A stretch of 64,000 nt of DNA from Lepraria neglecta (Eukaryota > Ascomycota > Lecanoromycetes > Lecanorales > Stereocaulaceae): positions 1,550,001-1,614,000 of the forward strand of contig CM065652.1 of the NCBI GenBank assembly GCA_033220425.1. Direction: 5' to 3'. The notes beneath the pieces are model-generated. The model had not been told where the DNA came from, made no database searches, and saw nothing but the letters and a program-made list of their open reading frames with translations. This document shows, piece after piece, positions 1 to 64,000 of this stretch. Made by a program: the position numbers and the translations under genes. Every line of letters starts with the position of its first letter. Positions within the stretch are counted from its first letter, which is position 1.

Positions 1-1579
1 ACTAGTCTTGGACTGTTGGAGGCCTATGTCTGTTGCTTGATAACGAAAGCTACTAATAAGATGTCAAGTAGCCATCCAAAACCCAAACAGTGAATTTCGT
101 CAAATATACAAGCGGTTGTTCAAGCCAAGTCCCATGGCCCGCTTTGATAGTTATTATGGATCTCGTCCTACCTGGTCCGGTCATTCTAAAGTAGACGACC
201 GCTACTAATAATCTTTAGAGGAAGAAAGACAAAAAAATTCTCACCTTTCCTTTTCAGTGCACCTCATACTGGAGACCGTCAATCTATTCTGAAGTGGTAG
301 TTGCGTGTTCAACAGCGTCAATGATACATTCCCAAAGCTTACTTCATGTTGCTTCTTTCTGCAGGCACCTACCTCAAGCATCTATCGCGACAGCGCCTTT
401 AACTCCCACCTTAACGACACTAAGAAGATAGTTTCATCTGCTCCTGAGGGTCTTCACGTGGCCCATTTCTCGTTTGGGCTGTTCAATTTGCCCTAGGGTT
501 CTCCGTTTCTGTCAAAGTCCACGAAATACTACGAATGCGATGATTATAAGCACATGGCTGCTGAATGTCCTGAAAGACTCACTCGAATACTATACCAAGC
601 GCTTAGACACTACCTGGGGAATTGCCAATTTATAAGAACGGACAACGAGACAAGTAGCCGGAAAAGCGGCGCGAATTCTGGTGGGGGGAAAATCGTTTTG
701 GCAGATTGGTGCAAATGATCAGCCGTCCAACAACGCCAACAACAACAGCGGTCTGGCTTCCGGACAGCGCCACAAACTATGGCTCTCGAAGCGACTACAA
801 CCAACGCTCTCAATGCGTTAGCTAAGAATTCAGCTTAAGTACAAGAACTCTTAACACAAACTCCCTCGTTTGAGAACTCCTGCTCAAAGCGAATACAGCC
901 TGGATTAGAGCATGAAGATGGCAACGGGAGGATACTCTGTCATGGTACTCTGCACTAAATGAGAAAAGAGAGCATCAATCGAGGACGTAAAGTGTACTCT
1001 CTGTCGAGAATAGCCACCCAAGCGGTCAGAGAACTCATCTGCAGCAAGAGCGGAGGGTGTTTGTACCTTACCTACTGCATACCCTAAAACGAGCCGGTAT
1101 TTTCTGCGTCCGCACCGCTGGCCTGGCCATCTTCATGGTGGTAACCATAGCAGGTGGTTTCGGGCAAACGTGCTAAGCAGGATGTATCAGATTGAGAGGC
1201 TCAATGCAACCACCGGAAAAGCGAGACTGATTATTAGTGTATGCACAAAGCTCTGAAATCTCCATACAGATTATTCGCAATAGCTATATCGCTCAAATAG
1301 GTAATAATGAAGCCAACCGAGCCTATTACCACCATTGATATGGTATTTTACCTAGAATATGACGGAGCCCCTTGCCTCAGCCGTTCGATCCAAGATCGTC
1401 CGCCCTGTCCAACTCCATTGGCGCCCGGATTTTACTGTCCAGGAGGTCCATTGCGGCCTTACAACGGTCTATGACATCCAGCAGAACACGTTTTATGTAC
1501 AGCTCGCCGTTCAGACCACAGTTCCGCCCCAAGGGCGCCCCCCTTTAACATCAATAAGGCCGCTGGACACTCGCTGGTA
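1..1579. other. no gene recognised
   Basis: I see no long open frame with recognisable protein features on either strand. Short frames of up to about 70 codons lack ATG context or any familiar motif. The stretch looks like non-coding or decayed repetitive DNA leading into the repeat-rich segment to its right. Confidence 0.5.
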
Positions 1580-2060
1580 GTCTATACAAGGATCTGCTAT
1601 TTTATCCTCTAGAGCCATTTCTTCTATCTCAGAGGTAAGGAGCTTATTCATATCCTCTCTAAGTTCTCGTTCCTCTGCAAGACGACGTCTTGCCTCCTCC
1701 TCACCAAATTTGCACTACTTCCGCCTCCCATTTTTCTTGTTCTCGTGCTTGCTGAGCTCTGACGCGATCTGCTGCTTCTGCTTTGCTTTCCAGTTTAGCA
1801 GCATAAGCAGCACGGGCTGCTCGGGCAGCCCTACTGTTACTGTTGCTGAAATTCGGCGCTTTCAGGTTGAATATGCGCCGAGGCTGAGGGCGCTGGGGAG
1901 GGCGGGGCAGCTGAGGTTCTTGGGGCTCAGTGGGCGGAGGAGTCTGTTGTCGCTGCTGAGGACGCCGAGGGCACCGAGGGGGGCGGGAGCTAAGAAGTCT
2001 GCTGTTGCTGCTGACCCTCCTGTAGCTGAGCCTGCCGCTGTTGCTACTCGAGACGAGCAC
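1580..2060 (-). mobile_element. remnant of a proline-rich/coiled-coil protein tail, probably transposon-derived
   Basis: Read on the minus strand, this segment gives a Pro/Gln/Arg-rich stretch. It is followed by an Ala/Arg/Glu-rich coiled-coil-like stretch (around 1840-1700). After one frame change comes a Glu/Arg-rich helix ending near 1580. The composition resembles the charged tails that follow DDE domains in fungal transposases; the pogo element at 14-16 kb also ends in a Pro/Arg/Lys-rich tail. There is no start, no catalytic domain and no conserved motif. The transposon origin is inference from composition and setting; a decayed low-complexity host protein is possible. Confidence 0.3.
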
Positions 2061-2194
2061 CAGCAGAAGAACTCTTTAGACGTCCTCCGCGGCGTTGCTG
2101 ACGTGGGCTGTGGAGCGTCTTTAGTAGGTGGTGCACAAGGCTGTTGATGGTTTGAATGAGCTGGTTTCAGACGCAAACCGGTCCAACTACGATG

Positions 2195-2600
2195 TTTTAG
2201 TGGCTAGGTGGTCTGGTTCGAAAGTCAAACCACCTAAATCATTAAAACCAGTAGTTACTACCAGTTTTTGATGGTCCTCGATGGTCCAAAGGTTGGATCT
2301 CGGTACGAGTTTCCTTGAAGAATTAAAGTCGAAGATTGGCTGATTTCTACTCAGGCTTAGATTTCTGCGGGTAGACCCCGGGTATAGGGCTAGGGCTACT
2401 AGCCTCTTTATGTAATAAGCTAACCTAATATATATCAAAAATCTATTCGCTAGGTCTTGGCGGTTTAGATGGTTCCAACCACCTACTATATAAGTTAAAC
2501 GGACTAAACCGGGACCATTAAGACCTTAGATCGGTCCAACTATGAGGGTCAAAAAGGCAAACCAACCACTTAAACCGCTAAGTTGATTAGTTGGGTAACC
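2195..2600. repeat. dense short inverted repeats (GGTGGT / GGTTTAG / CCGGTCCAACTA family)
   Basis: The segment is packed with variants of a few words: TAGGTGGTCTG facing CAAACCACCTA (about 2203-2240, 11-nt arms, one mismatch), GGTTTAG facing CTAAACC (about 2462-2515), and two copies of a CGGTCCAACTA-like word near 2180 and 2535. Such clusters are seen in subterminal regions of hAT-like or other DNA transposons. No transposase was found attached, so the family cannot be assigned. Confidence 0.45.
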
Positions 2601-3101
2601 ATCAAGAGCATTAAGAGCATGGAGCGGCTATGAAGGATCCCTCGCCTCAATTCATCACGGCACATATACGCAATATGCAGTCATCATATGACGCTCACCA
2701 TTGAACGTCATTCTTCTGGCAATCATGCTATCAGTCTCGCACAAGCCCATCGTTTGAATGCAAGAAAGCCATCGTGCTTCTCAGGGAACGGTCAACGAGA
2801 AACAAAAGCTTGTCGAATTCTGCCCAACGAAAGCGCTGAGCTTCAGCCAATTCGGCCTTGAGTGACACTGGGGGTTACCCAGGTATCCGAGGCTAGGCTT
2901 AGAATTGTAAGCCTCAAACTGAGTCACCTGCCGACCCAGTTCACCAAATTGTACCTACCGGAGCGATTTGCTCCGCCTGTCGAACCCATCGAAGAACCCT
3001 AGTGACTTCAGAAGATCGTTTGGAGCTGCCTGGTGGTAGCCCCGCCCGTTGCATCCGGGAGTGTCTTACGACTGTCCCGAACATTTGCTGTGAAAGGGTG
3101 C
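2601..3101. other. no gene recognised; lies 3' of the NLR relic
   Basis: This stretch follows the last recognisable codons of the minus-strand NLR relic. A GTAAGC donor-like sequence sits at the end of the relic, so a further exon may once have lain here. I find no ankyrin, WD40 or TPR repeat and no long open frame, so the repeat region expected in this family seems missing. Confidence 0.4.
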
Positions 3102-4682
3102 TTACCATCTTAGGTTTGTATTTGCCATATCCAGCTCTGCATCCTTTTCCTGATCAACATAGCGCTTGATCTGGTCGCCCGATGGGTCAACAATCTTTAC
3201 GATCTCTGCGTATGACACCTGCAACTTGTGTGACCAGTTGCTGCAATATGAATCGTTGTCCCTGCAGCTTTGGCATAACTTGAAATCACCACGCTCGCAC
3301 TTCGTGCAATGGAAGTATTTCTTGGATATATTCCTTTCGCAAACTTTGCAGGTAATTGAATGGCGACTCCAGGATTCTTCATCGATAGGTCGGGATGTGA
3401 TCATAACGCTGAGTTTGTCTGGTGCAAAGCCATACAGCATGCCGAATAGTTTAGTTCTGATCTCCAGAAGAGACCTCATCTAAGGTGTCCACAACCAGTA
3501 TGACCCTGTCAAAAGCGGGCGATATGTTAGCCAAAAAGAGATGAGACGCAGTAGTGTGGAAGCTTTGACGGTAACGAATGCACTTAGAGAAGGGTCTTAC
3601 CGCTCGTGGACATTGATTTCGGACTTGAAGGCCCTGAAAAGATCAAGAGATGCCGGAAGAGACCCGCTCTCGGCTCCTTGAGATAAAACGACTGCCTCGG
3701 GTGATCGGAAGCCTTGCTCTTCTTGCTAAAGCAGCTGCCTCAGTAGACTACAAATCAAGTTGTCGATAGTCTGTATGCCAGACTCCTTATAATTGAGGTA
3801 GATGCAAAACACTGGCACATCTTGATCTTTGAAGTGTTTTTGAAGATGGTCTACCACGATCAAGGAAAGAAACGTCTTGTAGTGAGTCAGCATGCTCCAT
3901 CACGGAGACTGAACCAAATACGAACCTTGCCAGCACCAGGCTTACCATAGCAACGCAGCATCCAGGGGTGACCAGCAGTCCACGCTTCAACCTCTGGAGA
4001 CTTCAAAAAAAACCTGACCAATTGGGATGCAGTTGTTGAACAGTTCTAACTGTCTCTTGCGAAACTCTAGAGGCGACAATCCGCTGATAACGGCTTTCTT
4101 ATCAATCTTGTTCTCTAATGATCTGACATGGGTGTTTGTGTCTACCGCGACTTCCCTAATTGCCAATGAGAGAGTTAAATGGTCTTGATGAAGTATGGAG
4201 TCAACTTGGATCATCCACTGTCTGATTTCAGCCAGCATTGATTGATACTTTTCCTTGTCATGGGACCAGGTCCATCGCTGATACTGCCCTCTCAAGCCTT
4301 CTTGTGGCATCAGATCAACCTCCAGCTTCGCCGTGGCCTTTCTCAGCTTGACCAGCGCCCCGTCCCCACGTCCGGCGGGGTTTAGTATCAGTTTCCCGCT
4401 ATTTGATGTGCTTATCTCCGCAGACTTGGCCATCGCTCGCAAGCCACGGTACCATGGATCGTCCGGATGCTGACGGGCACGGTCTTCGTGCTCCTTGAGC
4501 AATTCCAGCTTTAGACCCAGGTCTCTGAGAAGGTCGCCTAGTTCCTGTCGCTCCTTCGGCGCTCTCACCGCAAGAGCGACATCGTTCCCTCCAGTAATGA
4601 CGCCTAAGAAATACATAAAGGGTGAGTAGGCAGCTTCGCTCCTAGTATGCGGATGGCTTATGACCGACAGGCACCTGCTCAA
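3102..4682 (-). pseudogene. NACHT NLR (STAND) receptor with ZZ zinc finger, broken
   Basis: Fungal NLRs act in non-self recognition and programmed cell death. The N-terminal part (4682-3990) is the helical SesA/NACHT_N-like domain typical of such proteins. Next comes the Walker A loop GKPGAGKT, completed across a 50-bp phase-0 intron (3876-3925). A second intron (3506-3600) precedes a Walker B-like VILVVDTLDE, then a MITSRP sensor motif, then a ZZ-type finger (CxxC pairs and a terminal His, about 3395-3235). Breaks: a one-base frameshift in an A8 run at 4005-4012, an in-frame TAG at 3726-3728, and a second frameshift near 3480. No true ATG was found for the first exon, and the C-terminal repeat region is absent. 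The family call is firm; that the gene is dead is a strong inference, although the A8 shift alone could be an assembly error. Confidence 0.75.
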
Positions 4683-4699
4683 TTGTTGTCGCGTTGCTG

Positions 4700-5609
4700 G
4701 ATACTTTCCGTATCAACCCTCTTCCAGGCGCTGGGACACGCATATATTCTAAGACGGATATCGCGTTATACAGATCAATATGGAAGGCTGCGACACGGGT
4801 TTTATTTAATTGTGTCGAGGAAGAGCTTCCGCAAGTTGGATGGACGTCTACGGGTAGGTTCTTGGACAATTCGCGAGATTCTGCAACCAGAAGAAATGCG
4901 CTGACTCGTGGGATGATCAGGCACATTTGACAGTATTGGGATCCTGGTCCTTACTCGGGGTTCACCCCAAGACATGGTCATTCCAGATGGAGCATCAATT
5001 ATCCAAGGAGCTATGAACGCGACTTCGCCCTTTAGCTCCATCCAGGTACCTGCGCCGTCAGCATTTCTAAGTTCATCAAGTGTACAAGCGAAATTTGTTC
5101 CCAGCGCTATTCTTACAGTCTCAGGCGGGGTGGTTTCCGGTAGGGATGAGTAGCCTGGGGACAGCAGCATGTTCTTGAATAGCGATATCTCCCCCCGTGT
5201 AATGAAACGAGCCATCGTCGCGTAACAGGAGTTAATCTCGTCTCATAGCAGAATTTTTTAGAGCAACCATGTACATCGCTGTTCAGTATTGTCATGAAAG
5301 ACTAAGTCAAGCTGTTAGAATTTACTCGATGGTGCTTGGCAATCGGAGAATAGAGCCGACAAGGTGCAGCACTTCGGTTGGAAGAGACTCCAGTGTTAGT
5401 CTGACTTCTTGAAGCAGCAAATGAGACAATTTCACAAGCATTCGAGCAATTATATCAATTGAGGAACGCGCAAGTGGATGCTCAGTGACGCTCGAGCTTG
5501 CAATGCGTTGTGTCCATGAAAGGTGGAGCTGAAACATATCTCTTTTCGTTAGCATTAGAGCTAGGAGTAGACCCTCATCAACAATGGTCAAGTAGGTAGT
5601 GTGTCCCAT
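4700..5609 (-). other. coding-like open frames upstream of the NLR relic, not recognised
   Basis: Three minus-strand frames show non-random protein character. One is a 95-codon helical frame starting ATG at 5609. A second starts ATG at 5215 (MARFITRGEISLF...) and runs to a GTAAGG donor near 4959. The third, about 4905-4700, contains hydrophobic and mixed helices. I could not join them with consistent splice phases. They may be exons of a separate decayed gene or the true 5' part of the NLR locus. No domain is recognised and no function is proposed. Confidence 0.25.
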
Positions 5610-5716
5610 CTAGGCCTGTGAAGGTTCACGGACTGCTATCGAGGATCACGACCGTAGGCAGTAGCTCATACCTAGTACACATTACTGGATTGTAGTGTTG
5701 CAAGTAAGAAGAAATT

Positions 5717-7429
5717 TCAAGCTTTCGTAGTACCTTCCCTCCTTCGTACCCTGATCGTTGCCTTCATAGGCGGCAAATTGTTCTGACCAAACCACTTATT
5801 AGGCGGGCGCGTAGCGAGAGGCTCAATCTCGTAGTTCATGACCATGTAAGCCAATAGCATCTTCAATTCCAGCGAAACGAAGAACCGGCCCGGACAAGCA
5901 TGGCGTCCATGGCCAAAGGGGAAAAAGGTATCCGACGTAGTGATGAGCCCTGTATTCTTGAGCTTGAGCATTTCGGCGCCATCCTTGACATCACCGTTGA
6001 CTGTATGATCACCCTCCTCTTTAGGTCTTGAAAATCGAAAGGCATCGTAGGTCTCTGGGTCTGGGTAGATCTCAGGATCATGCTGAACATTGTGCACGTC
6101 CAAGCCGACAAAAGTGCCCTTAGGGGCTCTCCAACCTTCCGCTTTGTTTTCGATACCTTCGTCGGGCATCACTTTCCGCATAATACCTCTCGTCATGAAA
6201 TTGCTGACCCTCATACTCTCACGAATAGCTGAGTCTGTGCGGTGGAACCGGGCCAACCCAGCTTTAGTCCATTGTCCACCGTCTTCAACCAGTATCCTTG
6301 TTGCCTCCTCTCGTATTCCTTCGAGATATCCTAGGGACGGGTCGCAGGAGATGATATCGAAGAGACAATTGGTAATGGTCAAGGTAGTTGTATGGATTGC
6401 GGCAAAGTTGAGGGGCATGAGTCGTCGGGAGATCATGTCAGGTGTCAGCTCGTCCTGGCGGTTTTCTGAGCTAGCAAGGGCAATTTGCCAGCTTATGTAG
6501 TCGTTAGGCTCCTCCCATTCAAAATTTGGGTCTTCTTGCCTCCTTTTGAAGTTGGCTAATCGTTCTTTGATGAGCGGCAACGTATACTTGGCTGTTTTGC
6601 TGTAGTGGTAGTGATTTGGAATTGTGACTATCCGCCCAACAATCGGTTTGAGGAATTGGGGAGTGAACCGAAGGAAGACCGTAGAGGCTGCGATGACATC
6701 CATTGCGAATTTGGCCATATTAGTTAGGTAGTCCTGATTGCGGCATAATGGCAATCCAACGAGCATACGATTCACAGCCCGCGGAATCATGACCATCAAA
6801 TTGTCGAAGACACCAATATCCCTCCATTTCTCAGTATCCACGCCCCAAGTCTCATCAAAAGAATCCGCTACTTCTTCGAACATGCCAGGAACCATTTGAC
6901 CCACCCGCCTCGGCAAGTACTTATGAATGACATGCTCGTGGTAAGGGTCTCCGAGGAGGTGAGGGTGTGTGAACGCGTAGTCACCTTCAAGTGCATCGTA
7001 GTGACATTCTGACGTGCTGAGGATATTGTCGGGTTGGTCGAGAAGCCATTGCACCTGAGATCTAGGGATGATGACTTCAGGCTTGCCAGAGAAATCGGGG
7101 AAGATGTAGGTTTTGCCTTTCTTGGAGTACTATTGACATGGTCAGCTCTGCGTGTAGGACCAAACATGCTACTCGTTGAGTGCAAGTGGGCACACTGGTG
7201 CTGAGCATACCTTCTCGTACCCTTCCCCTAGCCATTCTCGTACATTATTGAAGCTTGCGAATGTTGCTCTGGTCTCTGCGAATATCTTGCTGGAATCCTT
7301 CCCAATCCAAGGTACTCCTGCAGGCATAGCCGTGGTGGCCATCAAACGACTGTAGATGGAGTATATGACGAGGAGGGCGACAGTTATGGCGACTGTGGGG
7401 TTCGAAAGGGGTTCGAGTAGAGCGTCCAT
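5717..7429 (-). CDS. cytochrome P450 monooxygenase
   Basis: Two exons (7429-7211 and 7129-5717) with an 81-bp phase-0 intron (7130-7210) give 543 residues, normal for a membrane-bound fungal class II P450. An N-terminal hydrophobic helix is followed by a Pro-containing hinge. The I-helix segment reads AAIHTTT (as in the ent-kaurene-oxidase-like fungal P450s), the K-helix ExxR is ESMR near residue 378, and the heme loop FGHGRHACPG lies near residue 485 with its Cys ligand intact. It should hydroxylate or oxidise a hydrophobic substrate at the ER with a P450 reductase; the substrate cannot be read from sequence. The start at 7429 is the first ATG in frame before the anchor. It shares strand with the DUF2235 and ADH genes downstream. 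Confidence 0.93.
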
Positions 7430-8459
7430 GATTGTCTCTGTAGCCAAGCTGATGCTGGGCTTTCAGCAGCTAGTTGAGCTTTGTCGTTTATGGGTCTTCC
7501 TTCAAGATTATTTCCAACCAGTTCTAACCAGTTCTGTATCAAGGGAGTGCCCTATATCGACCGATTCAATAGCGATTGGAAAGTTTGCGCTGATGATGAG
7601 CGTCGATGAAATGACAATGAGTTGTTGGAGTCGTGACGAAAGCCGAATCCTACTCGTACGAAGAATTGTCAGTTTCAAGGCAGCGTAAACGGGGACTTTG
7701 CCTCTTTTAGGCATTACTTCTGCTGTCGCTAGGGGCGGGACGCCTAAAGCTAACCCTCTAAAGCCTACAGTCCGGGCAACCTCCGAGCCATGGGGCAGGC
7801 CCAAGACATCCCTAAAACTTGGAGCTAAGAGTAAAACAATTATAGCCGAGTGACTAGGTACGATGTTTTCGAACCAAAGTAGCGTCGCGGATTGGCTGAA
7901 ATGTCTATGCATAAGACCTATGTATATGCGTCTGAGTAGCTCTAGACCTGTCCTCCTTTTGATATTCATACTTTGGTCTCAAGACATCGCTAGGTTACGG
8001 TCTGAGGCTAATGCTGGGTTCATAGCAGCGACCATATCATCAGAAGCATCCAATGAAGGTTCGCGTCCGACTGATCAGCCCAGGTCTACGACAAGTCGAT
8101 ATAGGCATCCATTATCTGGTCGCGTCTCTCATCAAAAGCTCGATAGAAGTCTTCTTGCCCGCAAACCCTAGATTTTCGGAGCTCAAGGTATACGCATTGT
8201 TTTTCAAGCTCTTTTGAACAAGCATTGTCTTGAGATCCAATTGCTCGAAAGACTCAAAGCGTTGAAATTAAGAACCGGAAAGTATTTACTTCAGTTCAAT
8301 CACTATCATCCTCAAGTCCCTCCTGTTCCCTGAGTTGCTTTTCCTACTTTTCGTATTGCATATCTTGTGTAGCCAAGGCGACTGCATACGTTCTCTCTAT
8401 GCATATGCATTGTTCACCTCTTGGAAGACCCGGCTCGAATCATCGACAATTTTATTCTC
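7430..8459. other. intergenic, includes P450 promoter
   Basis: This stretch holds the 5' side of the minus-strand P450. Open frames of up to about 150 codons on both strands have no ATG-anchored homology that I recognise. I see no tRNA and no inverted repeats. Confidence 0.45.
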
Positions 8460-8870
8460 TTATTTCCCGCCGTCCGTGAAGCGGTTCGAAATCACCACTT
8501 TGGTGGAAAAGGAACGGTTGGCGAGATTGGTCCGTTCTGGTTTTGCAAATTGCGTGAGGATGGAATGACGCACAGGAGGGACTTTGAGCTCGGTGTAGCC
8601 TTCGACAACGCCATCACGATCGATGTTCGGAATCAGTTTGACTCGTGGATATCCTCCATAAGAGGTCGACCATTCTGGCGATCCAAGTCGCATTGGTATT
8701 CCCTTTTCAAATTACCCTTGGAGTTCCGTTTCTGTAACACACAGGCCGCCACCGTTTTCAGGGTCCTCAGAGGCCTTGTCCTTGCGGAAAACTGTTTGGG
8801 ACCCATCTGCGCTATCACAGAGCTGCGTGGTCCATCCTGGCAACGCTCCACTTGATACCAACGAAGCAAT
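8460..8870 (-). other. coding-like segment, unrecognised
   Basis: A minus-strand frame (8693 to about 8460) reads as a plausible soluble protein fragment (GGYPRVKLIPNIDRDGVVEG and following). An upstream stretch in the same frame is separated by one TGA or TAA-type stop. It may be the 3' part of a decayed gene, or an exon of the neighbouring 197-residue gene, whose own frame ends cleanly at 8871. No family is recognised. Confidence 0.25.
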
Positions 8871-9464
8871 CTATTGTGTTCTTAATTTGTATCTGCTGGC
8901 CGGCCAGCCCTTTCTTTCATCCTCTTTCAAGGTGGCTATTATCCGTTGGCCGAATTCAACAAGCTGTTGAGAGTCTGCTTTCGTCTGAGGTATGGCCTTG
9001 TCGTCTACCACCGAGATAGTCTCGTTTATCTTATTGCGGGCACCAAACGCCCGTATCCTCTGTAGCAACGATGCCCATCTGGCCTCACGACCGAGCAGCT
9101 CATTTATCCTAGATACCTGCTTGTAAGTATCCTCGTAGTGTAAGTGGGCAACAACTTCGGCCTCTTTCTTCCTGCTCTGCTGGCCGATCATCTGCCCACC
9201 GGAGTTGAGAGCTATAAGATCCTCGAACGCATCTCTCCAGTTGCGACTTGGTATCTGACATTCGAGGTGCAAAGGCGAGTATGGATTCCTAATAATGTAA
9301 CCAATGGGCCACATCTGTGGGCTGTTAAGCCATGTGTAGAGATGGTGTTGCAGGCTATCGTCAAACGAGAGGCTCTGGTAGTTTGCCCATGAAGCTGGAG
9401 CACCGCATTTGTCGCAAGATCTGTCGGAGTTTTCGGGTGTATATGAGCTAGGAGGTTTCGACAT
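8871..9464 (-). CDS. hypothetical protein, 197 aa, with CxxC motif
   Basis: A single uninterrupted frame starts at an ATG at 9464. It encodes a soluble protein with a CDKCG motif near residue 17-21, a Trp-rich middle part and a charged helical C-terminus. There is no signal peptide or membrane segment. I do not recognise the family. It lies between the P450 and the DUF2235 gene on the same strand. It could be a genuine lineage-restricted gene or the first exon of a longer one. Confidence 0.45.
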   Translation of the reverse strand: MSKPPSSYTPENSDRSCDKCGAPASWANYQSLSFDDSLQHHLYTWLNSPQMWPIGYIIRNPYSPLHLECQIPSRNWRDAFEDLIALNSGGQMIGQQSRKKEAEVVAHLHYEDTYKQVSRINELLGREARWASLLQRIRAFGARNKINETISVVDDKAIPQTKADSQQLVEFGQRIIATLKEDERKGWPASRYKLRTQ

Positions 9465-9932
9465 GGTCTGGTCTGTTTGGAGTACAGCGTGTGTGTTGCA
9501 ATGGGTCTAGCTCCTTACTATATCATGAAAGACATCATCCCTCGTCTGGATGATTGGCCATTATGTCTTCGCCCGTATGGCGAACGGAAAAGGGAGCTAG
9601 AATGTGACCATAGAGTACAAGACTGCAAGGCAAGGGGAAAGTAAAACACGCAGACTAATGCAGGAACGAGTTACTAGAGATATAGGGCTGGAGCTTAGGG
9701 AGCTTCTCGACCCCTGTAGGTGGCCCTTAGAGCGACAAAGTCGGGAAGTTATTGATTCTGTCGCCTGGACGAGCTACTCCAGGGCTCCTTTAGGCTGCAG
9801 CCCGGCAGTCTTCGGCCCTGGATCCTTTGATGCCAGCACTAAATGTACAGCATGGTCAAATCTGTATCAGATTATTCTTTACTAGACATCAACCATTCAT
9901 CAACCCCCCTTTCTCCATGCAAAACCCATCAC
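9465..9932. other. intergenic
   Basis: This is the gap between the 3' end of the DUF2235 gene and the start of the 197-residue hypothetical gene. I see no RNA gene or repeat. Confidence 0.4.
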
Positions 9933-12029
9933 CTAGCTCCCAGGCTGGAAAGGGTCGCTCGGCTTCTTTGGCTCCTCCTGCACGGGAGTCCCCCAGGTCA
10001 CACTCTCCCCAATCCATTTCGTAGCCCTATTATCCTCATCCAACTTCATCAAATACTCACTCGCAGCCTGCTTCCCAATGATGACATTCTTCCGCTGACG
10101 AAATTGCTCCTCGCTCTCAAACGCTTGCTTAGTCTGGTCATCATTCCAGAGATTCCGTAGAATCAGGAGCCTTTCGAGTGGTGAAGCGGAGTATCTTTCA
10201 TGGGAATACGATCCCTGCTGGATGACCATTTTCGGGATGACGAATTCCTTGATGGTAACGGTGATCGACTCTTGTTCCTTCTTCACAGTGCGCTTATTGA
10301 AGATAGAAGGCATCCAGTCGCCCCAGGCCGGTACATCTTTCGGAGTAAAAGTCTTGACCCATGAATGGCCTTCTCCATCTCCATTTGGCTTCCTAGTAAA
10401 CCCTTCAAGGGCCCTACTTCGATACTCCTGGCTCTGCCACGCATGCCAGACCACCGGATGGATGTATTCGCGAGTGTCGGGCTTGTCAGGATAATGACCC
10501 GGCGTCCGGACTTCCTGGCCAATGATAGCATTGGGGATACCGGAGAAGTCTTTCTGGTAAGGGCCCACCCCCCAGCCAACCTTTTGTGTCTCGGTAGATC
10601 TCTTGGTGAGCTTTTCGAGAACCTCAAAGTACTGCGTAGTAATAAAGCTGAGCACTCTCTCCTCGTAATGGAGGTAAGGACGGCAGCGATCAACCATCCA
10701 GGCGAAAGTGGTGTTGGCCATGGATTCAAGGTCGCCCTTGGGGGTACTCTTTAGGCTATCTGTGCTTCCCCCGCCGACGTTAATGTGAACGCCAGGGAAC
10801 CAGCACTGGATCAAGTTGGTCTCGCCCGTCCTGCCCATCTGTTCCCGTATTTTTCTGTTGTCGCTAGGCATGTTCCAGAGAGTTGGCTTCATATGGTTAC
10901 GGCGCTCGTCGAGTGCCAATGCATGAAAGGCGTTATCGAATTCTGGGGTCCGTTAGCGTCATGGAAATTTGTAGAACTCATTAGTGAGTAAGATCAGGGG
11001 GACATCAACCTGGATGAATGTTCGTGTTATGGAAGGCATATTCCTTGTTATACCCCGTCACGTCTACGAGCCTGTTTGCTGGAATGCCTAGAGATCCCAC
11101 GGTATCGAAAACACCGACGATCTTGATGTCAACAGGCCTATGGCAGTAAAACAGCCACTCGTGGCCGTCACCTTTGCGAACCTTCTGAGCTGCATGGTCC
11201 TTGTCGCCTTCGCTAATGGTCACCATGTCATCATCCGTCAAATCTTTCTCAGCTTTGTCTCTGATTTCAAGATTCAGCTTCCCCCAGGCTGTTTCCTCGA
11301 TCGGCGTCTCCGCATTCTTGGTCTTGTAGACAGAATACATTTCCCAGAATCGTGACATCTGTATATCCTGGCAGATTCCAACTCGAGCGACAAGACCAGC
11401 CGTCGCACTGAATAATTTCGGAGTTAGCATTTCCCTTGTGAGATGATCCTTGAGCCGAAGGATATGTCTCGTGAGCCGGAGAATAGTTCCGGCTCAAAAC
11501 AGGGCATGAAAGGGAACTAATAGCTCAAAAAGGATAACGTACCGAGCAGTGTATGCCCCACGGGAAAAGCCGAAGAAGAAGACCTCATCACCTGGGACAT
11601 AGTTGCTGGCCAGGAAATTGTAGGCTTCGCATATGTTTTCGTCAAGGCCAGATCCAAACCAGCCTAAGCACTGATGTCAGAACACAGTCATGCATAAATC
11701 AACCAAAATAAGCAATTGTTATTGAAGAACCTGGAGCCAATTGGTTCGCAGTATGGTTGGGTGAGCTCACCAGCGATTTTTGCATCCAACCAATTGGACG
11801 TCGCAACGCCCGCGTCATAGAATACTATCTGTGGTACTGCCTGATTATTCTCATCAATGTAGGTCTTCGAGATAGCACGAGACAGCTTCGCAACGTTGGA
11901 AGGAATTTCATGGCTAGCATGATTGGCCGCTTGCCAGGTGCCGTCGCAGCAAATGATCAATCGCTTGCGGACGGGCTTTGGGCCCCATGCACCTCCGGGT
12001 GTGGGCTGAAATCCATGTTGCTGATCCAT
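9933..12029 (-). CDS. DUF2235 (Tle1-like alpha/beta hydrolase) protein
   Basis: Four exons (12029-11771, 11663-11543, 11407-11010, 10942-9933) give 595 residues. All joins keep frame, and the 135-bp intron 2 has a clear TGCTAAC branch site. The N-terminus carries the family hallmark KRLIICCDGTW. The nucleophile elbow GFSRGAYTAR (GxSxG) is created by exon 2 and intron 2. The middle includes VGVFDTVGSLG and a conserved ALDERR segment followed by WFPGVHINVGGG, where the DUF2235 His and Asp residues lie. The same fold occurs in bacterial type VI phospholipase effectors; fungal members are common but mostly uncharacterised, so a lipase or esterase role is inference. No signal peptide is seen. It lies head-to-tail behind the ADH gene and in front of the P450. 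Confidence 0.9.
11470..11495. repeat. perfect hairpin within intron 2 of the DUF2235 gene
   Basis: GAGCCGGA and TCCGGCTC are exact 8-nt complements separated by seven bases, and a further GGCTCA word lies nearby. This could fold in the pre-mRNA between the donor and the branch site. Any function is speculative. Confidence 0.4.
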
Positions 12030-12773
12030 CTCTTATGGCAGGATTTTGAAGTGAGATCTAAATAGAGGAGTGTAGACGGAGCCTATGTCGAGTTGATCTC
12101 AAGCAAAGGTCAGAAGAAATGCAGAATGTTCGTGTCCTGAGGAGAGGCCATATCGAGAACTTGGCACTTTCATACATTACAATGGCTTAAATGTACATAG
12201 CTGAGTTTGGATAGGACTCGGCACTGGTTGTAGCCAATGCCCCATTTTAGACGCCACAAAGTGGGCTGTAGTAACCAAATGTGGTGTCAATCCATGATAG
12301 GTGTCTATTAGCTGCATGTTGCTTGCTGATTCTTGCCTATTTTTGGCGGATGGATCTGGATCTGGTGGGAGAGGTGTGAGGCTTGGCTGAAAGTGGGGTT
12401 TTAGTGCCCGCATAATGCAACGCTTGCCGGTCTGGCCATCCTTAGCGTTGACAATAACCCGAGGCTCTGGGCCCAGACTCTTGAAAGGCTTAAAAAGCAC
12501 TTTGTAGTGGAGAACAATGTAAGGTAGGTACCCATGAACGTGCAAGTGGGTACTCTTCACGTTCAGACAATTAGAAGTAGACGGCAGAGGAATGTTATGA
12601 GTAATTCGTAACGCAAGATGTTTTCTCTAAAGACGGAGTCCATGCGAAGCACTCACAGCATGAAGTCTCGAAAGAGGTGTAATAGTACTCATATTAGTGC
12701 CCCATAGCTGTAATTCCACTCTTTATGATTCCAGACGTGGACATCCTGAGGTGTCGCACCCTTAATTGGCAGC
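12030..12773. other. intergenic, DUF2235 promoter and ADH 3' side
   Basis: No coding evidence. A 127-codon frame on the minus strand has no recognisable features. The DUF2235 promoter must lie here. Confidence 0.45.
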
Positions 12774-13883
12774 CTAAGCAGCAATCTTGACAACCGCTCT
12801 CCCAGCGATCTTTCCATCCTTCAGCTTAGCAATAAGTTCGTTAAGATCGTGCAAAGTTCCATGAGTGAGGACTGGACGGACGAGACCCCGAGCCGTAAAG
12901 TCCAAAGCCTCGTCCACATCTTTCAGTGTTCCAGTGACAGTACCCACGATATTGAGTCTCTTCATGCAGAGCAGAGCCGGAGGGGCACCAGCCACAATGG
13001 TCATATCTGTGGGAATGCCAACTGCAACCACAGTTCCACCAGGCCGCAGAAGCATGGGTGCAGTAGCGTAGCCTTCCCTCGATGCAGCAGTCACAACGAC
13101 ACCATGCGCCCCGTATGTAGTAATATGCATGATCTCGGCTGGTATATCCTTGGTCGTAGTGAAGTCGATGAAGTGCTCTGCTCCAAGTTCCAGGCAGAGT
13201 TTCTGCTTCTCCGCTCCGCCATCGATTGCAATGACACGCATACCCATGGTTTTGGCATATTGTATAGCGAGATGTCCCAGCCCACCTCCTGCGCCAGGCA
13301 CTACAATCCATTGGCCTGGTCTGACCTGTGAACGCTTGCAAGCAACGTAGGCCGTGACCCCTCCGCACATTATTGGTCCCGCCTCTTCATCTTTGACACC
13401 GTTTGGGATTCGGGTGGCATATCGAGCGTCGGTGACGCAGTACTCCTGGAAAGTTCCTCCCTAGTGTCAGCGAAGAGCGAGAGGGTGGCTGGTCAGAGTG
13501 TGATTACCTGGTACACTATTTCCGCTATTGCGCTGCTTCGGGCAATGTAGTTCGTCTTGCCCATTGGTACAGAATTCGCATCTCTGGCAGATACTCGTTA
13601 CCCATTTGACACCAACTCGGTCTCCTTCCTTCCATAGATCCTTGACGTCCTCGGCCACACCTACGACGGTGCCAGCTCCCTCGTGCCCAGATATGCCCTT
13701 GGCAGTCTCCTTCATCTTGAACTCATTAAATATGAAGGCCTTGTCGGTTCCGCAGATACCGCTGTAATTAATTTTACAGAGAATCTGACCTGGTCCAAGC
13801 TGTGGGACATCGATGGTGGTCACCTCGCATTTTGGCTCTTGGCCCTGCTTCACAGCGGCTTGTTGATGCTTTGGTAGAGTCAT
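12774..13883 (-). CDS. zinc-dependent alcohol dehydrogenase (MDR family, ADH1-like)
   Basis: Two exons (13883-13508 and 13456-12774) with a 51-bp phase-1 intron give 352 residues, close to the 348 of yeast ADH1. It oxidises primary alcohols or reduces aldehydes with NAD(H). Visible features: catalytic-zinc Cys in SGICGTD (about residue 46), His in GHEGAG (about 69), the structural-zinc lobe C-x2-C-x2-C-x7-C (about 101-115), the Rossmann glycine loop GAGGGLGH, and an acidic residue at the end of the second strand (IAIDGG) consistent with NAD preference. The acceptor after CTAGGGAG was chosen because it restores VPGTFQEY. No targeting peptide is obvious, so it is probably cytosolic. Confidence 0.95.
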
Positions 13884-14074
13884 CGTTGTAGCTTTGGAGG
13901 TTGGGTCTGGTGTCGTTTTGCTGCTCGCAGGCTCTCAACCAGATTCTGCTGTCGATGGTAACTCATGCTCCCTAAATAAGGTAGTCAGTGATTTCATAAT
14001 AACACGATGAAGGGGGGTCCTTCGGTCCAATTAGACAGTGAATCGACCTGCATCCTGCGACTACGCCGAGGTTA

Positions 14075-14149
14075 GAAGGGTTCACCCCCTCAGTTGTCAA
14101 ACCCCCTCAGTTGTCAGCCCTATTCTATAGGGCAAAATTTCAAAATTTG
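14075..14149 (+). repeat. left terminal inverted repeat of the pogo-like element
   Basis: It starts GAAGGGTTCACCCCC, contains two tandem copies of a CCCCCTCAGTTGTCA-type word, and ends CAAAATTTCAAAATTTG. It matches the right end in inverted orientation, apart from a small insertion in the internal CCCTAT..ATAGGG palindrome. Confidence 0.9.
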
Positions 14150-14210
14150 CAGATTTCAACTTATTCAACACCAACAACCCCTTTAGATCACGTCCCGAAC
14201 CACGTCTACG

Positions 14211-16067
14211 ATGCCTAAACGCCCCCTCCCACCCCCAGCCGACCCCTGGGATGTCGAGATCCCTGACAGCGAGCGTCTCGAGCAAGCACATAAGGCTTGG
14301 ATGGCTGCTGACAAGAAGATCTCTGTACGAAAGATTACTCAAAAGCACGGTGTTCTCCCTCAGACTCTCAATAAACGAGTCAATGGAGGGGCGTCAGCTG
14401 AGGTCAAATACCAGAGATTCCAACGCCTTACCCCGGAAGAAGAGATAGCAATCGAGAGATGGATCCTACGTCTGCAGGCTTGAGGTTAGCCACCGCGTGT
14501 TGAGCAGACACGTTTTATAGCAACAGAACTACTTCAAAAGAAGGGTGATTTGGAGCCTTTACGAGTCAATTAGATCCAAAAATTTCTACGTCGCCACCCC
14601 AATATCAGATCTGCTTACATTCCTCCTCTCGACAAAGAACGAGCAATAGCCCAGGAACCGGAGACTCTTCGCGGCTGGTTCAAGCTCTATAAGAGTATTA
14701 AGAGACAGTACCAGGTGGAAGATAAGGATATCTATAATATGGATGAAAAAGGCTTTATATAAGGGGTTATTGCTAAACTTCGGGTAATGATCTCTAAGCA
14801 CGAAAAAAAACCTGCTATGACTCAGTGCGGTAACCGCGACTGGGTGTCTCTTATTGAGTATATCTCTATGGATGGGAGAATTCTTAAGCCCTGGATTATC
14901 TTTAAGGCAAAGTAACAGCAGAAGGCCTGGCATGAAGTTCTAAAAGAAGGATATATTATAGTCAGCGAGAACGGTTGGACTGATAACGAGCTAGGACTAA
15001 CGTGGCTTGAATGGTGCTTTGCCAAAGAGACTGCTATTGGTCAGAAAGGCGAATACCGCATGCTTATTCTGGACGGGCATGCTTCTCATATTAGCAATGC
15101 CGCTATTGAGTTCTGTATCAGCCAAAAACATAATCCTTCTTTGCCTCCCAGCGCATACAACGCATATACTATAACCTCTGGATGTTGGCGTCTTCGCCCT
15201 ATTAGCAACCGCATACAAAAACCACGTCCAGCGTACAACTCGACTCGGTGCCAGCTACTCTATCGATAAGGTCGATTTCCTAGAACTCTACCAATTAGCG
15301 CGGACCGAATCGATTACACCAATCAATATTCAGAAGGCCTGGGCAGTAACAGGACTGTCACCATTTGAGCCTGAAATAGTGCTAAAGCACTTCCCTCTAC
15401 CAGAAAGTTATTAACACTACAACGTAACAATTCGTCCAACTACGCCTCCACAGGGAACGCTTGAATTTTCAGGCCCTGACGGCGACGGCAAGCTGCTGTT
15501 AACCCCAGCCAATATATTGCAGGTCTAGCAGCTACTTCAGCATACGGCTAAAGGAGAAGGTCTTAAAGAACTACTACTCAATAAGATGAGTAAGGCTGCG
15601 ATCTCTGCGATGGCTGAATCTACGGTACAGAGGATTACTAATGCTGAGTTGGTTGAGCTACAGCGGCGGAAGAAAGGGTTATGAATCAAGATATCGTCGA
15701 TGAGAGAAAGGCTAAATATACAGCTACTGCCCAGCAAAAGGAGTTAAAGAAGAAAGAGAAGGAATGGGATCATAAGATAAAAAGACTCAGGACACTGGGA
15801 CCTGATCTATTTGCGCCACCCCGCCCACCTGTAACACCAAGACGACGTGCTCCAGCACCTGTATTACTACCTCCGGCGACGCTACTACATCCAATCATAC
15901 CCCCCGCGAAGCGTCAGAAGAAGATAGTGGCTCTACGGGTAAGGGTAACCACTCAAGATCTACAGCAGGGACGGTGGGCAGAGCACGGCAAGTATGGGCA
16001 GCAGAGCTCTGGGGAGCTCGAGAACCAGCCAATGGGAAGAGGGCATAAGAAAGCCCCGCAAGGCTGA
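14211..16067 (+). pseudogene. pogo/Fot1 family transposase, RIP-mutated
   Basis: From an ATG at 14211 one frame reads through an HTH (KITQKHGVLPQTLNKRV), then FLRRHP, YNMDEKGF (first catalytic Asp, about 14733) and LILDGHASH (second Asp, about 15063). It is interrupted by five stops: TGA 14481, TAG 14487, TAG 14571, TAA 14760 and TAA 14913. Each fits TGG or CAR changed by a single transition. A frameshift near 15120 leads to PAHTTHIL-stop-PLDVGVF (third Asp, about 15177). A second shift near 15680 leads to a Lys/Pro-rich tail. Intact relatives run to roughly 500-600 residues. It cannot make an active enzyme. Confidence 0.9.
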
Positions 16068-16134
16068 ATTGTAGCTAGCAGTCTGAATAGAGTCCAAAAA
16101 GTCGAAATCTGCAATAAAAATCGATTGTTGCATA

Positions 16135-16204
16135 CAAATTTTGAAATTTTGCCCTATAGGGCTAACAACTGAGGGGGTTTGACAACTGAGGGGGTGAACC
16201 CTTC
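16135..16204 (-). repeat. right terminal inverted repeat of the pogo-like element
   Basis: Inverse complement of the left end. It includes the 12-bp perfect palindrome GCCCTATAGGGC and two CAACTGAGGGGG words. Confidence 0.9.
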
Positions 16205-16206
16205 TA

Positions 16207-18043
16207 TGCGGCATGTCGTCGTGCTGCAGCTTCAACCCGTTAGATACGAACTTCTCCATAGTCGTGACTCGAGTTCTTCAATTATATAAGAGACTCGATC
16301 TTCCCAGCGGTCACAGCGGTCAAGAGTTGCGGATGAAGTAGTTCACCACCTTGCAAGCTTTTACACCAAGCCTGCAGCACTGGGCTCAACTTCAGTAGGG
16401 GTTCCAGCTCGGTCGGGGTAGAAAAAAGCTCGGCTGGGGTAGAAAGTCGAGTCTGGATATGTCGATGAACAAATCAAGGATCATTTGGTTTGAAAGAACT
16501 CGGCAGCTGCTTGAGCCACTAGGAGGGCAAAGTCTATTTACATGGTAGCCCAACGATCTCTTTCAAGATCCCCAACCGTTCCGAAATCACCTATCCTTTC
16601 TTCATGCACTATGCTGCATGTTTAGCCCTTCCTTATGCTCTGCTATCTTCATCAGTAGTGTTTGGGTTTGCAGTGATCCTGTAGTAATGAGATTGTCTAC
16701 TTGCAAGCTTGGACTCTATATACCCTTCCCCACGTTTCTTCACCAAAAGCAACGCCAAGGTCTTGGTAGCGGGTCATCCGTCTTGTCAGGAACGAGAATG
16801 CCACTTTTCGGCTTGAGGCACCCTTTCTGCCAGCGATCCTCGACCGCTCGCTTTCTCTCAACTCCTGTAGTTCTAATTTTGCTCGTCTTTGCTAAGCCTA
16901 GAACTGTTTGTGGACCTCGATTTCTACAAACCACGATCGGATGCTGTAAATGTGTTGTAGCTCTAAATCGATTAGCCGCCGAAAGGCAATTTCCCTTGCA
17001 TTTTCGACTTTTTGTTGGGCTGCAAGTTCGCTTCTGCGCTGGGTAGGCAAGGTAATCCTGCAGTCTCTAAATGCGTTCCTCTGCCTCTTGAACCTCTAGT
17101 TGCCTCTTTCTCTCGAGCTTCCTTACGACGCTGTAGTGCGACTCGGCTGGGGCCCCGGCTGGGTGGCACTGCCACTATGCCTATCCCCATGGTCAATTGA
17201 CGGTTGTGAAGCTGGATATCTCTCGCTATTGGAGGAAAATTTTTGACGATGGGTTTTTTGATTAGGGAATGGGAAGGAGAAGAATGAAAAGCAGAAGATT
17301 TAATTTATTAGTGCCTATAATTGATAATGCGTTCACACTAATTGGACATATAAAATCTTCTCAAATAGCTTCCTCTTGTAAGCGTTGGAAATTGGTATCT
17401 TAGCATCGAATAGCTCCTGCCACTCCCCGACTTCCTGATCTTTGGACTAAACGCTCCTACTGTGCTGAGCAGATTTCAGCTCGGCCTAGAGGATCGTTGC
17501 GCGCCAAACGGCTAGTAATCGGCGCATCTAATGAGCGGAACAGAGGTTCAAGCTGACTAGTTCAAGTTAGAACTATCACCTCATGAGCTCTACAGCCTTC
17601 AATATTTGGCATAACCCGCCCACTTGCTTTAACAGGCTGGTTCACAGTGGGATATGAGTTGTAAATGGCGAGTTCCCGGCCCAATTCCCGGAATCAAAAT
17701 AAAGTGGCATCTTCTTGAAGCGACTATTGTCAATTGCGAGCGAGATAATGAGCTGAGGAATAGATTAGATGTTGGGAAATCTTCCCTTCCTTCGATTCAT
17801 TATGAGGGTAGCGCCCCCTTCTAATGTGTGTGTGCTGAGCGTACATAATTCGAATCTAGCCTCCCCATATGCCCTGATGTACACCTCCCAAACCGTATGT
17901 TTTCCATAACCATAAGACAGACACATGAATGGAAAACACATTTGCAAGAACTCAAATAAATGCAATACAAGCATGAAGATGATGTACCCTTCAGGAGCTA
18001 GAGAATAAAAATTAGGTGGCCGTAGTCCATGCTGGTAAACCCC
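16207..18043. other. non-coding stretch with a decayed transposon-like protein tail (about 16740-17200, minus)
   Basis: On the minus strand, 17200-16740 reads in pieces as an Arg/Glu/Lys-rich coiled-coil (RSELAAQQKVENAREIAFRR) followed by a basic tail, broken by frame changes and stops. This resembles the C-terminal tails of fungal DDE transposases. Near 16400-16450 the word GGGGTAGAAA occurs twice beside TCGGTC/TCGGCT. The rest (17.2-18.0 kb) is AT-rich without a recognisable gene. Confidence 0.3.
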
Positions 18044-21000
18044 CTAATATCGTAATTTTCCAACAATGGAAAACGTATAGGCAGTCTCAGCTTCACTCTT
18101 CATCTGCGTCCACAGTCAGTATCGTGCTCTCGAAGTACAAGCATCCTAACATACCTGAATCATATAAACTCTCGCCCTCCCACCCCCAACCCCACCAACA
18201 GCACCCACAACGCCCACTTCCCCATTCGGACCCACTACGTCTTCCCACACACTCAACGCAATGCCAGTCCGGGCTACCCGTTCAAAGCAACTTTCACCCA
18301 GCTGCACATCAAGCAGCACTTCCCCCTTCGTCTTCCCATTAATAATGATCCTTTTCTCATTGGTACCTTGATGATATCCTCCACCACTACTCGTTGGTCT
18401 CCCATCAGGCCCATTGTTGCTCCTTTCAGGTCGCATGATCGTAAGTCTCGCACTACCCATGTCCCGCCACCTGCTCGCCGTCTCACGGATATATAGCCTA
18501 ATCTTCGCATTGCTAAGACCAATCGGCGCGTCTTTACCCGCACCCATCATTCCTCCGGGAACAGGAGAGTTAGTGCCACTCCCACTCGAGTTGTCAGAGC
18601 TCGTGTATATACTATTGGCCCTGCTGCCTTCACGAGAAGCGATAGTACTGCGAGAGATGTTGAACATGCCACTCCCCTTCCCAAAGCGCTTAAGCGCCGA
18701 AAATGCACTCGACATACTGCCAACACTGCTCTCACTAACCGCAATGCTAGGCGTAGGCGCACTACTAGCACGGTAGCTGGAAGAACGGCCCCAACCCCCG
18801 AACCAGCTGTGTTTGGAGCTGCCGGCGCTGGTGCCGGTGTGGCGATTTGGGTGGAATGAGCTACCGGATGCGCGTGCGTTCTGGAGAGCGATGAAGGTGG
18901 GATTGTGAATGCGGGAGTGGTTGATGAGGGCGTAGAGAGCTTCACATTCTTCGGGGTTGCGGGAGCGGAACATTATGTTGCTGCCAGAGGTGATTTGAGA
19001 GTTGGGTGTGGGAGGTGAGCGGATTGAGATGTCGATGGCTGTGCCACGGCGGAGGGGGACGAGAGGTGTGAGTTCTAGGGCGACTAAAGGGCGGTCGCCT
19101 TGGACTTCGTCGTTTTGACTTGTCAGATTGGAGGCGAGATCGGAGAAAGCATCTAAATCAGCGACGGGGTTGGAGGACGAAGGAGGCACAATTTTTGAGT
19201 GCGCGGCAGACATCTCGAAGGCCTCTATCAAGCCAGGTGTAATGACGATACTGCATTCATCTGGGTGCAAGCTCTCCCAGGAGCCTGTCCCCGACCATGA
19301 GAAGATCGACGCAATAGTCTTGGAGGCTTTTGTCGGCTGAGCAGGCACTGTCTTATAGGGCGCTTGGGAGGCGGATTCTGAGGGTTTGATAGTAGTGGCC
19401 GGAGTTGATTGTGCTGATGTCTTCTGAGACTCCTTTGAGCTCGACAGACGTTTGAGTGCGCTTAAAGGTATCAACGGCGTGGGCGCATCTCCATCCTCAA
19501 GTTCCTCGTCATCAGAAGAGTCTGATATAGATGTGGCTTGATTGTGTTCAACTGTAGATGCCTCTGAATCAGAAGAACTTTCTGACGCAGTCGATGGCTC
19601 ATATTCGTGCTTCAGAGGCGACGAGGACCTTCTCGGCTTGACTTGACCCTGGCTAAAGTTTGGAGTCTTGGTTCCATTCAACTGCACAGGGCTTGGTGAT
19701 CGGTGAGCTGGCGTAGGCGGCGGTGACGATGCATCCGAAGTCTCTGTTTTGGATGATAAGGGGCGTTTCTTGGTCAACCTGGAAGGTGAGCGTGGCTCTT
19801 GACTGGCGATAGGAGAAGGCCATACTAGCTCCTCTTCGGGCTCAATAGTGGGTGTGGTAGGCGGGCTGTTCTTCCGGACTTTTTGAATATAAGGAAGTTC
19901 CATTGAGGGTACAGAAGACTTCTTTCTATGGTTGGGTGGTCTAGTCTTTGCATTCTGCTGGTCATCATCATGGTGGCGGCTGCTTGCTAAAGGCTCGGGC
20001 GACATGGAACGTAGTTTGTCCAAGCTTTGTGTTGCAGGTTCGTTTGAGTTGTTGGCTTTAGCAGTATCTGGCAAGGCGGCATAGGGCTCATGATTTCGTC
20101 GTGATCCATCTGCCGAACGTGGACTTGAAGGCGAGGCATCACCGTGTCTTGAAAGCCTCTTGGCTCTAGCACGCTTCAATCCAACAGAGGTACTTGTACC
20201 ACTCAGCCCGAGAGCTTCCTTGAAGCTTCGCGGGGTTCGAGTCGGCTCAGATAGGGTCGAGTCACGGACTCGGCTTTGGCTTGGTAGCGAGCGAAGGTCG
20301 TTAACTTGGTCCACATAGTTTGATGACCTTGAAGGCGTGCTTGGCAGATTTTCCACAGGCTGCTTTTGTAATTTGGTTGATTCCCTTGATGACGGACTCA
20401 GGGGCGAGCTGCAGGCCTTGGAGGTTATCGGTTCTTCCCAAGCTTTGGAGGCTTCGTTCGGCTTTTCGCCAATCGGCACCTCAACCTCTCTGGGACTTGG
20501 TGTCCTGCTTTTGCCTGGCGGCGTAGAAGCCACAGAAGGCTCAAGGTTCGGTAAAGCTGACCCGGAAGCTGATTTTGTCCTTTGATGTCGACTGAGAAAG
20601 CTCTGGGATCTGCTGATTTTCGGAGGTACTGGGGTCAAACCAAGCATCTGAACCCACTCGAAGCCTGTCTGTTCATCCTCCGTTATCAAAGAGAACAGCT
20701 CCTGCCATTCAGACCCGTTGCCACTAATGCCTCGGACCATGACCACGATTTGGCCCTCAAGATCACCATTACGAGCCGAAACGTAACTAGTTTGCGCAGG
20801 CGGGAATAGTAGCCAGCGACCTGTTCCATCAACTTCACAGATTAGCACGTCGCCACCGCCAGCAGCATTAGGAGCCTCATCGCGAAATATCAGTTCTACA
20901 CGACAGTCCACACGTTGTCCACTAGAGTGCTGGAGTGCGAGATTGAAGTGGTCTCGAGCCCGAACACGGCGTGTGCGATCGATGATAACGCCAGTCAAAG

Positions 21001-23617
21001 GAGCAAGGGTCCTTGGGTCTCGGGCTCTGGTGGGATCAATGTTCGAAGCCGATTCATCTTCCAGCCTTGCACGCTCTTCGTTCGAGCGCTGTCGGGCATC
21101 GTCGACCAACTTCTGAAACTTCGTAGCCAGCGACTCTGCCTCTGCGGATGTTTTGACGAAGTTGATACCCTTGAATGTCTTTGCCAAGTACTTGAGCCTG
21201 ACCAGCGGTCGTTTGAGAAGGAACGCAACGTCAACCCTTTCGCCATCTCCGTTGACAACGTCTCCATTTTCATTTCTCGGCAATCCTTGATCAAGTACTT
21301 CGGTGTTCGAACCTGATGAGCCGGACATAGAAGAACTGTTCTCGGTAGCAGGAGCAAGGTTGACAACCACATCATGAAAACCCATGCGCCATGCTCCGAG
21401 GTACTCGGCATAGACTCTTTGCGCGCCGTGTGCCCATGTCAGTAGAGCAGCGGGATCCTCTTGCGGGATGCGCCTATGCAATGTTTTCAATCGCTCAAGG
21501 GCGATGCCCATATCTATGATTGGCTTCGTGAAATTTGGATCATGATGGTCCTGGGCTGAGGGACGAAAAAGGCCTGCTGCTACCGCAGAGTCTGACTTGG
21601 ACAAAACGCATGTCAATAGCACCGGAATGACTCCATCAACCAAAGTACGCAGTTCGCGCATGTACTTGCTCTCGTCGGTGGCTAGCTCTTGCATCAGGTC
21701 TGGAATCGTAGCTGTAGCAAGTCTGCTTCGGTTAGTGCGGATACTTCGAGCTGATACGATGCTCTTGTTTCCAGCCCTAGGTAATGACAAGACAGATATA
21801 AGATCGGCATGCTTGGTGAGCCGACTGTTGTTTCGCTTCAGAGAATTGGGATCAAAGGGATGCCGCGCCTCATCAGCAGCTTCATCTTCCTCGAGAGTAG
21901 ACTGATGGATTGTTCGTTCTGGAATCTCGGACACAGAAGGCGGTACGGCACCTTGTCTAGTATTGAAAGTCTCAACAGAAGCAATTGTAGAAAGTCGATG
22001 CTTGCCTGTCGAAGGAAACGGACGTTTGAGATTCATCCCAGGAGGCTTGAGAGGGTTACTGGGATCCGGTCCTTCCACGGACGATTCTGTGTGATTTGAT
22101 GATAGAGCTGAGGTAGCATCGTCTTCTTCATTCGACTCTTTAATAGTGTGTGATTTCCATCGGTCGCGGACCGGGGAAGACACACTCTTTCTTGCAGCTC
22201 TTCTTTTGAGCGAAGACGGCGGGGTTTTTGGCGCATCCTGAACAAGGTCGACGAATTTAGATGCAGAGGTAGTACCTTTGCCTGAGCCTGATAAAGCAGA
22301 GTCCGAGTCAAAGTCGGCTGGAAAAGGGTTGTCTTCGTAGATGGCAGAACTTGGTATCCTCTTCTTTCTCCTACTTTCCGTAACAGCTCGTCTTGTACCT
22401 TCCTTTGTGTCCACAGCCTCCCAGATCCTATTGGGATCCTCAGCGGGTTCTTCTTGCGGCGTGACTTTTCTTTTCTCGCGCGATGGTCTTAAAGACGCAA
22501 CAAATTCCACGGAAGGCTCCTCTGCGTCAAGAAAAGGATCTGGGGTTTCGTTCAACCAGGCTTCAATGCTTGGGACTCTCGGTGCAGGAATCGGTTCTTG
22601 AACCTGCTTTGCAAATGACTTCCTTGATTCTCCGAAAATATGGCTTAGGAGATTGCCCTTATGCGACCTCGTGCTTGCTCTCCCTTCCGAAAAAGCACCT
22701 CTGGTAGAAGGCGAGTCATCGGGATCTAGCGAGTTTTGGTTGCTACTTCGCCGTCTCCTAGAATCCTTAGTTTCGGATGAGCTAACTCGCAATGTTCGTT
22801 CAGGCGTTGGGTGCTTTCTTTTCTTGGCAAATGTAGGCGGACTTGCTTCTGGTGCTTCTAAATCGCTTGCGCTCCCTCTTTCCCTCACCGAGTAGTCACT
22901 TTGCCGTCGCCGAGGGTGGCCAGCGTGTCTTCGTGATCCAGGCGGAGTGACATAGACACGAATTCCATCATCACCACCAACACTTTCTTGCCTAGAAGCC
23001 CTTCTTTCATTGTCGCCACCAACGCTATCTCTCTTTATACTCGTCCTCTCATCATCCAATTTCCGCCTGTCGTCCGTCTCTGACTCTGGGGATGGCTTGC
23101 GTCTCCGTCTCTCGTCCGCCTCAGACTCTGGAATTGGCTTGACTCGGATACCGTCATCTGACAGGGTCCATGATGGAGTGTTGTCATTCGTAGCTCTCAA
23201 TGATGTTGTACTCTTCGGAGGACTTCTCTTCTTCCGCCAATGCTGATCGCTCACAACACGCTTTGCCGGCGCGCTTCTGCTTCTATTGCGGTCTCTCGTC
23301 TCTTCTCCACCTTTGTTCGCACTCCTACCACTCCTAATAGGCGTACTTGCATCACGCTTTGCTTTCTCGCTCCTTGATGGTGTCCTCGGAGTGGAGTCTC
23401 GTTTTGGCGTCTTGCTCTTAGGCGTAGGAGTTTCTAGCTGGGGTTCCTCTTCTGCTCCGAAATCCTCTGCAGTGACCACACCTCCGCCTTGCGCTTGCCA
23501 TTGTCGGACTCGGTCTCTTACCGAATGTGTATCATGGACGCCAAGGGGTTTTCCGACATCGATGGGCTTGGTTTTTGAGGACCACGAGAAGCGGCTTGGG
23601 GATGAAGGGAGGGACAT
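18044..23617 (-). CDS. large serine-rich protein with RhoGEF (DH)-like and PH-like regions
   Basis: Two exons (23617-18155 and 18103-18044) with a 51-bp intron give 1,840 residues. The last exon adds only 19 residues. The first 630 residues are low-complexity, Ser/Arg/Pro-rich and probably disordered. About 635-860 is helical and DH-like (PDLMQELATDESKYMRELRT). About 870-995 is a PH-like beta-rich segment (LTGVIIDRTRRVRARDHFNL to FEWVQMLGL). A second disordered stretch is followed by another PH-like region at about 1430-1575 and a final beta-rich domain from about 1700. The design suggests a cortical scaffold or guanine-nucleotide exchange factor for a Rho/Cdc42-type GTPase in hyphal polarity, similar in outline to Bud3-class proteins. 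That function is inference; catalytic activity is unproven. Confidence 0.8.
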
Positions 23618-24395
23618 TTGGCGCTATGAGAGGGTCAATTGGACTCTATGAAATGTTTGCGGGGCTCGCTGAGGAGGTTGGAGGGCATCTGCATCGCAAG
23701 AAGGGCATTCTCAACGTTGGGCGCGCAATGTTTACGAACCGTTTGCAAGCTTCATCGGCAATTCTGGTCAGGATGAAGTTGATTTTTGAGACGTGAAATC
23801 ATCTTTAATGGCGAAGCGAAGCTGCACTGGAGCTCGAGGCGTCGTGTTACGAGACACTGGTGTTTTGAATCACAGAATCTCGGGTCCACTTCGAATTCGA
23901 GATCTCGAAATCCGGGAGGCGCCACAAAGTTCCAAGTTGCATAGCAACAGCCGTGCCAAGAAACGTAAAGCTTCCGCCGCAATCCCGCTTACGTAAGCAT
24001 GTTAGCGTTTGGAAACAGTGTCAACTTCCAATATCACGACTCGAATTTTGATCTGAAGCTTGAATTTCTTGCAGGATCCGAGCGGAGATGTCCAAGCTCA
24101 AGGTGCAGAAGCTAGCCCAAAGCTCGTATTATTTGCAGAAGCTGAGTGGGTATTACCACCACTCAGGCTCGCCATCCCTTCAAAGGCTTGCGTTTTCCAG
24201 ACGACCGGAGCAAAGAGCTTCAATTTCATAGCCCAGAAGTCGTCCGGTCGTCACGCGACGCTCAACAATGTAAATTGCAAAACTCAATTAGGCTTAGTGT
24301 AATGAAATTTCATAACAAACGGGAACTACGACGGATATATACATTGTCAAGGAACGAGACCTATTGGGAATAGATGCACTTCTCGTGGCCGTTAT
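23618..24395. other. intergenic
   Basis: This is the promoter side of the 1,840-residue gene and the 3' side of the SDR relic. Short frames only; no repeat or RNA gene recognised. Confidence 0.45.
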
Positions 24396-25210
24396 CTATC
24401 TATAGTTTCTGCTATCTGTGCCTTCAATAGGCCAGCCCCTGTAGCTAGGGACACGTTCCCCCCTCCCTTTCCGCTTGCTGTCGCAAAGCCGCTTCTCAAT
24501 TTCAAGGAGTGCATTCGCCGTGTCAACAAAAGTCTGCTTCTTTGTTCGCCACATAATGCCCAACGCCTCGTCAGTGGCCACCATATCCATCTTCGGAACC
24601 GATGGTATCTCATCGCTATCCTTTCCCAACCAGTCCTTCGTTATTGGCATTCTTTTCACCGCGTCAGCGATATCTCGAAACTTCAACGGATCTCCCATAA
24701 TGAATCTCGGATTGGTAATAGTAGGCGTGGTGAGGGTTTTGATACGTGTAGCAGCGAGATCGTGAGCATTAATCTAGCGGTAACAGACCTTCAGTATTCC
24801 CTCAATCCTCATCGTTACTTATCAAGGATACTCGCATATGCGGGAAACGTGGTACCTGAGACGACTTTGTTGGCTCCATCGAATCGCGAGTAGAGCTTCG
24901 CCTTGCTGAAATTCAGCTTCTTCAAGTCCCTCACCTGTTGAAGCGGTGGCTCGAATATGAGCGCCGGCAGGAAATTCGTGACTGTGTAAGACGGCTTTTC
25001 CTCCTCGACGAACTTCCAGATGGCTTTCACTGCGAGGTTCTTGCCGACGCAGTAGGAGATCTGTCCTTCTCTTAGCAAAAGCTTCCTCAACATTCAAGGG
25101 TTTCTAAAGTAAAACACTTACGTATGGATAGTCCGGTCTAACTGAGGAACTTGAAGTACGCGAGCTGATAAAGGAAGAAGAGCAGTAACCCGCAGCCAAA
25201 GAATGCAAGG
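24396..25210 (-). pseudogene. NAD(P)-dependent epimerase/reductase (extended SDR, Gre2-like), 5'-truncated and broken
   Basis: The readable part begins near 25200 in one frame (PDYPYV...), meets a TAG at 25104-25106 where relatives have Trp-Asn-Pro, continues as NVEEA, then shifts frame. It then gives the catalytic YxxxK (YCVGK) followed by NFLPALIFEP. Next comes an apparent 62-bp GC-AG intron (24774-24835) and INAHDLAATRIKTL. The 126-codon last exon ends at 24396. The Rossmann GxxGxxG region is missing upstream. Extended SDRs of this type reduce ketones or aldehydes; this copy should not be functional. Family identity is well supported by the YxxxK and the downstream segment. Confidence 0.65.
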
Positions 25211-26156
25211 AATATCCCCATACAGATCTTTGGGTGGGATCTTTTGCAGATTTTCAAAGAATTGAAGGTGGAATAAGGTGAGCTCAATTTTGGGTAAGTC
25301 AATTTTTGGAGGGGCAGAGATTGAACTCCCATCGTTGGGTATAAGTGCCTGCGAAGTCATGTGCATTTGAGTATCGTATACGAGCGCGTAGATATATTCT
25401 TCTGAAATAGGTGCAGAGAAAAGCGTGACGGTAGCCATGGTTTGTAGGTTTGTCTTCGAGGTTGAAGGGCGTTCCTTCTCTTTTGAAAAATGGAATCAGC
25501 TCCAAGAAACTTGTGAATGTTCGCGCTAAATCTCCGCCCCACGAGCCACAAAACGGTCTAGAGCTTGAATGCCATCTTTTCGTGTGGGCGCGAGAATTGC
25601 GAAGCGGAAATCGCATCTTGAGCGTCACCATCTCCTCGTCAATCCACTGTTTGTTTGATCAACAGCCACTCTCAACTTCATCAAACCCTCCCTCTCGAGC
25701 CTCTTCCTCAAGTTGAGGTAATCTCTGCCTCAATCCCTGAAGCTGAAACGCCACATTTTCAAGATCGACAGCGGAAGATTATGTTGGCGTTGCCATTGAG
25801 CGAATCAGGAAACCCAGGCAGAAGATGTCATCACCTCGCACACCACACTCTCAACCACTCGGGGCAAACCTGGCACTCCTGGTCTCGGCCTGCTCCACCG
25901 CTATGGCGCCGAACACGTTCCATCGAGATCATCATTTCCTGACCGGAGAAAGAAGCCTTCATGCCATCCTGCCAACGTCCCGGCCTGGACTAAAAGATCA
26001 TCCAGCTCTGGAATTTCCCACGCCTGACGTACTTTTGCCAAGACAAAGCGTTTGATCTGCTGGAATCTCTCCCTGTCAACATTCATTCCATCTCGGCACC
26101 AGTCTTGGAGTTTTTAACTTACTCATTCAAAGCTTCCTGCATCTTCAAGAGACATC
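25211..26156. other. intergenic, aquaporin promoter region
   Basis: Several short frames on both strands have no recognisable features. The Rossmann part of the broken SDR was looked for here and not found. CT-rich stretches occur before the aquaporin start. Confidence 0.4.
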
Positions 26157-27183
26157 ATGCAGAACCCTCTTCGTCGCCCCACGGGTAATGCTTCAACGGG
26201 CAATACTAGCACAAGGACCCCAGACGTGGAGCGGAACAAAAATGATGATGGTGGTTACCTGGCCAAAGACGTCCGAGGTCACTTGGTTGCCATGTCTGGC
26301 GAGTTCGTTGGAACAGTCATGTTCCTATTCTTCGCTTTTGGTACGTCTAGTGGACGCACCACTTATGCCCTTTAGAAGCCTAATTGAGTAAACAGCTGCA
26401 ACCCAGGTTGCAAACACCCTTCCTGCTCCTACCGGGCCGAACCTGGACCAGCTCATGTTCATCAGCCTTGCTTTCGGTTTCTCCTTGGCAGTAACAGCTT
26501 GGGTCTTCTACAGGATAAGTGGGGGACTCTTCAATCCAGCCGTACGCTACGCAGCCTCCTGTTGATGTGAACAAAGACTTTCTGACATAAGAGCAGGTTA
26601 CCTTGGGCATGGTCATTACTGGCACACTTCCAGCGCTCCGTGGTCTCCTACTCTTCCCGCCGCAAATGCTTGGTGGCATGGTTGCTGCCGCCCTTGTTTC
26701 GTGCATGTTCCCTGGTCCCTTAGCCGTTGAGACAGGCTTGGCCCCGGGGGTCTCCAGTGCGCAAGGTGTCTTCATCGAAATGTTCCTGACAGCAGAACTT
26801 GTCTTCACCGTCCTGATGTTGGCCGCGGAGAAAACCAAAGCAACTTTCATCGCTCCTGTTGGAATCGGTCTAGCATTGTTCGTTGCAGAGCTTGCAGGTG
26901 TGTGTCTTAATTGTCACCCAACCTATCTGGCACACAAGTACTGATGGTCTTCTCAGGAGTGTTCTTTACAGGAGGCTCTCTCAATCCTACTCGATCATTC
27001 GGCCCCTGCGTTGTGAATCGCAACTTTCAAAGATACCATTGGATATACTGGATTGGCCCTTTCCTGGGTGCTCTGATCTCAGGTGGCTATTACAAGTTCG
27101 TCAAGTACAACAACTACGAAGAGGCCAATCCTGGGCAAGACGACTCTCATCATCCCCAGGACACTGATGGCAAGCATCATTGA
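26157..27183 (+). CDS. aquaporin (MIP family water channel)
   Basis: Four exons (26157-26340, 26396-26541, 26597-26897, 26957-27183) separated by 55, 55 and 59-bp introns give 285 residues with six hydrophobic helices. The first pore motif is the canonical NPA in SGGLFNPAVTLG (about residue 108). The second is NPT in LNPTRSFGP (about residue 220), with the selectivity-filter Arg retained. The short loop E without a long glycerol-facilitator insertion suggests an orthodox water channel of the plasma membrane or vacuole. The N-terminus is a hydrophilic 45-residue tail. Transport of other solutes is possible and cannot be judged from sequence. Confidence 0.93.
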
Positions 27184-27841
27184 ATGGATAGATACTATAC
27201 TGCTCCCCGTTCATACTGTTTTTCTATTTGCCATCTTATCAAGGTATATGGTGGGAATCTGCCATATAAGTCGACTCTACTTTGGTCTGTCATACGGACA
27301 TTTGAGCCAGTACTTGCATCTGACATGCGTTTCTTATCTCTCGGCAGTCAAGATTCGGTTGAAAAGTCAATTAGAAGGATGAGATGGAAAAGCAGGATAT
27401 GATCATCCTTTTAGCGATAAATTAGGACTTAAGGCAAATTTGAGAGAAATCAGGGACACTCTGTTTGCAATTTTCAATATGGGTGGCGAGCTTGTGTAGT
27501 CGTAGGAGCGATTGCATTAAGCATGGTTGGTTACTACTACTGGTCCTCCATACGTGGGCTACGTTTCCCAATAGATTGGAACTACGAGTGTATAATGGCA
27601 TGGAACATACTCAGATGAACGCATCGGTGAGCTGCTGTTGACAGCGCTGTTCAGGCAATTTTTCTCTAGCAGGTACTGGGTTTCGTTGCTCGAGAGGAAT
27701 CAATTGAAGTCATGTGCTCAGGCGTCGCGCTAAAAGTGTAGAATACGGCGCTTACGGTCACTTCACTCTATCACCATTTTCTCCCAGCCCACGCGACGGC
27801 TCTTTCCACAAGGCTCAAGGTCATGAACAGACATTCTGATC
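27184..27841. other. intergenic between aquaporin and RDH54
   Basis: AT-rich, with no open frame of interest. It contains the RDH54 promoter. Confidence 0.5.
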
Positions 27842-30680
27842 ATGATCGGAAAGCCCTTCCGACCACCTCTCTTGAGGAAGGTCGACAAGCCCTCAGCGTC
27901 AAGTGGTCCGGACGTAGATGAGCACCAAGCCAAGAAAAGGCGAATCAGCACTGAGCAGGAGGACTCCGAAAAGCCTCTTGGACCTCAACTGGTCTTCAAG
28001 GTACCCGGAATATCATACCTCCCTCGCAAGCCTCTTTTGCCCGTAAAGAATCCCACGGTAGCAGCGCAAGCTACACAGCTTCTCGATAGTGAGGTTGAAG
28101 GCTACTACAATGTTCTTTGGTACGTACTCGAAGCGGCTCTAGCATTCTACATCTGCTAATTCCACTGCATACAGGCGGAAGTATACCAACAAGAAACACA
28201 AAACATGGGACGGCGATGGGGTCCTACATGTCGGTGGTGGATTTGCCTACCTACAAGATATATCAGGACGTGACATGGGGAGGACAGCCTGCACTTCGCC
28301 CCTCCTTCCTGGCTCTCCGTTATCCGTAGGCGGAAAGGAGGTGGAGGTCGACTCTGTGATATCTAAAGCAGACTTCATGGCTGGTCGACCGTTTATGAAG
28401 ACTAGCAGCGTGAAGCATGACCCGGAGCTCAAACGAATGTCGTTGCCAAAGTCGCAGCCGCAGCCGAGGCCAGAGACCAAGGCAGATCTTCTGCTTAAGA
28501 AAAAGGAGGCAAAGCAGATAACCAATGTGCAAGCTCCAAGAAGCGTAGCCTCCCAAACCCCGTTCAAAGGTCCTTTGTTTGCGAGCACCGTCCTTCCCAA
28601 GAAAGAGACCATAGAGCCAACACCTCGGCACGACCCTACCACACCCGATGCAATCGTCATGAAGCGTCCGAAAATTGTGCCGAAGGGAAAACAAATAGTG
28701 GACGTTGTAGTCGATCCTATCCTCACAAAGCACCTACGAGAACATCAGCGTGAGGGAGTCAAGTTCATGTATGAGTGTGTCATGCGCTTGCGTGATTTCG
28801 ATGGTCAGGGCGCCATTCTGGCTGATGAAATGGGCCTGGGCAAGACTCTACAGACCATTGCTCTTCTATGGACGTTATTGAAGCAAAACCCCTTCACCGA
28901 GGGTTCGGCTGATCCGCCGCCTGTCATTAAGAAAGCTCTCATCGTATGTCCCGTTACTTTAATCAACAATTGGCGCAAGGAGTTCCGGAAATGGCTAGGC
29001 GGTGACCGGATCGGTGTCTATGTTTTCGATGATAACAAGAAACGCATCACTGATTTCACGAAGGGCAAATCTTACAACGTTATGATCATTGGATATGAGA
29101 AACTGAGAACTGTGGCAGACGAGCTCAAGAAGGGACATGGAATCGACATAGTTATTGCTGATGAAGGTCATCGTCTGAAGACTGCTAAGAACAAGAGTGC
29201 ACAGGCCATCAAGTCCTTGAACACCTCGAGAAGAGTGATCCTTTCAGGCACGCCAATTCAGAATGATCTGAGCGAATTCTTCATGATGGTAGACTTTGTC
29301 AATCCGGATCTTTTGGGCTCATTCAAGATGTTTACTAAGGAGTTTGAGGTGCCTATTGTGAAGGGCAGACAACCAGGCGCATTGAGAAAGGACATTGAGA
29401 AAGGCGAAGCGAGAAGTGAAGAGTTGGCCACTCTGACGGGCATGTTCATACTTCGCCGTACTGCCGACATTCTCTCCAAATACTTACCCTCGAAGACGGA
29501 ATACGTCCTTCTATGCCGCCCAACAGTTGCTCAAGCATCGACTTATCAGCACGTCCTCGCGTGTCCTGCGTTCCAAGCGGCCTTTGGCAGCCACGAAGCG
29601 TCTCTTTCGCTTATCACTGTCCTCAAGAAGGTCTGCAACAGCCCTTCCTTGCTCATTAGCAAAACGCTTTCGGATCCTTCGGCGCCTGTGAACTCTACGA
29701 CGGCCTCTCTTCTGGCCAGCATTCCCCCTCAACTTCTTCGTACCAGTGCTGGAAGTACCAAGTTACGGGCTCTCGATCAGCTCTTGCATACGCTAAAGAC
29801 GACGACGGAGGAGAAGGTCGTCCTAGTTTCAAATTACACCACGACCCTCGACCTCCTCCAAACTCTACTCGCCTCTCTCGGCTACCCTTATCTCCGCTTG
29901 GATGGCTCCACTCCCTCGGCGAAGCGTCAAGACCTTGTCGACACCTTCAACCGCTCCCCCTCCTCCAACTGCTTTGCCTTCCTCCTCTCCGCCAAATCAG
30001 GTGGCGTGGGTCTTAATCTGATTGGTGCACCTCGGCTCGTGCTATTCGACGTTGATTGGAACCCAGCCACAGACTTACAAGCCATGGCACGCATACACCG
30101 AGATGGCCAGAAGAGGCCTTGTATTATCTATCGGTTCTTGATGGCGGGAGGTATAGATGAGAAAATCTGGCAGAGACAGGTCACGAAGTTGGGTCTTGCG
30201 AGCAATATCATGGACCAGAAAGGTGGAAAGACCAACAATTTCTCGAAAGAAGAACTCAAGGACCTGTTCAGACTTGATGAAGGACTTTCTTGTCAGACGC
30301 ATGATTTGCTTGGATGTGCGTGTGAGGGAAGAGGATTACCGGACTCGACTGTTGACGATGTTATGCCTATCGAGATACTGGATAGTGGCGATGAGGAAGA
30401 TGAAGACGAAGATCTGCCGGATGTGCCTACGCTTATTCAAGCGAACAAGGTCGATATGGAGGAGCAGGAGCGGAAGATTAGGGAACGTCGCACTTCAACA
30501 ACGAGGAAAGGCGGCAACAAGATTGAATCGCTAATGGCATATTCACATGTTGACACTTCCAGATTTGCAAAGGAGGATGACGAGAACATGGAGGCTATGA
30601 TTCATGATGGGGTTTTGTTGAGTGTACTAAAGGATGAAGGGAATCCGATATCATTTGTTTTTGCTAAAACTTCGGGTTAA
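27842..30680 (+). CDS. rdh54: SNF2-family recombination translocase Rdh54/Tid1
   Basis: Two exons (27842-28119, 28175-30680; 55-bp intron) give 927 residues, the size of yeast Rdh54. The intron sits inside the diagnostic [21 protein letters not shown] segment, which separates Rdh54 from Rad54. Helicase motifs are complete: Walker A DEMGLGKT (about residue 310), DEGH (about 420), SGTPIQND, and C-terminal SAKSGGVGLNL and IHRDGQ (about 732). It translocates on dsDNA, removes Rad51 from duplex DNA and promotes meiotic and mitotic recombination in the nucleus. The C-terminus has an acidic stretch (EEDEDEDLPD) and then a charged tail. The start is the first ATG in frame. Confidence 0.95.
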
Positions 30681-31435
30681 GCATTGCGTGGATGGCGCTT
30701 ATGATTATAGCGGGACGGACAGATGGCATCTGCTCGATTTTGGCATGATGGAGCGAAGCGTACTTGTTGCATTTGGCTTTGGCTGGCATCATAGAAGGGA
30801 TATCTTGGTATCTAGATGGCTATAAGGTTGCTGTTCACGTAGAAACAACGATACTGCTATCGCCAAATTCAAGGCTGCTGCACTGCCCTCAGCAAATGCT
30901 GAATAGATGGGAGATTGACGACTGACGGCTTACTACCTATTTCTCGTAGAAAACGCAGTACGTTTATTTTTTCCTCCAATGAGGGAGTTACTGACAACAC
31001 CTTGAGAGGGCATGAAACCCTTCCTATCCTGGATGATTTGCTCAAGCATGCGAAAAGATCTGTCGATGCGTTTGGAAAAGGAGCTATCAATACCCTGTTT
31101 TCAAGGTCAAAAGCAGAACCTTCGGCGTTTTCTCCAGCAGAGGAGTCACCGGAAATAGTTTCCAGGGGCTGTAACCCCTTGGTACGCCCAATTCTCTGCT
31201 CAAGTAGGTCGACAAAATGCTCAATGAGAGAGGGAAAGAGCCGCCAGTATCACAACTTTTTAAAGGCCTGGAGCGGAATAGTCACTAATTACCAAGCCGG
31301 AAACTACCACTTAAAGGGGAAAAAATACTTGTCATGCCACCTTTTTCGAGAGACACGGAGCAGCATTTGTGCGTCTTCTTAGGCAATCGAATTTCATTTC
31401 GGCTAAGCTATATTCAATGTTGCCTTCGAATTTCG
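30681..31435. other. intergenic between convergent RDH54 and NRDE2
   Basis: It lies between two convergent 3' ends. A 150-codon plus-strand frame (from about 30915) has no ATG at its start and no known motif, so I do not call a gene. Confidence 0.45.
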
Positions 31436-34400
31436 TCATGATTCGTCTTCGAGCCCCACATGCACCCTCAGCCCCTTCTCCTCCATGAGCTCATATATCC
31501 CCCTAAGCTCACTGTCCTCCAGCGCATCCCTCAAATACTCAAATGCCAACAGATACAACTCCTTCACCCAGGGACAAGCCCTCACACCCCTCCAGAACAC
31601 GGCCTTCGCCCTTCGATTCTCCCCTCTCGAGTGTTCAAAAAGGAAAAACAGTTTCCACAATCCTGCGCAATTCGCGCCACTCTCGCTCTCAACTGCGCGC
31701 TCGAAGGTGCTGCGAATAGTAGAGCTGTTACTGCCGAGAGTGAGCCCGCGGTGGAGCTCGGTGTAGATGGCGAAGAAGTGGGATGTGACGCTCTCTTGTT
31801 GTTTGCCTCCGGGGGTGGAAGTGGACGTATTGTTGGATAACACCACGTTATTGACGATAGAGCGGACGCGGTCATCAATGCGAAATCGTGCTTCGTTCCA
31901 TGCGTAGAGGGAGAGGAAGATGGTGTTTTGCGGGAATTGGGCTATACTTTCTGCAAGGAGGGAACGGATGTCGGCTGGCTTAAAGAGGTGGGTGTGGGTT
32001 GTGTGGTGGTAGAGGAGCTGGGCGAAGGATTGGTGGAGGTGTTCGTTGGCTGAGTTGGTGGAGAGGAGGGCGACGTTTGACTTGAATGTTGAGATCGCTG
32101 AGAGGAGGGAGGACCTGAGGTAGCTGAAAAGAAATAGGCATTCCATGGCAAGCGACGCGTGCCTATATTTATTTAGGGAGAGCATATGATCACGAGTAGC
32201 GGTGAGTGCCATTTCTGTTCGGAGCAGCAGAGCAGGCTTCGTACCGTGATCTTCAAGCTGGTTTGTCTTCACTGGAGCAGTTTGAACTTCCTCATTAGCG
32301 AACTCCATCAAGCGCTGGAGAGCATCCTGTGTGTTCCCAGCACTCATCATCTCCCAGATCCAAGTGCGCCACAACATTAAAGATTCTCCTTGCGAAGCCT
32401 CGAGTGTTTTACCCATGTTGATGGAGGTAATTATTACGTTCTCGCCTTTACTCGGATTGCCGAGACGGTATTCAACAAGTGCGTATGCACCGTAGAGACG
32501 GAGGTTTGCTGACTGCTTCTTCAGAAGAGTCCTTGATTTTTTCTTGACAGTGTTGGGAGACAAGTACAATTCCAGTGCTAGGAGGAACTCTGCAAGGCTA
32601 TCCCCACCGACGCCAGAAAGAACAAGTGTCCTGAGTGCTTGGATAACCCAGGACATGTCTAAAGGACCTTGATTTACGGAATATTGCCAGGCATCAAATG
32701 GCGAGAACCAAGATCCTGTGGCGGCAAACAGAAAGCCCGAGGATAGCCGCCAACTTGGCAATGGAAAACCGAACGGATCTTTGCTGAGGGAATTGTCATC
32801 CAAAAGGTCAGCTTGCGTATTGCTAACCTCCGATATAGGCTTTCGCGGCTTGGGTGCTTCAAGTCCCCACAGCTGTGAGGGACCGTTAGGTTGAGACAAG
32901 GCTTCATTGCGCAAGAAACCATTTCCAGTCCAGTTTCTCGAGGGAGCATCATTACTCTCTGTCTGGCAAGGCGGAAGACCACAGAATATTAGAAAAGCAT
33001 CCAGCAAAATCTTCCGACTCGTCTTCGAAGGTGAATCGATTAGGAAAGGTCGAATATCAGAAAACAGAATTACACTGTATGGATCATTCTCTTCTACCTC
33101 GTCGATAGTCCGGGCAGGCTTTCGAGCAAGCAAGCCCTGCCTACGCTCTGATGCAATCCATGATTTCCAGATATCTTGGCCACCTTCCATGACATCTGTC
33201 ACTTCTGTTCTTGGCTGAGGAGGATCAGCTTGCTTCTGACAAAAGCTTGCCCACCCCTTGGAACTCCCCTCACCCAGCCGAGGAACCTCGCTGTCCCAGA
33301 AGGCTTCGAACATCGACATTACAGTCTCATGCAGTGGGTCGCCCTCTTTGTGCTCATGGCCCTGAAGACGAGTTGGCTTGAAAAATTCATATTCCAGCAA
33401 GGCCTGCCACGCTGCAGTCGCAAGCTCTGAGAAACCAGACTCTCTCATAAACGAGGTCATACGGAGTACCACATAAACTTGAATCTCATGAATCTTCTCC
33501 GTTTCTGCAATGGCCTTCCCAGTCATCTGCTGGGCCCGCTCGAGCGTGCTCAAGCAATTCAAGTATACACTCTGGACTTCGTCATATCTGAACGAGGTGA
33601 AGGCGGTTTGCTTGAAATCCAAGAATCTAGTCCACAGTGTCAGGGAGCCAGGGTTGTCCTTGAGTATGCTTTCCCATTGAGATGATAGCCTCTCACCCGG
33701 CCATACTTTGATCGCCTCTTCCGTCATCCCGAGTAGTAGAGTCTCTCGTGCCTCTGCGTTGCTCACTTTATCAAGAGCCTTTTCATAGATTGATAATTTG
33801 ACGTCGGCGTTGCTCCTTTTTTCCGCATTGGTGAGTCCCTTCCTTTTCGACGAATTCATTCCCATGATCTGATCTTGATGATTGATCAGGTCAAGCCAAG
33901 CGTCGCAGTTGGTAGGATCTGCGTCCACTCTCCTGGACAGCTCGATCCTTTTTCTCTGAACCGATTCATCCAAGGTAGAGGACCGGCTTTGCTCGTGCTC
34001 ATCTGAAGACATTTCATCATCATTGTAGATGAGATCTTGATCAGCAGGCTTATTGTTAGATCTAGCGTTTCCTTCAATAGATCTGTAGTGCGTCTCGTCG
34101 TCACCCGAGGACGAAGATACATCCAAGCTTGACCCATCATTGCCTCGTCTTCTCTTGGTCCTTCGATCAGCGCTAAGGGCGACAAAGTCTGCTGTATCAA
34201 TATCTAGCGCTTGGTTTGCTTGGGGCTTAATCCTAAGCTCTTGTAAGACTTCTCGGTGGTTACCCTTCCAAAATGAGCGTCGGTCACTTTTAGTTGGCAA
34301 GTCATGCAGTCTGTTCGATAGGATCAAGCCCTTCTCATTACTGACTGATCTGTCAATTTTATATTCTCGAGGTGAGCCTACAACATTGCCCGCGCCAAAG

Positions 34401-34780
34401 CGGAAGTATGAGGGAGTTCCGTATCGATGAAGGGCTCCGAATTTGAGATTATTCGGGTCGCCGGCCCGGTCAACTACAAATGATCCCTGGGAGTTGTCCC
34501 TGGTTTCGTTCTCCCCTTGGGTCCTGGCCCGGTGTTCGTGGCGGCTGCGATGGCGATGGTTGTCTCGCTTGTGTCGTTCATGGGGGGATGAATTCGGCAA
34601 TATGTTAATATCAGTGGGCTGCGCATCAACTTCTTGACTCCTGACAGGGTCCTTCGGCCGAAAACTTGCGAATTTGGGAATTGGTCTCTTCCCATCTTTG
34701 GAGGGATTCAGAGGCATACTGACTGTGAGCAGTTGCAGAACTTGAGCCGAAGACCCTTTTAGAGGTCCAATATTACTCAT
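31436..34780 (-). CDS. nrde2: NRDE-2 family protein (nuclear RNA surveillance)
   Basis: A single exon of 1,114 residues. NRDE2 proteins are nuclear, work with the Mtr4/exosome system and affect RNA silencing and splicing. The N-terminal third is charged and disordered, with the family segment DPNNLKFGALHRYGTPSYFR. The NRDE-2 domain begins near residue 280 (ADPTNCDAWLDLINHQDQ) and runs for about 340 residues. The C-terminal half is helical, HAT/TPR-like (LFFLFEHSRGENRRAKAVFWRGVRACPW near the end). The ATG at 34717 (MPLNPSKDGKRPIPKFASF) fits the family start better than the one at 34780, so the first 21 residues are uncertain. It is divergent from UTP10 with about 235 bp between starts. Confidence 0.92.
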   Translation of the reverse strand: MSNIGPLKGSSAQVLQLLTVSMPLNPSKDGKRPIPKFASFRPKDPVRSQEVDAQPTDINILPNSSPHERHKRDNHRHRSRHEHRARTQGENETRDNSQGSFVVDRAGDPNNLKFGALHRYGTPSYFRFGAGNVVGSPREYKIDRSVSNEKGLILSNRLHDLPTKSDRRSFWKGNHREVLQELRIKPQANQALDIDTADFVALSADRRTKRRRGNDGSSLDVSSSSGDDETHYRSIEGNARSNNKPADQDLIYNDDEMSSDEHEQSRSSTLDESVQRKRIELSRRVDADPTNCDAWLDLINHQDQIMGMNSSKRKGLTNAEKRSNADVKLSIYEKALDKVSNAEARETLLLGMTEEAIKVWPGERLSSQWESILKDNPGSLTLWTRFLDFKQTAFTSFRYDEVQSVYLNCLSTLERAQQMTGKAIAETEKIHEIQVYVVLRMTSFMRESGFSELATAAWQALLEYEFFKPTRLQGHEHKEGDPLHETVMSMFEAFWDSEVPRLGEGSSKGWASFCQKQADPPQPRTEVTDVMEGGQDIWKSWIASERRQGLLARKPARTIDEVEENDPYSVILFSDIRPFLIDSPSKTSRKILLDAFLIFCGLPPCQTESNDAPSRNWTGNGFLRNEALSQPNGPSQLWGLEAPKPRKPISEVSNTQADLLDDNSLSKDPFGFPLPSWRLSSGFLFAATGSWFSPFDAWQYSVNQGPLDMSWVIQALRTLVLSGVGGDSLAEFLLALELYLSPNTVKKKSRTLLKKQSANLRLYGAYALVEYRLGNPSKGENVIITSINMGKTLEASQGESLMLWRTWIWEMMSAGNTQDALQRLMEFANEEVQTAPVKTNQLEDHGTKPALLLRTEMALTATRDHMLSLNKYRHASLAMECLFLFSYLRSSLLSAISTFKSNVALLSTNSANEHLHQSFAQLLYHHTTHTHLFKPADIRSLLAESIAQFPQNTIFLSLYAWNEARFRIDDRVRSIVNNVVLSNNTSTSTPGGKQQESVTSHFFAIYTELHRGLTLGSNSSTIRSTFERAVESESGANCAGLWKLFFLFEHSRGENRRAKAVFWRGVRACPWVKELYLLAFEYLRDALEDSELRGIYELMEEKGLRVHVGLEDES

Positions 34781-35015
34781 TGGCCATACCTCCTATATGC
34801 AGTCGATCTCGGTAGTTCGAGCTGCTATAATGTTAATGCTACCAATGCTCAAACTCTCTTGGTAACGGCGGTTCGGCAAACCTTCCCCCGCTTGCTTCCG
34901 CCAAGACCTTTTTTCTCGAGACGCACGAAAAGTCTGGAGGTCAACATCTGCCATTGTTATGATTTAGATCGGCAATCTGGTGTCTTTTCTGGTAGTCTGC
35001 CCCGTTCAGAGCGCG
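34781..35015. promoter_or_regulatory. bidirectional promoter NRDE2/UTP10
   Basis: Only 235 bp separate the NRDE2 start (34780, minus) and the UTP10 start (35016, plus), so both promoters must overlap. It contains a CT-rich tract on the plus strand (CTTCCCCCGCTTGCTTCCG and CTTTTTTC). No clear TATA box or yeast-type PAC/RRPE motif is visible. Confidence 0.6.
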
Positions 35016-38000
35016 ATGTCGACTGCTCTCGCAACCCAGCTGGCCCAGTTCCGCGCCCAATCTACGAACTCCCTCGATCTCAGAGCTCAGAAGAATGCCC
35101 ATTCGCAGTCCCTTCTTTTCGAACCAGGTGTCGCTGCAACACAAGACTTTGATACGATATATCAGATATGCTACGAAGGACTCGAGGAGCTCTGCCGCCT
35201 TGATTCACGGTTCAGCGGCTTTGTTGGGAACATATTCAGCGAACAGAGCAAGCAAGAAGATCGAACACAAATGACGGCTGCCCAAAATCAACAGCTTGAT
35301 GGTGTCCTTGAAGAGTTTCTGTGCTTGATTGGTAGCAAACTGCTACTGAAACCAGCAATAAAGGCGGTGGAATGGCTGGTGAGAAGGTTTAGGTCCGTCA
35401 AAGGAGAGATGCTTCGTGTGCTTCGCGGACATGTAGACCACTGTTGCTGATTTATCGTATGTCCACAGGGTCCACGAGAACAATACAACATGTCTGGTAA
35501 TCTCGTTTCTCCCTCTCCATACAACCCCAATCTTCGCAACGTTGCTCTCAATACTACCACAAAAAATACCGTCGACCCTCAAATTCCTCCATCCATACAT
35601 CCAATCACTCGCAAATCCTCCACGCCACACAATTGCATATACTGCTTCGAACAACCGCCCTTTCCTTGGCGCCTTAAGTGCCCACGTTCTCAGGTCCAGC
35701 CGTTTGGGTTATCAGCATCCGGCCCTGATATCATTCTGGGCGTCGATTGCTACTGAAGCTGTAACTTCGATGCTTGATCAAGCTCGCTCGGCCAGGCTAG
35801 AATCCCAGAAGCAGAATCAAGAAGATGTGACCCTGTTCTTCTTGCCAATACTCAACGAGGGGCTCTCAATGGAGGGAGTGTCTGACCTCCGGGTTGGGTG
35901 TTACATGGTTCTGACCATCTTGGCCTCCAAAGCTAATTTAGGAGACGGTCTGATAACAGCGCTGATGGAAGCCGTAACTTCTGACTGGGCTCAGACCTCC
36001 CATGCCGGGCTGATCTGCCTTTCTGTTCTTGCACAGCAAAGTCCAAACGCCAAATTACCCAAGCGTGTCTTCAAAGCTGTCTTGGCGCTTGAGAAGTTTG
36101 AAGATGACCTAATGACCCTTCGGGAACAATACAAAGTTGAAAGACTTACTCTGGGGTTAGTTCTCGGCGTGATCAGTGGCCTCAAAAGGACTCGAGATGC
36201 AAATAGAATTCGTCTTTTAAGGACTTTGATGGAAGCCGGTCTTATGGATGAAGCTTCTACCACAACCGCCATCCAGTCAGTCCTCTCGGCCACTCAGACG
36301 ATGACCCCAGAGACAAACCCCAACTTTGATGTGCAGGGGTCGTTGACAGATCTCATCCTCCGCCTTGCCGATTCCAGCTCCATTGGATGGCTCGTACAGA
36401 CCACGATTAAAGAATTCGATCTTGACAATGGTCAAATTCAAAGGCTTCAGAGATCATTACAGTCTAATGAAGAGACCTCAACTCTAATGATTGAGGATGT
36501 CGATATGGGTGATGCGGATGAGCAAACGCTGACAGAAGATTTCGAGACTCTCACTCGTCGAATTCCAACCAGGACAGCGTACGAGATCTCATTCCTGTCA
36601 TACTCCGATTCGTACGTCTTCGGTAGTCTCAAACATGCTTTCATTGCCATGTCTGTTTCATCCACGGATGTTGACAGATTTTCCAATCTGCCGGTACTAC
36701 GAAAATCTCTAGCAATGAGCGAGCCACTTTTTGTCTCATTCTTCATCCGAGTATGGTGTGGCAACAGTCCAGTGATCGCCCGGGCGGCAGCAATTCGATC
36801 AGTGTCAAGTTGTGTCGGGGCGGAACCTCTCACTGCTGATGTGCAAATAATTCTCCCATACTTGGTCTTTGCACTGGCTGATCGATCTCCAAAAGTTCGC
36901 CGTGCAGCGGCAGGGCTTGCCCTGGCCTTGGTCCCTGCCTATGCAAAAGAAAATGAGAATGAGAAGACACGTGCAAAGTTGCCAATATTGGGTCAAGAGC
37001 AGATCTATGGACAAGGCAAGGAGACGAAGGAACTGTCATGGCTCTCCACGAACGAGACTCATCGATTTCTGGCAGATTTTTTGGTTCCAGGTCTCGAAGA
37101 GTGCTTGCTTGATGAAAGACACATCTCAAAGCTTGTATCTGACAATCTCAATGGCTCGAAGCACGGCAAGGCCACGAATACTATACATAAGGACTTGAAG
37201 ACAACATTGCGTCTAGCGATCTTCAATTATCTTTGTAGCCATGTGGTCAACACGCCTCTGTATAGCGTCAAGTTTCGCCTTCTTCGGATGTTGAACCAGA
37301 TCCCTAAAGTGGGCAGCACATCAAGAACAAAGCTATTGTTGCCTCTACTGTCCAACGTTGTGAGCCAAAATCAAGAAGAGCAGGAAAGCCATTGCCGCCA
37401 AGAGGAACTCGACCCTCTGCGCTTTTTAGACCAGGTGGTAGACATCGTCACCCCAGCGGATCGAGAGGGTATCCAGACCTTGAAGGCCATCACTCAGCCT
37501 GAAGACCAACCAACATCCCCAATGCTTAGAGCGGCAACTTTGCGCCATATTCAAAAAGTTTGGCCATCTATGAAATCAGATTTGCAGGCATCTTTTGCGA
37601 AGATGTTACTAGAGCAAGCGGTTGAAACCACAGGACGCCAGGCAGGTGACGACCAAGGCGCCCAAGCCATAGAGACATTACGGGCGCTGCCATTGCCTAC
37701 CGCAATTTTACAGTCTTTCCTTGAAGGATTGCCAACTGTATCGTCCGGTCTTCCGGATAAGCCTCCAGCGTCGAAACGTCGGCGCACTAGCCATGGGCAG
37801 TCAATGAATACTGCCCACCCCGGTGCAAACGAACTGCTTTCAATTGTTCGGCAAATAATAGTTGTTCTTGAATTAGTAGAAGGGTCGAAGCCAGAGAGGC
37901 ATCCCGAGCTTTTGAATGGGTTATTCCATGTCTTTTCAGACTTGCAACATTCCTCCAGCCGATCGTACACGGCGACCGGCTACCTCCAATTATTGGCCAT

Positions 38001-40856
38001 GGACAGTATGCTCGCAATTGTCAAGAAAGTCGAAGTAGGTGTTACTTTCCTGTGAAGATTGCTAAACTTTTGATATGAATGCTGATCCCTCGCAGAACCT
38101 CTCCACTTTGCACGTTGATCGATCTGCTATCCGTGCCGATGTCCTTGTAGATTGTATTAGGAGCACAGAAAGCCCCCAAGTCCGAAATACGGCTCTACTT
38201 CTTGTATCCGCTTTAGCAACGGTCGCCCCAGAACTGATCCTACACAGCGTCATGCCTGTATTTACGTTCATGGGCGCCAATGTCTTGCATCAGGACGACG
38301 ATTTCTCAGCATATGTAGTCAAGCAGGTACGTATTCCGATAATTTGGTGAGCATCTTGGCTAAATCCCACTTCTAAAGACTATGGAATCCATCGTTCCTC
38401 GCCTGGTGCAGTCATTACATAAACGAAAAGAAGGTCCTTTCGCTGGAGTGTCGGAGCTACTCCTCAGCTTTGCTGCTGCATTCGCGCATATACCCACCCA
38501 GCGGCGCTTCGATCTGTTCACTTCACTGGCCGACAAAGTTGGTCCCAGTGACTATTTGTTCGCCCTATTTGCCGTTATGCTGGATAAGTACCAAAACAAT
38601 CGGAAAGTGCTACAATTTGCTACCGATCTTGCCGGCCATTATGATGTGAAAACACGTCTCCAAGTAAGATATTGATGCCCGAAGTGCATTACAAATAGCT
38701 CTGACATATCTATCATAGACAATAGAGAAGTATCTGCAGGTCATACTTGATGTCCGAAGACCAAAGCCGACAATATCTGCGCGGTTATTGACCATTGACG
38801 TTGACCATACCGCCGATGATGCCGTTGCCAATCTGCTTCCTCTTGCGGTCGCAGTCCTCTGTGATGTTGGCCTAGTATCCAAAGCATCCAGAATTTTTGG
38901 CAATGAGGGGGAGGATGCCGTTGCAATACAGTCATGTTACGAAATGGTCCTTGAGCAGGTTTTTATTCTTTCGGAGCAATGCAAGAGCAACAAGAAATTG
39001 GACGCGGTATGCATGCAAGTCTTAGATGCCTCTCTCGGATTACTGCCGCTATGGAAATTGGTTGGAACTCTCCAAAGCTTACTTGGACGAACAGAAGGCA
39101 TTGTTAGTATGCCCCGAGCTCCAATCCAAAACTATAGCTGACCCGGTGTAGATCCGTCGACAAGTGCTTCGGTCACTTGAACACCGTCTTCATGACAGAA
39201 AGCTGAACCAAGCTTCCCAGACAGCATGTCTAGCCTTCCTTCCCCATCTCATTGCTGTCATCGAAGAAACCCCAGACATAGAACTACGGTATACGGCAAT
39301 TTCTTGTGTGGATTGTGTTACAGAGAAATTTGGCAAGAAAGACCCATCCGCTGTCCTTGCTGCAGTTCAGACAATTTCCGGAAAGAACTGCCTAGGAGCA
39401 GCCGAAAGCAGTCTACAGGTCATCTCCCTCCTTTGCTTGGCTACAATAGTCGAAGCATCCGGCGACATGTTCATCTCAGTCGTACCTAAAACGTTTCCAG
39501 CAGCTATCAACCATTTGGGTGCCAGTATAGCAGAAGATGTCGAAGATGAAAGTCTGCACAACGCAGCCTACTCATTCCTGGGGGCTCTTCTAGTCTACGT
39601 ACCCTGGGCGATCACTGGCGCTGATTTGGACCGTTTGTTGACAATCTCATACGAGTCTGCCAATGCGGAAATAGGCGAGTTATGCGCTCAGAGTCGCTTG
39701 GAGGCACTAGCGTTGGTGCCCAAGCAGGTGGAACTCAGAGAATGTTTTGCGGCTTTGGTTAGGACATGGCCGAGTGCAATGACTGGGGGTCCATTGGTAA
39801 GTGTTCCGGTCGCTCAACGTGGAAGGTGTACTGATGACGATACAGGCTGTCAAGGAGCTCCTTCAAATCCTTCGCCAAGCAATAGATCTACAGCCAAAGT
39901 CGATGATTGTCAAGCAATCGGAAACCTTGGGCGGTCTGTTTCTCAAGATCTTGGACCTGCGGCGCGTTCAACTCTCACCTCCCACAGAGGATAGCTATGA
40001 TGCGAACGATATTGACGAGGTCGAAGATGCCGTTAATGAATCTGCGATTGCCATGATATACAAGCTCAACGATGCCACCTTCAGACCGCTCTTCTTGCGA
40101 ATACTGGATTGGACTACCACACCAACATCGAAGAAAGATGACAAGGCGCGAATTTACAGGCAGGTGACTTGGTATACGTTTCTACTCAAGTTCTTCGATA
40201 CGCTAAAGGTGAGTTCATGGAACTGACGCGCTCTTCATCGTTGCTGATGACATCCCTCCAGTCAATTGTAACCAGCTATGCCGGTTTGATACTTGAAGAT
40301 TCCGTCGAGATACTCAAAAACTTTTCTCCGGAAGATAAATCCTCGATGGAGCTTTGGCGCCGAGTCACCCTAACACTTTCCAAGACTTTTGAGCATGACC
40401 AGGACGGTAAGCTGCTCCTCGCTTGAGCTTCGCATTTATCACGCTGACACCTCTCAAGACTTCTACCAAGCTCCCGCCCACTTTGCCCCTGTCTCCACCG
40501 CTCTCCTCAGCCAGCTCACCCACGCCGCCGAAATCCCCCTCTTACCCGAGCTCATTCCTGCCATCGCCGAATTGGCAGTGGCGACAGATTCTTCGGCTCA
40601 CCACAAGGAGCTGAATGCGGCTATATTGAAGTACATGCGCTCTAACAGCGCAGCAGTACGATTAGCCGCTGTGCAATGTGAAAAGGCATTGACTGAGAGA
40701 CTGGGAGAGGAGTGGTTGGCACTTTTGCCAGAGATGCTGCCGTTCATTAGCGAGGCTTTAGAAGACGATGACGAAGGCGTCGAGAAGGAGGTACAGAGAT
40801 GGGTGGTGGGCATTGAGGGTATATTAGGAGAGAGTCTCGATCCAATGTTGCAATAG
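35016..40856 (+). CDS. utp10: U3 snoRNP / small-subunit processome protein Utp10 (HEATR1)
   Basis: Nine exons: 35016-35392, 35469-38034, 38096-38326, 38379-38663, 38719-39102, 39152-39796, 39846-40208, 40262-40406, 40459-40856. All introns are 49-76 bp with GT-AG ends, and all joins keep frame, giving 1,797 residues (yeast Utp10 has 1,769). It is almost entirely HEAT-repeat helices. The N-terminus MSTALATQLAQFRAQSTNSL and the FLPLHTTPIFATLLSILP segment (after the first intron) are family hallmarks. The C-terminal BP28CT-type region follows. It acts in the nucleolus in pre-18S rRNA transcription and processing. The ATG at 35016 is preferred over one 36 bases upstream because it gives the conserved N-terminus. 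It shares its promoter with NRDE2. Confidence 0.96.
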
Positions 40857-41499
40857 TGATGCCATGAAAGCAGGCTATAAGGTGGTTATGTTGCAATAGC
40901 CTACCACTCAAGAGCTTCGCAATTGTTAATGTTAAATACTTCAAGTATATTTAGGGCCGTTTCCAGGCGCATCTCCGGCTATTCTCGTGAGGCTATTCCT
41001 AGACAATCATCTGAGTGAGGGCTTTCTCGGAGGGCTACTTCTAACTAGTAGCATAGTACTAATAATCCGTCCCTCTATTCTTTTAGGATTAGTTATTTTA
41101 TAACGTTCTTCTCGTCTATATAGTCTAACTATCTACTAGAGCGTCGACCCGTCCGTTTTCCTTCTCTAAAGTATATAGTATCTTAAATTTACACTATTCT
41201 AATAGCTCTAACCATGGTATTTATTTTCTATTTAACTCTTTTATTATTATAAAGTTAAGAAACTTCTAATATAATTATAATTCTATTCGACTCGATTTGT
41301 TATGGTTGCTGGATTAGTAAGCGCTTGCGCTTGCCTTATGTATTTCTTCCGCTCAGTAGCTAGAAAGAATCAACAACTCATTCAACCCCAATAACTCGTT
41401 CATTGTGATCTTTGCGCGTTGCATATTTCATCCATACTGAGACCCTGCCACGATTGGTCTATAATCCAATTGATTATACTCTGCGCTACCTTCTACCTA
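40857..41499. other. AT-rich non-coding stretch, RIP-like
   Basis: From about 41,000 the sequence is rich in TA and TTTATT-type words with no open frames, as expected for heavily mutated repeat DNA. No family is recognisable. Confidence 0.45.
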
Positions 41500-42250
41500 C
41501 GTGTTTCTTATAACGCCAAGGTCGAGCTGTAACCACTAGGGCTTAGACTACAGCTCGAAGGAGAAGAATAATAAGATATGACGCTGGAAAGTCTAATATA
41601 AGCTTAGATCTTGGGTTAACGCCCCGAAATCACCGGATTTAAGCGTTATTGAGACCTGCTTTGTGTTACAAGCCGAGACCATGCCGTGTCGAACGCGTGG
41701 TCATCGAACGTTGTCGAACGGGCTTGGCACAGGAGAACTTCTTGAGCGCAACGCTTGGCGTTCGACCATTGGTCGCACTGCGCTCGTTGCGATCATGAAA
41801 TTTCCTATGTCTATATATGTAGAGCACTGCTCACCACTTGGAGCATTGTGCTCAACTCATCTGTTGTACTTGATTACATGCGATAGATCTCTTAGGCTAG
41901 GCACTGAACATATATCATCTGATCATATACCAGACCTGCTTAGCATCACAGGAAGACTGCTTCACTCTCTTACACCCTTGTTGCACCTCCATCCCCATTG
42001 AGAACAATCCATATACGATACCGGTACGCACGGTTCGTAACACTTTGGGCCCCTAAACAGTTTTTATTAAATTCCGGGCGCTGGGACGAAGAGACTTTAC
42101 GGGCGCGCGCTGAGGAGAGTTGGCGCGACTATATACCCCAGGAATTTGTAAATAAGTAGGGTTTAACTATGAAAGACCGGCTACACGCCTGCTTAGACAG
42201 TAACGGGCGAATGACTAGTTATTAGTACTGTAAAATAGCTGAATAAATAG
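41500..42250 (+). mobile_element. Tc1/mariner-type transposase 3' remnant, split by a solo LTR
   Basis: The frame before the insertion ends with the signature NAPKSPDLSVIE (consensus PxSPDLNPIE, carrying the third catalytic residue). After the insertion it resumes as the C-terminal helix WDEETLRARAEESWRDYI, then NK-stop-GLTMKDRLHACL, in a shifted frame. Stops and at least one frameshift are present. The N-terminal part and terminal repeats were not recognised, so the limits are approximate. Confidence 0.7.
41664..42042. mobile_element. solo LTR of a retrotransposon (379 bp)
   Basis: The element begins TGTTACAAGCC and ends GGTTCGTAACA, so TGTTA and TAACA form the inverted ends typical of LTRs. 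It is flanked by an exact 5-bp duplication CTTTG (41659-41663 and 42043-42047). It has no internal coding region. The best explanation is an LTR retrotransposon insertion into the older Tc1 relic, followed by LTR-LTR recombination. Copia or gypsy type cannot be decided. Confidence 0.85.
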
Positions 42251-43039
42251 TGTTTTTTGGCGGTGTTGAGGCTTGAGCCCCAGATTGGCAAAGAAATTTT
42301 ACGCCGCGAGACTACTGCCTAGTCTAATCTCGGTATCCTCGACTTTGCCGAGTTCCATAACTCGGCATATGCACGCGGCTCGTCCCGAGCGGAAAATTTT
42401 TCTTTTCTACCCGAATCTAACTCTATACTCCAGCCAAGTTTTTTTTCTACCCCTGAAAGTCCGATCGATAGAGCTAAGCCTTCAGCTATCTCAACCGCCC
42501 GCATCTAGTCAAGCAAGATTCAATGTGGCCCAATGATCTTCAAACTCAAATTTTTCCATTGCATTTTCAATAGAGGAGAGAAGCTTTAGCTGGAGATTCC
42601 CTACTCGTGGTCTACTGTTACATGATGTCTAAAAGAGAGAACCCGATTTTAGAGTTTATCGAGTTGAGGGCCTAGATCATCTATTCAGGCAGTTAAGGTA
42701 GTGGCAAGATATCGTGTCCTTGACAGACCGTCCATTCATATCCCAATTATGCTAGGTCGGCGTGCTAAGACTCGAAGAACATCGTAGACGGCTGGCACAC
42801 CTTTTTTCTCCTTCGCCTAATTGGGCAGTCCGGGTGGATTCACTTTCTTGTCTCGCTTACAGCAACACAAAGAGGCTAAACTAATGGCAGCTCTTTGTTG
42901 TCAATATAAGCTGGCAGATCTCTTTGCCACCACTGCCTTGACCCACCTAAGGCCACGCCCTTGCTTCTCTCTCTGCTTCCCAGGAATGCAAATAGCTTCG
43001 GGGTCCCAGTTTTTATCCCATTTTTTTTACCGCCACAAA
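42251..43039. other. intergenic, GT25 gene promoter side
   Basis: No gene recognised. It contains paired GCCGAG/CTCGGC words near 42340-42370 and poly-T runs before CTACCC (about 42400 and 42445), which may be more transposon debris. A 73-codon extension upstream of the glycosyltransferase ATG is open but not alike in character. Confidence 0.4.
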
Positions 43040-44330
43040 ATGGCTACTTTCACCATAAATCAAATGCTCCGATCACCCCGGCTCTTCGTGATTAGCGTCC
43101 TCGCCTTCTGCTGTTTCTTAACCTTCCCCCTGCTATATGGCCCTCACCAGAGCCCTTTTCAAAGCATCTTAACACAGAGCACAAACCACACGAGGCAAAA
43201 CCCTGCCATTGGCTTCAAAGTCATACAAGAGAGCCTCGAGGATGTTCACAACTCAACACTTGGAGTGAGTAAGCTACTTCTCGCTACAAATCCGTCTGTT
43301 GACGTTGGTACCTACCTACAGTTCCAAAAGATCTTCGTCATTAACCTTCCCGAGCGCACCGATAAGCTTGATCAATTCGTCATCGTCTCTTCGCTCGCGG
43401 GCATCACTGCGGACGTAATCGAAGGTGTAAAAGGCAAAGATATTCAAAACAAGTCGTTACCAGCGTTGGAAGGCTTACCGACTGCCGACCACGGGAGAGA
43501 CAATATCGTTGGATGCTGGAGGGCACATATGAACTTCGCGCAGACGTAAGCCAGAAGACAGCCTCAAAACTCAGCATAACCCGCCACTGACCCTTAGATT
43601 TAGTGTCGTCACCAATGGCCTCTCTTCAGCTCTCGTCATAGAAGACGACGCCGACTGGGACGTCAGCATCAAAGACCAGCTCCAATATTTCGCGTCAGGC
43701 AGCCAATTCGTCACTGCCGTCCCCACCGACCACAAGCCTCACTCCCCTTACGGCGACGACTGGGACCTGCTATGGCTGGGCCACTGCGCATCAAAAATCA
43801 TGCCCGACGACGAACGCCGCTGGATCATCGAGAACGACGCCACAGTCCCAGATCCCAAACGCCGCGTCAACTTCGCCGGTATACCAGACATGGCAGCATC
43901 AGGCTACGATAACAGCACTCGTGTTGTATACAGAGCCAGCAATGGCGTTTGCATGTATGCCTACGCGCTCTCCTACCGCGGTGCTCGCAAGCTCCTACGT
44001 GGCCAAGCACTCCGGAAAACGTTCACACCAATCGATGTGGGCGTCGGTCAAATGTGCAAAGAGAAAGATTTCAAATGCATCGGCGTCTTCCCGCAGCTCA
44101 TCGATAGCCATAAAGCGGCAGGACGGATCAGCCGGGACAGCGATATCGGGAAGTTCAGCGCGTCAGAAGTCAGGCAGAAGGGCTTTACGCCTAATATCGT
44201 GCATAGCATGCGTTTGAACATGGATCGTCTGCTGGCGGATGAGAAGGCAACGATAGAGAGGCAGTGGCCTGATGATCCTGTGGTTGTGGGTCCGCCGAGG
44301 CCGAGACCTATGGGGAGAGTGATGGAATGA
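43040..44330 (+). CDS. glycosyltransferase family 25-like protein (type II membrane)
   Basis: Two exons (43040-43545, 43598-44330; 52-bp intron) give 412 residues. A short cytosolic tail is followed by one membrane helix (about residues 14-32), then a luminal domain, as in Golgi type II transferases. Family marks: IFVINLPERTDKLDQF (about 96-111), GCWRAHM, and the acidic LVIEDDADWD (about 178-187), which provides the DxD-like metal/nucleotide-sugar site. GT25 members transfer galactose or related sugars (bacterial LPS enzymes and collagen galactosyltransferases); the fungal substrate is unknown. The start at 43040 was chosen because it directly precedes the anchor. Confidence 0.88.
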
Positions 44331-44617
44331 TCTGACATCGGATGTGATTTAGAAATGAATAGCAAGGTGTTGAATAGGTAGGGATGGACGGAATTCATGC
44401 ATTTAACCGGAAACTGGTGTTCTCCACGGAAGAAAAGGGAGCCACATAGTCAGAATCGAATTCCAAGTTTTTGCAACTTATGCCACTCTAGAATTAGGCC
44501 AAACAAAACTCTCAGGTGGCTGTGATTGTTGCATTCAGTGCTCCGTGGCTACCTATCCAATATGCCTGGCTTGAACGGCTTTGAGCCCTTGCTTTAGCAC
44601 TTACCGTCCCTACATCC

Positions 44618-45298
44618 TCAGATCGCCTTACTGGCTGCGCTCTTGACAACTTCCACCACCTTATCAGGCTGGCTCAGCGGAACCATATGCCCAGCACTAC
44701 AGCTCTCCACCTTCGCACCTACCATCCCAGCGAACTGACCCTACATGCCAGGCGGCAACAGCGCATCTCCTTTACAGCACAAGTAAACGCTTGGGATGTC
44801 CCTCCATCCACAATAGGCGATCTTCGCATCACAGTCTTTGGCAGTAGGTTGGAAGGTGCACTGGTCTTTGAGAAAAGATTCCGCTGTGGGAGCCGGAATG
44901 TCGTTGAAAAGGGTGTTGAGCGGGTTCAGTGGGTACATACGATCGGCCTAATTTAATTAACTAGTAAACCCATGTTCCTGCAATCTAAAACCCAAGGGAA
45001 ACAGAATTAAGATGGTTAACTACCTCATTCACGAAGAACGGTGCATCCCCTATAGCAACGCCTTCAGGAGCAAGTGATCCAGCCAAGAAGACAAGTTTAC
45101 TGATCCCACCCTCTAATCCTTTGTATTTCCTCGCTGCAAGAGCCAAGCCTTTCACGGCTTGTGATAAATACCAGTGCTGGCGAGCGGGACAACTTCTGTT
45201 TGGTACTGGTACTGTGATTCAAGCGTCGTTGTGAGGGCGGAGAAGACGGTGGGGCCTTCCCAGAAGCCGGGAACGAAGACGATGGTTGGTTTGGACAT
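44618..45298 (-). pseudogene. alpha/beta hydrolase (salicylate-esterase/AB_hydrolase_6 type), internally deleted
   Basis: It starts well at ATG 45298 (MSKPTIVFVPGFWEGPTVFS) but loses frame after PLASTG, near residue 45. The next recognisable residues are AVKGLALAARK, normally about 55-60 residues further on, so the segment with the nucleophile elbow (HSAGG in relatives) is gone. A further exon then follows after an intron ending near 44946 (MYPLNPLNTLFNDIP, YCGWRDIPSVYL). An in-frame TAG lies after LLPPGM, then the catalytic His segment SAGHMVPLSQP, ending TGA at 44618. With the serine lost and frame and stop defects, it cannot be active. Confidence 0.8.
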
Positions 45299-46106
45299 TG
45301 TCGTCAGAGGATTTGGATTTGGTCCAGGAAAGCCTTCTAGTTTCTGCAAAGATTCCTACGAAAATGCCGCAACGAGACTCACTTGCAAGAAGGCACAATC
45401 AAAATCGTATGGATTAGACCAGCAGGCAGCTTTCTTATCAAAGCCAATTGCCGACGGTTCAACGATCGTCTTCAGTAATTCTATCGTTCAGGTGGGGAAT
45501 TGGTAAGATTTTAGCGGCAAAGTAGCAACGAAAAATGATTTGCGGACATCTGACGTGGTTTTTTGAGTGAAGCAATTGCACTGGCTTTGGAAGGATCCCG
45601 TAGATGCAGGAGTCCACCAATAGTAGTAGCAGCTTCACTCCAGCATGTTGGATGGCCTCAATGCTGTTGATCTAGAATGCTTCACCAACCAGTGTGATTC
45701 CGTTTTCTCAAGACCATGAGTAATACTTGGCTTCAAGTCTCGAAGCCCGCTTTGGGGAAACATAGCGGACTCGAAAGGAAAAGTAAAAAGGACTGACAAC
45801 TGATAACCCTTGGCTGACTAACCAAGAATGTAGGTCGCGTTTCATTGGTCAATTTCTCCACCGTTGAAACCGCACTCACGACTTCCGACCACGTTCTATC
45901 GTTCTCTAGGCCTACGATGCTTCCTCCCTCCAAAGCGGCGGGCTCGAGTTCTCCGAATATGGCCCCAAAGAAAGAAGGAGCCAACATCATGCAGCGAAGC
46001 AGGCCGATCATCGGGCTGCATCTGAGTCATTCACTATCGTACTCTTGACATTGGTATCTATCCCATCGAAGGGCCAATATCGATACTTCAAAGACTCTAC
46101 GCAATC
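45299..46106. other. intergenic
   Basis: It separates the divergent hydrolase relic and GNAT gene. Frames of up to about 110 codons have no recognisable features. Confidence 0.45.
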
Positions 46107-46878
46107 ATGCATCTCCGCCCAGCCGAACCCTCAGACTTCTCGGCCACAGCCTCAATGTCCGTTGACGCATTCTGGAACGACGAGCTCTACGCGTACACAA
46201 ACATTTGGCGCGAGCAGTACCCAGAGCACTTCCGCCATTTCTTTCTGCGTCGACACCGACTACGCTACTGGTCTGCTGGCTACATCTTCCATGTCGTCGT
46301 CACGGATGAGGGGGACAAAGACCACGATGAAGGCGGAAAGGTGGTAGGCTATGCCATTTGGCAGCGGCGAGGCACAAGCGAGGCAGCGAAACACTGGCAG
46401 AAGCAGACGCGGCGGGCGTGTAAGCCATTCCTTGTTGAACATGGAGGCAATTAACCGCTGACCGAAACCACTAGTGCTCGAAGAGACCCTGCTCGAAGCC
46501 GCAGAATTTTATAATCAAACCCTCCGCTTAGACAAATCCCTCGACTACGACCGTCTGGGCATCTTCCGCACCGAATCAGTGCAAGACTTCAATGCTATCT
46601 CAGAGATGTGGAAGCTCCAGAACCTCTGCGTGCATACAGATTTCCAGCGGCGAGGAATAGGATCGATGATGATTAAGTGGGGACAGGAACAAGCTGAGAA
46701 GGAAGGATGCCCCATTGGACTGGAGTCGAGTATGGTTGCGAGGCCTGTGTACCTGAAGAATGGGTTTCGGATATATGGGAACATGCACATCAAGGACTTT
46801 CCCCTCGATGATGTGCCTATTTTCATCTGGGAACCGAAGGGTATGGAGGGCAAGTGGGGGGTGCAAGAGGGAAAATGA
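46107..46878 (+). CDS. GNAT-family N-acetyltransferase
   Basis: Two exons (46107-46419, 46475-46878; 55-bp intron) give 238 residues. The order is typical of fungal GNATs: N-terminal MHLRPAEPSDFSATASM, an acceptor-side strand (VVGYAIWQRRG), then the acetyl-CoA binding motif A (QNLCVHTDFQRRGIGSMMIKW, with RxxGxG/A as RRGIGS), then LESSMVARPVYLKNGFRIYG. It probably acetylates a small amine or a protein N-terminus using acetyl-CoA. The acceptor is not determined. No targeting signal. Single gene, neighbours unrelated. Confidence 0.9.
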
Positions 46879-47217
46879 TCTGCAGAGCAGCGCAATAACC
46901 TTTCAAATTTGGCCATACAAAGCGGCAACATGGTTGTTGGTATATGCATACCGGGTTCAACCCCTGGGTTGCATGGCGACGGGTATACAGATACGGCATC
47001 AAGACAGGATGAGGATGGGATTAGACCTTTAGAAAGCATGGTAATTCTAAAACGCAAATTACAGATGCGAGAGGAGATGTGGTTTGTACGATCAAAGCTT
47101 CTATGCTCCTATGATCGTCTACACAAAATGGCCAATCCATCAAGGACCTCTATATTGCCAAACACATGGGTATACATATGAACAAAGCTTCCTCATCCCC
47201 TTCCATTACAGCTTTGC
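46879..47217. other. intergenic between convergent genes
   Basis: Short gap between the 3' ends of the GNAT and GH16 genes. Nothing else seen. Confidence 0.5.
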
Positions 47218-48219
47218 TCACCAATCCGCACTCACACCCCTCTTCCTGGTCCCCGCCTGCCCCTGCTGATAAACCCTGACACCATTAACAAGCCAATACG
47301 CTTCCGTAAAAGCACTCGGCATAAGCTGCACATGCGCATTACAAGTCGACGTCATACTCGAGCAATTAGACGCCGCCCACACATGGTCGGCACCAGCCCA
47401 CTGTCCACAGAACGTGGTATCGAAGACCATATTCATGTTCTGGAAATGCTGATCGATATTGCAGCTGCCTGCGAATTTCGCGAGCGGCATTCCCCATCCG
47501 CTTGGGTTGGGGGCGAGGGAAGTAATGTCTGAGGGGATGCCGGAGCGAGGAAAGAACCAGATGGAGATTGCGTCGGAGGTCCATTCAGTAGCATAGACGC
47601 CGCCGCCGATGGAGTTGAAGCCAGCGCCGAAGTTGTTAGTAGATTTAGACAGGACAGCGCAGCCGGCGTTTTTAGCCTGGTTGGGCGCATTGACGTCGCA
47701 GTTAGTCGTATTGACGGTTCCCGTCATGCCCGTGTTTGAGATCTCGCAGCCCGCGTTCGTGTGCACGGTCATTTGATTGGAGGACTGGAGGTTGACGCCT
47801 TCGAGAATATCGACTTCGCCGCCTGCGGGCCAGTTGGGGCCAATGAGCCAGAAGGCAGGCCATGTGCCGCATCCGACGGGCATGTGAGCTATGTCGGCGA
47901 TGAAGAGGCCTTTGTTGTATGTTTTTGTCGAGGTGATGCGCATGCTGGGGCGACCGGTCGTTGGCTGGCTTGTATTGTCGACACCCATGTAGTTGGCGCC
48001 TGCGAAATTTGAGACGCTGGCCATTAGCCCTTGCTTTATGGCATCGGTGTAGTCGAGGTATTTGACGAAGCCGTTGGTTGGGTCGTCTTCGGTGAAGGGG
48101 GTGAAGTTGCCGAAGAAGGCGTCCTTGGTGAAGTCTTCTGAGAGGACGTAGCCAGCGAGGGTTGTTTGTATGAAGATACTGCCTATGACCAGGCCTGCGA
48201 ATGTGTGGGAGAACATCAT
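47218..48219 (-). CDS. secreted glycoside hydrolase family 16 (endo-beta-1,3(4)-glucanase-like)
   Basis: A single exon of 333 residues. The N-terminus is a signal peptide (hydrophobic core about 8-22, likely cleavage after TLAG). The catalytic motif is GEVDILEG (ExDxxE, about residues 135-140), with nucleophile and acid/base Glu present. It is preceded by GTWPAFWLIGPNWP, the usual GH16 substrate-cleft strand. Several Cys pairs and Asn-glycosylation sites fit secretion. It should cut beta-1,3- or mixed-linked glucans of fungal or plant walls. No GPI signal or carbohydrate module. ATG codons at 48219 and 48216 are adjacent; either may serve. Confidence 0.93.
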   Translation of the reverse strand: MMFSHTFAGLVIGSIFIQTTLAGYVLSEDFTKDAFFGNFTPFTEDDPTNGFVKYLDYTDAIKQGLMASVSNFAGANYMGVDNTSQPTTGRPSMRITSTKTYNKGLFIADIAHMPVGCGTWPAFWLIGPNWPAGGEVDILEGVNLQSSNQMTVHTNAGCEISNTGMTGTVNTTNCDVNAPNQAKNAGCAVLSKSTNNFGAGFNSIGGGVYATEWTSDAISIWFFPRSGIPSDITSLAPNPSGWGMPLAKFAGSCNIDQHFQNMNMVFDTTFCGQWAGADHVWAASNCSSMTSTCNAHVQLMPSAFTEAYWLVNGVRVYQQGQAGTRKRGVSADW

Positions 48220-49043
48220 TTTGATGGCTTTGTGTGATTTGATGATGCTGAATGTGTGGGAAGGCTATGTGTTGAGGATTTGATCGCGTCACTGACGGCG
48301 TCTGTAGGGTAAGGATTAAATAGAATGAGATTGTCACCAGGACAGGTACTAAGGATTAAGGAATTCGTGAGAAGAGATCTATCGTTCAAGACCTGCTTCA
48401 GAACAATAGACAAAGAAATGAATGCGTAGTTTGGACAAGAAGTGAAGATGCCAAGAAACAATGGAAATTGTGACAATAGAGGAAGACATTGCGCATTATT
48501 GAATACAATGGGTAGTACAATGACCAAGGTCTCCCAGCGCATACAGTGCGACAAAGGAATTATGGGTGGCAATGATGGTATCGCCATTCGATGGCGAACC
48601 GTCTCATGTCGGCGGCTAGCGAGACACTGATTGGTCAAAACGCGCCGTGACAATAGGACGAACTTGAAACACCAATTTGGAAACATAGCATAAAGACGAA
48701 AACGATTCATCAGAGTCAGGTGCAGATTACCAATAATCAGCATGTTGCAGCGCAATTTGTGGCTGAGCTTAAAAATCAAGGAATGACTCTGGGGAGTACG
48801 AAAGTTTGGCTGGTCCTTGCGATCTCTCACTCTTTGGAAAGCCGAAACCGCAAAGCGGAGGATCACACAAACAACACACTTGCGACGTCGTAGATAACGC
48901 ATGTGACACTTTAGTCATTGCGAAGTATGTACGACACAGAATTGAGGCGGAGTCTACGCAGAGTCAGAAGGAATTTTGGGTGGCTAATCCAGAACCCTCC
49001 ACGTAAGTTGCCACATTACCATGCGCTCCAATTCGCAGAACCA
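48220..49043. other. intergenic
   Basis: It contains the GH16 promoter. A 228-codon open frame on the minus strand (about 48902-48216) lacks any recognisable motif and overlaps the GH16 5' end; I do not call it a gene. Confidence 0.45.
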
Positions 49044-50270
49044 TCAAGCTGAGACTGCAGTCTCCTTGGCCGGGTTTTCATACTGCACACTCGCGCGCAT
49101 CAAACGATAGTCATCCCAGACAATCGGCTTGTACTTAACGGGATGCTTCTCATCGACACAAGACGGCAAACATTCGACAACCGATTGACCCTCTGGGCTG
49201 ACGAAATAAGGGATCGAATAGCGAGCTCGAGTCATGCGCTCATCACCCGTGAAGCGGTCTTGCGTGGGCGGTAGAGTCACACGATGAACTGTCGATTTCA
49301 GGGAGTCTATTGGACATTTGTCAGCAGGGAGTACAGGCCTTGAGGATGGCAGCGCGGCATATGACTGGCACGACTCACCGTTACTCCACCGCATCATGAG
49401 ATCTCCTACATTCATGACGATTGCATCCTTCAAAGGAGGAACGTCGATAAATTCGCCTGACTTGTGTGGATTCTCGATCTATTAGGTGTCAGTTGGTATC
49501 AGCCCAGTCTCGAAAAGGGTGAGATGTGACCTGAAGGCCTCCACAGTCATCCTGAAACAGCATAGTGATAGACCCCCAATCGCTATGAGCACCCATTCTA
49601 GTCGACAGTTGTTTCTCGATGTCCGCTGCCGGAACAGGTGGATAATGCAGCAAACGAAGCTGATTGTTATGGCCCGGGTGAGTGGGCCTGAAATGATTCT
49701 CGTCGGAAAGCCCAATTCCAAGGGCCATGGCGCTTAAAATTTTCTCTGCAGTTTGGTGACACTCCCAGTAGAAGTCCGTCATAAAGCTTCGAAAGCCGGG
49801 GAGCACATTCTCAGGGAGCCACTGATTTGGCTGGTCGGAATTGCGTTCACTGCCGATTTCATAGCTCTCCTATAGCCGTTTAGTAGGACTTCAGATAGTA
49901 TCAAACACATGTCTACCTTGACATCGGAGATCTGCCTCAATTTCTTGGTAAGCTCCGCATCATCTTCATCCCCCATGGCATTGGAAACTTTCTCCAAGCC
50001 CGGCGGGGAGTAGCCCCGATGTACAGTGAAACCGCTGGGATGGGGAGCTAGCATCTTCTGCTCCATCGGGAGATCGTAAAGCTTCTTAGACCAGTCGAAA
50101 GCTTGAGCCAGCTTCTCCGACCCCACATTGTGGTTGATGATATAGACAAAGCCGACGTTGCGACAGGCTTCGGTCAACTGTTTGGCAGTGTTCCTCCGCT
50201 GCTCAGGCGTTGCCTTAGTATCCCACCCTGCGAAGTCCACGATCGGGATCGATGAGGTTTCAGCAGTCAT
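49044..50270 (-). CDS. 2-oxoglutarate/Fe(II)-dependent oxygenase (isopenicillin-N-synthase-like)
   Basis: Four exons (50270-49917, 49869-49531, 49478-49379, 49306-49044) give 351 residues, the normal size. The N-terminal DIOX_N part starts IPIVDFAGW. The iron triad is visible as HSD in MGAHSDWGSITML (about residues 208-210) and the distal His in TVHRV (about 272). The 2-oxoglutarate-binding RxS is in RYSIPYF (about 292). It probably hydroxylates or desaturates a small molecule in the cytosol. The substrate is unknown. It is not next to other pathway genes in the window apart from unrelated neighbours. Confidence 0.93.
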
Positions 50271-51219
50271 CTTGTTGGAGGGTACACTTCCGAAGCTAGG
50301 TTGTCAATGTAGAATATAATCTGTGAGTTTGTGCGATTGCGTCTTCTTGAGCTGTGTGAAATCAGCTCTTATAATGGCAAGATTGCATAGCCTATATATG
50401 TGGGATGCTCCTGCAGCGATGAATAATGCAGCAAAACCACCTGCGAGTAAGCAGGAGATCACGCAGGCTCACGTAAGCGCAATCATTGGGTGCTGGTATG
50501 CACTCTCGCAGTTAGCAATATAATCCGGACGAGTGTCGCACGAAGTTGCCTTTGGCAGCTTTAGCTATAGATGTTAACTGCAGAAAGGATAGATCGCTGA
50601 GTCCCAATTGGACAATTTCTTGGGATTATGCCCAGAAAATCGTCCATTCAGTGCTTCATGCGAGATATTCTGGGCTCGGAAATCGAGAGACGTCTGAATC
50701 GTTTTGACAGCCGCGAGGCTTTCTTGCGACTACTGAGTTCCCTCACTATATTCAGCTGCAGTCTCCAAAAGCAATAACTTATTAGGAAATAGGAAAGCAG
50801 AAGCACTAGTGGCGACTGGTGTGGTGAAAGCAAGCAATTTAGCCTGCAGAGTCCTATCCTTAAGGTGCGGCTAACCCGGAGTGCGGCCCAAAATGGCATG
50901 CCCATCCCAGTCCCTTCTCCTCTTGATGTAGTATACCAGGTAGCTCGAGCAATTGTCGTAGTTTGGCGCATGCACAACGGCTATTCTTGAAGCTCAGCCT
51001 ACCTCACCGCCGTCATAGTCTATTCAGCTTGTCTTGATTTAGATCTAGGCGTTCGACACGACCATCTTTTAATCCCATCCACCCCGCTGGAGATTTACGC
51101 GTTGGCCAAGGGCCGGACCCCCACCAAACGTCCAAAAACTTTCCTCCTGCTTTCCAAATTGCGCAAACCCTGCGATCAAATCCACCAATCCTCTTATCTT
51201 TTTTCTACCACACGCCGTT
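50271..51219. other. intergenic, divergent promoters of the oxygenase and the metacaspase
   Basis: No coding evidence. The two flanking genes point away from each other, so both promoters lie in these 949 bp. CT-rich tracts precede the metacaspase ATG. Confidence 0.5.
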
Positions 51220-52934
51220 ATGTCGTTCTTCCCTGGGCAGGGGCAGCAGCACGGCGGCTATCCGCCACAGCAGCCATACTACGGAGGACCTCCACCACCA
51301 CAGAACTACGGTCCACCACCTCCCCAGCAGTACGGCGGCCCGCCACCCCAAGGCTACCCACCTCAGAACGGCTATCCGTGAGCGCACCTTACCACGCTCG
51401 TAAAGAATACCAGCTTACCATTGCCCAGGCCACAGGGAGGTTACCCACCTCAAGGATACCCACCTCAGCAACCTTCACCACAGCCAGGATACGGATATCC
51501 ACCGCAGCAGCCACCAAGACCGCAAAGTGGAGGTTTCCAGCAGGTACTGATAGCCTATGATATACGCATTCGGATATAAGCTAATCGTGCGAGAAGGGAC
51601 CGCCAACAGTCGGCTATGGCTACGGACCACCCCCTCCAGGAGGACCAGCATATGGGGGGAGACCAGGTTTATGTAACACTCCACAGTCTTGACAAATACT
51701 AACAATTTTACAGGTCTGCCTACTGCACACTCAAACGCTTTTGTCCAAGGAAATCACAATGCCCCTCCTCCCCCTCCTCAAGGCCAGCAAGGGTTCGGTG
51801 CGGGTGCACCTCAGGGCTACAACTTTCAGTACTCACAATGTAACGGCAGACGGAAGGCTCTGCTGATCGGTATCAACTACTTTGGTCAAAGGGGGCAGCT
51901 GAGAGGCTGCATCAACGACGTGAAGAACATGTCTACATACCTCAATGGCAACTTCGGATACGCTCGAGAGGACATGGTTATCTTGACGGATGATCAACAG
52001 AATCCTATGAGCCAGCCTACGAAACAGAACATACTGCGAGCGATGCATTGGCTGGTAAAGGATGCAAAGCCCAATGATTCACTGTTCTTTCATTATTCGG
52101 GTGAGTTACGCTCGGCCGAAGAGCTCGGACGAAAGACTGACTTGCACAGGCCATGGCGGACAAACACCAGATCTCGACGGCGATGAAGACGATGGCTACG
52201 ATGAAGTTATTTACCCCGTCGACTTCAGAACACAAGGCCATATCGTTGATGACGAAATGCACCGCATCATGGTACAATCCCTCCAGCCTGGTGTCCGTCT
52301 TACTGCGATCTTCGATTCCTGCCACTCCGGCTCCGCTCTCGACCTCCCCTACATCTACTCCACTCAAGGCGTGCTCAAGGAACCCAACCTCGCCAAGGAG
52401 GCTGGTCAGGGTCTACTTGGTATTGTGTCAGCATACGCACGTGGAGACATGGGTGGTATTGCTTCAACAGCCATGGGCTTTTTCAAGAAGGCAACCCAGG
52501 GTGACGAAGTTTACCAAAAGAATCTGGTCACCAAGACCTCTCCGGCAGATGTAATCATGTGGTCCGGCAGCAAGGATGACCAGACTTCGTACGTTACCCT
52601 TTTTCCCCACCCCAGATCTATTTACATCAAGGCACTTCGCTTCCTGAGCTTGATGCTAACACAGACTTCTTTACAGACAAGACGCGCAAATCGCCGGCCA
52701 AGCCACAGGCGCTATGTCATGGGCCTTCATCGCCGCGCTGAAGAAGAACCCCCAGCAAAGCTACGTCCAGCTGTTGAACAGCATCCGAGAAGAACTCGAT
52801 TCCAAATACACGCAGAAACCGCAGCTGAGCTGCAGCCACCCGTTGAGTAAGCAAGACTTCATCAGCGACAACGGTTGAGATGGGCTTGGAGCTGATGAAG
52901 TGTTGTAGATACCAATCTTTTGTATGTCATGTGA
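51220..52934 (+). CDS. MCA1: type I metacaspase
   Basis: Seven exons (51220-51377, 51429-51543, 51597-51666, 51714-52100, 52150-52588, 52677-52846, 52909-52934) give 363 residues. The first about 120 residues form the Pro/Gln/Tyr/Gly-rich prodomain of repeated GYPPQ-type units, split over the first exons. The caspase-like domain begins [12 protein letters not shown]. The catalytic dyad is His in HYSGHGG (about residue 245, exactly at intron 4) and Cys in [10 protein letters not shown] (about residue 300). The C-terminus HPLNTNLLYVM is assembled through a final intron into an eight-residue last exon. Metacaspases cleave after Arg/Lys, are calcium dependent, and act in stress, aggregate clearance and cell death. 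Confidence 0.95.
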
Positions 52935-53673
52935 GGAAATTTAGTTAAAAGCATGGGTGCTATGAGGGTCATGAGCTCGATTGGATAACGGGTATGGTCA
53001 CGAAAGCGATGGTCGTTTAACGATTGGCATCACGGACATATTAATGGCAATATATGCTGGGACGAAAATGAAGGTTGGCTATCATGGCAGCATTGGGTGA
53101 CCCGGCATTATTTAGGCGGGCTTTGGAGTTAATAGATAGTGCCCAGCGTGCTTATGTTGATCGATCGAAAAAATTCCATCAAATCCCGTTTCCAGAAACA
53201 AGCGCCTTCGGTAAGCAAGAGCCTTACTGCCTGCAAATTATGACATTTTACGGTCAGAAGGGCCTTTTCGAGCCATACCAGTTGCCAACTCTCCCCGGAA
53301 CTCTGTCCGCTAAATTTGCTCAAAGCTTCGCCCACCCAAGCTTCTCACAAATAAAATCCCGGATCTTCAGAAGCCTAAGCATGGATCAGAGCCGTCCTCC
53401 TCGCAGCCGCAGGATCGCAGCTATCACAGGAGCAAATCCAAGCCGAGTCACTCAAATTTTGGGGAAACTGCCGCGTTCTCATTGACTACTGCGACCAGAA
53501 GTTGTGTGAAGATGTCTGGCGAGGGCGCAGTCATAGTATCGGTCTTTTGATTCTTGAAGCTCTGGATTATCATAGATCGCTGGGTTTTGAGGCGCTGAGG
53601 GGTCGCTTGGGTGATGGGACTGCGGCAGGGTTGGAAACCGTTATAATGGCTTGAAGTAAAGGTGCAAGACATA
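52935..53673. other. intergenic
   Basis: A plus-strand frame from ATG 53083 to 53485 (about 134 codons) has no recognisable feature; it could be a small gene but I have no support. The rest is non-coding. Confidence 0.35.
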
Positions 53674-54380
53674 TTATGCCGCTGCTTGAAGATTGAGATG
53701 AAGTAGGCAATAGGGGAGGATAAAGCTCGCTTTGGAGGTTGCAGAATAGTATTCACTGCAGAGCATGCACTTGACAAAGTCTTCTTGCGTTGGAACGGGA
53801 CCGTCCACTTTGAGGGCGGTGACTCCCTCCGAATTCCTATGCAGCTGAGATTAGCCAGGCCTCATGGAGCACAGGCTGGTTGTCACTGGGCTTACTCGGC
53901 GAATAATCTCCATCTCTCTGGCCAAATTGTTCACCCTCTCCTTTGACGCAATGTCTGGATCGATGGCATTAGGCCAGTCTATCTCTGCTATCTGCCGTAG
54001 AAGTTTAATGGAGTCGAGGAACGGAGTCCTGCCATGTGTGGCCCAGTATTCTGAGGTTGGGTCTGGTTCGTTGGCGTCACTATTTTTAGGGGCATCGCTG
54101 GCCGTCTTGTGGGTGTAAGGCTCCTGCGTAGGAGAATTTGGCAGAGTGTGTGCTTTGCTGAGATGAGTTGAAGGCAAGAGTTGGGGCAAAAAACCGCAAA
54201 GCAACCTCGGATTTCTAGTTAGATGGTCAAGATGTGAGGTAATGAATGGGGTAAGCACCACAGTGGAGTCTGAACCTGTGTAGTTAAGGGAACATTAGTG
54301 TGAAGTGAATATTGCGAGATGAGAACAGATGCAACAAATTTGATTTACTCAGTATGACACTGATTGGCACTCACGGCCAT
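53674..54380 (-). CDS. hypothetical protein, 186 aa, three exons
   Basis: Splicing 54380-54371, 54275-53896 and 53844-53674 gives a continuous frame of 186 residues. The last intron (51 bp) uses CTCAG at 53846-53845 rather than the nearer CATAG because it keeps the frame through RNSEGVTALKVDGPVPTQEDF. The middle has an acidic/Pro-Thr stretch and then an amphipathic helix segment (FLDSIKLLRQIAEIDWPNAI, then NLAREMEIIRR). No signal peptide, membrane segment or known domain. The 10-nt first exon with a GTGCCA donor is tentative; the true start may lie elsewhere. It stands about 95 bp downstream of the RNase T2 gene, same strand. Confidence 0.5.
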
Positions 54381-54474
54381 GTCCTTGTCCGAGATTATAA
54401 GGGGCTTCAATTCACTATCCAAAGATCAAACGATGCAACGCCCGAGTACCCAACGCCTAGAAACTTGACCTTCC

Positions 54475-55872
54475 TTAAGTAGCTTGCCACACTATAGTCA
54501 ACGAGTCGGCCAGGGTCGTTGATGAGACAATCACCTGCGTGCTTCCAGCGGGAACGCTACTAGCATAGAAAGTTGAGCTACCGGCATATGCAAGGTTACC
54601 ACCTGAGTTCTGTGAACGAATTATTGGTCGTGCCCCTCAAAATGCTCAAGGCTAACTTACCGTGAAGACAGTGGCCGTAGTAACCGTTGAAGCGCAGATG
54701 AGGTTGTTGCTCTGGATCGCACACTTGCCCTTGCTACTGGACAGAGTGAAGCCGGTACCAGACACCGTGGCTGTGAATTTTGCGCAAGTTCCCATGTACC
54801 AAGTTCCTCCGCTAATGATGCAGCCGTTGCTCGTTTTACCGCCATTCGTGACTTCAAGATAGCCGGTCCCGGAAAAAGGAGCACCAGGCGTTGTTGTAGG
54901 TCCGCTGCCAGCTGTAGTGGTCGTGGAAGGGGGCGCAGCTGTCGTTGTTGTGGTGGGCGCCGGCGAGCCATTCTTGAGAAGGTACTTGACGCCTGTTGCA
55001 GGGCAATTTGAGGTCGAGCCGACTTGGAAAGGAGTCATTGTATGGTCAGCATCTCAGATTTGATGACTTACCTGGATTAGTCGGGACAAATGTACCACTT
55101 TGGACGCTGCCCGTCACATCATAGAAGTAAAACACCTGATCCAATTGGTTCGTATTCGCGCATGAAATAACAGCAGTCACACCCCGCGGCGCCTTGAGAG
55201 CTGCAAGGATTGCAGCAGACGTATATGTCGCCGTGGCAGACGGGACAATGCCGGCATTGGACAGCCATGTATATGTAGGCAGCGTTTTGAAGAGAGCTAC
55301 CACTTTGTTGAAGAAGTCGGATACCTCCTGTTGTGGAGTGTAGTTGGTATAGCAGCTCGTTCTCAAGGTACTGATGCATGTGCCATGTTTCTCCCATTCG
55401 TGTTCCCAAAGGCTTTCATCGGTACCATCGTTCGGATCATTTTTCCAGTATGTATTCATGTAGTTGAGCGTATCTGTCTGACCAGCAGCAGTGAGGATAG
55501 CTGAGATGTTTGTGTAGGCTCGAGCAGGGTCGCAGTTCGAATCGTAGGTGCCATCGCAATGATCTGGCCTGCACACTGTCAGGTGAAGCCCATGAATAGA
55601 TGCCAGAGAACATACCAAAGGCCATGGATAGTCCAGGAGTTTGTTGGTCCGGTGGATGGGCTGGTGTCCCAGAACTGAGTCTGCAGCAATTGCCCGCCTG
55701 GGGCATTGAAGCAACAGAGGTCCGACACGGCAGTAGTATTCTGGCAGCTTGTCTGTGGATTAGTGCATGTTGGGGGTGAGCCTCCTAGCGTAGTGCCTGA
55801 AGAGAGGAGGAGTAAAGGAGAGTATTTGAGAACAGATTGAGAGAGTACTCGTAGAGACGGGAGGAAAGACAT
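54475..55872 (-). CDS. secreted ribonuclease T2 with C-terminal extension domain
   Basis: Four exons (55872-55616, 55568-55072, 55022-54661, 54609-54475) with 47-51-bp introns give 416 residues. A signal-peptide-like N-terminus (LKYSPLLLLSSGTTLG) precedes the catalytic part. CAS I is SWTIHGLWPDHCDG (His across intron 1) and CAS II is WEHEWEKHGTC; both active-site His residues, Glu and Lys are present. A Thr/Pro/Ala linker of about 30 residues (SPAPTTTTTAAPPSTTTT) leads to a beta-rich C-terminal domain of about 110 residues. RNase T2 enzymes cut single-stranded RNA in vacuole or outside the cell, for nutrition or stress. ATG 55872 was chosen over upstream in-frame ATGs because it directly precedes the signal sequence. 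Confidence 0.93.
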
Positions 55873-57690
55873 GACGCCGGTTATAGGAGAGCAGTCAAAG
55901 AGAGCGAAGGAGAGAGGAAAGGAGAGATTCTTAAGTACTCCATCTCGGAGCATACCTTCAGCACAGGAAGCCATCATTATCAGAGCCGGGTCGGCTGGCC
56001 TGCAGCCATTCGATCTTTCGATGATCTGCAGGAGAATGTTCACAATGCTGCCCTTGATTGGAATGTTGAACGAAAATGAGTTGAAACTAGACGGAAAGTA
56101 GCAGGAGAAGGGGGCCTTGGCTGGCCATATGGGAGCCTTGAAGGGGCATGTTGAACTTGAGACATGCCCTGGTGTGCCTTGGAAGTCATATTGACCTTCC
56201 CTAAAGGATCAGCTGCTCCTTCAGCAGATGTTGTTGCATCCCCCACGATGACTATTGATTGGATGATATTAGCAGTGGTCGTTCCCGGCGCGTGGCTTGG
56301 CACGGAGGGCGGAAAATTAAGCAAGATTTTAGGGTTGAAAGGCGCCACTGCCAGGCCGTTTCCGGGCAGGCTCGCTTTTGGCAGGCGAGAACAACTTATC
56401 TGGTGTATCATCCTACAACATTTTACGTATTTCTCATTCTCTTTGTTCTTCTTCTTTGTCTTCGATAGTGCCCTCGAGAGCTTCATGGGGAGTGAGGTGT
56501 GGTAGAGATTCTGTATCTCACCAGCTAAGACTCTAATAAGACTGCTTTAGGCTTTCTTTGTCTTGCAATTTGACTTGTGTGTCGCCTTCTGCTGTTCCTT
56601 TGGGAGCAAGCCCCGTGATTATCATGCAGCAAAAGGCCCAAAGCCAGAGTCTGTGAACAAATGACAGTTTCTGTGTGGTCACCGGCCAATATCCCCAGCT
56701 CAAGCATCGTTGTGTGTGCTCCATAACAGCCTCTAATCACGCGCCAAGTATTACATCATTCACGCTCCGCAGAAGCATACTCCTGGAGAAATAACTGGCC
56801 TAGTGCCCTTAAATCCATGAACAGATCACCCTTAAGACCTTCAGAAATTGACCAAGCGACGTGGTGGTCTATCTGCAAGGGTCGACTTAGGACTGACCCG
56901 AGCGATTTTATTGCAGAAGGGGAACTATCTGGAGTCAGCCTGCGATATAACACAGGGCAACCCCCTTTCACCAGCGACCCTTTGGTGGAGGAATTCCATC
57001 TTACATTGTCAAATACGAATGGCGTTGGTAGCGATGTTCTACGCTTGGAAGGGTAGTACGCAAATTATTTTGCCCAATTCACACTCCTGCGAAGCCCAAA
57101 GGATGCAATTTTAACTCCGTTACGAGCTTAGACCGAGCTACAAGAAAGGTCGTAGAGACAATTATCTGCTCATATTGTTGGTCTACAAGTCTAGTTCAGC
57201 CTGACAACAAATTCATTCCGCCTTGACAGTGCAAAGAGTTTAGGTCCAAAAGGGGCTGCAGTCAACTTGTCAGCCTACTAGACTGCGCTCTGAGAGATCG
57301 TGGCACAACACAGAAGATGAGGATGGATAAGGAGTCCCTGGTCAAGCCTCAAACCAGTACTCATCATCCAGGACGCTCTCATGGTACTGGTTGAGATTGG
57401 AACATCCCTCATGACGCTGCCAGCGACCCTGGGAGCCGCTAGCATATGGCATCTACGGAGCCTTGTCATGTTGGGACCTTTGTTCCAACACCGTCCTGGC
57501 TCATCAAATCTGACTTTATAACGTTCGCATTTGCCGCCTTTGTTTCCTTTGTTCTCTCTTCGTACGCAATTTCTGGTCTCATTAAAAGTGATGCTTGGTC
57601 CTCTTTCCTGGTCTTAGTTCACAGCTACGCCATTTATCCAAAATGAAACCTAACTCATTCCACAAAGTCCTTGTCCTTGTACCCACAAAC
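55873..57690. other. intergenic, no gene recognised
   Basis: About 1.8 kb with only short frames on both strands. It holds the RNase T2 promoter. I see no RNA gene and no clear repeat. Confidence 0.45.
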
Positions 57691-57699
57691 TTCGACCAA

Positions 57700-59391
57700 T
57701 ATGCAGGCACACTCTAAGAATTTGGGAGCGCTCGATCAGCGACTTGAAAGAAATCGTGGGATCTTCAAACAGCCAAGATCCCGCGATCAAGTCCGAACCA
57801 CTCGAATTGGACCTATCGATACCAAGATATATTTGTGGCCTGGACAACGACGAGTCTAACAAATCTTGCTTCCCATTCTAGGCACAATCACGTATCTCGT
57901 GTTTTCACTTGTCCAGTGAAAGGCTGCAAAAAGTACTACTATTCCCAGCTAGCACTCGAAAATCACCAGTATAACAAACATACTCTATAAGTGCTCGCTC
58001 TGTCTCTAGAAGAAGGCGACATAGCCAACAATAATGCCTTTCTCAGCCAATGTTCATATCCTGGATGTAGACTGGTTTGCCCGGACCTGCATACCCTCTT
58101 CGAGCATTACGACGGCTTGCATCCTCTTTTGATATACCAACCTGAGAATGCTAAACCCTACAAATGCCCCTTCTACGCTAAGAGATACGTCAAGGAGCGA
58201 TACATGCAGGCACATCAGTACAGCAGTCACAGGCCAAATCGCTGGGCACCTACGATTAACAATGACCCAGGTCCGGACCAGCAAACTCTCTTCCGAGAAT
58301 CCCATGGATCAATCGTTGAGAAAGCCTCTCAAGCAGCATCTGAGTCTTCTGAGCCCGATGTGAAAGGCGATCAGTCATCTAGTGAATCTGAAGATCTATA
58401 AGATGCAGAGGAAGAGTACATGAGATTCCTTCAAGACGAAGAGGAAGAGGAAGAATACTCCATTACGATAAGCAATGGAAGAATATACATAAACGATGAT
58501 TTAGTACTGGGTAGCCCAGAGCCTGAAGATTTTGGTCCAACAGACGCTGGAAGCTCGCCAAGCCTTCATGCCCTTGCGCAGCGCAGCGAGAGGATGGCAA
58601 TTGGATACTTACTCCAACCGCAGTCGACAGATCGTACAATAACAGATGCAGAGGATGACGATGAATACCCTGAGGTAGTCGCGCTTGACCAAGACGAGCT
58701 ATCGCGGGGAACGTACCATTCGAGCTCCTTTGACGTTTCTGATCAGTTTGCGAACCCCGAACAAGGCCTCCGCATTTCTCGCTAGGTGCTGTGTCTCTTA
58801 CACCTGAATCAATCGATCAGCGTCTGTGAGCTCAAAGATCTCTGGACGATTCTCCTCATGTCGGATCATCGCATTCTCATCCTACAGCAGCTTCGCGACA
58901 TCAACATCGATGAAGCCGAGACCAAGACCCTCTCAATCCTGCATAGCACTGTACTCAGCGAATTGATCAGCGCATGGGCACAACTCAAGCTCTTTCCGCT
59001 CCAAAGCTTCGCAGAGGCATTCCCATACGCCTCATCGGCAAAGGAGACAATCTACGAAGTCTTGAAGTACTGTTTAACACTCGAAGCCATCATCAATGAG
59101 AGTCGCAAAACAGCGATAAATTAGGAATATTCGGTTCCCGATCTTGTGCGAAGACCACCTTTAGATGCAGACAGTATTTCTATGGACATGCCATTCGCCA
59201 ATCTTATCGAGTCTCTTGCGGAAAGAGTCAAATGCAGGTTGGTGTATCAGAGATGGGTACAATTCACTAATGTGATGATCCTAAGGGAGATTGGCCCGTA
59301 CATTCAAGATTTAAAGACTGTGGTTAGAGCGATGTATCCTGAAAGGTTTCATGGTGGAGCTTGGTATCGTACGTACGAGCTGGATCGATAG
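57700..59391 (+). pseudogene. C2H2 zinc-finger protein gene with four in-frame stop codons
   Basis: From 57883 to 59391 one frame (503 codons) reads as protein throughout, yet has stops at 57988 (TAA), 58399 (TAA), 58783 (TAG) and 59122 (TAG). It begins with a clear finger (FTCPVKGCKKYYYSQLALENHQYNKH), then CSYPGCRLVCPDLHTLFEHYDGLH, then a degenerate third finger. An acidic Ser/Glu-rich region (about 58350-58460) and a helical C-terminal domain (about 58800-59390) follow. A further coding-like stretch in another frame (about 57700-57880, DPAIKSEPLELDLSIPRYICG) joins by a frameshift. All four stops suit CAA or CAG changed by C-to-T. Probably a transcription-factor-like gene inactivated by RIP. 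No DNA target can be given. Confidence 0.65.
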
Positions 59392-60653
59392 AAGTTATTC
59401 GGCTTGTTAATGTAATGGCATTGTAATTCTACCTGGTAATGCTATACTCTTGTGGTTTTTTGTATTGATGTTTTTCTTCATTCATGCTGTTAGATACGTA
59501 CCCTGCTTTTGAGTCTTCTTGTCCAAATACTGGTATTGAACCCCTCCCTGACAGGAAATGAATTCACCCCAAATCGCAGCATTCAGCAAGCCGTGTTCTT
59601 AAAGTTTTACCTACATCCTTAATCGGAGATCTGTTCGTTAATATCTTCTTATCGCACTATATCGGAGAAGTATACAGATATAAGCAGTATATATAATCCC
59701 CGAGTAGCCCCTCTAATAAAAATTATACTATGGGTATAGATAAAGGCAAGCCTAAAGACAAGATTCGATTTACTATTATAACTTGCGGATACAATACATT
59801 CGCTAATCTAAGCTTACAGGAATAGGAAACGCAGTCTCCTTTATAAGTGGCTATAATTTTAGTAGTGATACAGGGCTGGATTTGGGCAGACTTCAGCTTA
59901 GTCAGCATTCAGCCCTATAAGCTTGCATATAGACGCTCCCACTCCATAGAACAATCAACAATCTTTACCACCAACACTACTATTATAAACATACAGGAAA
60001 ACCCCGTATCAAGTAGCTTTTCGAATAATCCTACCCCTCCTTTCTATTACGGAGTCTATCCTAGCTTAGAAGGAACTTTATGAGGATAGAAGCAAAAGAG
60101 CTCTCTATGCGGTTGTTTTGAATCATATATTGAATAAGTAAGATATTAAATAAGTTATAGAGTAAAATCTAGCTTAAGAAGATATACGCCAAGCCGGCTA
60201 GCCCTGGCCCTAGGTGGCAAATACCTGAAGTATACTTACATATCTTAGGTAAAGTATATCGCCGATAAAAAGTAACTTGATAGATCTCGGTCAGCTCCGT
60301 TGGGCTTGAGGTCCGTACGCCCCTTTCCGGGGGACCCATCTTATATTCTTCTGTATACTCCCTTTACAATAAGGTCTTTCGGATTGATATCCCAGATGTG
60401 CTATCCGAGGTAATATATCTCGGCATCTAACTTTGTTAATACAGTAATCAGCCATGCAGAAATAGCATTTCGGCTTACTTATCGTAGATACTATCGCCCT
60501 AGCTAAAGCCAAAAGCTGTTTCTTGGTCAGATCAGTGCTTTTTGAGGTTTGCGCAACAGCGCTCGATGCAGGCAAGCAATCAGAAAAAGCGACAGTTAGG
60601 GGGTAACATCACCGAGATATTGAACATTTTGGACGTGGTGTAGTCCCGTTTAG
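59392..60653. other. AT-rich non-coding stretch with possible transposon debris
   Basis: Very AT-rich from about 59,600 to 60,250. On the minus strand, 60575-60291 is an open 94-codon frame with a Cys cluster (KCYFCMADYCINKVRC) that looks like part of a small zinc-binding domain but matches no family I can name. Confidence 0.35.
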
Positions 60654-60706
60654 CTATAGAGTTGCGCTCCTTGAAGCTGTGATGTTCAATACCTGCGGAT
60701 ATCTTG

Positions 60707-61058
60707 TCACTCTAGCTGCCACTTTCTCCCACAGCAAGCCTGGATGTTGGCACTCACAAAAGCGAACGCTATCAATACTGAAGGAGATTGTTAGCTCTGA
60801 CTGGTCGTGTTTCGAACATTGCTTACAATAATCCCAGCCCTTTTTTGACCACTCGCCATTTATAAGCAGGCGCGTAATCACAAAAAGGCTTGAAAATACT
60901 ATCAATGTCAAACTAGTGACAATGACCAGGTTGCTGATAGTAGGCGGATTGACATAATTAGGAACGACACCTGGTGGCAGTGCTGTTGGCGCCGCACTTT
61001 GTCTTGGTTGTAACAGAAAGGCGGGCACATAGTGCCGAAGTGTGTATATACCGCCCAT
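60707..61058 (-). pseudogene. N-terminal fragment of a PTH11/rhodopsin-domain-like fungal membrane protein
   Basis: Exons 61058-60827 and 60777-60707 (49-bp intron) give 100 residues ending at TGA 60707. The pattern PPGVVPNYVNPPTISNLVIV, a first membrane helix, a basic loop ending KKGWDY, then a second helix beginning at the splice (LLIAFAFVSANIQ) is the start of fungal seven-helix integral membrane proteins of the rhodopsin-like superfamily, normally 350-400 residues. The other five helices are missing. An alternative is an unusual short two-helix protein; truncation fits the decayed neighbourhood better. Confidence 0.5.
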
Positions 61059-61967
61059 CGCATAGGATATTCCAAAGATACTTTATAATTCAATGAAGAC
61101 ACAAGATCAATCAAGCAGAACTTTCTCAGGAAGGAGGATCGCACCCGACTTTAACCCCGGGGAGGATTGCCAAACGCAGCACCGCCCCCCATCATCTCAG
61201 CCGCCCTTTATCGAAGCTTACCCGATGTCGTAGTTCACATAATCATGTCAGGTGAAACAGAAAATCCTGTTGGCTTCGATACCCCACATCATACCTTAGG
61301 CGTCCTTTTGCACATGGCACGCCTTCTCCATCGACACTAGCATTGTTTCTATTGTGGTCGACAAGAAAACCTAAATATTTAAGACTCGGCAATTTATTGG
61401 TTGTGATAATCCCTGAGATTCGGAATATCAATGCTTTGCAGAGAAGGGTTTCAGTATCTTATTTAGAGTTCTTAGCCCTCAATCGTCCACTTACTCGGGT
61501 TGAAGTCAATGCCCTTGTGCAAAGCGAAAAGCACTGGTCCACCTTTACGTTTGAAACGGGACATTCCATGTCTATCCCGCTTTCTCGAGCGATCCACTTG
61601 ACCGGGATGAAGCCGGTGTCCTTGTGCAAAGCGAACTGCACTCGCCAAGAAGGCTGCCGATTTCTGTGATGTTGAGCTGCAAATTGTTAGGAAACCAATG
61701 CCTGCGCGTTGAAACAGAGACTAATAGTAGGCCTAGAACATGCGAATTAACTACACTGGGGCAGTAAGACTGCCCCTTCTTTGACAGTACGCTGCGAGTT
61801 GTCGAAGAAAATATGTTTTCGAACCAAAAAAGGCGACTTATGGCCGGCCTACGGCCAATATTATTGGGTAAAGTAAAATACGCTGGCCCACCAATATTGC
61901 CACGTTATTTACGCTTCAAAAAGGAGACTCGGCGCTCATACCCCTTGCCTGAATGAGCAATTCTCCA
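61059..61967. other. non-coding, 3' of the P450 relic
   Basis: No supported gene. A 108-codon plus-strand frame at 61343-61669 contains a direct repeat of CCTTGTGCAAAGCGAA (about 61513 and 61619) but no recognisable domain. Confidence 0.35.
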
Positions 61968-62087
61968 TCAGGGTTTGGAAATAGAAACTCGTGCGCTTTG
62001 GAGATTGGCCGGTCTCCCTTGATAGGGGGTCAATTTGAAGTCGTAGTTCATGATGAGCCGTACTAGAATTACCTTGATCTCAAGGCT

Positions 62088-62197
62088 TTAGCATATTCAA
62101 TATTTTTAAGAATGCTTGGCATTCCAATCCACCGCATCCCCCATACAAATTTATATGCAAAACGCGACAATCAGCCATATATCATCTTTGGAGCCAT
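62088..62197 (+). repeat. left inverted repeat of the 1.08-kb transposon
   Basis: Compared with the right end it carries an extra block of about 34 bp after TTAGCATATTC. The rest aligns closely (ATACAAATTTATATGCAAAACGCGACAATC and on). Confidence 0.8.
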
Positions 62198-63074
62198 TCT
62201 GCCGTCCCAATTGAGTAAATATGAATCCCTAGCTACTATTTATAGACTAACCCTTAGTATTGCAGGCTCGACACGCCCCCTACCGTCTCCCTCCTTATAC
62301 CCCACCGCCATGCCTACACATCTAATAGATACTACTTCCAAGTCTTATACAGATGGGCTTATACGCCACCATTAGAGACTCGTCGCGGTAGCAGCAAAGG
62401 TCCACTATCATACTAGTACCGCCTATAAGTGGGAGAGAAGGATCCAGATATATGGGACTATGGATCCACCAAATCCTCTGTGCCGTGGCTGTTATAGTTA
62501 TATACATACTGCTGTAAAGAATGCCCTTCTTGAGTACCAGCGCAAATACCCGTAGGTATACTGAGACGAGTTAGTAGCCTTCCTGGAAGAAGAATGGGGT
62601 CTTACCGTCTCTTAGCTAACTATCTCTAGGCTTCTTAGGAAAGAGAGAATAAGTAATAAGAAAGGACAACGCGTTGGATATACTCAGAGCCTTCGGCTTC
62701 GTAATAAGTAGCAGGCTTTTATCTGTAACGTAACCGCTGAGCAGCGTTGTCTTTATAGATGAGTCACTTCTTAAGCTGCAGACTGGATAGAGATATATAG
62801 CTTATAGACCAATTGGAGAAGCTACTCGGTGGAGTGATATAGGGGGCGCCTTGCGCCCTACCTTCTTCTTGCCTCCACTACTCCTACTGGTAGCAGTACT
62901 AGCAGCAGCACTGTTCTCCGGCTGGTCGTTAGCGAATCACACCGCCTTGGGGGTACGGTGGCTCTTCCGCGCAGGTTGCTCGGGGGCGGTGGGAGGGGTA
63001 GAAGGGGTGGGGGTGGAGGGCCTGGATCGAGAGGAGCGCTGAGAAGGTATTGCAACACCGTCGTATTCGTATGT

Positions 63075-63171
63075 ATGCGTTTTCTAGGCTTCAAAGATGA
63101 TATATGGATGATTATGTGGTTGATTGTCGCGTTTTGCATATAAATTTGTATGGGCGATGCGAATATGCTAA
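63075..63171 (-). repeat. right inverted repeat of the 1.08-kb transposon
   Basis: Inverse complement of the left end with an extra block of about 11 bp (ACCACATAATC). Its outer end abuts the YFAS codons of the P450 relic. Confidence 0.8.
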
Positions 63172-64000
63172 CTTGCAAAGTATCAACCAGGACACGCATA
63201 TTTCCCGTGCCCAAAATTGAGTAGATTCTTCTCTGTAGTGGCGAACTGGTGGAGATGACCTTCTCCCTGCCTCTGGCGGTACTTGCAATAGCGAAGGCCA
63301 TCAAATACTTCAGGTTCGGGTGTTATCTCCGGATCGTTCTGGATCATATTGACTGGCATGCAAATGTGGGAGCCCTTTGGCAACTCAGTTCCGTCACTAA
63401 GTACATGGTTTTCTTGCATGACTCTGTAATAAGACAGCATACTAGGGGGATTGAACCGCCAACTCTCCTTCATGAAGCTGTCCAACTTGCGCAGCCTGGC
63501 GTAAGACGTCTTTTGCCAGCCCCTGTCCTCGCGGGCGACTTCTCGGACCTCCTCTCGTATTTCTTCGAAATATTTCGGATGTGCGGCCAAGTCGTAGAGA
63601 ACATGAACGGCGTTCATCTATGATTTATATATGGCAGCAAGAGATATCACGATCTCCAAATGAGCCAGATGGTTAGGGTCCGATTCAGATTCATCTGCGC
63701 ATTCCATCGTCCAGGAAAGCAGTGTATCCTTGGTGCCTTTTTCAAGCTTCTCGGACGCCATCAGCTCCCTACGACGGAGGATCTCGGGGACCAGGAGCTT
63801 CTGCGTTTGCCGGATATAGCTGTGACCTTTCTAAGTCGATGGCAAGGTTTTAGAAAGCAATGGATGCACCCATGTGGGAAACAAGCGCATGAAACAGACG
63901 CTCACAAAGACTGCGTACAGTCAGCAAAGCTATTAACAAGGGCTTAGGGTCAAGTTCTCTTACCCTGCTAGGTGAATTGAGTAGATATCTCAAGCCACTT

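Follow-up and report, generated by a model that had tools for sequence, protein, structure and literature searches.

The window analysed here is a stretch of 64,000 nucleotides (C7:1550001-1614000) from a genome searched over 42.0 Mb in 11 contigs. On its minus strand a P450 gene is interrupted at 62088-63171, just behind the Cys loop. The gene and the insert have the following features, given in the reading direction of the P450:

63172..64000, minus strand: upstream P450 pseudogene part including the Cys loop, running past the window edge; from paralogue alignment
63831..63833, minus strand: TAG stop in the P450 frame, in a part to which the paralogue at window 5717-7129 is collinear
63618..63620, minus strand: in-frame TAG stop in the P450, collinear with paralogues
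63183..63185, minus strand: in-frame TGA stop as the codon following CPG, where the five paralogues shown with this loop have R
63172..63173: first copy of the target duplication (plus-strand CT)
62088..63171, minus strand: non-autonomous DNA transposon of 1084 bp, TTAGC...GCTAA; from genome matches and inverted ends
63107..63171, minus strand: terminal inverted repeat, one arm, short by about 35 bp
62367..62750, plus strand: remains of a transposase with 5 stops, 45% identical to residues 31-158 of the 351-aa frame in L033
62088..62181, plus strand: the other arm of the terminal inverted repeat (94 bp)
62086..62087: second copy of the target duplication (plus-strand CT)
61943..62085, minus strand: downstream P450 pseudogene part, from alignment; the reading frame shifts within about 62029-61995

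The interrupted P450 gene

The broken gene has both a PF00067 match (E 8.2e-21 for 63183-63617) and the heme-binding Cys loop FGHGKYACPG, and is thus a P450. On the minus strand, its 5' half reads GKYACPG-stop-YFA plus two bases, ending at 63172, and its 3' half starts at 62087 with SLEIKVILVRLIMNYDFKL; sequence and coordinates are as given in a preliminary description of this DNA. By paralogue alignment the gene was traced past the window edge to about 64336 (in L031). Another P450 frame (L031:7373-8263; PF00067 E 4.5e-43) lies outside the window on the opposite strand, about 2.7 kb past this traced end. Within the window, an intact 470-aa P450 frame carrying FGHGRHACPGRFFVSLELK (5717-7129, minus strand) served as a comparison, and a frame at 9933-10952 on the minus strand matches PF09994, the Tle1-like phospholipase catalytic domain (E 1.1e-19).

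The two halves were aligned to paralogues from the same genome separately, without being joined. Residues 1-91 of the paralogue L064 correspond to window 63446-63174 and residues 94-119 to window 62081-62004, and the paralogue blocks are consecutive across both halves, in order and on one strand. With the element excluded, 8 bases stand between the L064 blocks for two residues, which leaves two codons plus 2 duplicated bases. The loop was compared among eight loci, the window gene being one. Six residues separate CPG from E[IL]K in four of the seven others (L063, L064, L066, L068); L065 has CPG without the E[IL]K motif, and L067 and L069 do not match the CPG...E[IL]K pattern, the alignment of L067 showing CPG, six residues and MIK. 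The spacing in the four paralogues fits a 2-bp duplication and the junction FASLEIK, which the preliminary description had obtained by removing the insert. Its claim that a transposon sits within one P450 gene likewise holds, given that the halves are collinear with paralogues and that the element belongs to a family and is flanked by a short target duplication.

The gene carries further lesions. The frameshift in the downstream part was recognized because the alignment switches frame for the last ~29 residues. Another switch, located between 63974 and 63911, resembles an intron by eye (GT...CTGAC...AG) and was therefore left out of the lesion tally. RIP was rejected as the origin of the stops, since the indices of both P450 pieces measured show none (TpA/ApT 0.68 and 0.55; (CpA+TpG)/(ApC+GpT) 1.41 and 1.64). 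Those of the insert are borderline (1.19 and 1.06, respectively). Nothing about the lesions shows which came first. Present data thus do not place the insertion in time before or after the stops, and the earlier claim that this could be done is unsupported. The insertion is one of several causes that make the P450 a pseudogene, and taken alone the broken gene is ordinary.

The inserted element and its relatives

The inverted arms of the insert are 94% complementary over 49 nt (62133-62181 and 63113-63161). Used as a BLAST query against the genome, the insert gave 75 matches, a total that takes in the window and also lone arms and fragments. In an alignment of seven copies, L002-L004 (1.06-1.11 kb) share 98-99% identity with one another and 77-78% with the window copy, to which L008-L010 are 61-68% identical. 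Another copy, 6.2 kb long and near a contig end (L021:725-6919; C6:24224-30418), has an AT/AT duplication and is strongly RIP-like (GC 0.344, TpA/ApT 1.39, (CpA+TpG)/(ApC+GpT) 0.55).

A complete relative, made up of L033 and its overlapping continuation L074, spans 3566 bp and has two genes between inverted repeats of 132 bp that are 98% identical. Its transposase of about 340 aa matches PF13358 (DDE_3; E 1.4e-29), and DDE_3 and HTH_33 are the only Pfam matches of the element at E <= 0.01. The second D and the E are 34 residues apart (DD34E), with the catalytic D, D and E assigned by eye, and the closest informative PDB sequence match is SETMAR (E 0.0021). The second gene is convergent, with 686 open codons; its protein, 677 aa counted from the first M, matches no Pfam family at E values of 1 or below. 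We also found a diverged two-gene relative with DDE_3 (L022:1776-5756; C5:4432275-4436255), for which neither the right end nor the duplication could be established.

One side of the insert holds the transposase remnant, and the other resembles, by eye, the start of the second gene of the complete relative (YEYDGV). From this pair of similarities, the insert looks like an internal-deletion derivative that would have kept both gene starts. Part of the L022 second gene, used as a query, found 10 places in the genome, the window not among them. Set against the definition of a MITE (short, non-coding, autonomous-derived), the insert is non-autonomous and has an autonomous-type relative, but is 1084 bp long and retains a recognizable transposase fragment. 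No tRNA was found with bacterial settings, and Rfam gave no match at gathering score.

Target duplications in the insert's family and in a TA-using relative

We scored the duplication as the dinucleotide that flanks TTAGC...GCTAA at either end, reading ends only among the genome matches taken up as loci and entering once those copies that appear under several locus ids (e.g. L010/L014/L060, L008/L011/L056). The outer dinucleotides are equal in 11 of 12 two-ended copies: CT in the window, AA in L002, TT in L004 and L035, TA in L033, and AT in L008, L009, L010, L021, C6:4457514-4461274 and C6:4534590-4553796 (in all AT 6, TT 2, and AA, CT and TA once each). The exception is L003, with AT/TT. The C6:4534590-4553796 copy spans 19 kb and was taken as one element with nested material; without it, 10 of 11 agree. 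The six AT/AT copies and the TA/TA copy are palindromic and thus weaker proof of direct duplication, and the four others (CT, AA, TT, TT) are strict direct repeats. Redealing the right sides among the copies gave a mean of 4.3 agreements (p 6e-5 for the 11 observed).

Copies with one end only or with ends unfixed were left out of the count (L005, L006, L007, L012, L013, L015-L018, L020, L022, L026, L029, L030, L034, L041). A further subfamily (L027, L028, L038-L040) was also kept outside it; its five copies showed no matching pair at their BLAST-defined ends. A DNA-level search for empty sites, covering nine copies other than the window's with one joined-flank query, returned 18 matches, all of them the copies' own flanks.

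A family of related DDE_3 elements of about 4 kb in the same genome (L044-L051 and other places) served as a control. Its transposase is 34-36% identical to that of the insert's family over the matched part, and its ends start TATCGTAG. Eleven places are equal in score and identity, and four loci are 100% identical over a shared 2.5 kb. TA stands at all 38 of the exact 18-base ends found, and the two bases outside TA agree in none of the eight copies examined (of 11 listed), compared with 11/12 in the insert's family (Fisher test, p 7e-5). The control thus behaves as a user of TA and the insert's family does not; the control also looks recently active. Given both results, the branch of the IS630/Tc1/mariner group to which the insert belongs seems not to need TA for its 2-bp duplications.

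Origin of the insertion

Tc1/mariner transposases join the two strands 2 bp apart. We consider it probable that an internally deleted member of a two-gene IS630/Tc1/mariner-group family was cut-and-pasted into the P450 just behind the Cys-loop codons. The element ends and inverted repeats, the family copies, the internal transposase remnant, the 2-bp duplication and the collinearity of the P450 halves are the established parts of this account. The DD34E transposase of a full-length relative would have moved the insert in trans, joining the two strands 2 bp apart yet accepting A/T-rich dinucleotides besides TA, and the shortened inverted-repeat arm may have arisen in the window copy or earlier.

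The same ends could be read as those of an ordinary TA-duplicating Tc1/mariner element, with the element proper GC...GC lying in TTAA and the duplication being the TA inside TTA...TAA. TTA...TAA is indeed found at the ends of all nine copies tabulated, the L033 copy has TA flanks under either reading, and TA is the group's usual target (PMC7325037). We nevertheless regard this reading as improbable: it fails to explain the match of the following two bases, seen in 11 of 12 copies and in 0 of 8 of the control family, and, reasoning from the alignment, it would give the junction four residues, including a stop, against two in L064. The preliminary description had given the duplication as CT(T). 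Its 2-bp CT stands, but the third T is the element's own first base, and agreement in the other copies does not go past 2 bp, so the duplication is CT and not CTT. A 3-bp duplication, which matches in the window copy alone if that first T is counted, is very unlikely, the extra bases in the paralogue spacing being two.

Hardly any more credible is an origin of the P450 pieces in two separate genes, joined by rearrangement or assembly error. Both pieces align to the same paralogues, on one strand and in order, with two residues left for the junction, and what lies between them is a family-typical element flanked by a matching duplication.

Comparison with known elements

The insert's family resembles Tc1/mariner elements of the DD34E/Tc1 type in its DDE_3 transposase of about 340 aa, the 34-residue D-E spacing, the inverted repeats and the 2-bp length of the duplication. 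It differs in not being restricted to TA (TA/TA in 1 of 12 two-ended copies, otherwise AT, TT, AA or CT), and its complete relative differs in the second convergent gene and the 132-bp repeats. Placed by these traits, the insert's family would belong with Tc1/mariner on DDE_3, DD34E and inverted repeats and depart from it in the TA duplication. TA has been reported for fungal Tc1/mariner elements (PMC2836289, PMC3441728) and forms part of the definition in PMC4188875.

Within the wider group TA is the usual target, while most Sailor elements duplicate TATA and Fot types TAA or TAAA (PMC7325037, PMC8533490, PMC7386202). Sailor and the Fot-type pogo elements (PMC8533490, PMC7386202), of which pogo may carry either one or two frames, are similar to the insert's family in having duplications other than TA, but Sailor is DD82E, and the insert's family combines mixed A/T-rich 2-bp duplications with DD34E. 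The defining domains of pogo/Fot, DDE_1 with a CENP-B or pipsqueak-type HTH (PMC3441728), are absent from the complete relative at E <= 0.01. The TBE elements of Oxytricha likewise combine a Tc1/mariner-group transposase with accessory genes, and their target is not TA (PMC12242761, PMC7325037). TBE elements, which are found in ciliates, have three genes and a 3-bp target, ANT (PMC12242761), as against two genes and 2 bp here.

Among nine fungal MITE families with 2-bp duplications, one has CT (PMC4522978). This MITE of Mycosphaerella graminicola is, like the insert, fungal and non-autonomous with a 2-bp duplication other than TA; it differs in that the available text of PMC4522978 names no transposase for it. 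A literature search of titles and abstracts, with most subscription journals and Repbase outside its range, found no fungal DD34E family with non-TA 2-bp duplications.

Implications for target choice

Use of TA comes close to defining Tc1/mariner transposition. We see an even chance that a fungal two-gene branch of the group no longer requires TA, retains the 2-bp stagger and takes loosely A/T-rich dinucleotides as targets, in which case the second gene may join in target choice. The P450 insertion provides an independent, coding-sequence check on the length of the duplication. What is of interest is the relaxed target of a DD34E family, rather than the pseudogene. If true, a DD34E family with non-TA 2-bp duplications would exist beside a TA-using relative (34-36% identity) in one genome, and target choice could be mapped to transposase residues.
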